Source: Ectocarpus siliculosus (lineage: Eukaryota > Sar > Phaeophyceae > Ectocarpales > Ectocarpaceae). Taken from it: a stretch of 64,000 nucleotides of DNA. The translations under genes and the position numbers were made by a program. This document shows, one piece after another, positions 1 through 64,000 of the stretch. The stretch covers positions 6,630 to 70,629 of the forward strand of contig FN648655.1 in assembly GCA_000310025.1 (NCBI GenBank), read 5' to 3'. Below the pieces are notes generated by a model, which saw nothing but the letters and a program-made list of their open reading frames with translations, had not been told where the DNA came from and did no database searches. Each line of letters begins with the position of its first letter. Positions within the stretch are counted from its first letter, which is position 1.

Positions 1-205
1 GGAGAGGGGGGGGGACGTTGTAACGAAAATACATTTTATAGAACGCCCCACCCCCCCTGTTAACGCAAACGGCTCTTATCTGCTGTACTCTTCTAGCTCC
101 TCTCTCCGTTTAATATCTGCTGTGCGAGAAGTTAACATCTCGTTTTCGGGATGGTGGATCGCGCGACGAGGCGATATGAACCACCATTACCTGTCGACGG
201 CAACG

Positions 206-2690
206 GTGGGAGTATTGTTCCCTGACCCTGTGGGTGCCGATACCCTGTCGTGGCTAGAATTCGTGACACTGAGGACCATACGACATCCCCAAGGTTTTAC
301 TTACGTGACCCTGTGGGAGTCATGCAACGGTAGGGATAGCACATTATCGCCCAGAACCTTCGGTTATTCAGATGAATAACCAACCAATAATCTTCGAATA
401 TCAACTCCGATTTCAAATTTCAATCGTGTTTCATCTAGCCCATCGGATTACCTGTCACGTCATATTTCATGTTGTGTCAATGTCCGTTTCAGGCTGAGAT
501 ATGGAGCTTCTCACGTTTGAGACTCAGAAGGGATTCGTGCACCCCTACCGTTGCATGAGTCGTGGATAACGTAACACTGGCAAGATTCCCCGAAATACCG
601 TGTCGAATTGTGAAGACCGGCATGGTGTGTTCCTTCACCGACCCTGTGGGTATCGGTACCCTGTCAAGGCGACAATATGTGACCCTGTGGATTATCAATA
701 CCCCCAAGGTTTAACTTTTGTGACGCTACTGCGGATGACGTACACTGCCAAGGTGAACAAAACGACCCTGTGGATTTTTCAAGCCCCAAATGGTGTGTTG
801 CTTCACCGACCCTGCGGATATCTGCGGGTATCGACACCCTGTCACGGCGATAATTTGTAACCCTGTGGACTACACGGTATCCCCAAGGTCAGGTTTTCGT
901 GACCCTGCGGATGACGTAACACTGGCAAGGTGCGCACAATGACCCTCCTGTAGAACTTTCAAGCCCCACATGGTGTGTTCCTTCACGGACCCTGTGGGTA
1001 TGGGCACCCTGTCATGGGGAGAGCTTGTAAACCTGTGGACCACACGGTATTCCCAAGGTCGAGTTTTGGTGACCCTGCGGATGACGCAACCCTGGCAAGG
1101 TGCACCGAATGACCCTGTAGAACTTCAAGACACAGATGGTCTGTACCTTCGCCGATCTTGTGCGTATCGACACTCTGTCACGGCGATAATTTGAAACCCT
1201 GCGGGCCACACGATATCCCCAATGTTGGGTTTTCGTGACGCTGTAGATGACGCCACCCTGGCAAGGGTCACAGAATGACCCTGTAGAACCTTCAAACCCC
1301 ACATGGTGTGTTCCTTCACTGACCCTGTGGGTATCGGCACCCTGTCGTGCCGAGAAGTTGTAACCCTGTAGACCACACGGTATCCCCAAGGTTTTAATTA
1401 CGTGACCCTGTGGATAACGTAACACTGGCAAGGTTCACCGAATGACCCTGTGGAACTTTCAAGCCCCACATGGTGTGTTTTCTTCACCGACCCTGTGGAG
1501 ATCGGCACCCTGTCGTGGCGAGAGCTTGTAACCCTGAGGACCACACGATATCACCAAAGTTTAACTTTCGTGACGCTGCGGATGACGCCCCCCTGCCAAG
1601 GTTCATCGATCGAATGACCCTGTAGAACTTTCAAGCCCCGCAGGGTGTATTCCTTCGCCGACCCTGTGGGTACCGAAACCCTGTCATGGTGAGCACGTGG
1701 CACCCTGTGGACTATACGATATCCCCAAGGTCGGGTTTTGGTGACCCTGCGGATGTCCCCACCCTGGCAAGGTTCACCGAATGACCCTGTAGAATTTTCA
1801 ACCCCCACATACTGTACTACGTCGCCGACCCTGTGGGTACCGAAACCCTGTCATGGTGAGCACATGGTACCCTGTGGACCACACGATACCCCCAAGGTCG
1901 GGTTTTCGTGACACTGCGGATGAGGTAACCCTGGCAAGGTGAACCGAATGACCCTGTAGAACTTCCAAGACCTACATGGTGTGTTCCTTTACCGACCCTG
2001 CGGGTATCGGCACCCTGTCGTGGCGATAACTTGTAACCCTGTGGACCATACGATATCCCCAAGGTCGGGTTTTGGTGACCCTGCGGAGGACGTAACACTG
2101 GCAAGGTTCACCGAATGACCCTGTGGAACTTTCAAGCCTCACAGGGTGTGTTTCTTCGTCGACCCTGTGGAGATCGGCACCCTGTCATGGCGAGAGCTTG
2201 TAGCCCTGAGGACCACACGATATCACCAAAGTTTAACTTTCGTGACGCTGCGGATGACGCCCTCCTGGCAAGGTTCATCGAATGACCCTGTAGAACTTTC
2301 AAGCCCCACATACTGTATTACGTCGCCGACCCTGTGGGTACCGAAACCCTGTCATGGTGAGCACATGGTACCCTGTGGACCACACGATACCCCCAAGGTC
2401 AGGTTTTCGTGACACTGAGGATGAGGTAACCCTGGCAAGGTGAACCGAATGACCCTGTAGAACTTCCAAGACCTACATGGTGTGTTCTTTTACCGACCCT
2501 GCGGGTATCGGCACCCTGTCGTGGCGATAACTTGTAACCCTGTGGACCATACGATATCCCCAAGGTCGGGTTTTGGTGACCCTGCGGATGACGTAACCCT
2601 GGCAAGGTTCACCGAATGACCCTGTGGAACTTTCAAGCCTCACAGGGTGTGTTTCTTCGTCGACCCTGGGGTTACCCTAACCCTGTCATT
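206..2690. repeat. Tandem satellite, period about 167 bp
   Basis: About 14 imperfect copies of one unit follow each other. The recurring landmark (a CTTCACCGACCCTGTGGG-like word) falls near 632, 801, 981, 1147, 1314, 1482, 1653, 1820, 1987, 2154, 2321, 2487 and 2655, giving spacings of 166-171 bases with one of 180. A further partial copy lies at 206-316. Each unit contains several ACCCTGTGG-type words, so there is a shorter internal periodicity. Copies centred on 1820, 1987 and 2154 resemble those centred on 2321, 2487 and 2655 most closely, which suggests a recent three-unit (about 500-bp) duplication. The open frames through the array are by-products of a unit poor in stop codons and are not called as genes. 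A 245-bp MITE interrupts the left end. Confidence 0.9.
317..561. mobile_element. MITE inserted in the satellite, with 19-bp terminal inverted repeats
   Basis: The left end reads GAGTCATGCAACGGTAGGG and the right end is its inverted copy with one mismatch (317-335 and 543-561); weaker pairing continues inward for a few bases. The tetranucleotide GTGG occurs directly outside both ends (313-316 and 562-565). Removing the element and one GTGG gives a sequence that matches the intact satellite unit near 1402-1430, so the borders are well supported. No coding capacity is seen. It is a non-autonomous DNA transposon; the superfamily is not assignable from the ends alone. Confidence 0.85.
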
Positions 2691-2724
2691 GTTGACCCAG
2701 TGACCCTGGCAATATTTTTTACCT

Positions 2725-2785
2725 CGACAGGGTACCCACAGGGTCAGGTACAGGGTGAAACCCTCCACAGGGTGTCCACAGCCCT
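2725..2785. repeat. Inverted fragment of the satellite unit
   Basis: Just past the right edge of the array the words become reverse complements of the satellite words (for example GGGTACCCACAGGGTCA against TGACCCTGTGGGTACC). The array therefore ends in a short inverted segment of at least 60 bases immediately before the small ORF at 2841. Confidence 0.6.
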
Positions 2786-2840
2786 GAGCAAAGTGGCCAC
2801 CGGTGTACCCACACAACCAGCTACGCCAGTAGTACACACG

Positions 2841-3266
2841 ATGTCCGGAGAGGAGGAGTTAACTGAGCAGCAGCGCCAGCTGCACGCTCAGGCCGCTGCA
2901 TGGTTGCACGAGAGAAACACGATCGAGTTGATGACTCAGTTGGAGGCAGCTAATGAGGAGATGTGCCGTCTGGGTGACGATGATGAAGCGGTGTATGCGT
3001 TGGCAAAACAGATGGGGGCCTTGGCGCAGCAGGCAGAGGCTGGCCTCCAGGAGATGCTTGTGATTGCGCAGTCGGTTCCTGAGAGTCCGGGCGAGAGAGC
3101 CTTCCGTCACACACACCTTGTGTCTGTGAAGAAACTTAGGAAGTTTAAGTTTCTACCCACGATGGGGAAGGGGAGGAGCGCAGCAAACGACGCCGCATCA
3201 AGGAAGAGACGACTGCTGCCTGCCGCTGCTGCGGATGCTGCTGTCCATGCTCGGACCAAGCGCTAA
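2841..3266 (+). CDS. Hypothetical 141-residue charged helical protein
   Basis: I do not recognise this protein. The frame is open from 2616, but its first 75 codons are satellite sequence, so the ATG at 2841 (MSGEEELTEQQ) is chosen as the start. The product is glutamine/glutamate/alanine-rich and probably alpha-helical in its first 90 residues. It ends in a basic tail containing RKRR and TKR, which could act as a nuclear localisation signal. Codon use is more gene-like than in the surrounding DNA. It may be a small host gene, the terminal exon of a larger one, or a transposon accessory ORF. No neighbour suggests a role. Confidence 0.35.
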   Translation: MSGEEELTEQQRQLHAQAAAWLHERNTIELMTQLEAANEEMCRLGDDDEAVYALAKQMGALAQQAEAGLQEMLVIAQSVPESPGERAFRHTHLVSVKKLRKFKFLPTMGKGRSAANDAASRKRRLLPAAAADAAVHARTKR

Positions 3267-3527
3267 CACCTCGTTCTCGTTCCTCATGACCGTTCCACAC
3301 CGCTGGCTGGAAGCCGCCGGCTGCGTACCCCCCCCCCTGGCATACCCTTCACCAACTTGCCAGCCCGGGGCGTTGTTGGTCATGATGGTGGTTGGTACTT
3401 GACGAGTTGGTAGTTGACGAGTGACACACGGCTGTTGGGAAGAACCGTGGATTTGTGTGCGTGCATGCTCGTTCACGCTGGCAGTCGGTGCGGACATGGG
3501 CGCGGGCACAGCAGTCGTGAAGATCCT

Positions 3528-3580
3528 TCCCGATGAAATCATGAAAAGGGGCAAAAGCCCTTTTCATGATTTCATCGGGA
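3528..3580. repeat. Perfect hairpin, 23-bp arms, 7-base loop
   Basis: The arms 3528-3550 and 3558-3580 are exactly complementary and are separated by GCAAAAG. Weaker complementarity continues outward (GATCCTTCCC against GGGAATGGAAGATC). A perfect fold-back this long is likely a small MITE-like or recently formed palindrome. It is not placed like a gene terminator, since the nearest stop codon is about 260 bases upstream. Confidence 0.8.
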
Positions 3581-3619
3581 ATGGAAGATCCTCCCGGTGA
3601 ATTGGCGAATAGCCGGTGC

Positions 3620-3696
3620 GACATTGCAAACTCGATCATCAGGAATTCCTGGTGATTTTTGTATGAACACCAGGAACGCTGAGTTTGCAATGTGTC
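3620..3696. repeat. Second inverted repeat with nested palindrome
   Basis: ACATTGCAAACTC near 3621-3633 pairs with GAGTTTGCAATGT at 3681-3693. Inside lies the perfect palindrome CAGGAATTCCTG and a further short CCTGGTG/CACCAGG pair, so the segment can fold as a branched hairpin. It follows the 3528-3580 hairpin by only 40 bases. Confidence 0.65.
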
Positions 3697-3697
3697 A

Positions 3698-4140
3698 ATT
3701 AGCAAGAAAAGGGTACACAAGCCCGAGGAGGTACACCTACAATCCCTGCAGCACGTTTGCGTGCTCATAACTGAACTACACGCCCACACACTACAATTCG
3801 ACTACAGCAGGCGGCATCACCCCCCTTGTCCCGCACTTCACCAAAATGAATGTTTGTCGACTACAGCGTACTGCTGGCTGAAGTGCTGTCAGTACAAAAT
3901 AACACCATGGTGTATGGTGCACAACAAGCTCGGGGCATGCAGCTGCTGTCTGAAGTGCTGTCAGAATGGGCCCGTGGACATACAATCAATGAAGAAGAAC
4001 AACCAACCAAAGCCATCATTGCAATTGACAATCGCCCGAATCTATCCAGATCATCTGTGTTAGACACAGCAGTGTAAACATCGGCACTGACTAGGAATCG
4101 TTCCACATTGAAGGGGTCTTCCACGATGCAGGTACACAAT
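3698..4140. other. Non-coding stretch, nothing recognised
   Basis: Short overlapping ORFs on both strands have no recognisable domain. A direct repeat of CTGAAGTGCTGTCAG occurs twice, at about 3881 and 3951. No gene is supported. Confidence 0.4.
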
Positions 4141-4361
4141 TACGGTATATGACACAAGAAAACACACCCCCTTGGCCGATTTTCAAAGCTCGATTTCTCA
4201 ACAGAAGGAAGAGTCACAGCGCCGAAAACGGCGGCGTTGGAACCGTCTCGTCGAGAGCTGTTCGAAAACGTATTGTTTCATTTATGTATCCTCTTCGTCG
4301 TGGAGTAATCGAGCTTTGAAAATCGGTCCAGGGGTGTGTTATCTTGTGTCATATACGGTAA
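4141..4361. mobile_element. MITE with about 54-bp terminal inverted repeats
   Basis: The first 54 bases (from TACGGTATATGACACAAG) and the last 54 bases (ending CTTGTGTCATATACGGTA) are inverted copies with only a few mismatches. They meet around a unique core of about 110 bases containing no long ORF. The outermost TA on each side is compatible with a TA target duplication, as in Tc1/mariner-like elements, but the repeats themselves contain TA, so this is tentative. Non-autonomous. Confidence 0.8.
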
Positions 4362-5476
4362 GGCACCCGGGTTATCCGCGCCATCTCTGCCGCGTCTCTC
4401 TACAAAACCAGTGACGTCATTACACACACCTAACACCTATATTCAGGAAAAAAAACGGAAAATAATTGACAACACAAGAAGAGATGTTTGTCCGTGCGAC
4501 ACGGTTCGATGCCGTCCGCATGCTCCGGTTCCGCTGTTGCTCCGGTGCCGCTGCTCCGGTGCCGCTTCTCCGGCGTCGCTGTGGCCAGTCCTAGCACGAC
4601 CAACTTCGACCCGCTCCGCTTCGTACACGCTCTCGTTGCTGTCCTTCCCAGTCGGTTCCTCGCTTTCTCCCTCGTTGCACTTAGGGTTCTTGGTCTGAAA
4701 ATTCTCGCGCCGAAGGGTCAACCAGCCCAGTCAGCTCGTCACCACCTGTCCCCTCCTCATTTGATGGCAAAACCAGGTTACTGAGACAGTACAGCTCCCT
4801 CTAGCAAGCATAGGGCCGTGTACATAGTGCCCGTCCACCTTTCTGATGGCGTCTGCCTCCGCGCACAAAGATGAGATGGGCATTGCTGCCTGCACCGACG
4901 GCCTCGAGGCCCGCGCATCTGCACCTTTGTTTGTACCTGACGCACCAGTGCCGACCCAACTCCACCACTACGCACGCCTTGCGGCGGGTGCGCCGTAGCA
5001 AGAAGGAAACGGTCCCTTGAGGATGAGTCTAGCCCTGCTCGCAAGAAAGACCCCCCCCCTCGCTATGGGTCATGCCTAAGCAAAACCTTGCCGAGGCAGC
5101 GAGGGGAAGAAGGGGTAGATAAATCACATGCGTGCAGGCTTTGATGAATCCGACGTCAACGGAAAAAAATCGTGTGGGACGTGAGCATGGAACATCCGCA
5201 ATAAACTATGAGATGGCACCCTGAAAGGTGGAGATGACACAGCGCCAGGGTATGGCCAGATCGAGCAAGTGACACATAGATAGGCAAGCGGGGTTCACCA
5301 GTAAAGTTTCAAGGAGGAATTGCATGTGGCAATGTGCTCACATGGCAAGCTGTGTGCAGGTCAAAATAAAAGAACCGAGAAAAAAAAAAAAAATGTACGA
5401 CACAGGCACAGAGTATCAACGTATTTGGGAGAAATCGTCGGAACCGATCATCAATCCAACAGAGGAAAAAAATCCC
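4362..5476. other. Non-coding stretch upstream of the Ty3 insertion
   Basis: This holds a CTCCGGTGCCGCTG-type short tandem repeat near 4520-4580, a C run near 5041-5050 and an A run near 5380-5394. Minus-strand frames at 4778-5044 are cysteine/arginine-rich but match nothing I can name. No gene is supported. Confidence 0.4.
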
Positions 5477-5481
5477 GCAAT

Positions 5482-5778
5482 TTAAAGGAGGGGAAGCCGT
5501 GGGTGGTAGCTTGCTCCTAGAGATAGATGAAGGTAGGTTCTGTCGTTGACACGCTTGTCCACGATCACGTAGAGATGAGAAAGTTGCTTGTTATTGCTGA
5601 GAGACGATCAGCAAGGGTCTGAGGTGAAGTGGGGATCCAACTTCACCTCAGGGGGGTACGCAGACTAGACAAAATCCTAAGAGGGTAGGTGTCTGAAGGG
5701 TATACCTCCTGAGACCGACCCACATCCTATCAACAATAAGATGTACCCTATTTAAGCTAGCAGCCACACTCCTTAACA
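5482..5778 (-). repeat. 3' LTR of the Ty3 element
   Basis: The LTR is 297 bp. On the element's strand it begins TGTTAAGGAG and ends CTCCTTTAA, giving short imperfect inverted ends. It is identical to the other LTR at 19133-19429 except for one base near its element-strand start. GCAAT lies immediately outside at 5477-5481. Confidence 0.93.
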
Positions 5779-6789
5779 CTAGCCCACCCTGAATATCATA
5801 TATGCAGATTCTATACTCAAATCAATGCTCAACTCCTAAAAGCTACAACGAAGATTTTAGCTGACGATTGATGCTCATGAATCGAAGATATGACTCTTCA
5901 CAAAACATCCAAAAAGGAGGGTGAGTTGTAGAAACATCCCGAATCATCCCCCACACCATCATTGAGACGAAAGATGGATGCGAACGGCCACGAGACAACA
6001 CATCGACATCTCAATGACAAAGCTCCTATCAATGAAGGGATAAGGCCAAGAAAAATATGTAGTGCTGCACAGCACGCTATCCGCAACAGACGACGGCAAG
6101 AGAAATAAAGTCAAAACCTAAACGCCACACACCACTCTTTTACGCGCACCCGCGCGTATAACAATGGGAGGAATGAGGGCGACTACCCGAGAGAGCCCCA
6201 AAATACTGCAACAAAACTCAAAACCCAAGCAAATTTCCGAACGAATACGGCCTTTGATACTGGACGCGACGTAAAGGGGAAGATATCAACGCAACCAATC
6301 TAGGAAAGCGTCAAAGAAGGGCAGGAGAAATGAATGACAGGCGAACACACTGACAACAATTTCCAGCGTGTCAGAGAACTCAAACCGTATAGAGAGGCGG
6401 CCACGGCAAGACCTAATGAAAACCAAGAATGTAAAGCATGAATGATCAACGTCTGAGAAGCGATCTGACGAACTTGCCCTGTCTCGCTGGCAAAGCACAA
6501 CACAGGAAGGCTCAAATAACACAGAAAAATCGCAGAGATAGACACAACAACACAACGACTCAAGGGCTCGACGATGATGAAGGCGTCGCCGGCAGGTAGC
6601 GATGACGGAGACGAAGTGGAACGAAGTGTGGATGACGACGAATGTCCACGGGAGAAGACGACGCCACGGGATGGAAGCCCGAAGTAACAAGCCTAGATGA
6701 CACTTCGGCGACACGGTGGAGCTAAAAAAAAAAATGAGTTGGCGAAAGGCGAACCAAGGGAAACACGAGAAACTCGGTGTTTGCCTGGT

Positions 6790-6950
6790 CAGAGGCGAAC
6801 ATACCGACGAAACTTGGGGAACTCGTTGTTGAAGTGTTCAGAGGCAAACAACACCGACGAAACTTGGGGAACTCTTTTTCCAAGTGTTCAGAGGCAAAGA
6901 ACACCGACGAAACTTGGGGAACTCTTTTTCCAAGTGTTCAGAGGCAAACC
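6790..6950. repeat. 50-bp tandem repeat in the Ty3 3' region
   Basis: Three copies of a 50-bp unit (core GACGAAACTTGGGGAACTC at about 6806, 6856 and 6906) lie between the end of pol and the 3' LTR. An AAAC-type simple repeat follows at about 6976-7017. The whole stretch 5779-7053 is otherwise non-coding as far as I can see. Confidence 0.8.
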
Positions 6951-7053
6951 ACACGGAGAAAACAAGAAGGAAAAGAAAAAAAAACAAACAAACAAACGAA
7001 CAAACAAACAAACAAAATCCAAGATAGACCAGCTCGAACCTAAAACGGCGACG

Positions 7054-10000
7054 CTAGGAAGAGATATTGGGAACAGCCGACGGTAAGGAGTCAGTAATGG
7101 GAGGAGTGCGATCCCGGGCGTCGCCCAAAGGGCGCGAGCGATGTTTTTCTAAACACCACGATCCACAGACGGCGTCCAAGGCGGTGGAGTAGAGGTGCGC
7201 AGGCAGAGGGAGAACGCTGGGGCCCGGGTCATCCAGAAATCGAACGATGTACGAGCCGTCCTGATGAGCACCAATACGTCCGGTCCACCATAATCCGTCG
7301 CGGGCTTTGTACCACAGCCGCGCTCCTACTGGAAGGGGCGAAATGCTGAAGCGACGGAGCCAAGTCACGTGAAGCACAAGGTCAACCCCAGGAGGCAAAT
7401 AGCGTTCGCCACGATTCCGGGCGAGCTCCCGTTGTGCCGCGCGTGTCCGAGCCACTCGATACGTGCGGTTACCCTGCTTGCTTTGGCAGACCTCTCGAGA
7501 CCAGTACAAGAGGACGTGTCGACGGAATTGATCGAGGTCGGACTCCCGTTCCCAAGAAGGAGTAGTCAGGCCTAGCCAATGCGTCCGGTACAGGACAGCG
7601 AGAACACCGCTACGGCCCCGCACCAATTGGTGTCCCGAAATGTAGTCGACCTCGAGGCGCCCGACAGGCACCGACACATCATCTGCGGTGACGTGAAACG
7701 GTGGACATTTATCGCCGAAAGAGTGCAGGACATAACGCGAAAGCTCAGCGGGTAGAGATTGAGGCAGGTCGTCCGTCTCGTATGGATTGCGACAGGGCTT
7801 GCAACGAAGGACAGATACGCGACATCGAGCAGCTGGGCCGGAAAGATCCGAAGGCAGGTCCAGGTAGAGGAGTTTACGCGCCAACGGACTTCCATCTGGG
7901 GTGGCGTTGGCCGAAGCGGGACCCACCGCAAGAACTTTGTAAGGCCCCGTCCAGGAAAGCGCGAATTTGGCCTTGAGCACCTGTTGATCCGTGTTGATCC
8001 GTGTCCTTCCGCACACCCTGTCGAATTGTAGCAGCCGTGTTGTAGACCCAAGCCCACCCGCCAACAGTAAATTGCGGGAGCTTGTGGATGGCGTCCAGCA
8101 GGGATGGATTACGGCGTTCGACTCGCGAGATCTTCAGGGCGTTGTACTCACGGACCAGGTCGTAGGCCCGGCGCTGACGATCGACAGCCAAGTTGCAGTA
8201 CTCGAGTTGGTCACGGGTTAAGCTTTGATGACCACCTACCGTTGGATGATCGAAGACCGAAAGCGGAAGCCGCGGAATGCGTCCGATATGGATCTCGTTC
8301 GGCGCCAATCCAGTCGACTGGTTCACGGAATTGTTGTAGGCAAATTCGACGTGCGGGAGATGTACGTCCCAATCGTTTTGCTGTTCGTTGACGACTACCG
8401 CAAGCATCTGAGCCATCGTGTGATTGACGCGTTCCGTGCCGCCGTTGGTTTGCGGGTGGTAGGAGCTGGTGGTGAATTTCTTGATTTTCATCACCTCGTA
8501 GATCGCCATGGAGAGCTTCGAGCAGAAATGCAGTCCGTTGTCCGACAATAACGTAGTCGGACATCCCCACTTGGTCATGTACTGGTTGACGAAGATGTGA
8601 GCCGTCCCTTTCGCCGTAAATTCCGCCGCTGTAACCGCGAACATGTCGGCTCTCCGGCTGAAACGGTCTGTGAACAACAAAATGTAGGAGTTGCCCTTGG
8701 CAGTCACGGGCAGGGGTCCGAAGAAGTCGACGCCGACGACCGTACCAGGCCCCTGTGGCAATGGCATAGCGATGACGGGCCACCGAGCGGTTTGACGCGA
8801 AGTCTTGCGAGCTTGACACACCAAACACGCTCGAAGCCACCAACGCACGGAACGATCCAGACCAATCCACCAGTAAAAACGCTCAAGCAGACGTTGTGTA
8901 CGATGAACACCGAGATGGAAGGACGCGGCGGTATGGCAGGCATGAAGGACCCACGGACGCATCAGCATGGGCACGTAGACACGGGGCACACCAGTATCCG
9001 GTAGACGAGTGGTCCTGCCGCCAGAGCGCCCGATCGGCGATGGCGCCGGTTTATGTACGAGGAGGGTGACGTTCTCATCGGTCGTGTGCAGCCTGGTTTT
9101 CGCCGCCAACGCAAGGACATCGTCCAACCGAGGGGAGCGGAGCGGGGCACTAAGGGTGAACAAGTCAGAAGGGGGGGGGGAGGGAGAGCCACGAGACAGA
9201 AAGCGCATAGCCACCACGCATTCGCTCTCCCGCTGTTGTTCCCTAGCCCAGTCCACAGTGCCGAAGCTCTGAACGCAAGCTCGCAAATGTGAGGGGTCCA
9301 AGTCAGTCGGCTCCAACCCAGAGACAAGCGATCCCACGGAAGAGGCTGGAGAACGAGGGGCCTCAACGAGTGGTGAAGTTGCAGACCGCGGTGTCACCTC
9401 AGGAGGAGGCATTGGGCGGGGCGAAGTCCCAGGCGAAACCTGGATAGAGGGCAAAACCGAGGATGCAGCGCGCGCCGATGCCGGCGAAGGCACCTGTGGC
9501 GCAGAGGCAGTCGACGAAAACGCCGACGTTGGCGTCGCAGATGACGGCAGGGGACGCGTGCCGGTCCGGATGGTCTTGTTTGTCGAGCGGGACCTGCTAG
9601 GACGACGGGCAGTGGACGATGCCCGAGGGACGATGGTAGCCCGCGGCTGGCGTCCGAAATAGGTGGGACCGGTGACGGTGCCTCCAGAAGCAGCGGTGGT
9701 CTTGGCCCGAGTTCGTGAAGAAATGAGCGGTCCCCGCTCCGGAAGCGAAGACAGGACGTGCACATATCTATTCGCCAAAGACGCGGCCGGAGACATTCCG
9801 CGGGACGTAGCCGGAGCCAAACAGGAAACAGGCACCGGAGACGCGAAAACATGTGAGACCACGAAGACTCCCGAAGACCTCCGAGAATCTTGATAATCAA
9901 TCGGTGAGTCCGATCGAACATCCAGCAGGCGCGGGTGATGACGGCGGAAATCCCCAAAATCGGATGGCTGTAGCGCTGGGGGTGAAAAGACACCCGCCGA

Positions 10001-13000
10001 GCAGGGAGGGCGGAGCCCACCCAAACCGACCTCCGGCGTAGACGACGAGTGATAGTTGAGTCCACAAGCCCGAATGAGGAAGACACCAGCGTGATCGACA
10101 CCATCAATGCAATCGGGGCCGGTTGTGTCCGTGTCTTGTGCTGGTAAAGGCAGCCGCGAAAGGAAATCCGCGTTGCCGTTTGCCGAACCTTTCCGATATT
10201 TCAGGGTGTAGGTGAAGTTGGACAGGAATTCGAGCCATCGTTGTACCCTGGCGTTGTGTTCTCCAACCTTTCCAATGCTCTCTAAGGCTTTGTGATCTGA
10301 ATAGATGATGAACTTGGTTGACCACAAATAGCCCCGAAGACGCTTAATGGCCCAAACAATGCCACCAGCTTCCAGATCCAGAACAGTCCAGTTCTGCTCC
10401 GCCGAAAGAGTAGCGCGGCTGATGTACACAATGGGTCTCACCGAGCCATCGAGTTGTTCTTGTTCCAGGGAGGCTCCAAAGCCGTCAATGCACGCGTCGG
10501 AGCACAAACGGAGAGGACGGCTGTTGTCCTCGACCGCAGCCCAATCCGGGAAGACCAAAATCGGGGGACGCGCGAGTTCGCTCAACAACGTTTTGACAAC
10601 CTTGACCATGCCCGGGGTGTACTTGAAGGGGACGCCTTGTTTGAGAAGAGAGTTGAGAGGCCGCACCTTGGTGGCGAGATTCTGAAGGAATTTCCGGTAG
10701 TAGCTGAGACCACCGAGGAGGCTCCTAAGCTGCTTAACATTCGTCGGCGGCGGCATGTGCGTGAGCGCCCTAACCTTGACGCCATCAGGGCTAACCCCAG
10801 CCGGGGAGATGGTGTGACCGAGGAAATTGGCGTGGGTGGCGCCGACACGAGCCTTCCCTGGAGACAGCTTGAGGTTGTACTGGCGCAGCCGTTTGAAAAA
10901 CTCGATCATGTTGAGCACGTGTCCCAGAGGTTCCTCATCGAAACAGATAACATCATCCAGATAGACAAGCACACGCTCCAGACCGTGCACCACTCTGTTG
11001 ATGACCTTGACGAACCAAGACGGGCTGGCGTTGGCTCCTTGCGGCATCCGAAGCCATTCGAACAACTGCGTGGGAGTGCAAAAGGCGGTGAGCGGGACAG
11101 TGTCTTCGTCACAAACGATCTGGTGGAAGGCCGAATTGAGATCGAAGATGGAGAACACTTTCCCGGTGTAGAGAGAATCCAAGATACCGTCCACCCGAGG
11201 GAGAGGTTGTCCATCCAAGTCCACCAGGGCGTTGAGTCGTTTGGAGTTGACGGTGATGCGAACCGATCCGTCCTTCTTGGGGATGACGACCAGGGGAGAA
11301 GCCCAGGGAGAAGTGGAATGCTGAATGAGCCCTGCCGCCAAATACTGGTCCAAGACGGCATCCACTTTCTTCTGCATTAACGGGTTAATACGATACGGGC
11401 GTGATGCGACGGGCTTCGTCCCTGCGGGGACAGAAAGAGTGAATGGCATGACGGTGCAGGAACCAAAATCGGTTTTCGAAGTAGAGAACACGTCGGAATA
11501 CTCAACAAGGGCGTCGGCCAAACGATCAATAGCCCCCGGTGTCCATCCCGGGTTGTGTAGATCGAAAGCGATGTCGTGCATATGTGCAGGCAGCCTAGTC
11601 CACAATCGCAGAAAACTGGAGCGCTGGGCCTCGGAGAAGCGGTCAAGCAGTTCTTGTGGAGGCGGCTTCGGAGGAGGCGGGGCGGAGGCTGGGTCCGGAG
11701 AGCGGCGAGTCCCGGACTTGGGGCCAACGGCGTTGACCCGATGCGGTGATGTAGAGGACGGGGGGGCGGTGGGAGTCGAAGATGGAGCCGCCTTCAGGGT
11801 TTCTACCGGTACTCGTAATAGCGGTGCAGCAGACACGCCAATAACGTCGCCCGGCTCCAATTCGGCACAACCTGCAAGGGGAATACGCTGAAGACCATTG
11901 GAAACAAATGCATCGGGGGACGAAAGTGCACCCACTTCAGGTCGGAACGATACCAGATATTCGCCGATCAGCGCAGGCATGCCCGAAGAACGGACGAGGT
12001 CCACCTCAACAAGGGCCGGCTCCGGCCCCAAGGAAATGCCCGAGCTCCCTGCATATTTGAGGTGAAACGAAGAGGCAGGAGCGTCGTCGTGCGTAGCGTA
12101 AACACACGCGCCAGCGGTGAAACGTGGAGAGAGCGTGAGCTCGCCCATAACCCGGCCGTCCGGTCCAGGGTGGGGGAGGGTGGTGAACACTCGAGAGTTG
12201 AACCGCATCCAGCTATCGCGACCCAGAAGCACGGCGTGCCCCATGGCGGCATCTGGAACAACGCAGGCCCAGACCGCCAACGAAGCGGTAGCTCGAGCTC
12301 CATGAAGAAAATTAACGGTGAGACGAACTGACTGAGTGGTCACAAGGGCGGGTCCATCACCAAACCCACCCCAACGACGAGAGGGCGAAACACGAACGCT
12401 GCCAGCTGTCAAGGCTCCAGCAGCTATCATGGCGGTGACCACGGAGTCGGACACAAAAGACGCAGGAGATCCAGAGTCCAGCAGCGCCACTCGCGCCAGT
12501 TGAGAAGTGGCTGTAGGTCCTCCATGCAGCAGGACCCGGGTGGTGTAAGAGTCCGAGTCCAACAGGAGCGTGCCGCCGACCAGATCGGGCCCGTGTTCCA
12601 GAAGAGGAGGTTGGTCTGCACAAGCGGAGGTCGAGGCCACCAGATGAACACCAGGAGCATGGTCCCCCGGAGCGTCCAAATGGAGACAGGCTGGGTCTTC
12701 ACCCCGGTCCTCCCGTGACGACGAACCGGCCGCGGTAGCAACCTCGTGGATGCGTCTACGGCCATGTGGAGGAGGCTGCGAAATGGGAGGTGCGGGAGAA
12801 GTGGAGGCGGGGAGAGCTTCGCCAGACAGGGGATGATCACGCAAAAGGCGCCGAACTTCCATCAAAGCTTTTCCCAACAAGTTTTTACCGCTAGACGCCC
12901 ACTTGGATGAAACGCTAGCCTCCGGAAAGCATGCAGACATGCCGATACCCCAAACACGATCGAAGGGGCTGGCTTCCGCAAGGAGGCGGGTACCCGTCTC

Positions 13001-14146
13001 CAGTAGATGTTGTTTCATGTCGCGGTTTTGAGCGAATTTGGCATACGACCCCGTAAGCACGATCTCTTCTCGACGACGCTCCCATTCAGCATAGTCAAAA
13101 GGACGGACGTTACGACCCAAGTACTTGTGTGTCTTAGGATCTGGTGCAGCCATGATTTTTTCATACGACGTCATATCCCCAAACAACTTCGCTTTTTCAG
13201 ACATCATAAATTGCTCACCACATGAATAACGTACCCCCAGTACGTCAAAAGCCGAGGGAGTCCATTGCGAGAACACAGACGGAGGTTTCCAGAAGAGGAG
13301 GACGTCATCCGAAGCGTACTCGCATTTGTCATCAAACGGCGGAGCCGGTGCAGGGCGCAGAGGCAAAGAGCGGGCACCAGGCACGGGCGGGGGTGGGTCA
13401 AGCGGACGGGTCCTCATCTCCGACGGGGAGGACCCAGAAAGCGAGGGAGGAGCGGGCGAAGTCGCTCCGGTCCATGATCCGGAGGGCGGCCTACGGGCGG
13501 CGGCTCCGGCGAGGTCAATGTTAGCAGAGGCCATTCGGCTATTAGAGACCTGTTCGTTAAGAGAAGTCTTTCCTGCGGCAGACGGATATGTGTGAATGGA
13601 CGCAGGGCGCTCTGGACTACTCCCCCGTGACAAAGGAGCCGAACCTTCCACAGAACGGTGGGCACTACCATCCGATCCCGATGGCAGTGGTGCAGTCAGC
13701 ACGTTGTGGGCAGCAGAGGAAGACGCATTCGTATCAGGTGCTGCCACACGGGGGCAGCGGACGGTCGAAGACAACGAAAGCTGCGAAAGAGAAGGAGAAT
13801 CGACGGGGTCCCCGACGAGTGTAGAAGAAGGCTCGTGTGCTATCCGAGAAGAGGCCCGGCTGACAATACCAGGAGAGTCTTGGCGAACAGTAGTAGACGA
13901 GGTTCTTGTTCCTTCTGTAACCCGAGACGGCGAGGTGAGCAGGGGTGAACCACTCGACGTCTTACCTCCCTGTCGCCCACACCACAAAGGTTGTGCCGGA
14001 GTGGGTTTGTCATGTCCAATACCAGCAGACGATGAGGTGGGTGACGAGGAGGCGGGCCGAGAAACTAGATGTGATTTGGGGGCGTGGGGAGTATCCAAAG
14101 AAGTAGGCTGTACACGAACATCCTGAGAGACTCCAAAAGGGTGCAC
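7054..14146 (-). CDS. pol: Ty3 pol region: NADAR, protease, RT, RNase H, integrase, chromodomain
   Basis: In protein order: a serine/proline-rich leader of about 270 residues; a NADAR-type domain (residues about 280-437, 12.84-13.31 kb); an aspartic protease with LLDSGSP (near residue 557); reverse transcriptase (about 905-1105) with YLDD at 1062-1065; RNase H (about 1211-1335); and a low-complexity spacer of about 280 residues. Integrase follows (about 1735-1960) with HLGVH and CLVC forming the zinc-binding HHCC site and D1807, D1869 and E1905 as the DDE triad. A chromodomain lies at about 7495-7665 and a Tudor-like segment (WYKARDGLWW, VRFLDD) at about 7225-7326. The polyprotein would copy and integrate the element; the chromodomain is known in chromoviruses to guide integration towards marked chromatin. 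The region looks largely intact. The leader, NADAR domain and spacer make it much longer than usual for the family. Confidence 0.9.
12836..13309 (-). other. NADAR (YbiA/DUF1768-like) domain inside the retroelement pol
   Basis: Pol residues about 280-437 show the family's landmarks in order: LLFWKPPSVFSQW, the GEQFMMSEKAKLFGD block, DPKTHKYLGRNVRPFD, W.RRREEIVLTGSYAKFAQN, LLETGTRLLAEASPFDRVWGIG, and a final NLLGKALMEVRRLL. The length of about 155 residues matches a complete domain. NADAR proteins are N-glycosidases; bacterial YbiA acts on riboflavin-pathway intermediates, and other members remove ADP-ribose from modified guanine. What it does here is unknown. Possible roles include removing a host ADP-ribosyl mark from element nucleic acid, or nucleotide salvage. 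It is flanked by serine/proline-rich linkers, as an acquired module would be. Confidence 0.85.
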
Positions 14147-14194
14147 GGTGGTTGCTAGTGACGGTAGTACCGGCTGAACTCCGCCATCGGCATG

Positions 14195-15649
14195 TCATTT
14201 CTTACCCTTCCAGCCCCTCTTAGCCGAAGTGGAAGTCTCCGATGAGGATTCTGTGTGCGAGGACTGTTTCATGTCCGATGTGTCAGATGAACGGCGGGCG
14301 CGTCCCGAGGAGTGAGCACGGGGTGGGTTGCGTCCTGTAGGTCGTCTATACGAGGTCATGCGCTTTTTCCACCGACTCCAAAGTGTGGGATCTTTTTCCA
14401 TGCAGAGCTTGATATCATTGTTAAGCAGGCCTGTGGCGTTAATGAACCCACGAGTACAAGATTTGAAGGAGTGGTCTTCCCCTAAGCAGTTGAGGCACTT
14501 GCCCTTGTACAGCCGAAGCGCGTTGCGGCGGTCTTCAGCCGAGACCAAGGGGGTGAACAATGGCGGATCATTCTTGGTTAGAGCCATCTCACTAGCGACG
14601 TTGTATACCTCTGGAAAGTGTCCTTGCAGCGGCCAGTCGCTGTAGTGCAACAGAAAAGGGTCTCGATCATCATAAGGTAGAGGGTCAACACTCATCACCG
14701 CAGCCGAAGAACCTGGACTCCACGAAGGGGTCACCGACGACCGCAACGCCGAAGAAGCTACAGCACGCGAAACAGCAGACGAACTCCGAGCATTCGTGGA
14801 AGACACCGAAAAAAAATCGTCACCATGTACCGCCGGCGTGTGCGCGAATGCCCGCTTGTCCAACACATCCCACATATCGTCCAAACACGAAGCATGTCGC
14901 CCAAAAGGGGCTTCCATGGAGAGCTGCTCATCCTTGTACACCTGTCCAGACACTACGGGAAACTGCTTCAACATGGAGTCTCGAACAGCTATCTGCATTT
15001 GTGCATCCGAAGGCTTGAACGCGTGATGAGAAACCATGACAGTCATGGCCAGAGCCTTATAGCGACGAATGTATTCTCCGTACGTCTCGCCGGTGGACAC
15101 GCCAAAACTACGAAGGCGATCGATCCCCGAGCTCTTGTCTTGAGTGTCCCAGGCGGCCGCCAATTTCTGGATAAAGAACGCGTACGTCGAGGGCCCGGCC
15201 GGTTCCTTGCGCAGATGGTTTTCTACCTGTTGGAAAGTGGCATCAAGAAATTCCAGCGTGGCACGGTTGGTGGTTTGACCTTCAACGACAGCAGCACGAA
15301 CACGTTTGCGCAACAACGGAAGCCATCCTGCGACCCAGGTGGAGGAAGCGAAAGTCTGCTTGCGTTTGACGTCGCTTTTGTTGAGGATCTCGGTGACCAC
15401 GCCCTTGCAGCTAGACGCGAAACGAGCAAATTCATCAGGATCAGAACCAAGGGGCAAGCGTGTGACACTATCAAGTTGTTCCGGCTTCAGCTTGTCCATC
15501 TTGTCTTGAATGCGGATGGTGTCGGCCTCCGCTGCAGCGGCGTCCGCAGCGTCCAAAGCCTCCTGCCTCGTCCTCGCCCCCGTGGAAGACAAAGGCAAGC
15601 TAGCATCATCCTGAGGCAACGGCGATGTCGCGTTGGCCGGTGACGCCAT
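14195..15649 (-). CDS. gag: Ty3 gag with zinc knuckle
   Basis: This 484-residue protein starts MASPANATSPLPQ. The central region (about residues 60-250) is helical, with tryptophan/leucine-rich stretches such as WVAGWLPLLRKRV and FLDATFQQVENHL, typical of a retrotransposon capsid. Near residue 390 it carries CLNCLGEDHSFKSC, which fits the CX2CX4HX4C knuckle that binds RNA. The tail is basic and serine-rich and ends in GWKGKK. It lies immediately upstream of pol and downstream of the extra ORF, all on the minus strand. It would form the particle that packages element RNA. Confidence 0.88.
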   Translation of the reverse strand: MASPANATSPLPQDDASLPLSSTGARTRQEALDAADAAAAEADTIRIQDKMDKLKPEQLDSVTRLPLGSDPDEFARFASSCKGVVTEILNKSDVKRKQTFASSTWVAGWLPLLRKRVRAAVVEGQTTNRATLEFLDATFQQVENHLRKEPAGPSTYAFFIQKLAAAWDTQDKSSGIDRLRSFGVSTGETYGEYIRRYKALAMTVMVSHHAFKPSDAQMQIAVRDSMLKQFPVVSGQVYKDEQLSMEAPFGRHASCLDDMWDVLDKRAFAHTPAVHGDDFFSVSSTNARSSSAVSRAVASSALRSSVTPSWSPGSSAAVMSVDPLPYDDRDPFLLHYSDWPLQGHFPEVYNVASEMALTKNDPPLFTPLVSAEDRRNALRLYKGKCLNCLGEDHSFKSCTRGFINATGLLNNDIKLCMEKDPTLWSRWKKRMTSYRRPTGRNPPRAHSSGRARRSSDTSDMKQSSHTESSSETSTSAKRGWKGKK

Positions 15650-15678
15650 GACGTGGCCGGTCGCCGGGCGAGGATCGA

Positions 15679-18600
15679 TCAGGATAGACGTACGCGGGAG
15701 GGGGGGGGCACCACCAAAGGCTGTTGTAGCAGAGCTGGGGCGGTCGACGCTGATGACACCACCAAAGGCTGTTGCGGCAGAGCTGGGGCGGCCGGCGCTG
15801 ATGACGATGACACTGCCGTGGCCCTGGCAGCTGCCTCATCGTGAACCTCGTACCCTGAACGAACTCCCGAGGAACTCGAAGCGTGGTCTTGCAATGGTGC
15901 CAAATGCGCCCGTGACGAAAAGGGTGGGGCAGAAGGTGGCATGCTAGGGGCGTTCGAGGGCACAGAAGGTGGTACATTCGAGTCGGCAGCAGCATCCACA
16001 ACTTGGCCAGGCGTTTGCGCGCGCAGGAGAGTGAGCACTTGTTCCAACAGCATTTCAGTACGGGAAGCCGAAGTCGAGGCGTGTGATGCAGCATTGCGTG
16101 GTGAACCAACCCGTTCGTCCAAAAGCAAGGAAGATGTGGGCTGATCTACCACGGTGTGTGTAGGGGCATGGCTTTTAACCGCGGCGGAATGTTCACGAAG
16201 TTGCATGTTGGCAAGTTTGAACGCCAAAGTAGACACGGGCGGCGGTCCTACATCAGCGGGGGGGAGCAAAACCGGTGGCGAAGAACAGAGTGAACCATCT
16301 TCTGAGGCAGTCTTACGTTCCCCCAACAGCCCAGAACTACGAAAATCACACCGATCATACTGCACTTGCCTGCGACCCCGACCTGACTTCCGTCGCCCTT
16401 TGCCCCCTCGACCGCTGTCCGAGCTGGTCGCCCTGCTGTTGCCCCCACTCCTCGTCGGGCTCCGGCTGCGGCTACGCCTACGCGAAGGCGTGTTGCTCCC
16501 GCGGCGGTCGCTGCTCCGGCTGCGACCACGCCGAGACGAAGGTGCGTGACGTGGCTGGCGGTCGGTGCTCCGGCTCCGGCTCCGGCTCTCGCGGTGTCGA
16601 CGCTTGGACGAAGATTCCGCGTACCCCCGCCCGCCATCTTCAACACCCGGCCCTCGCGAAGTGCGCTCGGCCGTCCCGCTCTTGGCCGTGGGGGCTTGAT
16701 CACCCCAACGGCTCCTCCGGCTGGTGGAGGCAGGAGCCGCCGACAGACTGTAGTCCTTGGTCCCTCCGGAACCATGCGCACGGCTTGCAGAATCCTGCTG
16801 TGGGAGCTGCAGATCATGCTGAAAATCGTCGTTGGTTGCAGTACGAGCTAGCGGCAACCGAATTCCCCCATTGTGCACCACCACCGCGGTTCCCTGGGGA
16901 CCCTCGGTGAAGGAAGCCCTACGGAGAGCAGACACTAACCGAAACACACTCTGTCGTAAGGACGGTTCTAGCTGGTCGAGGAACGGACTCGATACAAGAT
17001 GTGCAAAACCAAGGTCTGTATAAGAGTCAGGACAGCGGTCACGCACGATGTGTTGGAGGCCAGCCCACGCAAAAAGGGCACTAGTTCGGTCAGCATCATG
17101 GAAGGTGATCACATCTGTGGGCGTGGAAAGGGGGCGGGACAGGAACGCTGTGTCTTCTGCGTGAAACCTGTACTCCTCGGCTTCGTCGTCTGACGCGCCG
17201 TCGGCATCCCCGGCCGGCCCACCCAGCGTCACAGAAAACTGGGGAACAGCAGCCACTTCCGGTGCCGCCTGGGGCGTGGGAGGGGGCACGACACGACGAC
17301 GGGCGGGTCGCGAAAGCAAAGTTGAAGCTTGCGGCCGGCGCCCGAGGTCCTCCAGCCGTGATCGGAGCGCCCCTTGCTTCGCCCTAGCAGCCCGGACATA
17401 CTCCTCGCGCGCCGCTAGTTCCGCTTTCTTCTGTGCAGCCGCCCGAGCAGCCTCGCGCTCCTCCTCCTGCTTCCTCGCAGCCTCCGCCAGAGCAGCCTCA
17501 CGCTCCTCCTCCTGCCTCCTCGCAGCTTCCGCCAGAGCAGCCTCACGCTCCTTCGCCTGCTTCCTCGCAGCCTCCGCCAGAGCAGCCTGACGCTCCTCCT
17601 CCTGCTTCCTCGCATCATCCGCCAGAGCAGCCTCACGCTCCTCCAGCAGCTTCCGCTCTTCCGCCGCCGCTACCTCGCTAGCCAGACCGCGGTACCACAT
17701 CTCGGTCAATTCTTGAAAGGCGGCGAACTCATCTTGCGACAAGTGCATCACCATGTCTTCCTGCGGGAGCGAGAAAGGGCGAGCGCAAATGGGGGAACCA
17801 GGAGACAAACGAGCTGCCCTGACCACGTCGCGCAGGGAGATCCGTCCAGCGGTGTACGCTTGTTCCAGGTCCGCCGGATCCGCCGTGGCGATGTTGTACC
17901 TCAGGTCATCAGCTGCGGACGCGCCTGGAGTGGACTCGCTCTCGTCGCCCGTCCCGGCCCCTGCAAGCAGCTCCGCGGTGGACGGCTCGCCCTCGGCCTC
18001 GTAATCGAGGATTTCCTCATTGCCGTCCATCAGTTCCACATATCCGCTGGACATGGTGTTCTCTTTTTTCAAAAAGACAGGGCCAGAGGAAGGGCAGCTA
18101 CTATCGATTTTTACAAGTGCAGAACGGCCAGCAACAGTAGATGTGTCACCCCCAACCGCTGTTGCGACAGCAGAACCGATTGCAGCGGAAACAGTAAAGC
18201 GGGGCGTAATCGCGGTAGAAGCAAACCGAGGTCCATGCGAAAAACGGAGATACCCACAGGACAGCATACGCCCGGCGATAAAAGCTTGATGCACACGAGG
18301 TTGAAGCGGATCCAACCAAGCAGAAAAGGCGTCCAAAAGCACACCATGCCACGCATACACAGCAGTGGAAGCTAGCACAAAAGGACCGGTATTAAATGGG
18401 GACACGAGATTGTCCGACCAAAACACACGCAGAGCAGCACGGCGTTCCTCCGCAACGGGTGCCGAAGTGCGAGCAAAGACCGCTGTGGGTTTGCGCTGTT
18501 GAAAGGTTTCCAATTCGAATGCCTTGAGGGTGAATGATGCTCCAAAAAAAATTTCCATGTGATTGCGAAAAATGGAGGGAAGGCTGGTGGGGCGGCTGAC

Positions 18601-18966
18601 ACCCAATTTGTGTGCACACAATGCTCTCCACGTCGAAACAAGCGGAGTCAAATCGGAGAGCACCACAGGGAAATCCGCGGACATCGGCCGGTACGCCGGC
18701 ATGAATGCAGTAGAAGTGGTAGCGGACGCGGGAAGCATGCTATCATCTCGAGTCCCGCTACACAAAGACAGCAACTCCGGTTGCTTCATGCAAAGCGTGT
18801 CCGCCACCGAAATAACTTCATGGACCGCCGATGCAGACAAAATAGCTTGGGAGGGGCGGCGAGCGTAGGAAAAATCACCTACAACATCGCGATGACCGCC
18901 GAGACGCGTATCCTTCGCAAGGTCCCAGTCCCGCGGGCGCTTAGCGAAAGCATCGCAAGCCAGCAT
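15679..18966 (-). CDS. Extra 1095-residue ORF upstream of gag in the Ty3 element
   Basis: I do not recognise a family. The protein has an N-terminal region of about 330 residues without low complexity, then an acidic segment (GNEEILDYEAEGEP). A long coiled coil follows, built from five near-identical 16-residue repeats of the type EREAALAEAARKQEEE (about 17.4-17.65 kb). After that come an arginine/serine-dipeptide region (SRSRSRSTDR and similar, about 16.4-16.6 kb) resembling RS domains of splicing factors, and a proline/serine/alanine-rich tail. It is on the same strand as gag and pol, and ends about 30 bases before the gag start. A long extra ORF in this position is unusual for Ty3 elements. 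It may contribute to assembly or RNA binding, or may have been captured from the host; its function is unknown. Confidence 0.75.
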   Translation of the reverse strand: MLACDAFAKRPRDWDLAKDTRLGGHRDVVGDFSYARRPSQAILSASAVHEVISVADTLCMKQPELLSLCSGTRDDSMLPASATTSTAFMPAYRPMSADFPVVLSDLTPLVSTWRALCAHKLGVSRPTSLPSIFRNHMEIFFGASFTLKAFELETFQQRKPTAVFARTSAPVAEERRAALRVFWSDNLVSPFNTGPFVLASTAVYAWHGVLLDAFSAWLDPLQPRVHQAFIAGRMLSCGYLRFSHGPRFASTAITPRFTVSAAIGSAVATAVGGDTSTVAGRSALVKIDSSCPSSGPVFLKKENTMSSGYVELMDGNEEILDYEAEGEPSTAELLAGAGTGDESESTPGASAADDLRYNIATADPADLEQAYTAGRISLRDVVRAARLSPGSPICARPFSLPQEDMVMHLSQDEFAAFQELTEMWYRGLASEVAAAEERKLLEEREAALADDARKQEEERQAALAEAARKQAKEREAALAEAARRQEEEREAALAEAARKQEEEREAARAAAQKKAELAAREEYVRAARAKQGALRSRLEDLGRRPQASTLLSRPARRRVVPPPTPQAAPEVAAVPQFSVTLGGPAGDADGASDDEAEEYRFHAEDTAFLSRPLSTPTDVITFHDADRTSALFAWAGLQHIVRDRCPDSYTDLGFAHLVSSPFLDQLEPSLRQSVFRLVSALRRASFTEGPQGTAVVVHNGGIRLPLARTATNDDFQHDLQLPQQDSASRAHGSGGTKDYSLSAAPASTSRRSRWGDQAPTAKSGTAERTSRGPGVEDGGRGYAESSSKRRHRESRSRSRSTDRQPRHAPSSRRGRSRSSDRRGSNTPSRRRSRSRSPTRSGGNSRATSSDSGRGGKGRRKSGRGRRQVQYDRCDFRSSGLLGERKTASEDGSLCSSPPVLLPPADVGPPPVSTLAFKLANMQLREHSAAVKSHAPTHTVVDQPTSSLLLDERVGSPRNAASHASTSASRTEMLLEQVLTLLRAQTPGQVVDAAADSNVPPSVPSNAPSMPPSAPPFSSRAHLAPLQDHASSSSGVRSGYEVHDEAAARATAVSSSSAPAAPALPQQPLVVSSASTAPALLQQPLVVPPPSRVRLS

Positions 18967-19132
18967 CCTCTACAAGAGAAGAAGCAGAGAAGGCTAAGTC
19001 TAGAATCTCGTGGGTGGTGAGACCAAATAACAAACAACCCCGTGATTGTGAAGAAAGCGTGACAACAACACACAGCAGTGTGGAGGCCGCGTCCAGCACC
19101 CGCTTACCGTGTAATGCCAGCTGACGCCAAGT

Positions 19133-19429
19133 TTAAAGGAGGGGAAGCCGTGGGTGGTAGCTTGCTCCTAGAGATAGATGAAGGTAGGTTCTGTCGTTGA
19201 CACGCTTGTCCACGATCACGTAGAGATGAGAAAGTTGCTTGTTATTGCTGAGAGACGATCAGCAAGGGTCTGAGGTGAAGTGGGGATCCAACTTCACCTC
19301 AGGGGGGTACGCAGACTAGACAAAATCCTAAGAGGGTAGGTGTCTGAAGGGTATACCTCCTGAGACCGACCCACATCCTATCAACAATAAGATGTACCCT
19401 ATTTAAGCTAGCTGCCACACTCCTTAACA
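19133..19429 (-). repeat. 5' LTR of the Ty3 element
   Basis: This is the 297-bp partner of the 5482-5778 LTR, with one difference. It should hold the element's promoter. The outer target duplication GCAAT is at 19430-19434. The candidate primer-binding site lies immediately inside, separated from the LTR by about three bases. Confidence 0.93.
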
Positions 19430-19434
19430 GCAAT

Positions 19435-20866
19435 GTGTGACGGCGCCACGGCGTAGTGGGCTCCAATACGTAGTAGTGGGACCTACAGCAGTTAGTCGTG
19501 TGTTGGCATATGATGCCGAACCTGGCGCTGCGGCGAAAACGAAATTTTTGTGGCGTAGCCAATTTTAGAGTACACATCCAATTTTTGGTCCAAAATTCCC
19601 ATAAAATGTCTGGAAATTCGGGTCCAAATATCTGGAACCAACATCTTCATTTTTTTACACGCTGCAAGGCAACTTTCCAAATAAATCTCGCCGCATGTGA
19701 TGGCGACAGGGCATACCCCTTCAACCACATCCCGCACTCCACACACAACGATCCCACACGCGCGATACCGTGGTAGGGCCCAACATAGATAGGGTTGGTG
19801 GTCACCAAGGGCAAATCCCGGCTGGACTCAAAAGAGGTTAATGGCGCTGCTGTAGGTCCAGCCGCATTCAGTTTTCCCTGCTCGGCGTCAGGCAACACCT
19901 CGGGCCAAGGCGAAGCGCGAAGCAACACGAGCCCGAGAGCATGTCCTACTTGCTGGCTAGCGCCAGCCAGGTTGTTGAAAGGAGAAGCCATCATGTCCCG
20001 GGCCTCGAGGTGTGTGAGAAGCTTGTTTTCTGTCTACGCCGCCTGGTGTGTGTGTGTGTGTGTCTCGCTCTCGTCCCCTCTCTGTTGTCTCACCGCACTC
20101 GCTCGCACCCCCGCCACCCCAACTCTTTGTCTCGCACTGCAAGTTGAAGCATGTGTCGGGTGGTATTCATGGTACAAGCTGCTGCACCCACATGTATTCC
20201 CTTGACTCTGTAGCAAACATATATATCAAATCATGCTGGTGCCACGGCGCTGTTGTACCTATTTTGTGAGTCCACCTCTCTCTGCATGTAGTTTGTACGT
20301 TTGGGCAAATACATGGAGAGAGTACTGCAATACTGCTGTACGTGGTCTGCTTCTGTGTCGGGGAAACTACTGCTGTAGAATTGCCGAAACCTGCTGCAAT
20401 CCGTCGGTCAAAATCGGCAGCAGTGGTATGTCGTTTATTTATGGGGAATGGACAAAAGTGGGTATGCCCACGCCATTCTCGGACAAACGTGAGTACTCGA
20501 AAATCCAGCGCGCGCGCCCTCCGTAGGCGACCCCCAAACGACTCAACACCCCATTCTGACACCTGGGCGACCCAGCCAGGGACCATACACAGCACGGGCA
20601 TCGATTTTTTCCCACTGCCGGGCACAGCTTTGGCCCTAATACCGCCGAGGCGCGCAAGGCCTCACCAGAGTGCCCACTTCTGTCCGACATCGTGGTGGGT
20701 ATACCCAGCGGCGTCTACTAATTTTTTCATGTACCCATGTGGGATTTAGTCTAGGGCGCAGTCGATAAGAGTTACGAGCTCTCTACTCTTGCGACGAGCA
20801 AGTTGTCCTCACGTAGAGCAACGACGATGAAAGTAGGGCACGTGTAGAACCACGTGGACAGTCGGA
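19435..20866. other. Gene-poor stretch with (GT)n and a possible TIR element
   Basis: A GT microsatellite lies at about 20046-20063. At 20460-20706 the ends (GGGTATGCCCAC... and ...GTGGGTATACCC) are inverted copies over roughly 40 bases at about 75 percent identity by eye. This could be an old MITE, but no target duplication is visible. No gene is supported; the ORFs on both strands have no recognisable domain. Confidence 0.45.
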
Positions 20867-20966
20867 NNNNNNNNNNNNNNNNNNNNNNNNNNNNNNNNNN
20901 NNNNNNNNNNNNNNNNNNNNNNNNNNNNNNNNNNNNNNNNNNNNNNNNNNNNNNNNNNNNNNNNNN
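20867..20966. other. Assembly gap (100 N)
   Basis: There are one hundred N characters, probably a placeholder of arbitrary length. The right flank starts in the hairpin-rich, TGACAA-rich sequence described next, so the missing part may be more of that repeat. Confidence 0.98.
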
Positions 20967-20976
20967 TGACAAGACA

Positions 20977-21133
20977 AACACTAAATGTTAGTGTTGACAA
21001 ACAAACTTATCCAACAATATGTTGTTCCCAAAATGTATGGACAAAGGATATGACAAGGACATGCCATTTACTTCTGATGTAAATGTGACAAAGTGTACAA
21101 CAAGGACAGGACATTTACTCTCCAGCGTAAATG
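20977..21133. repeat. Cluster of four short hairpins
   Basis: Four inverted repeats follow one another: AACACTAA/TTAGTGTT at 20977-20995, CAACA/TGTTG at 21012-21024, CATTTAC/GTAAATG at 21065-21085, and ACATTTAC/GTAAATGT at 21111-21133. TGACAA recurs between them. The third and fourth share arms and flanks, so they are related copies. Confidence 0.7.
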
Positions 21134-21135
21134 TG

Positions 21136-21838
21136 ACAATGTACCAATAGGACCATTTCATTAGGTGACAACATTATTTTAGTTTTCATCCAAAATGGCA
21201 AGTGTCAGGATTGAAAAACCTTGAGTGGAGATACAATGATCGACAACTAAATACTTTGGTTACCGTTGACATGGGCCTGTAGAACTTGTAACCACGTGAC
21301 AGACATAATCGCGCGAAATGATATGAACGAATACATACGACCATTGTTCATGTGAAATCCTGACATGATTCGTTTTTCTAATACCGAGGAGGTGAAAAAG
21401 CATCGTGGCCAGACAAATATTTTGATGCGCACCAACAACTGGTATCTGAGAAACAGAGAAAACATGATGGCATTCAAAAAATAAATTGCCCTGCTCTTGC
21501 AGGGCTGCCTCCAATCCGTGGTCCGCTTTTCCTTTGATCCTTTGAACGGATTAGATTTCGTGCGTGACGGCGTGACGAAACGACGACAAATAAATCCTAA
21601 CGGGAAAAATGGGAGCGAGCGAGGGTGTCTCTTTCTCTGTCGCGGAGTCCTCTCTCATCTTGTTATGTACTAATTAAATATATCATTATACATCATCATG
21701 TCACACAGTAGCGGATGGATGTACAGTATGCCTACGCCAGTTTGCTATATATTGCCTTTCTTCTTGTTGTGCGCTGGTTGGTGCCTGTCTCGTGGTTGTG
21801 GATGACAAAAAGGCAGGGCTGTCCTCTTTAATTTCTCC
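21136..21838. other. Non-coding stretch
   Basis: This is AT-richer sequence with no ORF that I can support and no repeat beyond short runs. Confidence 0.4.
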
Positions 21839-22735
21839 GCGGTAATTTTACCGCATTAAAACCACGGTAATTAATTACCGTTTCCCGTGATCCCGTGAAA
21901 AGTGAGAATTATTACCGTTCCCATCCAAATCGTTTCCGTGATAAATTGATTTTACCGTTAACGCCCAAACCGTTAACGAACAAATTGAAGTGCCCCATTA
22001 CCTTACAAAAAATACCGCGGAAACATCGGAATTCCCGTGCTTTCGAGCTACCACGGAGTGAGTATATTATCGTAAAAGCAACACAAAACTCATCATCTAT
22101 AGTAAGTACCGCACAGAAACACCACAGTTGCATTGTTTGTTGAACCGTTGAATAATTCCACCGTTCGTTTCTCTGTGGATGAGGAAGGCGGCGCTTCCTT
22201 GTTGCCTGTCGTGTTGATGAGATATTACTACTTGGCGCATGATGGACTTATTACGTCGTCGTCGTCTTGAGGCCACGGGAGCCTTTCTATGCAATAAAAG
22301 TGGATACATATGCTGTCTGGTTTTCACCCTTCTTTTTATGCCACCGGTCGGTTTGGTTAACGGACGTGTGATGCTCGGTCAATGAATGTGTCGCACACGT
22401 TTGGTGTGCAGCGACCACACCCTGAAGGAACACTTGACAGCAAGCAAACGAAACAGGGTCCGACGTGCCATGGTGTGTGTGGCGGTGTGGTAAACTGTAT
22501 GTACAAGTTGTACTACCGCCGTAACAAAGAAAGCGTGTTTCTGTGCACTACTATACTGTGGGGACTAATCTGGTTACCGTACAAGAAAATTACCGTGGAG
22601 ACCAGTTACTACCACCGTAAAAACATGCACATTCCTGTGCATTACCGTGGTGGCTGGTTGCCGTACAATAAAATTACCGTGGTAACCAGTTACCGTACGG
22701 AATTTACCGTGGTGGCAATCGTTCACACCACCATT
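21839..22735. repeat. Region dense in TTACCGT/ACGGTAA palindromic words
   Basis: Self-complementary words recur, for example GCGGTAATTTTACCGC (21839-21854) and ACGGTAATTAATTACCGT (21864-21881), then many TACCGT or ACGGTA words. At about 22568-22650 and 22652-22710 the same series (CTGGTTACCGTACAA, AAATTACCGTGG, ACCAGTTAC) appears twice, which looks like a tandem duplication of about 84 bases. No gene is supported. Confidence 0.65.
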
Positions 22736-22743
22736 TGTCACTC

Positions 22744-22981
22744 CATGGAACTCCAAGGAATATTCAATATTCCATGGGGTTCCATGGAGCCCCATGGAGT
22801 TCCATGGAGCTCCATGGAACGTTCCATGGCACTCCATGGTACTCCATGGAAAATGCCACGGAATTCCATGGGGCTCCGTGGAATATTCCATGGAGCTCCA
22901 TGGACTCCGTGGCATTTTCCATGGAATATTCCATGGCAATTTCCATGGCCCTCCATGGAATTTTTCCGTGGTTTCCATGGC
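22744..22981. repeat. Array of 17 CCATGG palindromes
   Basis: Within 238 bases CCATGG occurs 17 times, mostly as TCCATGGA or TTCCATGG, with several CCGTGG/CCACGG variants between. The whole segment is close to self-complementary. All frames on both strands are open because these words contain no stop, and both strands translate into similar peptides of the type MEFHGAPW. The frames are treated as a by-product of the repeat. Confidence 0.9.
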
Positions 22982-22982
22982 A

Positions 22983-24040
22983 ATAATTCCATAACTTCAT
23001 GTCGAGGGTGGAATCTCGTGGAAAATGTCCACCCGCATGAACAACAAGTAGTAGTTGACAGCACGCAGCCTGGTTGATTATGTCGCGTATGTCCCGCGAT
23101 GGTTCGTGTATACTGCATAACTCTAACCTTATACGCAGGAGCAGCAGTAGCAGCAGCAGCACAGCGTGGTCTGGTGCACTCAACTGGCAACGCCGTCTAT
23201 ATCGATCCATCCAAATCCATCAGCATATTTATGCGGTTTGGGCGCCTTATTCTCATTGGCCAACGCATGACAGTACCGCTGTAGCACACACACACACAGC
23301 GTGCATTGCATGATGCACACAGCAGTCACCCGTAGCAGGACGACCGCAATGGGGTCTTTTTGGATTTTTGGAGGAGTGGAGGGGAAGGAAGTAAGCGAAC
23401 TTCGTCCTCCGTCATCTGCTGGGTGCTTGCTTGTGCCGCAAGTACCTGCTGCTGCCGAGGGTACCGCCGTGCTACAACGCATATATATGTAGACTGCCGC
23501 TTGCCGCCTGCCGCGGCTGCTGGACAAAGCGACCATCTCCGGAACGGCAAGCACTGCCGGTACAGCAAAGTGGAAGCAGTGTAACGAGCTTCATTGTGCA
23601 GCGTGCGGAAGGTATGGCATTTCTACGCATGTACATTTGCACGTGTAGGGCGTTGGTCGTTGGTCGGCATTTGATTTGTTCGGTGTACCCTCGCCTGCCA
23701 TATCCCGACTTGCTACAATGAACCACGAAGTGCGAGGAGCAGCAGTAGTTGTAGTCAATACAAGGGCGCTTCGCGGACGACCGCTATCGGGGGTCGCCGC
23801 TGCGCTCGTAGGTTGCATGGCGATGGCAAGTTTGTGCGGGTTGAGGTTTGAAAGGAGAGGAACGAAGCCGTACTGTAATTGTTGTTTGGAAAAATATATT
23901 CTTCGACGAACATGGTACTTGTTTGAAGGGTGTGCACCCGCTACAAGAGGGCACACTCCTCTAGACTACACCCGAGGTACGCGTAGAAGACAGCAAGCTA
24001 CATACAAACGTCGAAGAGCGTGTACTTTTATGGCCATCTT
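22983..24040. other. Non-coding stretch with a GCA trinucleotide repeat
   Basis: An interrupted GCAGCAGTAGCAGCAGCAGC run lies at about 23141-23160, and a short CA run at about 23286-23299. ORFs such as 23676-24179 (+) show no domain I can name. Confidence 0.4.
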
Positions 24041-24212
24041 TACAAATAAATGTGCAAGACGCGTACGGGCGGCAACATCGGTACGACAATGCCGCAGATT
24101 GATGATGTCGTACGGAGATGACAGCGAAAGCTTATACGGCAAGCTTACAAATGTGCAAGACGCGTTGGGACTGCGGTAGTTTCGGTACCACAATCCCGCA
24201 GATAGATAGATC
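24041..24212. repeat. Tandem duplication of about 104 bp at the copia insertion site
   Basis: The block ACAAATAAATGTGCAAGACG...ACAATGCCGCAGAT (24041-24105) is repeated with changes at 24146-24206 (ACAAATGTGCAAGACGCG...ACAATCCCGCAGAT). Sequence to the right of the copia element (33190-33205, GGCAGCGAAAGC) resembles the ACAGCGAAAGC that follows the first copy. The element appears to have landed inside a further unit. Confidence 0.55.
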
Positions 24213-24548
24213 TGATCGATAATTCGGGTGGCTCAGTTCTTTGTGTTGGGAGTGTAGAGCAGCTGGGCCATGACGGGCCGTGGTAGGGTAGGGACGTATA
24301 GGAAAACGTGTTGTAAAACGTATAGTGGTCATCGGGGGCGTGCTTCAGCTCGTCAATCGGTCACGGCATGGAGTCACGGGTCACGCTCATCACGCTCAAA
24401 GTACCTAACGAATGTCCATGAATCTCCACCATTGCATCACACTCCCAAGGAAAATATGAAGAAACTTCTTGTTCCTCCGCACTCGTCACTACTGTACATC
24501 AATAAGTAATATATCACCCACCATGCTATGCTACGAGTATATCTAACT
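24213..24548 (-). repeat. 3' LTR of the copia element
   Basis: It starts TGATCGATAATTCGGG on the plus strand and ends in ATATCTAACTA. The same termini occur in the 331-bp partner at 32846-33176 and, more distantly, in the 352-bp LTRs of the 46-kb element. The inner end is not followed by the expected polypurine tract (see 24549-26308). Confidence 0.85.
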
Positions 24549-26308
24549 AGGGTTAAGGATTGGCCCCCCGCCCCCCAATGGGGCTGGGGGCCAACATCCA
24601 GGAAGGATGGTGGTGAGTGTCCGGGAGGGAGGAAAGAAGAAGAAGAAGGGGAGAGGATTTGTTGGGGCGGGAAGAAGGGACGGTGTTGGGAGAGGCAAGG
24701 AAGTGGTGAAGAATTTCGGCACTCGACGAGCGCGCGGTCCCGTTGGGGGTGAAAGGGACCTGTCAGTCCGTAGTATTGTCTATCGGAATCGAAAAGTCGA
24801 AAAATCGAGGTATACCTTATGTATGTACATAACGTGGAGAAGGCCGACGAGGAAGGTACGAAGAGAGGAAATTGCACCCCACGTTCGAAGTTCGAAGTCC
24901 GAGTGAAAACCGCGGCAAGGAAGGAGTGCGAAGGACAAAAAAAAAAAAAAGGAGACGTCGACGTTTGCGTCGTGGAACCATCCTTCGATCCGTATAACGC
25001 AGGTACTCACCAATCATTGCAAGACGGGGAGGTAAAATACCCATCGTGAAAGTCAAAGCGCAGGTCATAACCAACCGCATTTGACTCATGCGCGGAGAAG
25101 TTACCACGGAGACTTATCAACAAGAAGTTTGAAGGCCGACTGAGAAGGTTTCAAGACACAAATACTTAAGCGACGATGGCAAGCGCAACGTCAAAACTTC
25201 ACAAGAAGAAAAGTGCATACTTGTACAAAAAATGAAAAGGCCGGATGCCGACCTAGACTATGGCTCTCTCGGAATGTAGGGATCACAATTTCCAACAGGT
25301 ATAATCCACAAGCAAGTATGGACATTACATACATATGAAGGTACTGGGTAGAGAGAGATCGGAACGGTTTTTAATGTGAAGACAACAACAACAATAACAA
25401 CAACAACAATGATGAAGGTCGACCCGCCCTGCGTCGTTCGGTGTAAAATGATAAATGCGAAAGATGGATACTGCGTAAAAATCCAGCGGTCTTTTTCGGC
25501 AGTGGCAAAGAAATATGCAACCACACGTCGCAAAAAAAAAACGTTTAGCGGGATTCCGTAGGAAATAGAACACCGCCTTCTCTGTTGTTGCAGGCAGGTT
25601 TGCTTCCACAACCCGGAACCCATCCCACTCTTGTATTTCGGCCTACCAGACTCCAATCGACACAAGCACCGGTAGGAGAGTGCGTGGCAGACGCCGTGAC
25701 AGCACAACTCCACTCTCCTACGACATCTATGTACAGTAGTACTGCTGTCGTTGTAGCACCATGTGGAAGATCTCCGAGGGGTCCTCCTACGCGGTAACGA
25801 CAACATGGCGAGAGCTTTACGTGTACCTGTCGTCGACACATGTGGCAGCCGCACGACACACGAACGGATATTTGCATCGCATTGTACTATGGTTCGCCGT
25901 GACAGGAAGTATCCCATCCAGTTAGGTCGCTGCCGTAGTACGCGGACGTCGTTCGGTGTCTATAGCCCATACTGCTGTATGTAGCAAAAGCACAGCAGTA
26001 ATCTAGCTATGTATGCATTTTTTTTGGTGGGGTTCACTTTTGCCTCCACAACCCGAGAATCCCACTGCTGTATCTCAACCTACAAGACTCCAATCAACAA
26101 ACCAGCACTGGTAGAAGTGCGTGGAAGATGCTGTGACAGCACAACTAAGTCGACACTCGTACGACTTCTATGTGCAGTCGGCGTCTGGTCCATACTGCTG
26201 TAGAAATACAAAAATCGAGCCATCTTTTTTTTATTTTTTCCCATACTAATAACAAGAAATGTATCACGTCACGACGACCATCCTGTGAGTATATACATAA
26301 CATGATAG
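24549..26308. other. 1.76-kb segment between left LTR and polypurine tract of the copia element
   Basis: In the related 46-kb element the LTR is directly followed by AGCCCCCCTACTCG. Here the matching AGCCCCCCTGCTCG begins at 26309, so this segment is extra. It may be a nested insertion, and its right edge (GAGTATATACATAACATGATA) looks like a degenerate LTR end. It contains a diverged direct duplication: about 25607-25741 and 26042-26175 share CCACAACCC, AGACTCCAATC, AGTGCGTGG and TGTGACAGCACAACT at equivalent positions. No gene is supported. Confidence 0.55.
25351..25412. repeat. Dispersed repeat A, copy 1
   Basis: GAGAGATCGGAACGGTTTT, then AATGTGAAGACAACAACAACAATAACAAC, occurs here. It recurs at 62237-62292 with a few changes, although flanking sequence differs. 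It is about 55 bases long. Confidence 0.65.
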
Positions 26309-29300
26309 CCCCCCTGCTCGTATGCATCGTCATGCGCTGGCAAAATATCAATATCATCCTCACCGTTACCACCATCTCCAAAACAAGAAAAACTCCTCAA
26401 AGACAATCAAGAAACAAATACCAACACAACCAAAACTCCTACGACCTTCACCAGACTCTCTCTTTCTCTTGTCCAATCTCGTCTTTCTCTTTCTCCCTCC
26501 ACTACAGAATACGAATCGACCCCAAAACACTTCCTTCACTGCAAGTTCATCACAAAGTCACGGTGCAACGCAAAAGACTCGTTGCTAATAGCCTTCGTCA
26601 AGAAGTCTGCATGCTGGAATTGCGTCGGCACATGAGTGATTGAAATCTCCTTCCTCTCTACCAGCTCCCTGATAAAGTGATGCCGTACATCGATGTGCTT
26701 CGAGTTGGAGTTCGTGATCGGGTTGTGCGCAATCTGAATCGCTCCTTGATTATCCTCGAACACCGGGATGCACGGCATACCCGCATCTGGCAACATAAAA
26801 CGCCACACCTGCCTTAAGAACAACACTTCCTTCAAGACGTCGGCAATTGCCACATACTCTGCTTCCGTGGTGGAAAGGGTGACGCATTTCTGCGTTCGGG
26901 AAAACCAAGTCACACACCCCCACACACACATCACTAGCCCCCCTGATACGGACCTCCGGTCTGCCGCCTTGCTTGGATAGTCGGCATCCACAAACACCTG
27001 CATGCTCATACCTGTCACGACGCCCCTCTAAAATACCGAGTGCTGCCTTCCAGTGCACCATCTTGGGAGACGCGCAATACCGCGCTACTGCTCGAACTGC
27101 ATTCGCGATGTCCGGCCTTGTTTAAGTGGCCAACCACATCAGGGATCCTACCAACTCGCGAAAAGGGACGTCAGCACTCGCTTCATTCATGTCAAAGTCG
27201 GTGAGCTTAACGCTAACCGGCAGAGGCACACTCTGCCCCCACTCAACGCCATACTCTGCAGCCACCTCTTCGGCGAACCTCTGTTGTGAAATCTTCAGCA
27301 GCCCTCTCTCTACGTCTCTCTCGTAAAAGCACGCGGAGTACCACCTCAACTCTCCAAGGTTCTTCACGGGGATCATCTCGTTGAGATCCCTGCCAAACTT
27401 GTCACACCTCTCCTTCTGCCCTACGGCAAAAATGTCATCCACGTGGACCACGATGATCATGATCACGCGTCCCTCCTCCATCAATCGAAAAACACATGCA
27501 TCCGCCAGACAATACAAAAAACCTAAAAGTAACAAACACCTCGTCAGGTGCGCATGCCAATGTCGTGATGCCTGCTTCACACCATACAGACTCTTGCACA
27601 GCTTCACGATCAGGCCAGACAACCTACCACAACCCTGCGGTAAGCGCATGAAAACATCCTCATCAAGCTCAGACTGCACAAAAGCCTGCTGAATATCGAA
27701 ATGGCACAAGTCAAGATTCTGCTCACATGCTAATGCTGCCAACAAGCGCACACTAGACACTGATACGGTGGGTGCAAACAATTCTCCAAAATCAATCGAA
27801 GCCCTCTGCATGTCCCCCCGTGCTACAAGTCTTGCCTTGAATTTTGTCGGCCATCCGTACTCGTCTGCTTTACAGTTAAAAACCCACTTGGCATTGATGG
27901 CGTTCTCTACTGGTTGCTACACCGGACTAAAAGTTCCTGCATCCAGCAAACCGAAAAACTCTCGACCGACTGCATCATCCCACAACTCTGAGTGTTGAGA
28001 CCGCATGGCCTCCTTCAACGTTTTCGGCACTCGGAGGTCGCTGGCGAGGCAGTGAGGAAGGTCCGGCATCTTGTCAGGAGGACGCTCGGCGCGAAGAGCA
28101 GCGTCCACGTCCTCGCGGGTGGCGAACATCGAGGCGAACATGTGCGGTCTCCCCCCCCCCCCGTGAATCCACGGGCCCCCCAGCTCCCACTGCCCCCCCG
28201 CTCTCACGGCCTCCGAAGCTCGGATCCGGCGGCGGCGGAGGCGGTGGGTCACACCGTCCTTGGTCGACGGCCTCGCGAGTGGCCAGCGACGAGATGAAGG
28301 AGTCCTTGTCCATCATCGCTAACAGTCCAAGGCGGTGGTGGAGAGCGGCGCCGCCACCTGACGGCGGTTGTTGTTGATCTCCCATGAACCGCACTCCATC
28401 GCCGCGCGTGCGGCCGTGGACCCTCGTGTCCTCTCGTCCCAACTCCTTGACGGCTCCTTTCGAGAGCGGCGGGTGCGGAGGAACGGGGGCGGCGGCGCTG
28501 GCGGGCTGCGGCGGCAGGCCCGGGGGCGAACGGGGCGGCGTGGCTGCGGTCGACGGTGGGGCTGATGGTGGGGCGTCGGAGATCGGCGACGGGGCTGATG
28601 ATCCTGTGAAGATCGGCGGAGAAGCGGACGGCAGCGGTGCGGTGGTCGCTGGTGCAAGCGGGGTGTACCTGTACGTCCTGGATAGCGGGGGCGGCGGCGG
28701 TGCGGCATCGGCCGCAGGTACGGCGGCGGCCGGCGAGGGCGCCGCGGTGACCGAAGAACCCCCCCCGATGCCCGGCACCGGTGCCGGCGCTCCTGCCCGG
28801 CGGTTTACCCACACGACGTTGTTGGTGAGGGCGAGGCGACCGGTGTCAGCGCGAAGAATGACAGCGGTAGACGTCGAGTGGTTGTTGGCGCCGTGCAGGT
28901 AAGCACCGCGCGGATTGGACGTCCGCCTTGGTAGCCCGCTTCACGCGCATCATCCCCTCCTGGAAAAAAGGGACGACGGTGAGGGGCGGTTTCCGGCCGA
29001 AGAACGCCTCGAACGGCGACATCCAGCCCAGGTTGGCCTTCGTCGCCGAGCGGTTGAAGCAGGCGGATGCCCACAGCGCCGACGCGAGCCACAGGCGGTG
29101 TCCGTTGACGCCGACGTTGGGGATGGAGGAGAGGTCGACGTGGCCCATGGCGAGGATGTGGCGGCGCGCGGCGTGGCCCCCCTTCATGGCGCGCCATATG
29201 GCGCTCTCGACCACCTCGTTTTGCTTGGGGGTGTCGGGGGCGGTGTACTCGCGCCGAATGCCAGCAGCGTCGCAGAACGAGGTGAACGCGGAGCCGGTGA

Positions 29301-30149
29301 ACTCGCCGCCGTTGTCCATGCGGAAACAACCCGGAGTGCCCATGCCGTTCATGTCGGCGAGGAACCGCTGCACGAACTTCAGGGTGTGGCTCTTGGCCCG
29401 CATCCCGTACCCCCGTTGCCACCGCGATGCGCTGTCCACGAACATGATCAGGTACCGGGAGCCGTCCAACGCGTCAGAGAACGGGCCCGTGAGGTCGATG
29501 TGGATTTTGCCGAACGGTACCGCCGCGCGGGTGCCACGCCGCGGCACCGGGGCCCGCCTACCCTTCGCTTCCACGCAGCCCACACACGGCTGCATCTCCC
29601 CCACCAATCGTACGCCCTGCTGCTTGGCCGTTTCACGCATCAAGAATTCGTTGACATGGCCGGTGGAGGCATGGAACAAATTAATATCGATGGTGGGCGT
29701 GGATTTTCCTATCGAAAATGGGGAAGCACCGGGGGCGATGATCGCCAAGGCATGCGAGAGGGAGGGGGGAACGACGGTTTGCTGCTCATTGCATCCAGCA
29801 ACACAACCTTTCAGGCACTCCAAGTCATCACTCATCACGGGAAACGCGGGGGGAGGGGGTGTTGCGGAATCGCAAACATCAAGGGCATCCGGAAAAAAAT
29901 CACCCTGTGGGACCGAGTCTTTTCCATCCATCAGGCCAACATCAAGGAACATGCTCATATCCATGAGAGGCAAATGGTCCTGGGGGACGAGGGGGTTGAT
30001 CACAACTTCACAAAAATGGCTCGGGTCAACGACGGAGGGAGAAACAATCTCAGACGTGCTACGGCAGCCGTAATTACAGGCTGGAAGTCGGCAATAGTCG
30101 TTGGCACTACATCTACGTCCATGGGCGGGAATGCACAACGCGGAAGCAC

Positions 30150-30390
30150 TACACCGGAAGTGGCGGATGGGAAGCTCGGACTCGCACTCGAACTCGAAGG
30201 TACAACACCGGCAGTGGCACCACCGGCGGACTGGAAGCTCGGAACGCACTCGAACTCGAAGGTACAACACCGGCAGTGGCACCACCGGCAGACTGGAAGC
30301 TCGGACTTGCACTCGAACTCGAAGGTACAACACCGGCAGCGACTCGACCGGCGGACTGGAAGCTCGTACTCGCAGGTGTGCCCGCTCCTG
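30150..30390. repeat. 62-63-bp tandem repeat inside the copia element
   Basis: AACTCGAAGGTACAACACCGG recurs at about 30191, 30253 and 30316, so the unit is 62-63 bases. It lies between the protease and integrase parts of the copia element and encodes a cysteine/arginine-rich repetitive peptide on the minus strand. Confidence 0.75.
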
Positions 30391-31459
30391 TGTTTGTTCG
30401 CCACAACAAGGCCTGTTCCAACGCTAGGCGAGGGAGCTTGGGGAGACACACGAGGGAGGGCATTGGGACCGAGGGTCACAGCACTACCGGTATACGTGGG
30501 AGGCAAGCGAGTGGCCCAAAGAGAACATCCTACATCGGAGTAGGCAAAGGAAAGCTGGCCATTGAAAAGATGCACGCCATTCTCGTCCAACGTAATCTTC
30601 TGCCTACGCTGCGTATGGTGCAGAGAAAACAGATTGAACGTGATACCGGGGATTACACACACGTCCGACATCTGCACGCAAAAATCGGTCTCGCCCGAAG
30701 GACCAGGCATGTGAAATGCCATGTTGATGCTACCAACACATTGCTCGCGCAGGTAGGCACCATTCCCTACTTGGATGAACTCTTTTCCTGCTGGGATCGG
30801 CTTCATGTCGAACATGTTTTCGCTACTGCTGACAAACGTGTTGCTTGCGCCGCTGTCGGCCCAAAATTGCTCTCTACCAATCTGCGAAGGGCGACTCTGA
30901 ACAGACAAAGCAAAACCACCACCATTCTCACGCGCTACCACACTTGGAAAGATCTCGCCTTGTGACACAAAACATGTCTTGAGGAAGTGAAGATGCCCAG
31001 GGGATCCGGCTACGTCGGGAGGAGGCGAATGGTACAGGGCATGGGTCGAGTGCTGCTGCTGCTGCTGGAACGACGGCGGTGGCGGAGGCTGCGGCGGTGG
31101 CTGCTGCTGGTGTCGGAGGCGGGTAGTACGGCTGCTGCTGGTAGCTGTAGTCTGGCGACGGTTGCTGATACTGTGGCTGCTGCTCCCACCCCCCGTACTC
31201 GGTGCTATACGCGGGCCCCCCATGGGGCGCGGCACCATACGTTTGACTCACATTTGCATGCCCGTGCGCGGGCCGCCACTGCTGCTGCAGTGGGCGGGGG
31301 GGGCTGGATGTCCGTGATGCTGCTGTCCTCCGTAGCCGCCGTGAGGTCCGTGCTGGGGCCCACCCCCCCAGCCCCCCCCACTGCGGCTCGGCTGCTGTGG
31401 CGGCGGTCCCCGAGGTTGCTGTTGCTGCTGAGGCCGCTGCTGTTGTGGGGGCTGTTGCT

Positions 31460-31580
31460 GTTGTTGGGGCTGTTGCTGAGGCTGTTGCTGAGGCTTTTGC
31501 TGAGGCTATTGCTGAGGCTGTTGCTGAGGCTGTTGCTGAGGCTGTTCCTGAGGCTGTTGCTGAGGCTGCTGCTGCTTGGG
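31460..31580. repeat. 12-bp microsatellite (TGTTGCTGAGGC)n
   Basis: About nine copies of a 12-base unit lie within the gag part of the copia element. On the minus strand it encodes proline/glutamine-, serine/asparagine- or alanine/threonine-type repeats, depending on frame. Confidence 0.85.
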
Positions 31581-32845
31581 CTGCTGCTTCTTCCGTTGGC
31601 GACGCTGGGTGTAGCACTCGCTGTTGGTGTGCGACGAGTACCGATGATAGTCGCAGCGCTTGTCTCCGTCCGCCCTGTTGTTGCTGCTCCGACCGCCTCC
31701 GTTGCCGTCCTGACCCCCGCCGTTCCCACTGGACCCATTTTGGACACGTCCGTCGCCCCGGTTCCCACCGGCAGCGACGAAGCGTGCCCCGCGCCATTCT
31801 GCGGCTCCCCCTCCCCTGCGGTCACCATATCCTGATGGGCATCTTTCACGACTTTTTCAAGGTGCTGACGGGTTAAATTGGGGGGCGGAAGGGCACGCAG
31901 CATGGCTTTCTCCATCTTATACTCTGAAGACAAGTTGTACACAACGTGCAAATTGGCATCATCGTCGGGGTATGTGACGCCGTGTGAGGCTAACCTACTG
32001 CGCAAAACAGCAAATCTCCCGAAATATTCTTGCGGAGTTTCACCCACTCGCATTTTGATGGCATGGTATTCTGAAGTCAACCGTGTTTTCCCTGCTCTCG
32101 CCTGGGGTTCGTAGTATGCTAGAAATAGTTTCCAACCTCCACTGGGACTACCATCAGCGATAATCTGGGTCAAGACAGGCATGTAGGTGATTGTCGTGAT
32201 GATCAAATTCCACGCCGTGATCGCCTTTTCTACCGTTTCAGGCGAGTGCATCCTACGTAAGTCCTCCATGTCTACTCCTTCTAGCCCAACTGGAATTCTG
32301 CAGTCACTCAATACCACTTCCCGGACTCCTTCTTGCGCAAACATCGCAGTCATATTCGATCGAAAAATCAAAAACTTTGCTTGCTCATCCTCGCCTTGCC
32401 GAATCACACCATCCCACGGCGCTAGGCGCTTAACCTCAGTCACCCTAAGAGTCGCTGCGCTACTTGGTACTCTACCCATGTCTCTGGGTGACATCTGAAG
32501 ACGGCTGGTCAGGGCGTCGGCGAGAGTGCGGGCGATGTCGTCTGTGGACGGGCCGGCCGATGGTCGCCCCGCATGTTGCTGGTGGCGTGTCTCGTGGTCG
32601 TTCCCGCTCCGGACGTGATCTGTCCTCTGCTGCTGCTCGTCTTGTTCCCTTGTAATGTCGGCCAGTCTTGCTGCTACCCTCTGGTTGACCAAGTCGTTGA
32701 TCCGGGCGTCCTCCTCTGCTAGTCGGGCGCTCACTCGATCTTGCTCGGTGTCGCTCATCGGTGGCTGCTGCTGATCGCTGCAAAGCGATGTAACTCCAAA
32801 CTAAGCTCGACGCGAATATCGTTGACGACGTGTCATACGCTAGCG

Positions 32846-33176
32846 TGATCGATAATTCGGGTGGCTCAGTTGTTTGTTTTGGGAGTGTAGAGCAGCTGGG
32901 CCATGACGGGCCGTGGTAGGGTAGGGACGTATAGGAAAACGTCTTGTAAAACGTATAGTGGTCATCGGGGGCGTGCTTCAGCTCGTCAATCGGTCACGGC
33001 ATGGAGTCACGGGTCACGCTCATGACGCTCAAAGTACCTAACGAATGTCCATGAATCTCCACCATTGCATCACACTCCCAAGGAAAATATGAAGAAACTT
33101 CCTGTTCCTCCGCACTCGTCACTACATCAATACGTAAGATATCACCTACCATGCTATGCTACGAGTATATCTAATA
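32846..33176 (-). repeat. 5' LTR of the copia element
   Basis: This is the 331-bp LTR. Immediately inside it the sequence ACGACGTGTCATACGCTAGCG (32825-32845) is shared with the same position of the 46-kb element (48720-48740), so it should contain the primer-binding site. Target duplication AGATC follows at 33177-33181. Confidence 0.88.
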
Positions 33177-33181
33177 AGATC

Positions 33182-34129
33182 TGGTAGGGTGTGGCAGCGA
33201 AAGCTACATATCTGTGTGTTCGTCCCATCTATTCTGGCGCCGGTATACCAAGGTATTCAGGCCTTTCGGCGTATTGATATGAACGTACGAAGAATACAGA
33301 CCCTGGTAACGGACAATGTGTGTACACTGCAACCGACGCAGCGATAGCGTGAGAAAAGAGAAGGAAAAGACGCGAAGGAAAACTATCTTCGGACGGCGGC
33401 ATTGATGAATGGGCTCATTGACAATGCCGCAACTTGAGTCATCGTCATGAAAACGCGGAGATCTCGAACGGGTATCTCTTTGTGTTAGTTGTTTATTTTC
33501 TATAGCGATGGCCAGAGGTCAGTCAGAGAGAGAGGAAAACATACATGCAGATGATGCGGCAAAAGAAACAACACCGCAAAAAGAAAAGAACAACGTCGTC
33601 TAGACTATGTCTAGTACATCGTTAGTTGCATGCATATAGAGACCATGCACCGAAATGGACGTGGTATATGTATCTGTCGCCCCAACACCACCGGAACATT
33701 TTGTATAGATATGTCGTAGTCTACGTGTGAGGAGAAAACGAACATCTCTACTTTCTCAACCATCCCACCCAGCAACTACCACACGCATGTATGTGTACTT
33801 TGAAGCAGTGAATTGATGTGCCGTGGTATGCATATCAGGAGGGCAAAAACCCACAGCCAGTAAGCACTCGTCCACAGCAGTAGTTCTGATGCTATACTGC
33901 TGTATGATCGGCCAGAGAAAACAAAAGAGGACCCCCGACGGGTTGGCGGTGGAGGATATTTACCCCTCGATGGATTCCCGCTATTGGCTACTCATTTCTG
34001 GTTCCTAACCGTATGCATAGTATGTTCCGCAGTACACCTTGTACACAGAATCTTTAAATGCTATCCGGCCGCAACCCCCTCCCCCGCCTGGCGCCGGGAT
34101 CGAAAGGGAGACTCACTTCAGCAGTATTG
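33182..34129. other. Non-coding stretch
   Basis: Nothing is recognised beyond a TATACTGCTGTA word near 33892 and a CACAGCAGTAG word near 33871. Confidence 0.4.
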
Positions 34130-34650
34130 ACCTCGCATCCCTACAAAGCCGGGACGGAGCACGCCGGGTTCTCACCGGACCAGGCTCTCACACCACCAAG
34201 CGCGAAGCACCGTGAGGTATTTGGCGAGTCGCATGAAGGGTGAGCTGCATCCTGCTAAGGGTGTTCGGCATCTTGTGCTTACTTCCTTGCGTACGGATGA
34301 CAGCTACGTATGACTTAATTTATTTGCCGGTGCTTTCACTTCCAGAGACAGTTGTAAGCACTGTGTAACTGCCTCGAGGGTGCTTGACCATTTTAACACA
34401 ACGTGGTGCGATCATCCCCCGTTGCGCGGAGTGAGGGTTCCCCACCCCGCACAACATGATCTACTCGACCACCATTATGGTTACCGCCAAAAAAAAAAAA
34501 CGAGGTAAAAAAAAAAAAAAAACGGTAACCTGGTTGCCGAGTTCACGAAGTGAATTGGCTTGTTTTACAACGTCGTTGCCAAGCGACGAAAACCCAATCC
34601 CGATGGCAAACACCGAGCGGGGGGAGAGAAAATAACAAAATAAAAATACT
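34130..34650. repeat. Dispersed repeat B, copy 1
   Basis: Roughly 520 bases are shared with 54515-55060 at about 80 percent identity by eye. Anchors include CATCCCTACAAAGC, GAGCACGCCGGGTTCTCA, GTGTTCGGCATCTTGTGCTT, CCAGAGACAGTTGTAAGCAC, GGAGTGAGGGTTC and AAGCGACGAAAACCCAA. Both copies contain long A runs at the same point. No coding sequence or clear terminal repeats are visible, so the element class is unknown. Confidence 0.75.
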
Positions 34651-34871
34651 AGTCAGCTTCAATCCGCCACATGCCGTGCGACACGGTCGGCCTCTTCTCG
34701 TTAGCTCTCTTCCCTCGCTGTTTCCTTCCGCCCCCCTCCCGCGCCGTTGATTGGCGCCGAGTCTAGAGGAGGCCAGCCTACAACACGAACATGCCGCTAC
34801 AATTCTCCAAGTCACAACGAATATGCCGACGATATCGCTAGGCTTAGGCTAAAGGGCAAACAAAAAATAAA

Positions 34872-35151
34872 CTAACTCCTGCCCGTCTTCCGCTTCTTGG
34901 CGCCGCCCGTCTTACACTTGCCGGGGAGGGGGGGGGGCTTCTGGGCGTTGGGGATGGGATGCTTCAGTAGAGCGTTCTCGATCGTGGAATCCTTCGTACA
35001 GCAGGATTTCTTGTGGCAAACATTGATCGCCGAGAGGATTGTGAGCCACCTGATCAAAGAAGTTCAGTTGTTCGCGAGAGGGGGGGGGGGGGGTGTACTC
35101 ATAGTCGTGCATGCCGTAATCCTTAAACCGAGGGGGGGGGAATATTGCCAA
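34872..35151 (-). pseudogene. Possible coding fragment, cysteine/lysine-rich tail
   Basis: I do not recognise this. One minus-strand frame ends in a stop at 34872 after a basic, cysteine-containing tail (VCHKKSCCTKDSTIENALL ... GGAKKRKTGRS). Another reads FKDYGMHDYEYTPPPPSREQ across 35050-35140. The segment encoding YGMHDYEYTP (about 35091-35130) has a diverged copy at 54471-54510, directly next to copy 2 of dispersed repeat B. This suggests both belong to one degraded mobile element. Two long G runs (34922-34937, 35079-35094) interrupt it. Confidence 0.3.
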
Positions 35152-35159
35152 AAGGCTTC

Positions 35160-35672
35160 ATTAATGTTTGATGGAGAAGGGTAGTAGACTGGGGGCTCTG
35201 AAACAAAGCAGTTGTCTGTACGTTACATATGTTGGTAATTCAATGTCAGTCATTAGTATTTGTACTACTGTAAACACAGCACATGGGTATTCACCTCAGG
35301 AGAATTATCGGACCATTTGGGAGAGACCATTGTCCGTTAGAATATTCTTGCGTTGTTCCTAGAGGTCGGATTAACCGCCTGCTAGCGTGACCGGGATATT
35401 CCAATGTCCCGTGTGTGTGCCTCTTTCCGTGATAGCTTGGACGCTCGCCCCCCGTGGTGCTCGCCCCCACTCTATCACTCCTCTCTCTTTCCTCTTTCCT
35501 TACCTTTTGGCCAACTAAGCGCCACTTTCAACCATTAATCTGGTCTTTCGACAAGTGTACTTACAGTCACTCTGTGAGCCTTTGCACACTGTCTCTACAC
35601 AGTGCTTGCCACATCCAGGGATACACCTACCACAAGGTTACATCCCAACAACATATTCGCCCAACCCGTTGC
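35160..35672. other. Non-coding stretch
   Basis: No repeat or gene is recognised. A pyrimidine-rich tract lies near 35450-35510. Confidence 0.35.
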
Positions 35673-35945
35673 TCACCTTCCGGTGGTCGACATGGTGCAG
35701 CCGGGAACCAACGGGGCAGTAACCTTCGTCGTGACCTTCTGACCATCTGCCCCCTTCTTCCTCGACGTAGAGCCGTCCATAATCGCGGTGAGCTGGGCAC
35801 GACCAGCAGTGCGGGTTCCTTGAAGATCGTCGTAGCACTCCTTCCAGCACCGCATGCTGTCGATCGACACCTTGCCGTAGGTCATCCTACTGCCGCCGTC
35901 TTTCCTCAACGCGGACACACTGGAGGCAAACTTGCGCAGTGGGGG

Positions 35946-35978
<33 letters not shown>

Positions 35979-36006
35979 CTCGCCGCGGCACTCCTCCCCC
36001 ATATTG
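35673..36006 (-). CDS. Candidate exon with poly-aspartate tract
   Basis: The frame opens after a good acceptor site on the minus strand (TCTCCAACTTGCAG, acceptor at about 36023). It reads GADANMGEECRG, eight aspartates encoded by a GTC trinucleotide repeat on the plus strand (35946-35969), then TYGKVSIDSMRCWKECYDDL and a lysine-rich stretch ending PGCTMSTTGR. The composition is gene-like, but I do not recognise a domain. It may be a further exon of the minus-strand gene at 36508-38486, or part of an independent gene. Confidence 0.35.
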
Positions 36007-36507
36007 GCGTCTGCCCCTGCAAGTTGGAGAATCAATGCAAGTTGGAGGACAATATAGAGGTAAGGATTGGCGCTTAAGCCTATTGTTATGAATATTAATA
36101 CTATTATGAAGGTCTCAAAGCCGACAAGAAGGGCAATCGCCAGCAGTGGGAAATGTGGTCTGCTCAAGTGATTTAAGGTGTCTAGTGTCATGACTATAGC
36201 TGTTCTTCTGACGCAAAGTCAACGCCTGACCGCACGAAAACATATAAAGGCAAAGGTTCGACACCTACCGGCCCTAACATTCCCATGCAACCAAACAAAC
36301 GAAACCCATCAAAAGGGACGGCTATTACAATCGGTTGACCAAACATGGCGGGAGCACATGCAGGGCCGGGGCCCGCTCCGACGCCGGTGCCCAAAGCGAG
36401 GTTTCCCAATGACTAAGAAAACAAACAAACGCGGTGGATCTGGATACTGCTCATATCACAAGGCGAACAAACGAACCACCATGTAATGATTAGCGTAGCG
36501 CAGTGTT

Positions 36508-38486
36508 CTAGGGAACCGAGGATGGCGGCCCATCTATTTGAAGACCCAGTCTCTCACCGCTTGCACCCTGGGCGTCTCCAGCCGACGGCTCTCCCGCGGA
36601 GGCGGCGTGGTCGTCATTGCCGTTGGCAGAGAGGCCATCAACACCGTCGGCCACTGCGCGCTCTAGTCGACTGATCTCGGCCGCGTGCTCGGCTGCCTTG
36701 AGTCGGGCCTGGAGCAAACGAATTTCCGCAAGCTGCGACAGAGCAGCGTCGCGCACAGCGTGCAAATATTTTTCAATCAAGTGAACCAGGGGGGTACGTC
36801 GGCCCGAACATACGCAATATATATTTGCGAGGCCATGCTACTTTACTCTTCGATACGCTTTCGCAGCAGCAATTTCTCTACATCGTTCGCGGAAGCGAGA
36901 ATGGAGAATGACGTGTGGAGGCGTAGTTAGCATTTTCATCAATGCGCACACCCAAAGTAGACGCAGCTCCACAACGAGCACGAAGGAGAGCTGCACCAAG
37001 ATTGACCCTAGTGTCTGTCGACCAAAAAAAACTAGGGAAAACACTGCGGGGAACCCACCTCGTGATTCGGCACGCCCCCGCTCCCTGACCCACTCGCCGT
37101 CGAAGCCCGCGCCGTGGCCTCAGCGCCGGTGCTTCCCGCTGCAACGTTCTTCCGTTCCGTCTTCTTCTCCTCTCGTGCCTCGTGGAATTCATTCGCTTGC
37201 TGGAAACGACCAACCGACGAAAAAAAATTATACGGAGTATTACATCACTACATGTCGGCGCCTGGAAGGTCGGGCAAAAAGGAACCTTGCGAAAAATACT
37301 GGGAGAGGACAGAATGGTGGAAAGGACGAGTAGGTTTGACGCGGAACCACAACGTGCAACACGCAACCCATCCAAGCACGGCCAGACAGGAACCACAACC
37401 CATCCAAGCACGGCCAGACAAAAAAACATGTGAGTGTGAGGGGGGTCGCACCTGAATAGCAGCGGAGGCGGCAGAGTTGGCGGCGTGCTCCTTGATCGCT
37501 TTTCGCTCGCTCCTAGCCTTCTGTTGCTTCTCGAGTGCCGCCATAGACGCCCTACACGCTGCCTTCGAGGCGTCCGACATCTGGCGTGCGGTGGCTGCTA
37601 TCTCGGCTTTTTTCTTCTTGTCCTCCTTGATTCTCGCGGCTTTGACGGCGTGGTCTTGGTCTTTCTTGCTTTTCGGGGGCTTCTTCGCACGGCCCTCTCC
37701 CGCCGCCGCAGCCCCCCCCCCTCCCTCCGCCGTCGCCGGAGGCATGGCAGCCGCTGCTTTCCCAGCAGCAGCCGCGGCCACGGCGGCGGCTGCTTCTCCC
37801 CCGCCCGCCGCCATCACCGCCATCACAGCGGCAGCGACAGCAACTCCAACTGCCGCAGAGGACGCCCCCGCGGTCACCTCCGATGTGTCTGCTGCTGTAG
37901 GCGGTGCCGTCTTCTCGCTCTTGTTGGCACCCGGCGCCATACCCACCACGGCGGTGATGCCGCCGTCAACTTGCGTCAGGTCCACGTTGCCTGCTGTCGC
38001 TGTCGATGCCGCCGCGCCTTTTGTGACGCCGCGCTTCGGCCTCGTGGCCCCCGGCGCTGCCGCTCTCTTCTTGCCCATCTTGGTAGCACCCGGCGCGGTC
38101 GGCTTCGCGGCCCCCGGAAGCCCCGGTGTGCCGCCGCGCTTCTCGGCAACTGCCGACCTCGTCGGCCTCTTCGGCGCCGGGGCCGCGGTTGAAGGGACCA
38201 CTTCTTGTTCATTTTCGCCGTCGCTGTCGTCGCTATAATCTCGAAGGATGGGTGCTTGGAAGAACCTATCGTCCACACCTCCATCTGGCTCGTTGGCCAC
38301 GTCCAACACCGCCCAGTCTGGAAACGCAGCAGCAGTGGTGCCGGTCAAACTGGTGGTAGACCGGAGAGCCGACGTCGCTCTCCTCTTGCCTGCAGCACGA
38401 ACCACGTCGTCACGCTGCACAAGAGCAAATGGGCACAGGGGGGTGAGGGCGGGTGTAGCGCGCAGCGTTCTCTCCAGATTAGGCAT
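36508..38486 (-). CDS. Three-exon gene for a lysine/alanine-rich coiled-coil protein
   Basis: The proposed exons are 38486-37452, 37199-37059 and 36837-36508, giving about 501 residues. Exon 1 starts at ATG 38486 (MPNLERTL) and is 345 codons. It ends CAG|GTGCGA. Exon 2 follows TTTCCAG, is exactly 47 codons, and ends GAG|GTGGGT. Exon 3 follows GTAAAGTAG and stops after PPSSVP. All junctions are phase 0 and all exons are open. The protein has a basic alanine-rich middle (PKRGVTKGAAAS, PPKSKKDQDH), a helical lysine-rich segment (IKEDKKKKAEIAATARQ) and a final coiled coil (LSQLAEIRLLQARLKAAEHA). This suggests a nuclear protein, but no family is recognised. The third exon's acceptor is the weakest part of the model. 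Confidence 0.5.
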
Positions 38487-38586
38487 TCTGTCGTATGAAT
38501 GTTGCACAGCAGTGGGTGATCGTATGGGTTACGCCGAAGGTCATAGTAAGCGCGACCACGCCGAGAGGACCCGGAGAGGCGAGCCC

Positions 38587-40225
38587 TAACGCTCAAAGTC
38601 TAGCAAGCATGGCCTTGAAATGCGAAAAGAAGAGCACTCTGTCGACCTGCCCTACCGCCAACCCTGCCTAGTCGTACGAATGGCCTACAAACATGGGCAC
38701 GTGGAGGTCACACCCCGGGAAAGTTTTGAACGTGATATCGCCTTTCCCTACTTCCCATACCAGTGGAATTAGCTTACCCCGTGAAGCCGAGAATCGGAAC
38801 CCAAAATGCACGAGAGGCGGGAAGGAGAGAGAGCTGCACGCGAACCACACCTTGTGGTGCGGCTGGAAACTGCCAGAGCTGGCAGGCACTTTGTCACATT
38901 CTCGAAGGAAACACCGGTCAAATATGGTCTACACATGTACTCCGATTATCATGCTTCATGCTTTTCACCTACCAGCTGTGCTCCAGCGCCTTTGTCACGA
39001 ATACTCTTTGCGAAGTCGGCCACCAATTTCTCGAGCTAGTCGCAGCCTGGAACGTACGAGCCATCCGGGATACGACCCGGGACGAACTCGAAACACTCCG
39101 GGTAGTTGCCCCTTTCCTCTCTGGGGGAGCAGATTCACGGCGAAAAGGATGTTGTGCAAAGATGTGAACATCGAACACCACAAATAGCAAATAGGGTATG
39201 CTTGACGCGGCATTCCTCCTATCGGGGCTACCACCAGCGGACTAAACCACGTGACTGACACCAACCCCAGGCACCATTCACCAACGTAAGACACCGGTCA
39301 GCAGGCGAGATGTTCACCTTTCGTTAAGATGCCCTTCACGATGGCCATCCGAAAGATAGGGTATTCGCAGTCGGGCCTTTCGTAGCAAGGCGCAAGAACG
39401 AACGGGCGGGCGGGGAAATCGGCATGATATTTTCGGATGACTACAGTGTGAGCAGCGTCATTCCGTCATCTGCATAGCCCCCTGTTGTGTGTTCGGTAAG
39501 CCATGCGGGGAACTTGTACAGGGAGGTGATGCGATAGCGTCGGGAGCATAGGTATCATATGTCTCCTATCCTTGAATCGTGCTTTGAGGCTGCCCTTCGA
39601 ACGAACACATGTACGCCAAGCGGCAACCAGAATGTAGCCATGCGCCGCCCAAAATACAACAAATCAACGCAATGTCGGCCGATTCAAACGGGCGATTTGA
39701 CCCTGCGCCAATTAAAGGCATGCGTTCGTGCCCACCGGCTACCTCATCACTCACATCTGCATTTTGTTGACACTGAAGGGCAAGAGGTTGGGATCGCGAT
39801 CCTCCTCCGACCGCACTTCTGTCGCGAACCCCCGTATCCAGGGTCTCATTCCAACCCTAAGCTGTGTTGCAACCAAACAAAATTCGACGGACGCGGGGAC
39901 ACGACGGGACGTGAGCAGTCCATGCGCCGAAAATAATCAAGGAGTCGACGAGGAGCAGCAGGAATGGACGCACAAGACAGCAGCTAGCGGTTTCCACGTC
40001 CAGGTGCTGACACCTATACGTCCGGTCTAGCGCAGGCAACCACAAGCGGGTGTCCAAGTGCTGTCGAAGTGCTACGTGTTGTTGTAGCCGACCTCGAACT
40101 ACATACATATAGAGGACGCGCCAATAACGCTGCATGGTGCCGCCATCCACGCCTTTTTGGAAGCGACGCAGAGAAGGGAAAATGAACCTTCCCACCATAT
40201 TTTAGAGGCCTTGAGCAACAACATC
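38587..40225. other. Mostly non-coding; possible exon near 38945-39130 (-)
   Basis: On the minus strand a frame reads YPECFEFVPGRIPDG, then, after a stop, LEKLVADFAKSIRDKGAGAQ before a possible donor. It looks like a decayed exon of unknown family. Nothing else is supported. Confidence 0.3.
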
Positions 40226-40603
40226 CTATAGAAAGGTAGCACGATGTTCTGTGGTGCGCGGGCGCGGCGGAATGCGTCGAAAAACACCAGACTGCGAGTG
40301 CCAACACCCGTCAGGTGTGCATGACTCGCAAACGTACGGGCAGTCGAGGCATGCACCCACCACGTCCGGGTAGGTGATCAGCATCCCGGCAGTGAGCCGA
40401 ATGCCCTTCTTGCGCCATTCCTCGTGCTTGGGAGGTATATACTTATCCCCGTGCTTTTTCTGAAGAGACCACAGACCAACGCAACAAGGTTGTAACCGGG
40501 CGGCGGGGTGTGGGGTTGGGGGGGGCGGCGGAGTGGTCAAACGAAGGCTGGCGACACCGGTTGGCTGCTCGTTCTTGTTTGAACCGACGGGGGCTTGGTT
40601 CAC
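40226..40603 (-). CDS. Candidate cysteine-rich exon downstream of the CxC5-like exon
   Basis: This minus-strand open segment contains EEWRKKGIRLTAGMLITYP followed by ACLDCPYVCESCTPDGCWHS, a compact cysteine/histidine cluster that could bind zinc. It lies about 0.75 kb downstream of the CxC5-KDZ type exon on the same strand, so it may be a later exon of the same transposase gene. The splice sites are not resolved, and I cannot align it with confidence to a known KDZ segment. Confidence 0.35.
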   Translation of the reverse strand: MNQAPVGSNKNEQPTGVASLRLTTPPPPPTPHPAARLQPCCVGLWSLQKKHGDKYIPPKHEEWRKKGIRLTAGMLITYPDVVGACLDCPYVCESCTPDGCWHSQSGVFRRIPPRPRTTEHRATFL

Positions 40604-41349
40604 CTAAGCTTCAAACCGCACCCGTGATCCGTGGCATCCTCTACGTACGGGCTGCAGCAGTGCGCTACAAAGCCCGTGATCCGTGGCATCCTCTACGTAC
40701 TGGCCTGCAGCAGTGCGCTCAAAAGGGTGGTCATGATGTATGCGACCGCACACCACACGCATATCTTATCACGCCGCAGCATGCTGCTAACCTTCGGTTC
40801 GGCTCCGCTCATGATGCCACGAAGGACGGAATGGGCCTCGAAGGTATGTGGGATCGTCCGCGCGAGCTTGTGACACCGAGCATGCGATCTCCACGACGTC
40901 TTGCGCCAGGAGCCTCCGCACCATCACCACTTGCGCGAAAGTGAAGGGAACACCGCGAAAGAAAAAGTAAGGGGGGAGTCGGTTTGCGCGGGCGTGCACG
41001 AGGCCCCCAGTTGCACCGCATTGCACCGCAAAGGCAGCAGACAGCAGACAGGCAGACAGGCCCCGCGCTGCGCGGGAGGAAGCTCCCGCGGGTTATACGT
41101 CTTCTGACTGTTGGAGAGGGACGCACTTCCCCGGGCTCATCTTGGGTGCCTGTTGCTGGACTGCCATTGTCGGGTGAGGCGTGTTCGCTGCACTTTGGTA
41201 AGCAGCACTCCACGACTACGTTGTACCTGTACAATAGAGAGATGGACATGCTGTTGCGGTGGGCGAAAGTCGAGGTCCAATGACAAAACAGCGTCCCGTC
41301 TGGATGTACCCCTTGTGTCAATATCGGGGACTTTCTGAACCCACCTCAC

Positions 41350-41979
41350 CCTCGACAGAGTAAGAGCGACTTGCATCAGGAACGCCACGAACAGAACGCA
41401 CTTCCCGGACTTGTTGCTGATTTCTTCGGGGATGCCTTGGTCCCAGGCGTAGAAAACGTGCCAGGTTGTGCCATCGGGACCACTCTGACGGCGTTTGTTC
41501 AGGTAGTAACTGGACCCGCACTCTCGACAAGTCTTGACATAGTGCCGCATAGGGTAGCACCCGTTCACCCCATAAAACGCCGATTGGAGAAATGTCACTG
41601 TCATGGCTACGTCGTCGCAAGACTCATTCTGGCAGAACACTCCAGCATACTGCACCGATCTCGCTACAAATCCTGCAGCAGCTTGCGAACCGTTGGGAAG
41701 AGATCTCTGATACGCCGCGAATACGTCCCCTACGCCCCCCCCATTGTCACACAAGTCGACTAGGGCCTGGTACTGCGCTACGGACAAGTCATGCTGTGCC
41801 CGGAAAGATGCTGCTGCTGCCCTACTCATGGTCAGGCTTGTCGGGTTGTTATTGACGTCTCGACGTAGATTGGATTGCTGCTGACACGCAACGACCAGAA
41901 CCAATATGTCTAGAGTGGGCGTGCCATGAAACAAACCACCCTCCTGAAGAAGGATATCCGCCAGGTTGAAAAAACTCAT
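41350..41979 (-). CDS. N-terminal exon of a CxC5-KDZ type transposase
   Basis: Start ATG 41979 (MSFFNLADILLQ); 210 codons end at AGG|GTGAGG (donor at 41349), phase 0. After a leader of helical segments it carries CQNESC near residue 113, then CRECGSSYYLNKR and FYAWDQGIPEEI. These match the pattern of the cysteine-cluster (CxC5) module found at the N-terminus of some KDZ (Kyakuja-Dileera-Zisupton) DNA transposases: paired cysteines, then C-X2-C-X3-YY and a GIP-containing strand. The next exon probably includes WTSTFAHRNSMSISLLYRYN (about 41.2-41.29 kb). No DDE core is recognised further downstream on this strand, so the copy is probably incomplete. Confidence 0.5.
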
Positions 41980-43699
41980 GTCTGGATGAAGTCCGGGGGG
42001 CACAACACCGGCTGCGGCGTGCCAACAGAGGCGAGGTTGACGACGGGCATGTGCGAAGCGAATGTTGGATTGTTTGGCGAGGTTTGGGCCAACAAAACGT
42101 GCGTGGCGTGCGTGTCGAATGTTGAGCTAGACAGGGTTAAGCTGATCAGACACCCTCCGAGTGTTGTGCATGTCGACGACGGCAACCTGTTGGTAGCGTG
42201 CACGTGGAGGGCGTGTGCGTCAGTCAATTTGTGGACTACGAGGTACGGCGAGGAGGCACTGACGCCGGGCGCCTGCGGCACCGTCGCCAGTTTTTTTTTT
42301 TTTTATTGGAAGAAGCATCTACAGGCTGGTGTGCAGGCTGGTGTGTACGAAACTCGAGCGCAAAAGCTGCGACGGTGCGGCTGGTTGGGGTGCACTCCCT
42401 CGGGACGAGACCGGCCAACGTGCAACACGCGAGGCACGTTTCAAACAGATCAAGTTTCACGTCGCGTTCGACGTTCAGCTTGCGATACTCCTAACCCTGT
42501 ATTGCCGCTACTGGCCGCTACAACCCCCCCAATCAGAGTCGGCTTCACTGCCATCTGCAACGTCTACAACGATACAGTCTTGCGTGATCGAGGGCACGGA
42601 TCGCCGCCGCTGGCGGTTGACACGCTCCTGGAGTGTTGGTCGCTCCTGGCGACTCTGAAAATGGCGCAAGGCGTAGGTGCGTATCTGCATTGCATTGTCG
42701 CGGGCGTGGCCATCACAACACTGCTGGGATACGCATGCCAGTACCCGTCTCGACTGTTTCACAGCGTAGAGCACTCGCTGTGTTGGCGGATAGACGGTGG
42801 TGCCGTGTTGGTGTACCTTGTTGGCATCCGAATGAAACGGGACCACCAAACGTGGCTAGTTTTGGTTGTCCATCGCACTCGAAGCTGTTTTCCCTTTGCT
42901 TCGCCATCGTTGGATGATGCTCATTGCACACTATTCCCTGTTTTCCGTATTGCTGCAGCTTGACTGCGCTCCCCTGACTTCCTTGTGCGATTTATTGCGA
43001 CAAAGGTCCCTGGCTAACCTTCCTGCCGGAAGGGTTGACCCTTGTCGTGGGGAACCCACGGTTGGTATGGGTCCGAGACATCGACGGGGAACAAAGCGGG
43101 GCAAATCATTGGAAGGGTCTCCGTGAGTTGACGGCGGATCAAAACGAGGGTTTCTGGGAGAACGTGGCTTGGCACAGACACAGCTGCGACCTCTGCCGCC
43201 CTGCTGTGCGGTGCATGAGTGCCCCCATGATCTGCCCAACCTCAGTGGGGCCAGGTGGGGAGTACGAAATCGGGTACGTCGCCGATTTGCGAGTGTACGT
43301 CATGAATACATACCTAACAGGTACTCCGAAATTCCCGGTTGCGCTTCGCGCGATGCTGTTGGTAGGGCGACGTATTTCAGACATGTATCGGTGGTTTACT
43401 GTCGCTCATGAGCTCCGTTACGCGCTTCGGCGGTAAGCAGTTTATCTTTTGACGGTTGCAGCAAGTCCAACACTAGGCTAAGTAAGTTGTTAAACTGTAT
43501 CGTTTCATACGTTTCGTGTTATCTGTGTTCCCTTAGCTGCGTTCACTGTTTTTTTTTTTCCGCTTTCCGAGTTTCCGAAATTCCTTCTTTCCACATTTCA
43601 CCGCCTTGCCTTGGTGGTGAAAGACAGAAACGTGGAGAAAAGGTCCGCCGCACACGTAGATCATATGCATACCATTTGGGTTGGCCACAGAGGAGGACC
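41980..43699. other. Unassigned stretch
   Basis: A 345-residue plus-strand frame (41926-42963) overlaps the KDZ-type exon and has no domain. Minus-strand frames at 42236-42460 (FETCLACCTLAGLVPRECTP) and 42508-42849 have exon-like composition but no identity. A T run of 14 lies at 42291-42304. Nothing is called. Confidence 0.3.
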
Positions 43700-44563
43700 A
43701 TGGCAAGGCGGACCACAGAGAAACCCACTACCACGAAGAAGACGAGGGCAGCGAGCTCGTCGCGGAAGGCCGGGGATGCTGCGGCGTCTGGATCGGGCGT
43801 GGTGAAGAAGGTGAAGCGAGCGGCGGCCAAAAAGTCAGGAGCGTCCTCTCAACCACAAGGTCTGCCTCCTCGCCCTCCCGCACGCGGCCCTACTCGCAGC
43901 TCCACGCGGTCCGCGGGCGCCACGCGGTCCGCGCTCGGAGATAAGCCCCCCGGTGAAGCAGGGGGTGGGAGGAGGACTCCGCCGAGAAAGAGCAAAACTT
44001 CTGCAGGCGGGGACAAGGAAAGCGTCGCTGCAGCCGCGCTTTTGGGTCTACATGCGCCGGGTGTCAAGGAAGGCCCCGCCGTGCAAGACCACAATGCGGG
44101 GCTCTCCGGTGACAAGGGATCCCTCCCTGCTTCACCGGCAGCGTTAGGTCGGGTGTTGCGTGGCTCATCGCTGCCGCAGGGTGGATATCGTGCGCTAAAT
44201 GGTAGCCCTGCTCGAGGCGAGTCGGGCGTTGCCACGAGGCCAGGAAACGGCTCTTCCTCGACTACGACAGCTGCGGCAGCAGCAGCAGCAGCAGCAGCAG
44301 CAGCGGGAGCTGGCACTAGGGACGCGCCGGGGGGGACCGCCCGTCCGTTAGTCAGGCAAAGAATCGCCACACTCCAAGATGTTCTAGACGAGTCGGATGG
44401 AGGTTCCTCCGCTGCACCCTTGCGTGTGGAGGAAGAGGACTCTGCTGATGCAGCGCTCCAGGGCGGCAAGGGCAAGCAACCCGCGCGCGCCCCGCGCATG
44501 GAGAACGAGACAGCCGGCCAAGACACTCTGAAGAGGAACAGGGTGGAGTCCAGCAGAACAAGG
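43700..44563 (+). CDS. First exon of an alanine/serine/lysine-rich unknown protein
   Basis: ATG 43700 (MARRTTEKPTTTKKTRAASS) opens 288 codons ending AACAAG|GTGAAA, a good donor, phase 0. The product is basic at its start (TKKTR, KKVKRAAAKK), proline/serine/arginine-rich in the middle, and has a run of 12 alanines encoded by GCA repeats (about 44270-44302). An acidic segment (VLDESDGG, VEEEDSADA) follows. This looks like a disordered nuclear protein; I do not recognise a family. If not spliced, the frame stops three bases later at 44566. The exon at 49576-50709, same strand and phase, is a candidate continuation across a 5-kb intron. Confidence 0.45.
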
Positions 44564-46083
44564 TGAAAAATTTAGGTACATGTAGGTGATCTTGCGGCTG
44601 ATATTTTAGCGGTGTTAAAATTTGAATTGTGGAGCGCTTTGTACTTGAAACAACTGCTGTGTCCTGTACCCTGTACAAGTACAGTACCTATCATGCTTGT
44701 GGAAACTACTTGCGTGGATACTGCTCTGAACGATACGTAGTATCACCTCCGATCTGCTGTAGTGTTTTGAGTATTTGATTTTCTTTGATTTTAGTTTTTA
44801 CAATTTTCAAGGTATGAACCGACACTCACCTCCGCTGTGTCTCGGATCACGACTGGTTGACACTTGCCACTGATGGTCCGTTCGATTTGATTCTGTCGTC
44901 AGTCTGTGCATTCTGTGTGTGTATTTATTTGGCCTTAATCCGTTCATACGGCGGTATCTTTGCCACTTCTTTCTTGTTCGTACATCTGTTGCAAACAGAT
45001 CCTCATACATAGCGTGGATAGGGTAACTGCAGCGACTTGTGGCCTTCGTTTGGTGTCCCGGTTGTAAGATCCTATCATCTCCGGACTACTACTGCTGTAG
45101 GGATTAGGGACTCCCCCCCCGGCACCGTAGCCATGAATGCTGCGGCGTTGTGAGGGGCCCGCGGCGGTGATTGCCTTTCCTATGCCACTATATTGAAACC
45201 ACAGAGACATGTTGACGAGATTGTGCTGTACGTGCCGCACATGAAGACAGCAAGCAGTGGTGCCTACAACACCCTGGCGCTTGTCTCGCAACTATGCACC
45301 TCGCCCCAATTTAATCTTACACCTTTGTCTGCCTTTGGTGCGGGATTGCAGGAGTCCTGGAAATATGACCCGGTGGAGTAGGAGGTCATCCTACAGGTTG
45401 TCCTCGAGCGCTTGGGCGACAGGATTTATGTGAGTTCGGCTGTAGAGGGTACCTGGCGTCTACGCAGAACTTGCGCTATGTTCTTATGCACGCGTTGGTG
45501 AGTTTCTTTCAGGGTCGCTCTTTTGAGTTTCAACGATTGCCGTAGTCTAAGGATCGACGCAACGAAGATGAATAATGTTTTTCTTGCCTCGCTTCTCGCT
45601 CCACGATACCTTCTCTCCGACCTGTGCGGCTCCCGATTAAATAGACTCCCTCTGACGTATCGCCTGGGGCTAACGCCATCTCAGAAGCCGTTCCCGGATC
45701 GGTCTTCCGCACTGTTGGGGTGAATAGGTACATTTACATAGTTCCCGGATCTACTGTACTACATAAGGCACAAATGCAGCAACCGGCATTCTCACGCGGT
45801 ATGTTCGTTCGCTGTTGAGACCCAGGAGTTTGGCCCTGTTCATGCGAACACCAAATTGGTGTAGGAGTTGGCCGGGTATAACAGGGGTAGCAGCTCATTG
45901 AATGCCCTGTGCCCACTTGCAAGAACCCCAGTCGCGGACTCGGGGTGGCTCATCGCACTCGGTGCACGCTTTGCAGGCTCAGTGCAACGATAAGGTTTGA
46001 TCGTGTCTTTGAGCACAACCTTTATGCTATGTCTACGACACTCCCTTCCTTTCATTATTCTGGAAAACGTCCCGGGTCACCAT
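44564..46083. other. Unassigned stretch, possibly intronic
   Basis: CTACTGCTGTAG occurs at 45089-45100. No ORF with a recognisable domain is present. Confidence 0.35.
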
Positions 46084-46088
46084 TAGTA

Positions 46089-46440
46089 TGATCGATAATT
46101 CGGGTGGCTCGGTTCTTTGTGCTTGGAGCTCAAAGCGGGTGGCTCATGGCGGAGCGTGGATGGGTAGGAAACGTGTTGAAAACGTAACGAAAAGGATTGG
46201 AAAGTATTGTATTCATCGGGGGCGTGCCAGTGCTCGTCAAACCTTCACGGTATCTGGGCACGCCTTCACTCTTTGTCACTCAACGAATCTCTCTGAATCT
46301 CCACCAAATACCTCTCGCAACCAAGGAATATATGTAGAAAGTTCCTATCCCTCCGCATCTCATCACTGTTACTTTCGTACGTACGTACCGAACATCTCAA
46401 CCGTCATACTATGCTACGAGTACCCCCAATATATCTAATA
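46089..46440 (-). repeat. 3' LTR of the copia derivative
   Basis: It starts TGATCGATAATTCGGG and ends ATATATCTAATA in plus-strand reading, followed directly by GCCCCCCTACTCG (polypurine tract on the element strand). It includes CGTACGTACGTAC near 46378-46390. Confidence 0.9.
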
Positions 46441-47911
46441 GCCCCCCTACTCGTATGCATCGTCATGCTCCGAGAAAAACCAAATTCCTCTTTACCATCT
46501 CTCCAAAACAAACAAAAAAAAACTTTAACACAACAAACACTCCTCCAACCTTCACCAGACTCTCTCTTTTCTCTTGTCCAATCTCGTCTCTCTCTCTCTC
46601 TCTCCATCACAGAATACGAATTGACCCCAAAACACTTCCTTCACTGCAAGTTCATCACAAAGTCACGGTGCAATGCAAAAGACTCCTTGCTCACGATCAT
46701 ACCCGACAATCTACCAACTATAATCTACGTAGATCCATGCTCCATTATTCAACCATCAGCTACATTATTTCCTTCCGAAAGAACATCGTGCCCCCCTGAT
46801 CTGGGAGATCCACCACCTGCCTTTAGAAGGGTCGGAGTCAGAACCAAAGACCAAAAGAACAACAACATTCGAAATTCATCCAGTCGAAAACTCATGGAAA
46901 AACAATCCTCCAGCATCGCAAATTCCAAGACAAAAATCCAATCCAACACCAAAACCCAAACCCAAACCAATACCAAACAAATCCTTTCAAAACTCAAACT
47001 CCTACATTTGCCGGCCCATCAACCCCGGCGCTTTCATCCATTCCTCCTGCCACTGCTTCTTCCCCGCGGTAGCCACCCTCGCCTCTGCCGCGGGCACCCT
47101 TTTCTGCTGGCATTGCCGCGGCTCGGGCTTCATCAGGTGTCACGTATCCGTCTGGATGGGGTGTGTAGAGCTGTCTCTCCGGAGGGATTGACTCGACAGT
47201 GCAGGGGAGATTGCGCATTCGAAAGGGGAAGGCAAAGGCAAAATCAGTCACCCAAAGCGTCAATTCAGCACGTGGCACTGCTGGGGAGAATACCTTGCAA
47301 TACGCCCCCTGTTCTGCGCAGCAGTGATTGTTGTCTTTCGCATTCTATATGACATCATGGTTACCTATCAAATCGAATGCCAATCTGCGACTGAGGTTAA
47401 TTACTCCTCTTTCGCAAAAATGGCACAACGATTCTTGTGATTTGTCTGACAAGGTTAATTATTCCTCGGTCACGCAAACAACAATGTTGGACCCATGTTA
47501 GAGCTTATACAGCAGTGTTTCGGATCAACAACCCAACACATCTTCTTACTGGTGTACTACCACTGCGCTGCTTTCGTGCAGATAGTGTTCTGGTCCGAAA
47601 TGGAGATCATCTCTCTCGATGTAATCCTGTCGGTTACACAGGCCCCTGACCAAATTTCCAAGTGTGTCCCCTACAAATCCTACCGTTTGACATGCAACGA
47701 ACAGAACCCGCAACTCATGGTCGGTAGAGGGTACAAAGGTTCATGACGCCTTCGCATATCCCCGTATCAACGTAAAAGCAAAAACAATTGAATCGGAGAT
47801 CAATCTCTGGATTTTTGAAACATCCGGGACAAGGCATTTCCATAAAGTTCAAAAACTCAAGAAGGTATGCAGCAGCTTGGATAGGATTCGCTGTCAATCT
47901 CATCTAATCTT

Positions 47912-48208
47912 TCAGTTTTTGTGGGTGACTGGCAACCTTACGTGGCGTAGCAGCCATATAACCTCGCAGTTTTTGTGGGTGACTGGCAACCTTACGTGGC
48001 GTAGCAGCCATATAACCTCGCAGTTTTGTGGATGACTGGCAACCTTACGTGGCGTAGCAGCCATACAACCTCGCAGTTTTTGTGGGTGACTGGCAACCTT
48101 ACGTGGCGTAGCAGCCATATAACCTCGCAGTTTTGTGGATGACTGGCAACCTTACGTGGCGTAGCAGCCATACAACCTCGCAGTTTTTGTGGGTGACTGG
48201 CAACCTTA
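47912..48208. repeat. 53/54-bp tandem repeat, six units
   Basis: GACTGGCAACC occurs at about 47927, 47981, 48034, 48088, 48141 and 48195, spacings 54, 53, 54, 53, 54. Two unit types alternate: one has CAGTTTTTGTGGGTGACTGG, the other CAGTTTTGTGGATGACTGG. The order is A A B A B A, so it is a short higher-order array with a 107-bp dimer. It sits inside the copia derivative. Confidence 0.85.
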
Positions 48209-48740
48209 TTTAGAATAAAACGCCCTGGGAAGGGGTCTACTGCTACTGCTGTAGTCTACCTCGGAAATAACACGATTAAAGAAGACACGTACGTACGTAT
48301 GCAGAAGAAACGCAACTTGGTGTGCTGAAGGTACACACCCAAACGAAATCTACGAAGACCAACATGCACGCACACAGTAACCACTTCAGACGTAATACGA
48401 TCAACAGATCATCACGTGCCTGAGCGGATCTACGACCCTAGTAGACGCATGCTGATGGTGTTGCTGCTTGGCATCTCCAGTAGGTGACAGCAGCAGTCGT
48501 CACACCCAGCTGCAGCTCACAACTCCAGCTCGGGATCCCGTGTTTCATCCGAGCTGCTACTCGCTGGTTGACCAGTTCTTCGATCCTGGCGTCCTCCGCT
48601 GCTTGGCGGGCTTCCGCTGCTGGGCGGGATTCATCTTCGCGCCTGGTGGCCATCGTGACCCTGCTCTTGATCGCCGCAAAGCGATGCTCCTAAACCAAGC
48701 TCGACCGCGAATCTCGTAGACGACGTGTCATACGCTAGCG

Positions 48741-49092
48741 TGATCGATAATTCGGGTGGCTCGGTTCTTTGTGCTTGGAGCTCAAAGCGGGTGGCTCATG
48801 GCGGAGCGTGGATGGGTAGGAAACGTGTTGAAAACGTAACGAAAAGGATTGGAAAGTATTGTATTCATCGGGGGCGTGCCAGTGCTCGTCAAACCTTCAC
48901 GGTATCTGGGCACGCCTTCACTCTTTGTCACTCAACGAATCTCTCTGAATCTCCACCAAATACCTCTCGCAACCAAGGAATATATGTAGAAAGTTCCTAT
49001 CCCTCCGCATCTCATCACTGTTACTTTCGTACGTACGTACCGAACATCTCAACCGTCATACTATGCTACGAGTACCCCCAATATATCTAATA
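48741..49092 (-). repeat. 5' LTR of the copia derivative
   Basis: This is identical by eye to 46089-46440. TAGTA follows at 49093-49097. Confidence 0.9.
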
Positions 49093-49097
49093 TAGTA

Positions 49098-49575
49098 CGT
49101 TCTGTTGTCTGCACTTATCCAAGATCCGCGGACGCCTTCGGTGGTGACACGTAATCTGTACCAAAGGGCCGTATACCTTTCTATAAATTGATGAAACACG
49201 AAATATGAATGGTCTACAAACTTTATCTAAGGCGCGATTTATTACCCAAACGAGAAAACACTGGAACGGATACGATCGACCCCTATATCAAGAAGGGATG
49301 AAAGCAAACAAGGAAAGAGAGACACTGGAAGGAAACACTATGGAAGAGGGACAGGTGGGTTGTCCAGTCCTCCATGCAACATCTACAACAGGCACTGGGA
49401 TCCTCGTATATGCGGCGGAACTGTCGGCGGTAGCAGATTAACGTCCGCATTGGCACAATAATTCGCGTGACTCTATGTATGGTCTGACGACTTAATCCTA
49501 TGCTAACTTTTGCATTGTGTGCTCTGTTCCGTGCTGGAATCGCTTTGCCCGAACGTCATATCGTCACTGGGGAAG
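49098..49575. other. Unassigned stretch, possibly intronic
   Basis: Short plus-strand frames have no recognisable domain. This would be the 3' part of an intron if 43700-44563 and 49576-50709 are one gene. Confidence 0.35.
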
Positions 49576-50709
49576 GAGTTCAGTTGCGGTAAGGGCTACG
49601 GCTACGAACAGTGGTACTCTCGGGTCGCGCATCACGTCAAGATCGAGCTGGCCAAGAACAAGGGTTACATGAAGACCCACGGATCTCTTCTGGAAGAACG
49701 CTTCGGGAGGGCGGAGATGCAACACCTCAGGGGCTGGTTCGTCGCGCAGAAGGAGAATTACACGACAGCCATGAAGAAGAAAGGCACGGGCTCGGAAGGA
49801 GGCCGGATCCAGAGGTCTCCCAACAAAATCCAGCAGCTGAGGGCCCACATCTTCTCCGGCAACGCTGCTGCGAACAAGCGGAAGTTTATGTTGGAGGTCG
49901 TCTCTCTTAAGAACGGGAAGCGCCATAAGGTCGCGCATGCAGATGCCGGTGGTGCGGCTAGTGCCTCGGGTGGTGGCGCCAGCAGTGGTCAGGGTGGGGG
50001 AAAGGGGAAGGGGAAACGGCGTCAGAGTAATGGAGTTCGCGGCGGAGGTGACGACACGAGCGGGAAATCCCAAGCGCCCGGTGGCGACGACGCGACGGGG
50101 GAAGGCAGCGGCGGGGGAAAAAATAAAAGTCGTCGGAAGGCAGCGATGGTGGCGGCGGAGGAGGATGACCAAGAGGATCCCCCGATGGACGTAGGCGGAG
50201 ATGACTGGGCCCCCTCAGAATCGGAGGACGAAGAGGAACTGCGCAGCCGAGGGGGGGCTGGTGGGGAGGGCGGTATGTCTGACGGCGACTTGCAAGACGT
50301 GGCTGACGACAGCTCACCAGACGTGGTGGAAGTGAAGCGTAAGGGTCGCCGCAGAAAATCTGATAAGTTGGATCCTAAAAGTTTCCAGCTCACAGCAACG
50401 AAGGAGAGAGACGCACGTGACAAAGTGTTCACGTCCACCATGCTACAAGGTGTAGGAATGATCATCGGCGGGCATGGGCAGGACGGGTCAGGCGCCGCCG
50501 ATGGTGCCGGTGGTGCGTCTGGCGTGAATCGGGGGAAGATGGAGGCAGCGGAGAAATCAGTCTCTCTGCTCAGAAGCAGTTGGATGGACTCCATTGTGGC
50601 CGAGAAACACGGGTACGGCAGTCAGGCCGAAGTAAAAGGACATTACGATAAATACCAGGCAGCCGTTGCCCGGCAGCAGGCCTTGATCTCCGGAGTCAAC
50701 GACGGGTGA
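49576..50709 (+). CDS. Terminal exon of an unknown acidic/basic low-complexity protein
   Basis: The frame is open from 49510, but an acceptor just before GAG 49576 (GGGGAAG|GAGTTC) gives a natural exon start. It reads EFSCGKGYGYEQWYSRVAHH, then a helical basic segment (KIELAKNKGYMKTHGSLLEE, FVAQKENYTTAMKKK). A glycine/lysine-rich linker follows, then an acidic block (EEDDQEDPPMDVGGDDWAPS, SEDEEE), KRKGRRRKSDKL, and a helical C-terminus ending ALISGVNDG, stop at 50707-50709. The basic and acidic blocks suggest a nuclear, chromatin-associated protein, but no family is recognised. It may continue from the exon at 43700-44563. Confidence 0.5.
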   Translation, partial: EFSCGKGYGYEQWYSRVAHHVKIELAKNKGYMKTHGSLLEERFGRAEMQHLRGWFVAQKENYTTAMKKKGTGSEGGRIQRSPNKIQQLRAHIFSGNAAANKRKFMLEVVSLKNGKRHKVAHADAGGAASASGGGASSGQGGGKGKGKRRQSNGVRGGGDDTSGKSQAPGGDDATGEGSGGGKNKSRRKAAMVAAEEDDQEDPPMDVGGDDWAPSESEDEEELRSRGGAGGEGGMSDGDLQDVADDSSPDVVEVKRKGRRRKSDKLDPKSFQLTATKERDARDKVFTSTMLQGVGMIIGGHGQDGSGAADGAGGASGVNRGKMEAAEKSVSLLRSSWMDSIVAEKHGYGSQAEVKGHYDKYQAAVARQQALISGVNDG

Positions 50710-51224
50710 TGTCTGCCTGTCGTTGGTGTTGGTCTGACTATGTTGTGCTGCTTTCGCTTTCGCGTGCGAGGAAGCGTGGGTTGGTGGATGTATTCCTCGT
50801 GGAGAGCAAGGTTAGGGGATGGTGCCTGATTGTTTATGTGCCTTAATCAGTAGGGAAAGGCTTAGCAGTTGGAGTAGTAGCGATGGGAATGCTGTTGCGT
50901 TTTCTTTTAGACATTGGCGCCGATTGTAGGCGTGAAGGGTTAAGGTTCTTATCGGGCGGGGAGTCAACGGACGAAAAAAATTGGAGGAGGTTACGGTGTT
51001 CGCCATTGCCACGGGGGTTTAGAGTATGATGTTCGGGGGGGGTGCGGGCTTGTGTCAGTGTGTCAGCGAGAGCGTTGGCGAGAGGGCTGCTTACCTTGAG
51101 GGGAAGGTGCGCATGGTACTGTAGGTCGTTGGTCCGAGATTTATACTTTGCCCAAATAGTTTTTTTTCCTTGTCTTTTTTTTCGGTATCTAAGTAAGTGC
51201 GTGCCGTAGGACATGTAATACCTT
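50710..51224. other. 3' flank of the preceding gene
   Basis: No ORF with a recognisable domain is present. This could hold the 3' untranslated region of the plus-strand gene. Confidence 0.35.
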
Positions 51225-51500
51225 CGGTATTCTAGGGGGGGGGAGGAGCGGGGGGGGGGGGGGGCTGTGTTTTTTCCCGGCCCGTTTAAATAAGGGTTCC
51301 CCCCGGGGCGGCAAGACCTGCCNNNNNNNNNNNNNNNNNNNNNNNNNNNNNNNNNNNNNNNNNNNNNNNNNNNNNNNNNNNNNNNNNNNNNNNNNNNNNN
51401 NNNNNNNNNNNNNNNNNNNNNNGGGTGGAGGGGGGGGGGGGGGGGCGTAGGTTTAAGCGCAGGCCTGTTGAACTAAGGTTTCCTCCGTGAGCGGCAAGAC
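51225..51500. repeat. G-rich tandem repeat containing a 100-N assembly gap (51323-51422)
   Basis: The two sides of the gap carry the same unit: a long G run, then a GTTTAA-containing segment, AAGGTTTCC or AAGGGTTCC, and GCGGCAAGACGTGC or GCGGCAAGACCTGCC. Left copy 51254-51322, right copy 51428-51505. The gap therefore sits within a tandem array whose true copy number is unknown. Confidence 0.75.
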
Positions 51501-51505
51501 GTGCG

Positions 51506-52427
51506 CGGGTTAGTCTATATACTTCACTTTTTTTTTTTTTCGCGTGCACTGCTTTGTACTCTTCTTTTGCCTTTAGTAAACGAGGGCTGGGTTTTCGGAG
51601 GGTGTTTCACCTGTGACCATGCCCGGCGTTGGCGTACTTGTAGGATGTTTGGTTCGTGGATAATTATTTGTGACGGTTACTATAATAGTCGTTATATTTC
51701 TTCAGGTGCGGACTGCGATGCGTGCCCACGCTTTAGGGCTCGGGTTTCGAAGTTTCGGTTTGCGTCCAGGACACGAGACATCCTGGAGCTGAGTCCGTTG
51801 AGTTCGACTCAATGTTGCGATTCTACTAAAATAAAATATTTTCTTCGCTTTCCTCGCCGTTCACCTTATCATGACACTTATTACTGTGCGGCCTTCGGGG
51901 TGCCCCTCCTGCAACATAATACATCCACACGTTCTCCTGTCCCGTTGTGTCGACACTTCACATAGTAGGCTAGTGCTGCAGGGGTGCAAAACGTCATGAC
52001 ATAAGCCCCACCGTATGCATCGAGTAATTGACGCCCCCTCGGCCACTGGAGTCAAAAGGCTGTCATTTGTATTCCGATATTATTGGGTCTCCGTTACAAC
52101 GTTACAAGCCTACTTGATGCACACCCTAATTGTGCAAACATTCAACCGACTCTCAACGTTTCATGCTAAGGTAAAGTGGAAACACTACCCTAGTGCACGA
52201 CTAGCCCGTAGCTTGCCCATTCTACTCCATATCGCTATACGTCCTGTCCTCTAAATGCCCGACATCACGTAAACACATATGCCTAGACCAAAAATATGCC
52301 ATACAAAAAAATTGACACGCAGGCGGCCTTAGGGTTAGTCCCCGTCACCAGACTCTAGCCAGGGGAAACAAAAGGCAAAAACACACGGCTAGACATTACA
52401 GATTATATCCCCACGAGTCTCAGTGTA
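51506..52427. other. Non-coding stretch
   Basis: Nothing is recognised. If the Harbinger transposon has terminal inverted repeats, its left end should lie in 52.2-52.4 kb, but I could not identify it. Confidence 0.35.
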
Positions 52428-55400
52428 TCAACGCGCTGTGCCGTTGATCCTCCTGGCAAGCCTCTCGTCTTGTAAGCGTTGTTGGTCCATTCGCGAGCCT
52501 GGAGCTCCCCACTCCCTCCGCAGGAAATTGCGGCGGAGGTAGTCGACCTCCCTGGCCCTCTCAGAATCAACAGGGCCAGCACCTTGCGAGAGTGCGCGTC
52601 CAGTGCCGTTCCTCGTGGGGGCATTGTCGACTCCGTGATCGGCAGGTGATTCGCCTTCGCGCATGAAGATGAAGTTGTGAAGGATGACACACGCGTTAAC
52701 GATCGTCGGGCAGTGGTCGAGGTGGCAGTCCAAACCATCGAGAAGAGCACGGAACTTCTTCTTCAGGCGTCCGAAAGCATGCTCTACGCGGAAGCGCATG
52801 CTCGAATGCTTTTAGTTGAAAAACCGTTCCGCCCTGTTGCCGGGTATCCCGATTGGCGTGCGCATCCATGGAGATTCAGCGAATGCGGAGTCCCCCAGGA
52901 TGCACGCGCCGTTGGCAAACATCCGTCTGCTGTTGACTGGCTGGGCCTGGTCCTCCTGTACCATCTCGTAGAACGCGGTGTCCGTCAAGACCCCGCTGTC
53001 GGCGCACGCGCCCGGTGCTCCGGAGCAAAACCAGCGGAACATACCCTCGTTGTCCACGATTGCGAGCAGCGAAATGGAGTAGAAATGCTTGTAGTTGTAG
53101 TACGAGGTTTGGAGCGAGTCTGGTGGCGCCAGGATCTTGATGTGACTCCCGTCGATGGCTCCGATCACACCCCTACGTTTGGAAAAAAAGCGCAGGATTG
53201 TGGGACGAGGTGTGGGATGTACGAGCTTAGGGTTAGGGTGAGATAAATGAGGGTGTCCATCGATCTAAACCACCTGTTCATCTGTTGCATTCGATCAAGG
53301 CCTACAGCGGAGTATAGACGTGGTATTCGGCATGGTCCTCGTTGTGTCTTAGACAAGCTAGCCCGCGGATATGTTTCCCAATTACATGGCTCGTGGGTAC
53401 ATTGAGAGATGGGGATTATTCTCCAATGAGTGAGACGCAGGCATTCCGGGCGTACTCACCACCGATATCCAGCTATCGCACAGGTGATCGATACTACGCG
53501 GGTAGGTAGAAAATTGTAGCGTGAGCGCACTAGGTAGTCGGCATGATTTTTTGGAAGTTCATGGGTGTCTTCGGATGGTGCAGGTCGCAGAGCTCAGGAC
53601 GGGAGTACCCACATGTTGGCAATGTTGTACACTTAGGATAGAGCTTGAGCGAACTCCACGAGCCCAAAGTGTCCGTCCGTAAGGAGTGGTCGTTCGTGCA
53701 TACTGGAGTCGGCGATAGACACGTCCGTCCCCGTCTACCAATGCTGAAATCACACTTGTTCTACCTTGGGACTTGGAACTGTCAAAGTCTCGACAATAGG
53801 CGCGATCAAATCGAGAAAAATACGAATACAAACCCACCTGAGATGCTTCTCGAGTTCCCATCCTGCAGACATCTCCCGCTGCTCTCCCGGGCTAGGCCAC
53901 CAGACGCATCCATCGCGAAGATACTTGTCGACCCTTCTTGCCACCTCCAGGGTCACCTGAGATACCGTCCCCTCGGACAGGCCAAACTGAAGCGCCGTCT
54001 GCCTGACCGTGGAGTCTCCACCCAGCCTCCACAGGAATACGGCTACACGCTCGCACGGGTCGAACGGCGGTCCTCTACGACCCTTCCTGCACATGCCAGT
54101 GGTGCCGTAGAGCTTCTTCACAAGATCGGCGAAGGTCGTTTTCCTGTAGATGCAACGCAGGCGTGGGGTTGGGGGGTAGATTGAGGATGCTATTGTAGCC
54201 CTCTGACTTCGGGTCATGTCAAGGAATTCGAGAATCTGCATCCATGTGTGTTCCATGTGTGTTATTCAGGAAGCTCTCATGAATTTGAGTTGTCGCCGCA
54301 GCTTAACTTGATACCAACGAGCCAGACGCAATTCATGAAGTCAACAACAAATCAACTCCTCGCCCTACGAACAAGGTGTATTGCGACCGCAAAAATTGCC
54401 GGGATTCGAATGCCGCGAGGATCTCACCCTAGTAGTCGGGTCTAAGCGCTATGGCATCCGAGTGGGGGAGGGTGTACTCATTGTCGTGCATGCCGTAGTC
54501 GTTAAACCATTGTCCTCTCATCCCTACAAAGCAGGGGCGGAGCACGCCGGGTTCTCATCGGAACAAAAAATAATATTGCGAAGCGCGAAGCGCCGTGAGG
54601 TATTCGGCGAGTCGCATCAAGGGTGCGCTGCTTCCTGGTGAGGGTGTTCGGCATCTTGTGCTTACTTCCTTGCCTACTCATGACAGCTGCGTATGACTTG
54701 ATATCTTCTGGCGTGCTTTCATTTCCAGAGACAGTTGTAAGCACTGTGTAACTGCCTATCAAGTAGGGTGCTTGACCCATTTTACACTACGAGGTGCGTT
54801 TATCCCCCTTGTGCGGAGTGAGGGTTCTCCACCCCGCACAACATAATGTATCGACCACCATTCATGGTAACCGCAAAAAAATAAAAAAAGCAAAAAAAAA
54901 CGGTACCCTTAGTTGCCGAGCTCACCAAGTGATCGGCTTGTTGTACAACATCGCTGACAAGCGACGAAACCCCAACTCCGATGGCATACGCCGGGGGGGC
55001 GGCTTGTGTTTTCTACAAGTAGAATGCTGCCAAGCGATGAAAACCCAACCCCGATGGCAAACCGCCGGGGGGGGGGGGGCATCCATGGGGGGGGGGGCAA
55101 GTATTTTTTTCCCCTTTTGCTTTGCCCGAATTAGGCACGGCTTGCCCGCAACTTTACAGCTCGAGGCACGCTCCCAGGATATATGGGAGTGAGGAAACAG
55201 AAACAACAAACTAGGACCCCGACAATCCATCGTCGCTTAGCATCATGTGATTTGGGGTGTTCATTTGTTCCAGAGGACGGGGGACAGAGTGCCGACATGT
55301 GTGAATGGCAAATTTTACTCTGACATTATACAGGGCCGTTTACATAGGGTTACGGACAAAATACAAAATCGATGTCCACACACCTGCACCTAAAGGCTGT

Positions 55401-55673
55401 CCTAAACTGGGCGCTGCTGAGATGCCGCCCGCTTCTCTCCCACCAGCGATCGGCGTGTGGGACGGATCGTCCCGTCCGGGCGGTTCCATCCTGGAAGTCT
55501 GCTGCTTGGTTGTAGTCAGCGAGACGAAGAGCATCCAGGAGGGGGCTGTCATCATCCATTCCCAGGTACATCATCCCCGCCAGCAACATGAAGGCAGCGG
55601 CGTCTCGTCGGGCGGAGGAAATCTTGTTCGCGCCTGCATTGCGGCACACCCCGATCGTTGTAGACGCGAGCAC
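52428..55673 (-). pseudogene. PIF/Harbinger transposase, three exons, one in-frame stop
   Basis: Exon 1 ends at 55390 (TTTAG|GTGCAG) and reads MLLAGMMYLGMDDD then DRWWERSGRHLSSAQFRTAF; its true start is uncertain. Exon 2 is 54143-53838, acceptor CATCTACAG, donor CAG|GTGGGT. It has KTTFADLVKKLYG and a helix-turn-helix-like VRQTALQFGLSEGTVSQV. Exon 3 runs from 53172. Joined codons read WPSPGEQREMSAGWELEKHL then RGVIGAIDGSHI, as the family requires. The DDE site is visible: D in AIDGSH, D in ILGDSAF, and E in RVEHAFGRLK. Between the last two a TAA at 52812-52814 interrupts the frame, so this copy cannot make the whole enzyme unless the stop is read through. Family members cut and paste at three-base targets. 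Intron 1 (54144-55389) contains dispersed repeat B. Confidence 0.82.
54515..55060. repeat. Dispersed repeat B, copy 2, inside Harbinger intron 1
   Basis: This matches 34130-34650. Directly upstream (54471-54510) lies GTGTACTCATTGTCGTGCATG, whose partner in the 34-kb region is at 35091, about 0.45 kb beyond the other copy. The order of modules therefore differs between loci. At the 3' side AAGCGACGAAACCCCAACTCC and AAGCGATGAAAACCCAACCCC form a tandem pair (about 54960 and 55033), followed by G runs at 55068-55097. Confidence 0.75.
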
Positions 55674-57185
55674 ATATTAGCAATGTCGGTAGTTACGTTG
55701 CACAGTTCAATCAAATTCAACACAATGTAGGTGGGCTTACACGCAACGTTCGTCATGAATTATCTTCATGTTTCGCAACAGATAACACATTGTAATGGTT
55801 GGTCGTTGTTCAACTTCGGGCAGGAAGGGAGCGTGCACTCTGGGGCCTACTTTTCGAATAAAAAAAATAAAAATATCGCTGCGCTGTCCGCACATCGGCA
55901 AAGGTGCACCAGCCTCAGTTACGTCAGCGCAATAAGCTGCCGATTACGTGAACACATTCTACATACCTAGATTTTGGCTCGCCGCGAGAGCGGTGTTCAA
56001 TTGTAGTGTAGATGTGCTGTGCTCAGACATGCGGCTACGACTACGTACTTTTGCTCTTGGTACCAACAGGCAGTTGCTGACCCGAGAACGTCCTGGCGGC
56101 GGCAGTTCGTGGAAGTGCGATACTGATACAGTACCACAGAGTACACAGCAGTTCAGCGTTACAAAACGTTGGGATATCCATAATAGTACAGCAGTGCTCC
56201 GTGTAAAGCAGTGCTCCTTCTTGGAAGTGCCCGTAGAGTGCGCGCGCTAGTGTAGCTGTGTGTCTTCCGCGAGAGAGGGCTGCTGCTGTTGCTGCTGCTG
56301 AACGAGTACACGTGTACCGCTGGAAAGGGTGAGGCGTATTTTGCGTCATACATAGCCTGGGTTACGTAGGCATATTGCATGCGGCGGTACCGAGCGAATC
56401 GAAAAGACGCATTGACGTTTCTCGCTCTTTATCTACCTATTGCTGTTGGTCCTATTTAGTTACGCACAGCGGGTCTTTCTGTCGTGTATCTTATCTATGT
56501 CATGCCTCAAGCCCTGGCAAAGCACCGTGTACTGCTGTAGCGTCCATCCTGCGACGTTCCATAGGTACGAACACTCCATGGTACAAAACAGCGGGGCATA
56601 CTTTGGGCAGTCCGGCAGGGGGAGGTCAAAGCAGTCAACATCGGCTGCCCACTCTTGCGCTAGGGCTAGTCGGCGTACAGAAACCAGCTCGGTGCTGGTG
56701 GTGCAGGGCTATGCACACGGCGGGGCTACTGGTTAGGTAGGAAAGGTTTCTCGAAAAATACAACAACCTTCCCGCCGCGTAGAAGCATATAACACACCTC
56801 TTGCTTTCTTCCACCGTCCCCGGCACCCTGTCAACCTCCTGTGTTGGTTGTCCTAGCCGTAGCTTACGCGTGTCCTCGTCTCGGTACCGGGTAGGCTCTG
56901 TGGCTTAGTCTTGCTCTCCGCTTCGGAGAGGGAAGGAGGGGGGGGGGGTAGAAAAGCATATTTTCTAGAAACACAGAAACCTGTTTTTTTTTTTGTGAAA
57001 GGACTTTTATGCCACTCTCCTTGAACGGTGTATACCCTGTTATTCGCACGTCTGACGTATAGGCGTGCATGCATGCCTCGAACGCCGTCTTTTATGTCGA
57101 CTACTAGAGCCTGCACTTCCCAGCACTTGCATCCTGCGAATTAAGCCCCCATCCTTGCCGTCGCAACCGACACTGCCGCCCCCGC
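55674..57185. other. Unassigned stretch upstream of the KDZ gene
   Basis: TACTGCTGTAG occurs at 56530-56540 and a GCTGCTGTTGCTGCTGCTG run at 56280-56298. The N-terminal CxC-type exons expected for the KDZ gene were not recognised here. Confidence 0.35.
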
Positions 57186-57189
57186 CTGT

Positions 57190-59404
57190 TGTCTAACAAA
57201 CCAAAGGTTTTGCGAGCACCACGCTCCTATCTACGAACATCGCTGCGCCGTTACCTCCCCCGAGTGCCTCAACGACCATGAGGATGGGAGCTTGGCCTGC
57301 GCAGAACACGCTGACATGGAAAGGCGGTGGAAAGTTTTCAACAACTTCGGAGACTACCGGCGCAAGCAAAGGATGCGGGCTGCTGGCATCGAAGTGGAGG
57401 TATGTCCAGCGTACGCCCTTACTGGTACACAACTTATATAATCTGTTGGTGTTTGTGATGTTTTCAACCAGCAGGGCGTTTGTCTGTCTATCGGGCGTGT
57501 GTCTGTCTATCGGCGTGCCATCGCGTTCGAGGAACCTATGACTCGCCCCAAAAAGGTTTGCCTTTCCTTTCGTGAATAGCGGCCTCGAGTCCGACGGCGG
57601 TAGTACATGCGTACATGCGTACAACCCTGAACCTGGTAGAATATGTTGAACGGCACAGAGAGTTTGCATGACCTGAACCTGGTCAAATATGTTGAACGGC
57701 AAAGAGAATTTGCATGTTGTGTCCATCCCTGCTTGTGCTGAAGCGCCGATTACTGAACGTCTCGTTCCACTCGAAAAACAACACTTTGTTTTGACCCGTC
57801 GATATTCCCTGTTGCTGCCTGTCCACCCAGCCTGACGACATCAAACTCTTGCGAGTGATGTTTTCAAGGCACAACTCATACGGTCATCTGGTGGGCACCC
57901 TCAACTGCGGTATTATTTCGGGAAACTCTGTTCGTGCAGCTCACGAGGGCATGGAGTGCGTGTGCGCGACCTTGGATCCAATGTGGCCTGACCCTCTCTC
58001 CAGGCCTGGAATCCTGTTTTACGACCTCGCGTGCCGGCTCCTGGAATACCGCCTCTGGCACCCTCACCTGGGCTGGCTGATGTGTCGCTACATCGTGGAC
58101 AGGTTGTTATATGTAACTGCTAGTTCCCTTTTTTCCCGTGCCACCGATGACGTGTCTACTCGTTTTGCTGAGCTCCAGGTAGGGGACCAATACCAATAGC
58201 GGTTGTGTTGTACCTCCGTAGTCGGTCATTGCTACTTCACGTGGGGCTTGCCTGTCATGTTTTGTGACCGCTTATCAACCTGTTCGCGAACCGGGTCCTA
58301 GCCCAACCGCTGCATCTGACCGCGACCTACACGGCGACCTACAAGTACCACTGCTAACGTTTCCCTTGCCGCTTTCGTGTGTTCCGCCAACCCCTTTTGT
58401 CATGGTCATTGATCTTCAGCTTCCTCTTGCTGTGGCGTCCTCAAGATTCCACTTCCGTTCTCACAATGAGGTACGAGTGACATTTCCTTCTACAGTGAAC
58501 GCGTGGGAAACAATGTTCCAACTTTACTTTGACTACCGTAAGTATAGGATGTGCGGACGCCTTCGAAAAGTCCTGGTCAGATTCTTATTGCAAAGGCGGA
58601 AAGTCAATTAAATATTTGGAACTCGCTTTTCTCCGCGCACCCTGTGCGGAGACCCCGACCGAAATGTCCGGGGACCCCGATGCTTACGGTAGCTAACCTT
58701 GCTTCGCCACGCCGTCATGTAACTTCGATTGCCTCGTGCCCTGGGACTCGTGTTGCGATATACTGTGACAGATTAACTGCGCTATCTTCAATTCGCCGGA
58801 GGCCCGCGACGATGCCACGCTCTGGCGGACAAGCCCCGAAGGACAGGAAGAATTTCGGTGGAACTCAAGTCGGGCGAAAAGCAGCAACAGCTGGCTTGAA
58901 GGTAGAGCGTCAAAATGTACATGTGTGCTCACCCGCCCTCCTGTCTTTTGTGTTGACCCCGAAAAAAGAGTTCACTTTATATAATTCTTGGTTCACTTTT
59001 ATAACAGTTAGTTCACTTTTGTAACAAGTGATTCTCACTTTCATGACAGAGACTTGGCGTTTCCCTGGCGACGGCACAACAGGGTGTTTTCATTAATGCG
59101 AGACAGCACACACGAAACGTCCAGGGTATACATGTTCTTGTGCGATCTGGTCTGTCTCTTGTCTTCCGACTGTCTTGCCAACATGCACGCCCACACCATC
59201 AAAATACCGATTTTTGCGCCCACGTCGTGTTTTTGTTTTTTTTTGCTGCCATGCTTTTCCCCTGCTTTTCTAGGCTTTGGGGTCGTCGTCAAACAGATGC
59301 CTCAAGTGCTGAGGGGCTTCTTCCTCAACCACGCCATCCTTGTTCGGAATGAGACCCTTCTCAGGTCCAAACTGATGAGCCAGCACCCTAACTTCGATGG
59401 TTGA
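57190..59404 (+). CDS. KDZ-type DNA transposase, C-terminal half over five exons
   Basis: Proposed exons: a segment open from about 57190 to 57399 (GAG|GTATGT), 57831-58102, 58446-58470, 58772-58901 and 59274-59404. The first encodes a cysteine/histidine cluster (RFCEHHAPIYEHRC, SLACAEHADMERRW). The second has FSRHNSYGHLVGTLNCGIIS and GILFYDLACRLLEY. The 25-base third joins as VDRFHFRSHNE. The fourth is INCAIFNSPEA ... FRWNSSRAKSSNSWLEG. The last is FGVVVKQMPQVLRGFFLNHA with a TGA at 59402-59404. Phases agree at every junction. This order (CxC cluster, FDN/YDxAC block, DxFHF, NSSxAEQxNxWL, FFLxxxIxxRN) is that of KDZ transposases. The acidic residue expected in the AEQ word is lysine here (RAKSSN), so the enzyme may be inactive. 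N-terminal exons are not identified. Confidence 0.65.
58975..59048. repeat. Four diverged copies of a 16-bp palindromic word
   Basis: CACTTTATATAATTCTTG, CACTTTTATAACAGTTAG, CACTTTTGTAACAAGTG and CACTTTCATGACAGAG follow each other within the last intron of the KDZ gene. They belong to the same family as the 60-kb array. Confidence 0.65.
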
Positions 59405-60029
59405 GATCGGTGGTGGAGAGATGCTGTACATGTTCTGGTTGTGGTGTAACCTTTGCGTTTGGTCAGCAGTTCACCGTTATTTTTGCGGGTCTAGATTGGC
59501 ATTCACCGATCGTCGGATAGGACCCCCGACATAGACCTACTGTCACGGGTTGAGTGGTTACTGTCACAGGTTGAGTGGTTCACTCAGCGACCTTCGTCGA
59601 AGTTGTTCATCGGCCGTGGGGTTCATTTGCGTCGTCGGAGGAAGGCCCGCGGTGGTATCAAAGGTGTTGTCGGCGGGTGTAGTGTGCCTTTATCCCTTTA
59701 CGTCTTGCTCGCGGTATGTGCGAACCTAGGTGAACCAGCCGTACACACACGTGATAATCGTTCCAGCTGCACTACTGGGGGTTCGTCCTATTTATGCGGT
59801 GCACAACACGTACGGGCTTTCCTGCCCGAGGATCGCCATATCGCAATTACCTTCGTCACGTCATGCGCCTGGAACCTGTAACTGAAGTTGCATATTTCTA
59901 TGATGCGATGATGCGCTTGGGCAAGTATGTGCTCGTCCCATCGTTCCGTTTCTTGATGAGAGCTGCAAAACTGCTCCAAAATCAAAGTCATTTTTCCGCC
60001 TGGCTGTTAAAGGTGACTTGCACGACAGT
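59405..60029. other. 3' flank of the KDZ gene
   Basis: A short direct repeat ACTGTCACGGGTTGAGTGGTT / ACTGTCACAGGTTGAGTGGTT lies at about 59539-59580. No gene is recognised. Confidence 0.4.
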
Positions 60030-60370
60030 CGTTTTACTTTTATAAAAGTCCCCAAACTGACTGCTAGTAATGTGCGCCCTCACTTTCATAAGAATCAGCT
60101 GACTGTAACAACAGTGTTTGAACTGACACCTCACTTTCATAATGGTCACCTGACAGTCGTTTCACTTTTATAAAAGTCCCCCAACTGACTGTTAGTATTA
60201 TACACCCACCTCACTTTCATAAGAGTCAGCTGACTGTTATAACAGTGTGTGAACTGACATCTGACTCTTATGAAAGTGAATGAACTGACTGTCATAACAG
60301 TGAAATAACGATGACTGTTATAGGAGTGAGCCGACTGTTATAACAGTCAAATATTCACTTTTATAACAGT
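60030..60370. repeat. Array of twelve 16-bp palindromes, consensus SACTNTYATRANAGTS
   Basis: Examples are CACTTTTATAAAAGTC, GACTGTTATAACAGTG, GACTCTTATGAAAGTG, GACTGTTATAACAGTC and CACTTTTATAACAGTG. Each is a near-perfect palindrome around TTATAA, spaced irregularly by about 5-30 bases, often separated by AACTGAC or CAGCTGA. The array starts about 0.6 kb after the KDZ stop codon. It may be a subterminal binding array of that transposon or an independent satellite. Confidence 0.8.
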
Positions 60371-62236
60371 GAATCCATATACAAGATTGTGTGGGAGCCC
60401 GCGCCAAATGCTTCGGAATTTTTCCGCGGTCGTCGAAACCGCACGGTCACATTTTCGATTTTCCGCCTCTGCCAAACAAATTCGTCACCGCCGAAAAACG
60501 CACCACGACCTACGGCCGAAAACAATTGTTCACAGCAGGTTTGGGTAGGTAAGGATTGCCGCTACAGCAGCTCGCGGTAGCTTCATCCTCCGATATAGGA
60601 CAGAACAGCGTTTGCCCCTTCGAATAGTCCCTTGCCGGAAGAACTCCCCCTGCTCTCCGTAGTATGCGGGCGTCGAAGCCCAGAGACGTTGACCTTTGCC
60701 CGGGGCGTGATATTCTACAACTTTATTGGCGCCCCTTGGAGCATGTACCAAGCATTCCAAAGCATGCCTTGCGGTAACATTGCTGTTGTTGGTGTTGTTG
60801 TTGTCGTCGTCGTCGTCGTAGTCGAAGTCATTGTTGTGCGGTCGTTGCTGCCACCGCTGCTTTAAGCTCAGCACTTCTGGTATGGCAGTGTTTCAAGTTC
60901 CCCCCCTTTTTCCATCGACCAATTCCGCACACCACCTTACTTGGTACTCCTGCCGATGAGCACGAGGGTTGCGCCGTCGCAAGCGTACTGGTGCGCAACA
61001 CCAACATGCGGCGCTGTGCTTCGACGCCCCACCCAACTATCGGGCGATAGTTTAAGCTTGTGCCCATTTGTGCGTGAGATACCCTGCTATACCTCGCGTG
61101 ACCGGAAAGCACGAGAGCCAACGAGCCTTTCGAAACGATACGTGGTTGAGGGGGCGCGTAACCAGCATTGATTTTGAGATCGGCAAAGCGGGCACGCAGC
61201 AGTCAATTACGAGATTCCCTGAACCAGTGGGGCCAGTAGCCTTAGCGAGGGTAGTAAACTATGTTATGTATAGTAGGGGTCACGGGTTTTGGTTGGGGGG
61301 TAGTCCAAGGGTTCGGGTTCCGACGCCCCCCTACCTCTTTGACGTACAACGCTGTGCATCCTCGCAGAGGCGGTGCAGTGGGGCAGCTTTGGGCATGAGC
61401 AAATCCGTTGGTTGTCGCACAGAGTAGCGGTTGGGTTTTGTTTCCATCACCGTGGTATCCGCACTCTTTCGCTTGGACAGTCTAACTTCAAGAGTCAACA
61501 GCATACGGGGAGTTCTTACAAAGGGCCTGCACGCCCTACCTCCAAAGTTCCATGGGTAATGTTGGGGAGATTGTCCACCGTGAAGCTACCGCCCTGGTGG
61601 GCGCGCTGGTAAACCGCCGCCGTCCCCTGTTTCGTTATACAGCCTCCGCCAAAGTCGTTACCGCCGAAAAATGAAACACCACCTACGGCCGAAACAGTTA
61701 CCGCCGAATGGATACTATCGTCCTGCCCGTGTTAGCCTGAAAACCCGTTATCGACCTGTAACCGTTGGAAATCCCGGTATGTGGATGACACCATGCAGGA
61801 GCTGCTTGCATGCGACATCTCCAAATGGGGCTGAGCTTTCGGACGCTGCGCTCGCAGTCCCACCACGGGGCAAGTGCGGCGTATCTGGTTTCCACGCCTG
61901 TCACCTTTCCCTGCTGTACCGTACTCGCCGTCACAGACCCAACCTCCCGATTTCCAGCTCTGCAAACAGTAGCTCAAACCTTGGACGACCCCCAGTTCAG
62001 GATGGCTACGTTGCGACCATTACTGCAGTTGGTGGTGATAGGCTGGTTTGGGTCCAGATTTTCCAAAGCTTTTATCGCCCGGCCACAGTAGACGACACCC
62101 TTTGATATCAATGCCCAAGGAGAAGGTCTAAGAGTATCACTACCTTCGCCCGGCTCTGTACACTATCTTCTACTGATACGTTCCTAGCGTTTAAGGAAAA
62201 TCACTCTAACACGTAAGTATTGACAGAGGGAGTTAC

Positions 62237-62292
62237 TGTATGGAGAGATCGGAACGGTTTTAATGTGAACACAACAACAAAAATAACAACGA
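62237..62292. repeat. Dispersed repeat A, copy 2
   Basis: GAGAGATCGGAACGGTTTTA, then ATGTGAACACAACAACAAAAATAACAAC, partner of 25351-25412 some 37 kb away. The matching part is about 55 bases. Confidence 0.65.
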
Positions 62293-62433
62293 CAAAAGAT
62301 CCTGTAGATGAGAGGTCATTTTCCATGTTTCCTTCTCACAATCTTGGACGTACACAAGAACCCATTCACCGCCCTTATCGACGCTTTGTCTGCCGTTTCC
62401 AGTCTTTTTCTGGCCGCGAGTTACTTCGACACG

Positions 62434-62552
62434 TTTCGTCTGCTGTAGTAGTATTGCTGCTGCCCCTCTTTGTCTGGCCGTGCGTTGCTTTGTTTTGTCT
62501 GCTGTACATAGTATTGCTGTCGCCTCTCTCTGTCTGGCGGTGCGCTGCTCCC
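62434..62552. repeat. Two-copy tandem repeat of about 61 bp
   Basis: TCTGCTGTAGTAGTATTGCTG ... TCTGGCCGTGCGTTGCT at 62437-62489 is repeated as TCTGCTGTACATAGTATTGCTG ... TCTGGCGGTGCGCTGCT at 62498-62550. Confidence 0.75.
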
Positions 62553-63595
62553 TTGCTACAGCAACGTTCACTCACGGTTTTGCGCTCAATGGGCTAGGGT
62601 ATGAGTAGCGCACGACTGTTGTTTCTAGCGGAACAATGCGGTGGTCTGGGTTTGCCCACGGGCAGACTTGCCACACCCAAATGTGAAATCGAAAACAAAA
62701 GGAGGACTAAAGCGGGAATGTGGATATTTCGGTACTAGTGGAAACATTAGACACTAGAGTGCAAGCTATTATGGGTCACGGCCGAAACCATCGCGGTACA
62801 CAGGATATCAGGCATTCTATGGTGGTCAGCGTATCCACTTGCCCAGACCCAGGACACGATGAGTCTGCTGTTGCCCGAAGTCTCGAGTCAGCTGAACCCT
62901 GTTGCAGCGGGACGTGCCTCTCCGGAGCGGCATAGAGACGCGTCGTCTGATGGTCGCTGACTCGCTTCCGTGCGTAGAAATTCAACCCCCTGTACCGAGA
63001 TGTTGCTTGGTGCTCAAATATACCGTCAAGACCGCCAGTCAAGCTAGTTTGAGGCCAAAATGGAGACGACCCCTGTGCTAGGTATGGCACGACCGGAAAG
63101 ACGTCGCCACGACGGAAACTTTCGCCCATGGGGTCAGGTCACCGACGGTGCATTCAGGTTTGGCGAGGAAGAGGAGCTCATCGTGTTACATGCCCTATTG
63201 TCGCGAATACTAGCGATGGCGGAGGAAACCCGTTCGGGTGAACGTGTATGCATTTGACGAATCTATCACCTTCTCAACCTTTGATATTTTCCATCCTTCT
63301 CCTCCCCTCAGCTCGGCTCTTATTTGCCCGGACACTCGACGTTCCCCGCGCGCCGTGACGTCAGCGTGAGGTCGGCATGCGCCTCCTCTACGGTGCCCTG
63401 GGTCTTTCATTCGTCCGAGGCGCCGGTGAGAATTCCCGCGAAGGCAGTTGGCCGAAAGCAAAAAACAGGAATTGAGGGAGAACTTGGTCGATTTCGATTC
63501 TGACGCAGATCTCGTGCCCTTATCCCGCCCGCCGGCAATCTTCACGTTGATGAAAGTATATAGATCCAGGCGTTATTGTCGCCGTAGCGATGTAT

Positions 63596-63617
63596 GCCCC
63601 TCCCTTTGGGAGGGGGT
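63596..63617. repeat. Short GC hairpin
   Basis: CCCCTCCC and GGGAGGGG are separated by only two to four bases. There is no adjacent gene for it to terminate. Confidence 0.6.
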
Positions 63618-64000
63618 GATTGTATCTCTTCTCTCGCTATGACGAAGGGCGCACGACTCCTTAGGCCTAGCCTGTAGCTCATCGGGCGGAAAGACGCCGG
63701 TTGAATCCTGGCTTCACGTGATATTTTGTTGTCTTGGGTGACTTGTTGTGGCATTTTGTGGCTTATTGTGTGCAATGAAGCAAGACATGAGGCACGCCGT
63801 GGGTTTGGTTCCTGAGTGTGCTGTACGGACACGGCTTCCCGCGGAAACTTGGAAATCTCAAATACCGCTCTCTTCACCATCTAGCTCCATTATTTCACAT
63901 GCTATACTCCGCGGCAGGTGCGATGAAATCCTGCTTGGACCCTAGGACTGCGTGACCTCTCGGGTCAACTCATATGTGAGCCCCCTTACCCGGACGGATG

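What the first reader, a model, noticed from the sequence alone, without database searches (positions are those of the whole stretch)
12836..13309. A NADAR (YbiA-like) N-glycosidase domain fused into the pol protein of a Ty3 retrotransposon
The domain looks complete and keeps the family's conserved blocks (GEQFMM, LGRNV, AKFAQN, ASPFDRVWGIG, NLLGKALMEVR). It lies between low-complexity linkers just before the protease in a very young element, so it is likely still under use. NADAR enzymes handle ADP-ribose or pyrimidine-ribose N-glycosidic bonds. An element carrying one may counter a host ADP-ribosylation defence or salvage nucleotides. I know of no standard Ty3 architecture with this domain, but I cannot search for precedents.
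Basis: partly seen in the sequence, partly recalled or inferred. Interest (0 to 1): 0.88.

Follow-up and report, generated by a model that had tools for sequence, protein, structure and literature searches.

The report
Algal retrotransposon with a NADAR enzyme
A jumping element of a brown alga carries, inside its replication polyprotein, an intact-looking enzyme domain of a family that strips ADP-ribose tags off RNA and DNA; the combination was already published in 2025 for Ectocarpus, and what is added here is evidence that the domain is conserved and kept by selection, how it is likely made, and a possible source in the host genome.

Summary
A complete NADAR domain (Pfam E 1.9e-45) lies in the pol frame of a Ty3/Gypsy element (5481-19429, minus strand; 298-bp LTRs, one difference). 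It is no one-off: at least 130 of 148 related RT matches in this genome have it upstream. It is under purifying selection (omega about 0.19 and 0.08 in two comparisons), weaker than RT (0.02-0.03). Active-site residues are kept in 33 of 33 open copies sampled; the model matches ADP-ribose-bound NADAR 8bau. The architecture is already in print: PMC12477816 (2025) reports it for one Ectocarpus Gypsy lineage. Additions: gag and pol share one frame across a UGA-C stop, suggesting read-through; a host NADAR gene with introns has relatives that share an N-terminal block with the element domains, so host capture rivals the published bacterial source. This copy's pol frame is broken, its gag probably too. 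Best mechanism, inferred only: guanine de-ADP-ribosylation of the element's RNA or cDNA in the particle.

The parts
5481..19429 (-). Ty3/Gypsy LTR retrotransposon, 13,949 bp
   Evidence: LTR pair; RT-RNaseH-integrase order
19132..19429 (-). 5' LTR, 298 bp, TGTTAAGG...CCTTTAAA
   Evidence: 1 difference from the other LTR
5481..5778 (-). 3' LTR, 298 bp
19430..19433 (-). target-site duplication TTGC, 5' side
5477..5480 (-). target-site duplication TTGC, 3' side
15679..18966 (-). ORF1, 1095 aa, no Pfam match; probably the N-terminal part of a long Gag
   Evidence: gag frame of 1439-1774 aa in 8 of 15 matches at 98% identity or more, 546 aa here. That the extra length is ORF1 is inferred from size; the search with ORF1 itself did not complete
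14195..15649 (-). gag ORF, 484 aa, CCHC zinc knuckle at 14456-14497
   Evidence: 91 matches listed in the genome
14195..14197 (-). UGA stop followed by C between gag and pol, same frame on both sides
7874..14194 (-). pol frame, stop to stop, 2106 aa (first start codon GTG at 14146)
13316..13336 (-). FDxxxEY block just before the NADAR domain, shared with brown-algal standalone NADAR proteins
12839..13294 (-). NADAR domain; E311, K318, R345, W355, E391, D396, W399 of pol match ADP-ribose-contacting or catalytic residues of known NADARs
12455..12484 (-). aspartic protease motif LLDSGSPASF
   Evidence: that this motif marks the protease is recalled; no Pfam protease match
10808..11284 (-). reverse transcriptase
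   Evidence: PF00078 E=1e-24
10214..10528 (-). RNase H
   Evidence: PF17917 E=1.8e-27
8453..8974 (-). integrase, H2C2 zinc finger and core
   Evidence: PF17921 E=1.1e-13; PF00665 E=3.6e-6, 27.6 bits, below its cut-off of 32.6
7054..8133 (-). integrase C-terminal region and tail in a second frame: pol of this copy is broken by a frameshift
   Evidence: by comparison with P0001 and P0003; no Pfam match

Best explanation
Shown by sequence: a Ty3/Gypsy lineage of brown algae carries a complete NADAR ADP-ribosylhydrolase-type domain at the N-terminus of Pol, inherited together with RT, kept by purifying selection, with its active site intact. Suggested by sequence: Pol, and so the domain, is made by reading through a UGA-C stop at the end of gag. 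Inferred: the domain is packaged with RT in the particle and cleaves ADP-ribose from guanine bases of the element's RNA or cDNA, undoing host (or microbial toxin) nucleic-acid ADP-ribosylation that would block reverse transcription. The domain and a host NADAR gene with introns probably share an origin, perhaps by capture of the host gene's mRNA.
For: Presence across the related copies at near-fixed spacing from RT (about 1330, 1375, 1408 and 1435 nt by family, with a few exceptions from 446 to 2478). omega well below 1 (nine pairs 0.175-0.215, smallest 2*delta-lnL 40.8; two pairs 0.075-0.091). NADAR and RT distances agree (14 copies, Mantel r 0.96, 0 of 2000 permutations). Active-site E, K and E in 33 of 33 open copies sampled. 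Fold match to ADP-ribose-bound NADAR. In print, NADARs remove guanine-linked ADP-ribose from DNA (PMC11543638, passages and section 12) and RNA (PMC11833690, passages). UGA-C ends gag in 17 of 17 loci whose gag match reaches the end (21 examined). The fold also occurs in polyproteins of RNA viruses and in giant viruses and phages, so several kinds of parasite carry it. Host PARP-like pieces exist (4 weak matches).
Against: No enzymatic, expression or particle evidence. No host guanine ADP-ribosyltransferase was looked for beyond the PARP family; the four PARP matches are short (E 4.5e-6 to 4.3e-4) and PARPs need not modify guanine. Selection is about 3-10 times weaker than on RT by omega, and NADAR dS in the A/A' comparison (0.78-0.95) is half that of RT (1.75-1.85), which I cannot explain. 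E. coli YbiA is also assigned to riboflavin biosynthesis as an N-glycosidase (PMC7922944 passages), so the substrate may be a small metabolite. The stretch after the UGA shows no unusual RNA fold (z 0.13), and 7 of 17 loci have gag and NADAR in different frames, read here as decay. Five of nine inspected related RT loci showed no NADAR in about 2.2 kb upstream. The copies sampled lean towards intact ones (the 20 best NADAR matches, then mostly long frames).
Confidence: 0.4

Rival explanations
1. Published suggestion: the domain processes the RNA intermediate of transposition in some other way (PMC12477816).
For: Stated as a hypothesis in that paper; NADARs also occur in RNA-virus polyproteins.
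Against: The passages read on NADAR enzymes describe removal of ADP-ribose from bases, no RNA cleavage.
Confidence: 0.15
2. Metabolite role: the domain hydrolyses small N-glycosides or NAD/ADP-ribose derivatives, as YbiA is held to do in riboflavin biosynthesis, sparing or cleaning nucleotide pools during reverse transcription.
For: YbiA-type glutamate kept at E391; model matches YbiA 2b3w with TM 0.76.
Against: A domain fixed in Gag-Pol is placed to act on the particle's own nucleic acid; a soluble enzyme would suit a metabolite role better (inference).
Confidence: 0.2
3. Binding, not catalysis: the domain recognises ADP-ribose on nucleic acid or chromatin to anchor the pre-integration complex or the RNA.
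For: Ligand-contacting residues kept; the paper also gives Gypsy-12_Ec32 a C-terminal chromodomain.
Against: The catalytic E, K and E are all kept in 33 of 33 open copies sampled, which pure binding would not require.
Confidence: 0.12
4. Passenger: a captured fragment without function.
For: Evolves faster than RT; within recent copies omega can be near or above 1 on few changes (C-C pairs); some copies have no detectable or a frame-shifted NADAR.
Against: omega 0.08-0.2 over long comparisons with rejection of 1; catalytic residues kept in every open copy sampled.
Confidence: 0.03
5. On origin only: transfer straight from bacteria into the element, as the 2025 paper proposes, with no role for the host gene. 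This is compatible with any of the functions above.
For: The paper's blastp hits outside Ectocarpus were almost exclusively bacterial. Here named bacterial relatives are 50% (P0027) and 41% (P0095) identical and unnamed ones reach 55%, not far below the algal standalone proteins (51-60%). The deep tree is unresolved.
Against: Brown-algal standalone NADARs share the FDxxxEY block with the element domains: it is in 7 of 63 proteins with readable upstream sequence, all element proteins or these standalone ones. Two element proteins (P0002, P0004) and one unnamed protein (P0020) have only part of it, which weakens this.
Confidence: 0.35

Closest known systems
Gypsy-12_Ec32 and its lineage, Ectocarpus sp. 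7 (PMC12477816, Genome Biol 2025)
   [quoted passage not shown] brown alga; the paper says all families of one lineage have it.
   Different: Consensus not available to me, so family identity not tested. The paper's main text has no occurrence of readthrough, read-through, stop codon or frameshift; figures and supplements not seen.
Tx1 LINE ORF1 proteins of Crassostrea gigas with NADAR (as reported in PMC12477816)
   Same: A retroelement carrying a YbiA-type NADAR.
   Different: Non-LTR element, other protein, divergent domain; seen only as text.
Phytophthora nicotianae NADAR, PDB 8bau; E. coli YbiA, PDB 2b3w
   Same: Fold (TM 0.83, 0.76); for 8bau also the ADP-ribose-contacting residues.
   Different: Standalone proteins; 31% and 24% identity; Y84 and D86 of 8bau are Phe and Tyr here (alignment).
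Brown-algal standalone NADAR proteins (P0010, P0011, P0015; gene L056 in this genome)
   Same: 51-60% identity over the domain, shared FDxxxEY block.
   Different: Host gene with four coding blocks and GT-AG at the three junctions, an N-terminal Cys/His segment, and no pol match in the 2.4 kb held beyond the NADAR parts.
NADARs of RNA viruses, giant viruses and phages (BFVD)
   Same: Same fold, some inside replicase polyproteins.
   Different: Unrelated replication systems; 13-39% identity among the 50 matches at E<=0.001.

Membership tests
NADAR / YbiA (PF08719) | Profile match over the curated cut-off, whole domain | tested here: met
   155.5 bits against 35.1, positions 2-163 of 163
NADAR / YbiA (PF08719) | YbiA fold | tested here: met
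   8bau E 3e-12, 2b3w E 1.4e-7, nothing else at E<=0.001
NADAR / YbiA (PF08719) | Catalytic Glu and Lys plus the YbiA-type Glu (P. nicotianae E43, K50, E125) | tested here: met
   E311, K318, E391 of pol; 33 of 33 own open copies sampled
NADAR / YbiA (PF08719) | Hydrolysis of an ADP-ribose or ribose N-glycosidic bond | not testable with these tools
   needs purified protein
Ty3/Gypsy (Metaviridae) | Order protease, RT, RNase H, integrase | tested here: met
   RT, RNase H, integrase by Pfam; protease by motif only
Ty3/Gypsy (Metaviridae) | LTRs with target-site duplication | tested here: met
   298-bp LTRs, TTGC on both sides
Ty3/Gypsy (Metaviridae) | gag with zinc knuckle | tested here: met
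   CLNCLGEDHSFKSC; no Pfam gag match
Published Ectocarpus NADAR Gypsy lineage (Gypsy-12_Ec32) | NADAR at the N-terminus of Pol | tested here: met
   this element; at least 130 of 148 related RT matches; 18 of 21 public relatives with room for it
Published Ectocarpus NADAR Gypsy lineage (Gypsy-12_Ec32) | Chromodomain after integrase | tested here: inconclusive
   No Pfam match in the second-frame tail 7057-8133; a WYKARDGLWW segment looks reader-like by eye only
Published Ectocarpus NADAR Gypsy lineage (Gypsy-12_Ec32) | Sequence match to the published consensus | not testable with these tools

The most novel reading that the evidence does not exclude
A retrotransposon took a host ADP-ribosylhydrolase gene and turned it into a particle-borne counter-defence that cleans guanine-linked ADP-ribose from its RNA or cDNA, which would imply a nucleic-acid ADP-ribosylation defence against retroelements in brown algae.
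Probability: 0.2. Interest if true: 0.85.

Novelty: already known. Interest (0 to 1): 0.45.

Why it matters
The physiological role of NADAR enzymes outside DarT operons is described as unclear (PMC11125620 passages). A domain kept by selection inside a retroelement's polyprotein, beside similar domains in RNA viruses, giant viruses and phages, points to ADP-ribosylation of nucleic acid as a hazard that genetic parasites may meet repeatedly, and gives a defined protein on which to test it. The host-gene link makes the domain's origin testable.

Tried and rejected
One-off insertion: rejected. Neutral passenger: disfavoured. Glu in the LMEVR block as the catalytic residue: my first mapping, rejected when it was kept in only 6 of 33 copies and section 12 of PMC11543638 placed the functional Glu at E125, that is E391 here. 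Frameshift between gag and pol as the expression mode: not favoured, since 10 of 17 loci keep one frame across the UGA. RNA structure after the UGA: nothing unusual. Host genes at C15:1559185 and C13:2439670: these proved to be decayed element copies with protease remains. Origin by tree: unresolved (element NADARs as one group, support 57/0; with the algal standalone proteins, 69/74).

Rows left out before counts: nad 9, mid 19 and rt 10 loci for stops, Ns or coverage under 0.85; L033 and L034 left out of NADAR omega because their reading frame is locally shifted, L042 out of RT as another lineage. One search used 19 chosen representatives (17 present for NADAR, 16 for RT, 14 for the protease part). 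Pairs are not independent. Synonymous change is saturated between families, so only comparisons within a family group are quoted. The loci fetched were not random: L009-L028 are the 20 best NADAR profile matches, L029-L038 and L049-L053 were picked for long frames, odd scores or subfamily A'.

The script held 149 of the 150 RT rows (I left out C478:23925); with that row, which has NADAR 1435 nt upstream, the count is 123 of 150. 148 of the 150 RT rows are 55% or more identical, and the 123 are all among them. Seven further rows have NADAR or 61 (130 of 148); five inspected rows do not; one lies too close to a contig start; twelve were not inspected.

A first form of this report said that near-identical copies have a gag frame of 1514-1608 aa; on recount that holds for some only (8 of 15 at 1439-1774 aa), so the broken gag is now given as probable.
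Full report
WHAT IS THERE. The pol frame at 7874-14194 (minus strand) contains a complete NADAR domain, pol residues 285-436, window 12839-13294 (Pfam E 1.9e-45; coordinates). It lies between a low-complexity N-terminal stretch and the aspartic protease motif (aa 555), followed by RT, RNase H and integrase in Ty3/Gypsy order. The element runs from 5481 to 19429, with 298-bp LTRs that differ at one position and a TTGC duplication on both sides (BLAST pair). The genome, 189 Mb in 492 contigs, is unnamed; best element proteins of Ectocarpus sp. CCAP 1310/34 are 93% (NADAR part) and 95-96% (RT to RNase H) identical, so it is probably Ectocarpus or a close brown alga.

THIS COPY. The LTRs say recent, but the coding frames are not whole. 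The pol frame ends early, and its expected C-terminus is found in a second frame at 7054-8133 (against P0001 and P0003). The gag frame is 546 aa; of 15 gag matches at 98% identity or more, 8 have frames of 1439-1774 aa and 7, this one included, 546-1080 aa. ORF1 (15679-18966) is in a different frame from gag here. A split long Gag is therefore probable but not shown; the search with ORF1 did not complete.

A FAMILY TRAIT. The NADAR profile gave 150 scored matches out of 230 candidates. The RT search gave 150 scored of 487. 123 of 150 RT matches have a NADAR match upstream on the same strand (with one row added by hand; see Tried and rejected); with seven more it is at least 130 of the 148 that are 55% or more identical. 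Spacing is near constant within each family, with a few exceptions (446 to 2478 nt). The two RT matches at 44% have none listed, and the one inspected (L042) has none in 3.3 kb. Of nine inspected close relatives without a listed NADAR, four have it in shifted frames (L039, L040, L046, L047); five (L041, L043, L044, L045, L048) do not within about 2.2 kb, and in these the pol upstream of RT is itself partial or interrupted. One search listed 120 of 209 public relatives; of these and P0001-P0004 I examined the top 38. Of 21 with RT 53% or more identical that reach 150 aa or more beyond the protease part, 18 carry NADAR, one of them partial; P0129, P0149 and P0151 do not. P0135, P0155 and P0160 carry it too but fell outside that count. 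P0158 at 43% RT identity does not.

SELECTION. Codon-model estimates (summarised; family letters are mine): between subfamilies A and A', NADAR omega 0.175-0.215 (9 pairs, dS 0.78-0.95), the protease part 0.063-0.072 (6 pairs), RT 0.017-0.024 (6 pairs, dS 1.75-1.85). In family D the values are 0.075-0.091, 0.066-0.073 and 0.023-0.028 (2 pairs). omega=1 is rejected in all of these (2*delta-lnL 40.8 or more), though pairs share copies. Very recent pairs give omega from 0.09 to above 1 on a few changes, as expected after insertion. NADAR and RT distances agree (14 copies, Mantel r 0.96, 0 of 2000). So the domain is kept, about as firmly as the protease part in one comparison and more loosely in the other, in both more loosely than RT. 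The lower NADAR dS in A/A' is unexplained.

ACTIVE SITE. Aligned to P. nicotianae NADAR (8bau; chain numbers are two above the paper's, my reading) and read with section 12 of PMC11543638, E43, K50, K75, R79, W89, R93, E125, D130 and W133 are the same in the window protein; Y84 and D86 are Phe and Tyr. E43, K50, E125, D130 and W133 equivalents are kept in 33 of 33 open copies; K75, R79, W89 and R93 equivalents in 31 of 33, the two exceptions being, for R79 and W89, the locally frame-shifted L033 and L034. Among 18 public relatives two (P0002, P0141) have Asp for E43 and two do not reach it. The model (pLDDT 96.2) matches only 8bau and YbiA at E<=0.001 in the PDB.

EXPRESSION. Gag and pol are in one frame, separated by UGA followed by C. 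In 17 of 17 loci, of 21 examined, whose gag match reaches its end, the gag stop is UGA-C, with three different codons before it (AAA, AAC, GGA); in 10 of 17 it is in frame with NADAR, and open up to NADAR in 9 of these. This suggests read-through, so NADAR would be made only as Gag-Pol and at the dose of RT. UGA-C as a leaky context is recalled. No structure signal was found downstream. The 2025 paper's main text has no hit for readthrough, read-through, stop codon or frameshift.

ORIGIN. The genome holds a separate NADAR gene at C24:2125206-2127066 (L056) whose coding parts match P0010 in four blocks, with GT and AG at fitting places for three introns (splicing itself not shown). P0010, P0011 and P0015 come from Ectocarpus and Scytosiphon, P0012 from a EukProt entry of unknown species. 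These four and the element domains share FDxxxEY just before the domain: 18 of 19 own copies with readable upstream sequence (the 19th has EH), and 7 of 63 public proteins with 12 or more upstream residues (of 127), all elements or these standalone proteins. P0002, P0004 (elements) and P0020 (unnamed) have partial versions. Trees do not decide. The published view is transfer from bacteria.

PRIOR ART. PMC12477816 (section 5 part 1 and passages read) reports that one of four Ectocarpus Gypsy lineages carries a YbiA-family NADAR at the N-terminus of Pol, suggests bacterial acquisition, and notes Tx1 LINE ORF1 proteins of oyster. The 20, 20, 8 and 10 papers listed hold no other whose title or abstract start reports a NADAR retroelement; the rest of the matching papers were not listed. 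Enzymology: PMC11543638 (passages, section 12), PMC11125620 (passages), PMC11833690 (passages). PMC7922944 (passages) describes a 391-aa stress-related Ectocarpus protein with this domain; I could not tell whether it is the L056 gene. PMC6338049, on accessory domains in retrotransposons, has no occurrence of NADAR.

JUDGEMENT. The finding is real and interesting but not new as an architecture. The points I add are selection, active site, UGA-C junction and host-gene link. The biochemical role is inference.

Noticed in passing
G000:C24:2124900-2127300 (L056): Host NADAR gene with four coding blocks and an N-terminal Cys/His segment (CKLPGCSRPC...HDYCGVTHG), close to P0010.
   Followed up: partly
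window 46089-46440 and 48741-49092: Two 352-bp direct repeats, 100% identical, 2.3 kb apart: looks like a very recent short LTR element, with a 54-bp tandem array inside (47913-48208).
   Followed up: no
window 24213-24546 and 32846-33174: Pair of repeats 96% identical around frames with Copia-type gag (below cut-off), Pol_BBD and integrase matches: probably a Ty1/Copia element.
   Followed up: no
window 564-2689: Array of about 167-bp units, 11 copies, 79% alike.
   Followed up: no
L057, L058, L059 (C4, C36, C24): NADAR fragments about 39-40% identical to P0010, with stops and shifts; whether they were part of elements was not tested (loci of 1.0-1.3 kb).
   Followed up: partly
BFVD hits: NADAR fold inside polyproteins of a nido-like virus, yellow head and gill-associated viruses and Ingleside virus, and in many giant viruses and phages.
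   Followed up: no
window 17381-17668: 45-bp tandem repeats inside ORF1 coding an Ala/Glu-rich coiled-coil-like stretch.
   Followed up: no
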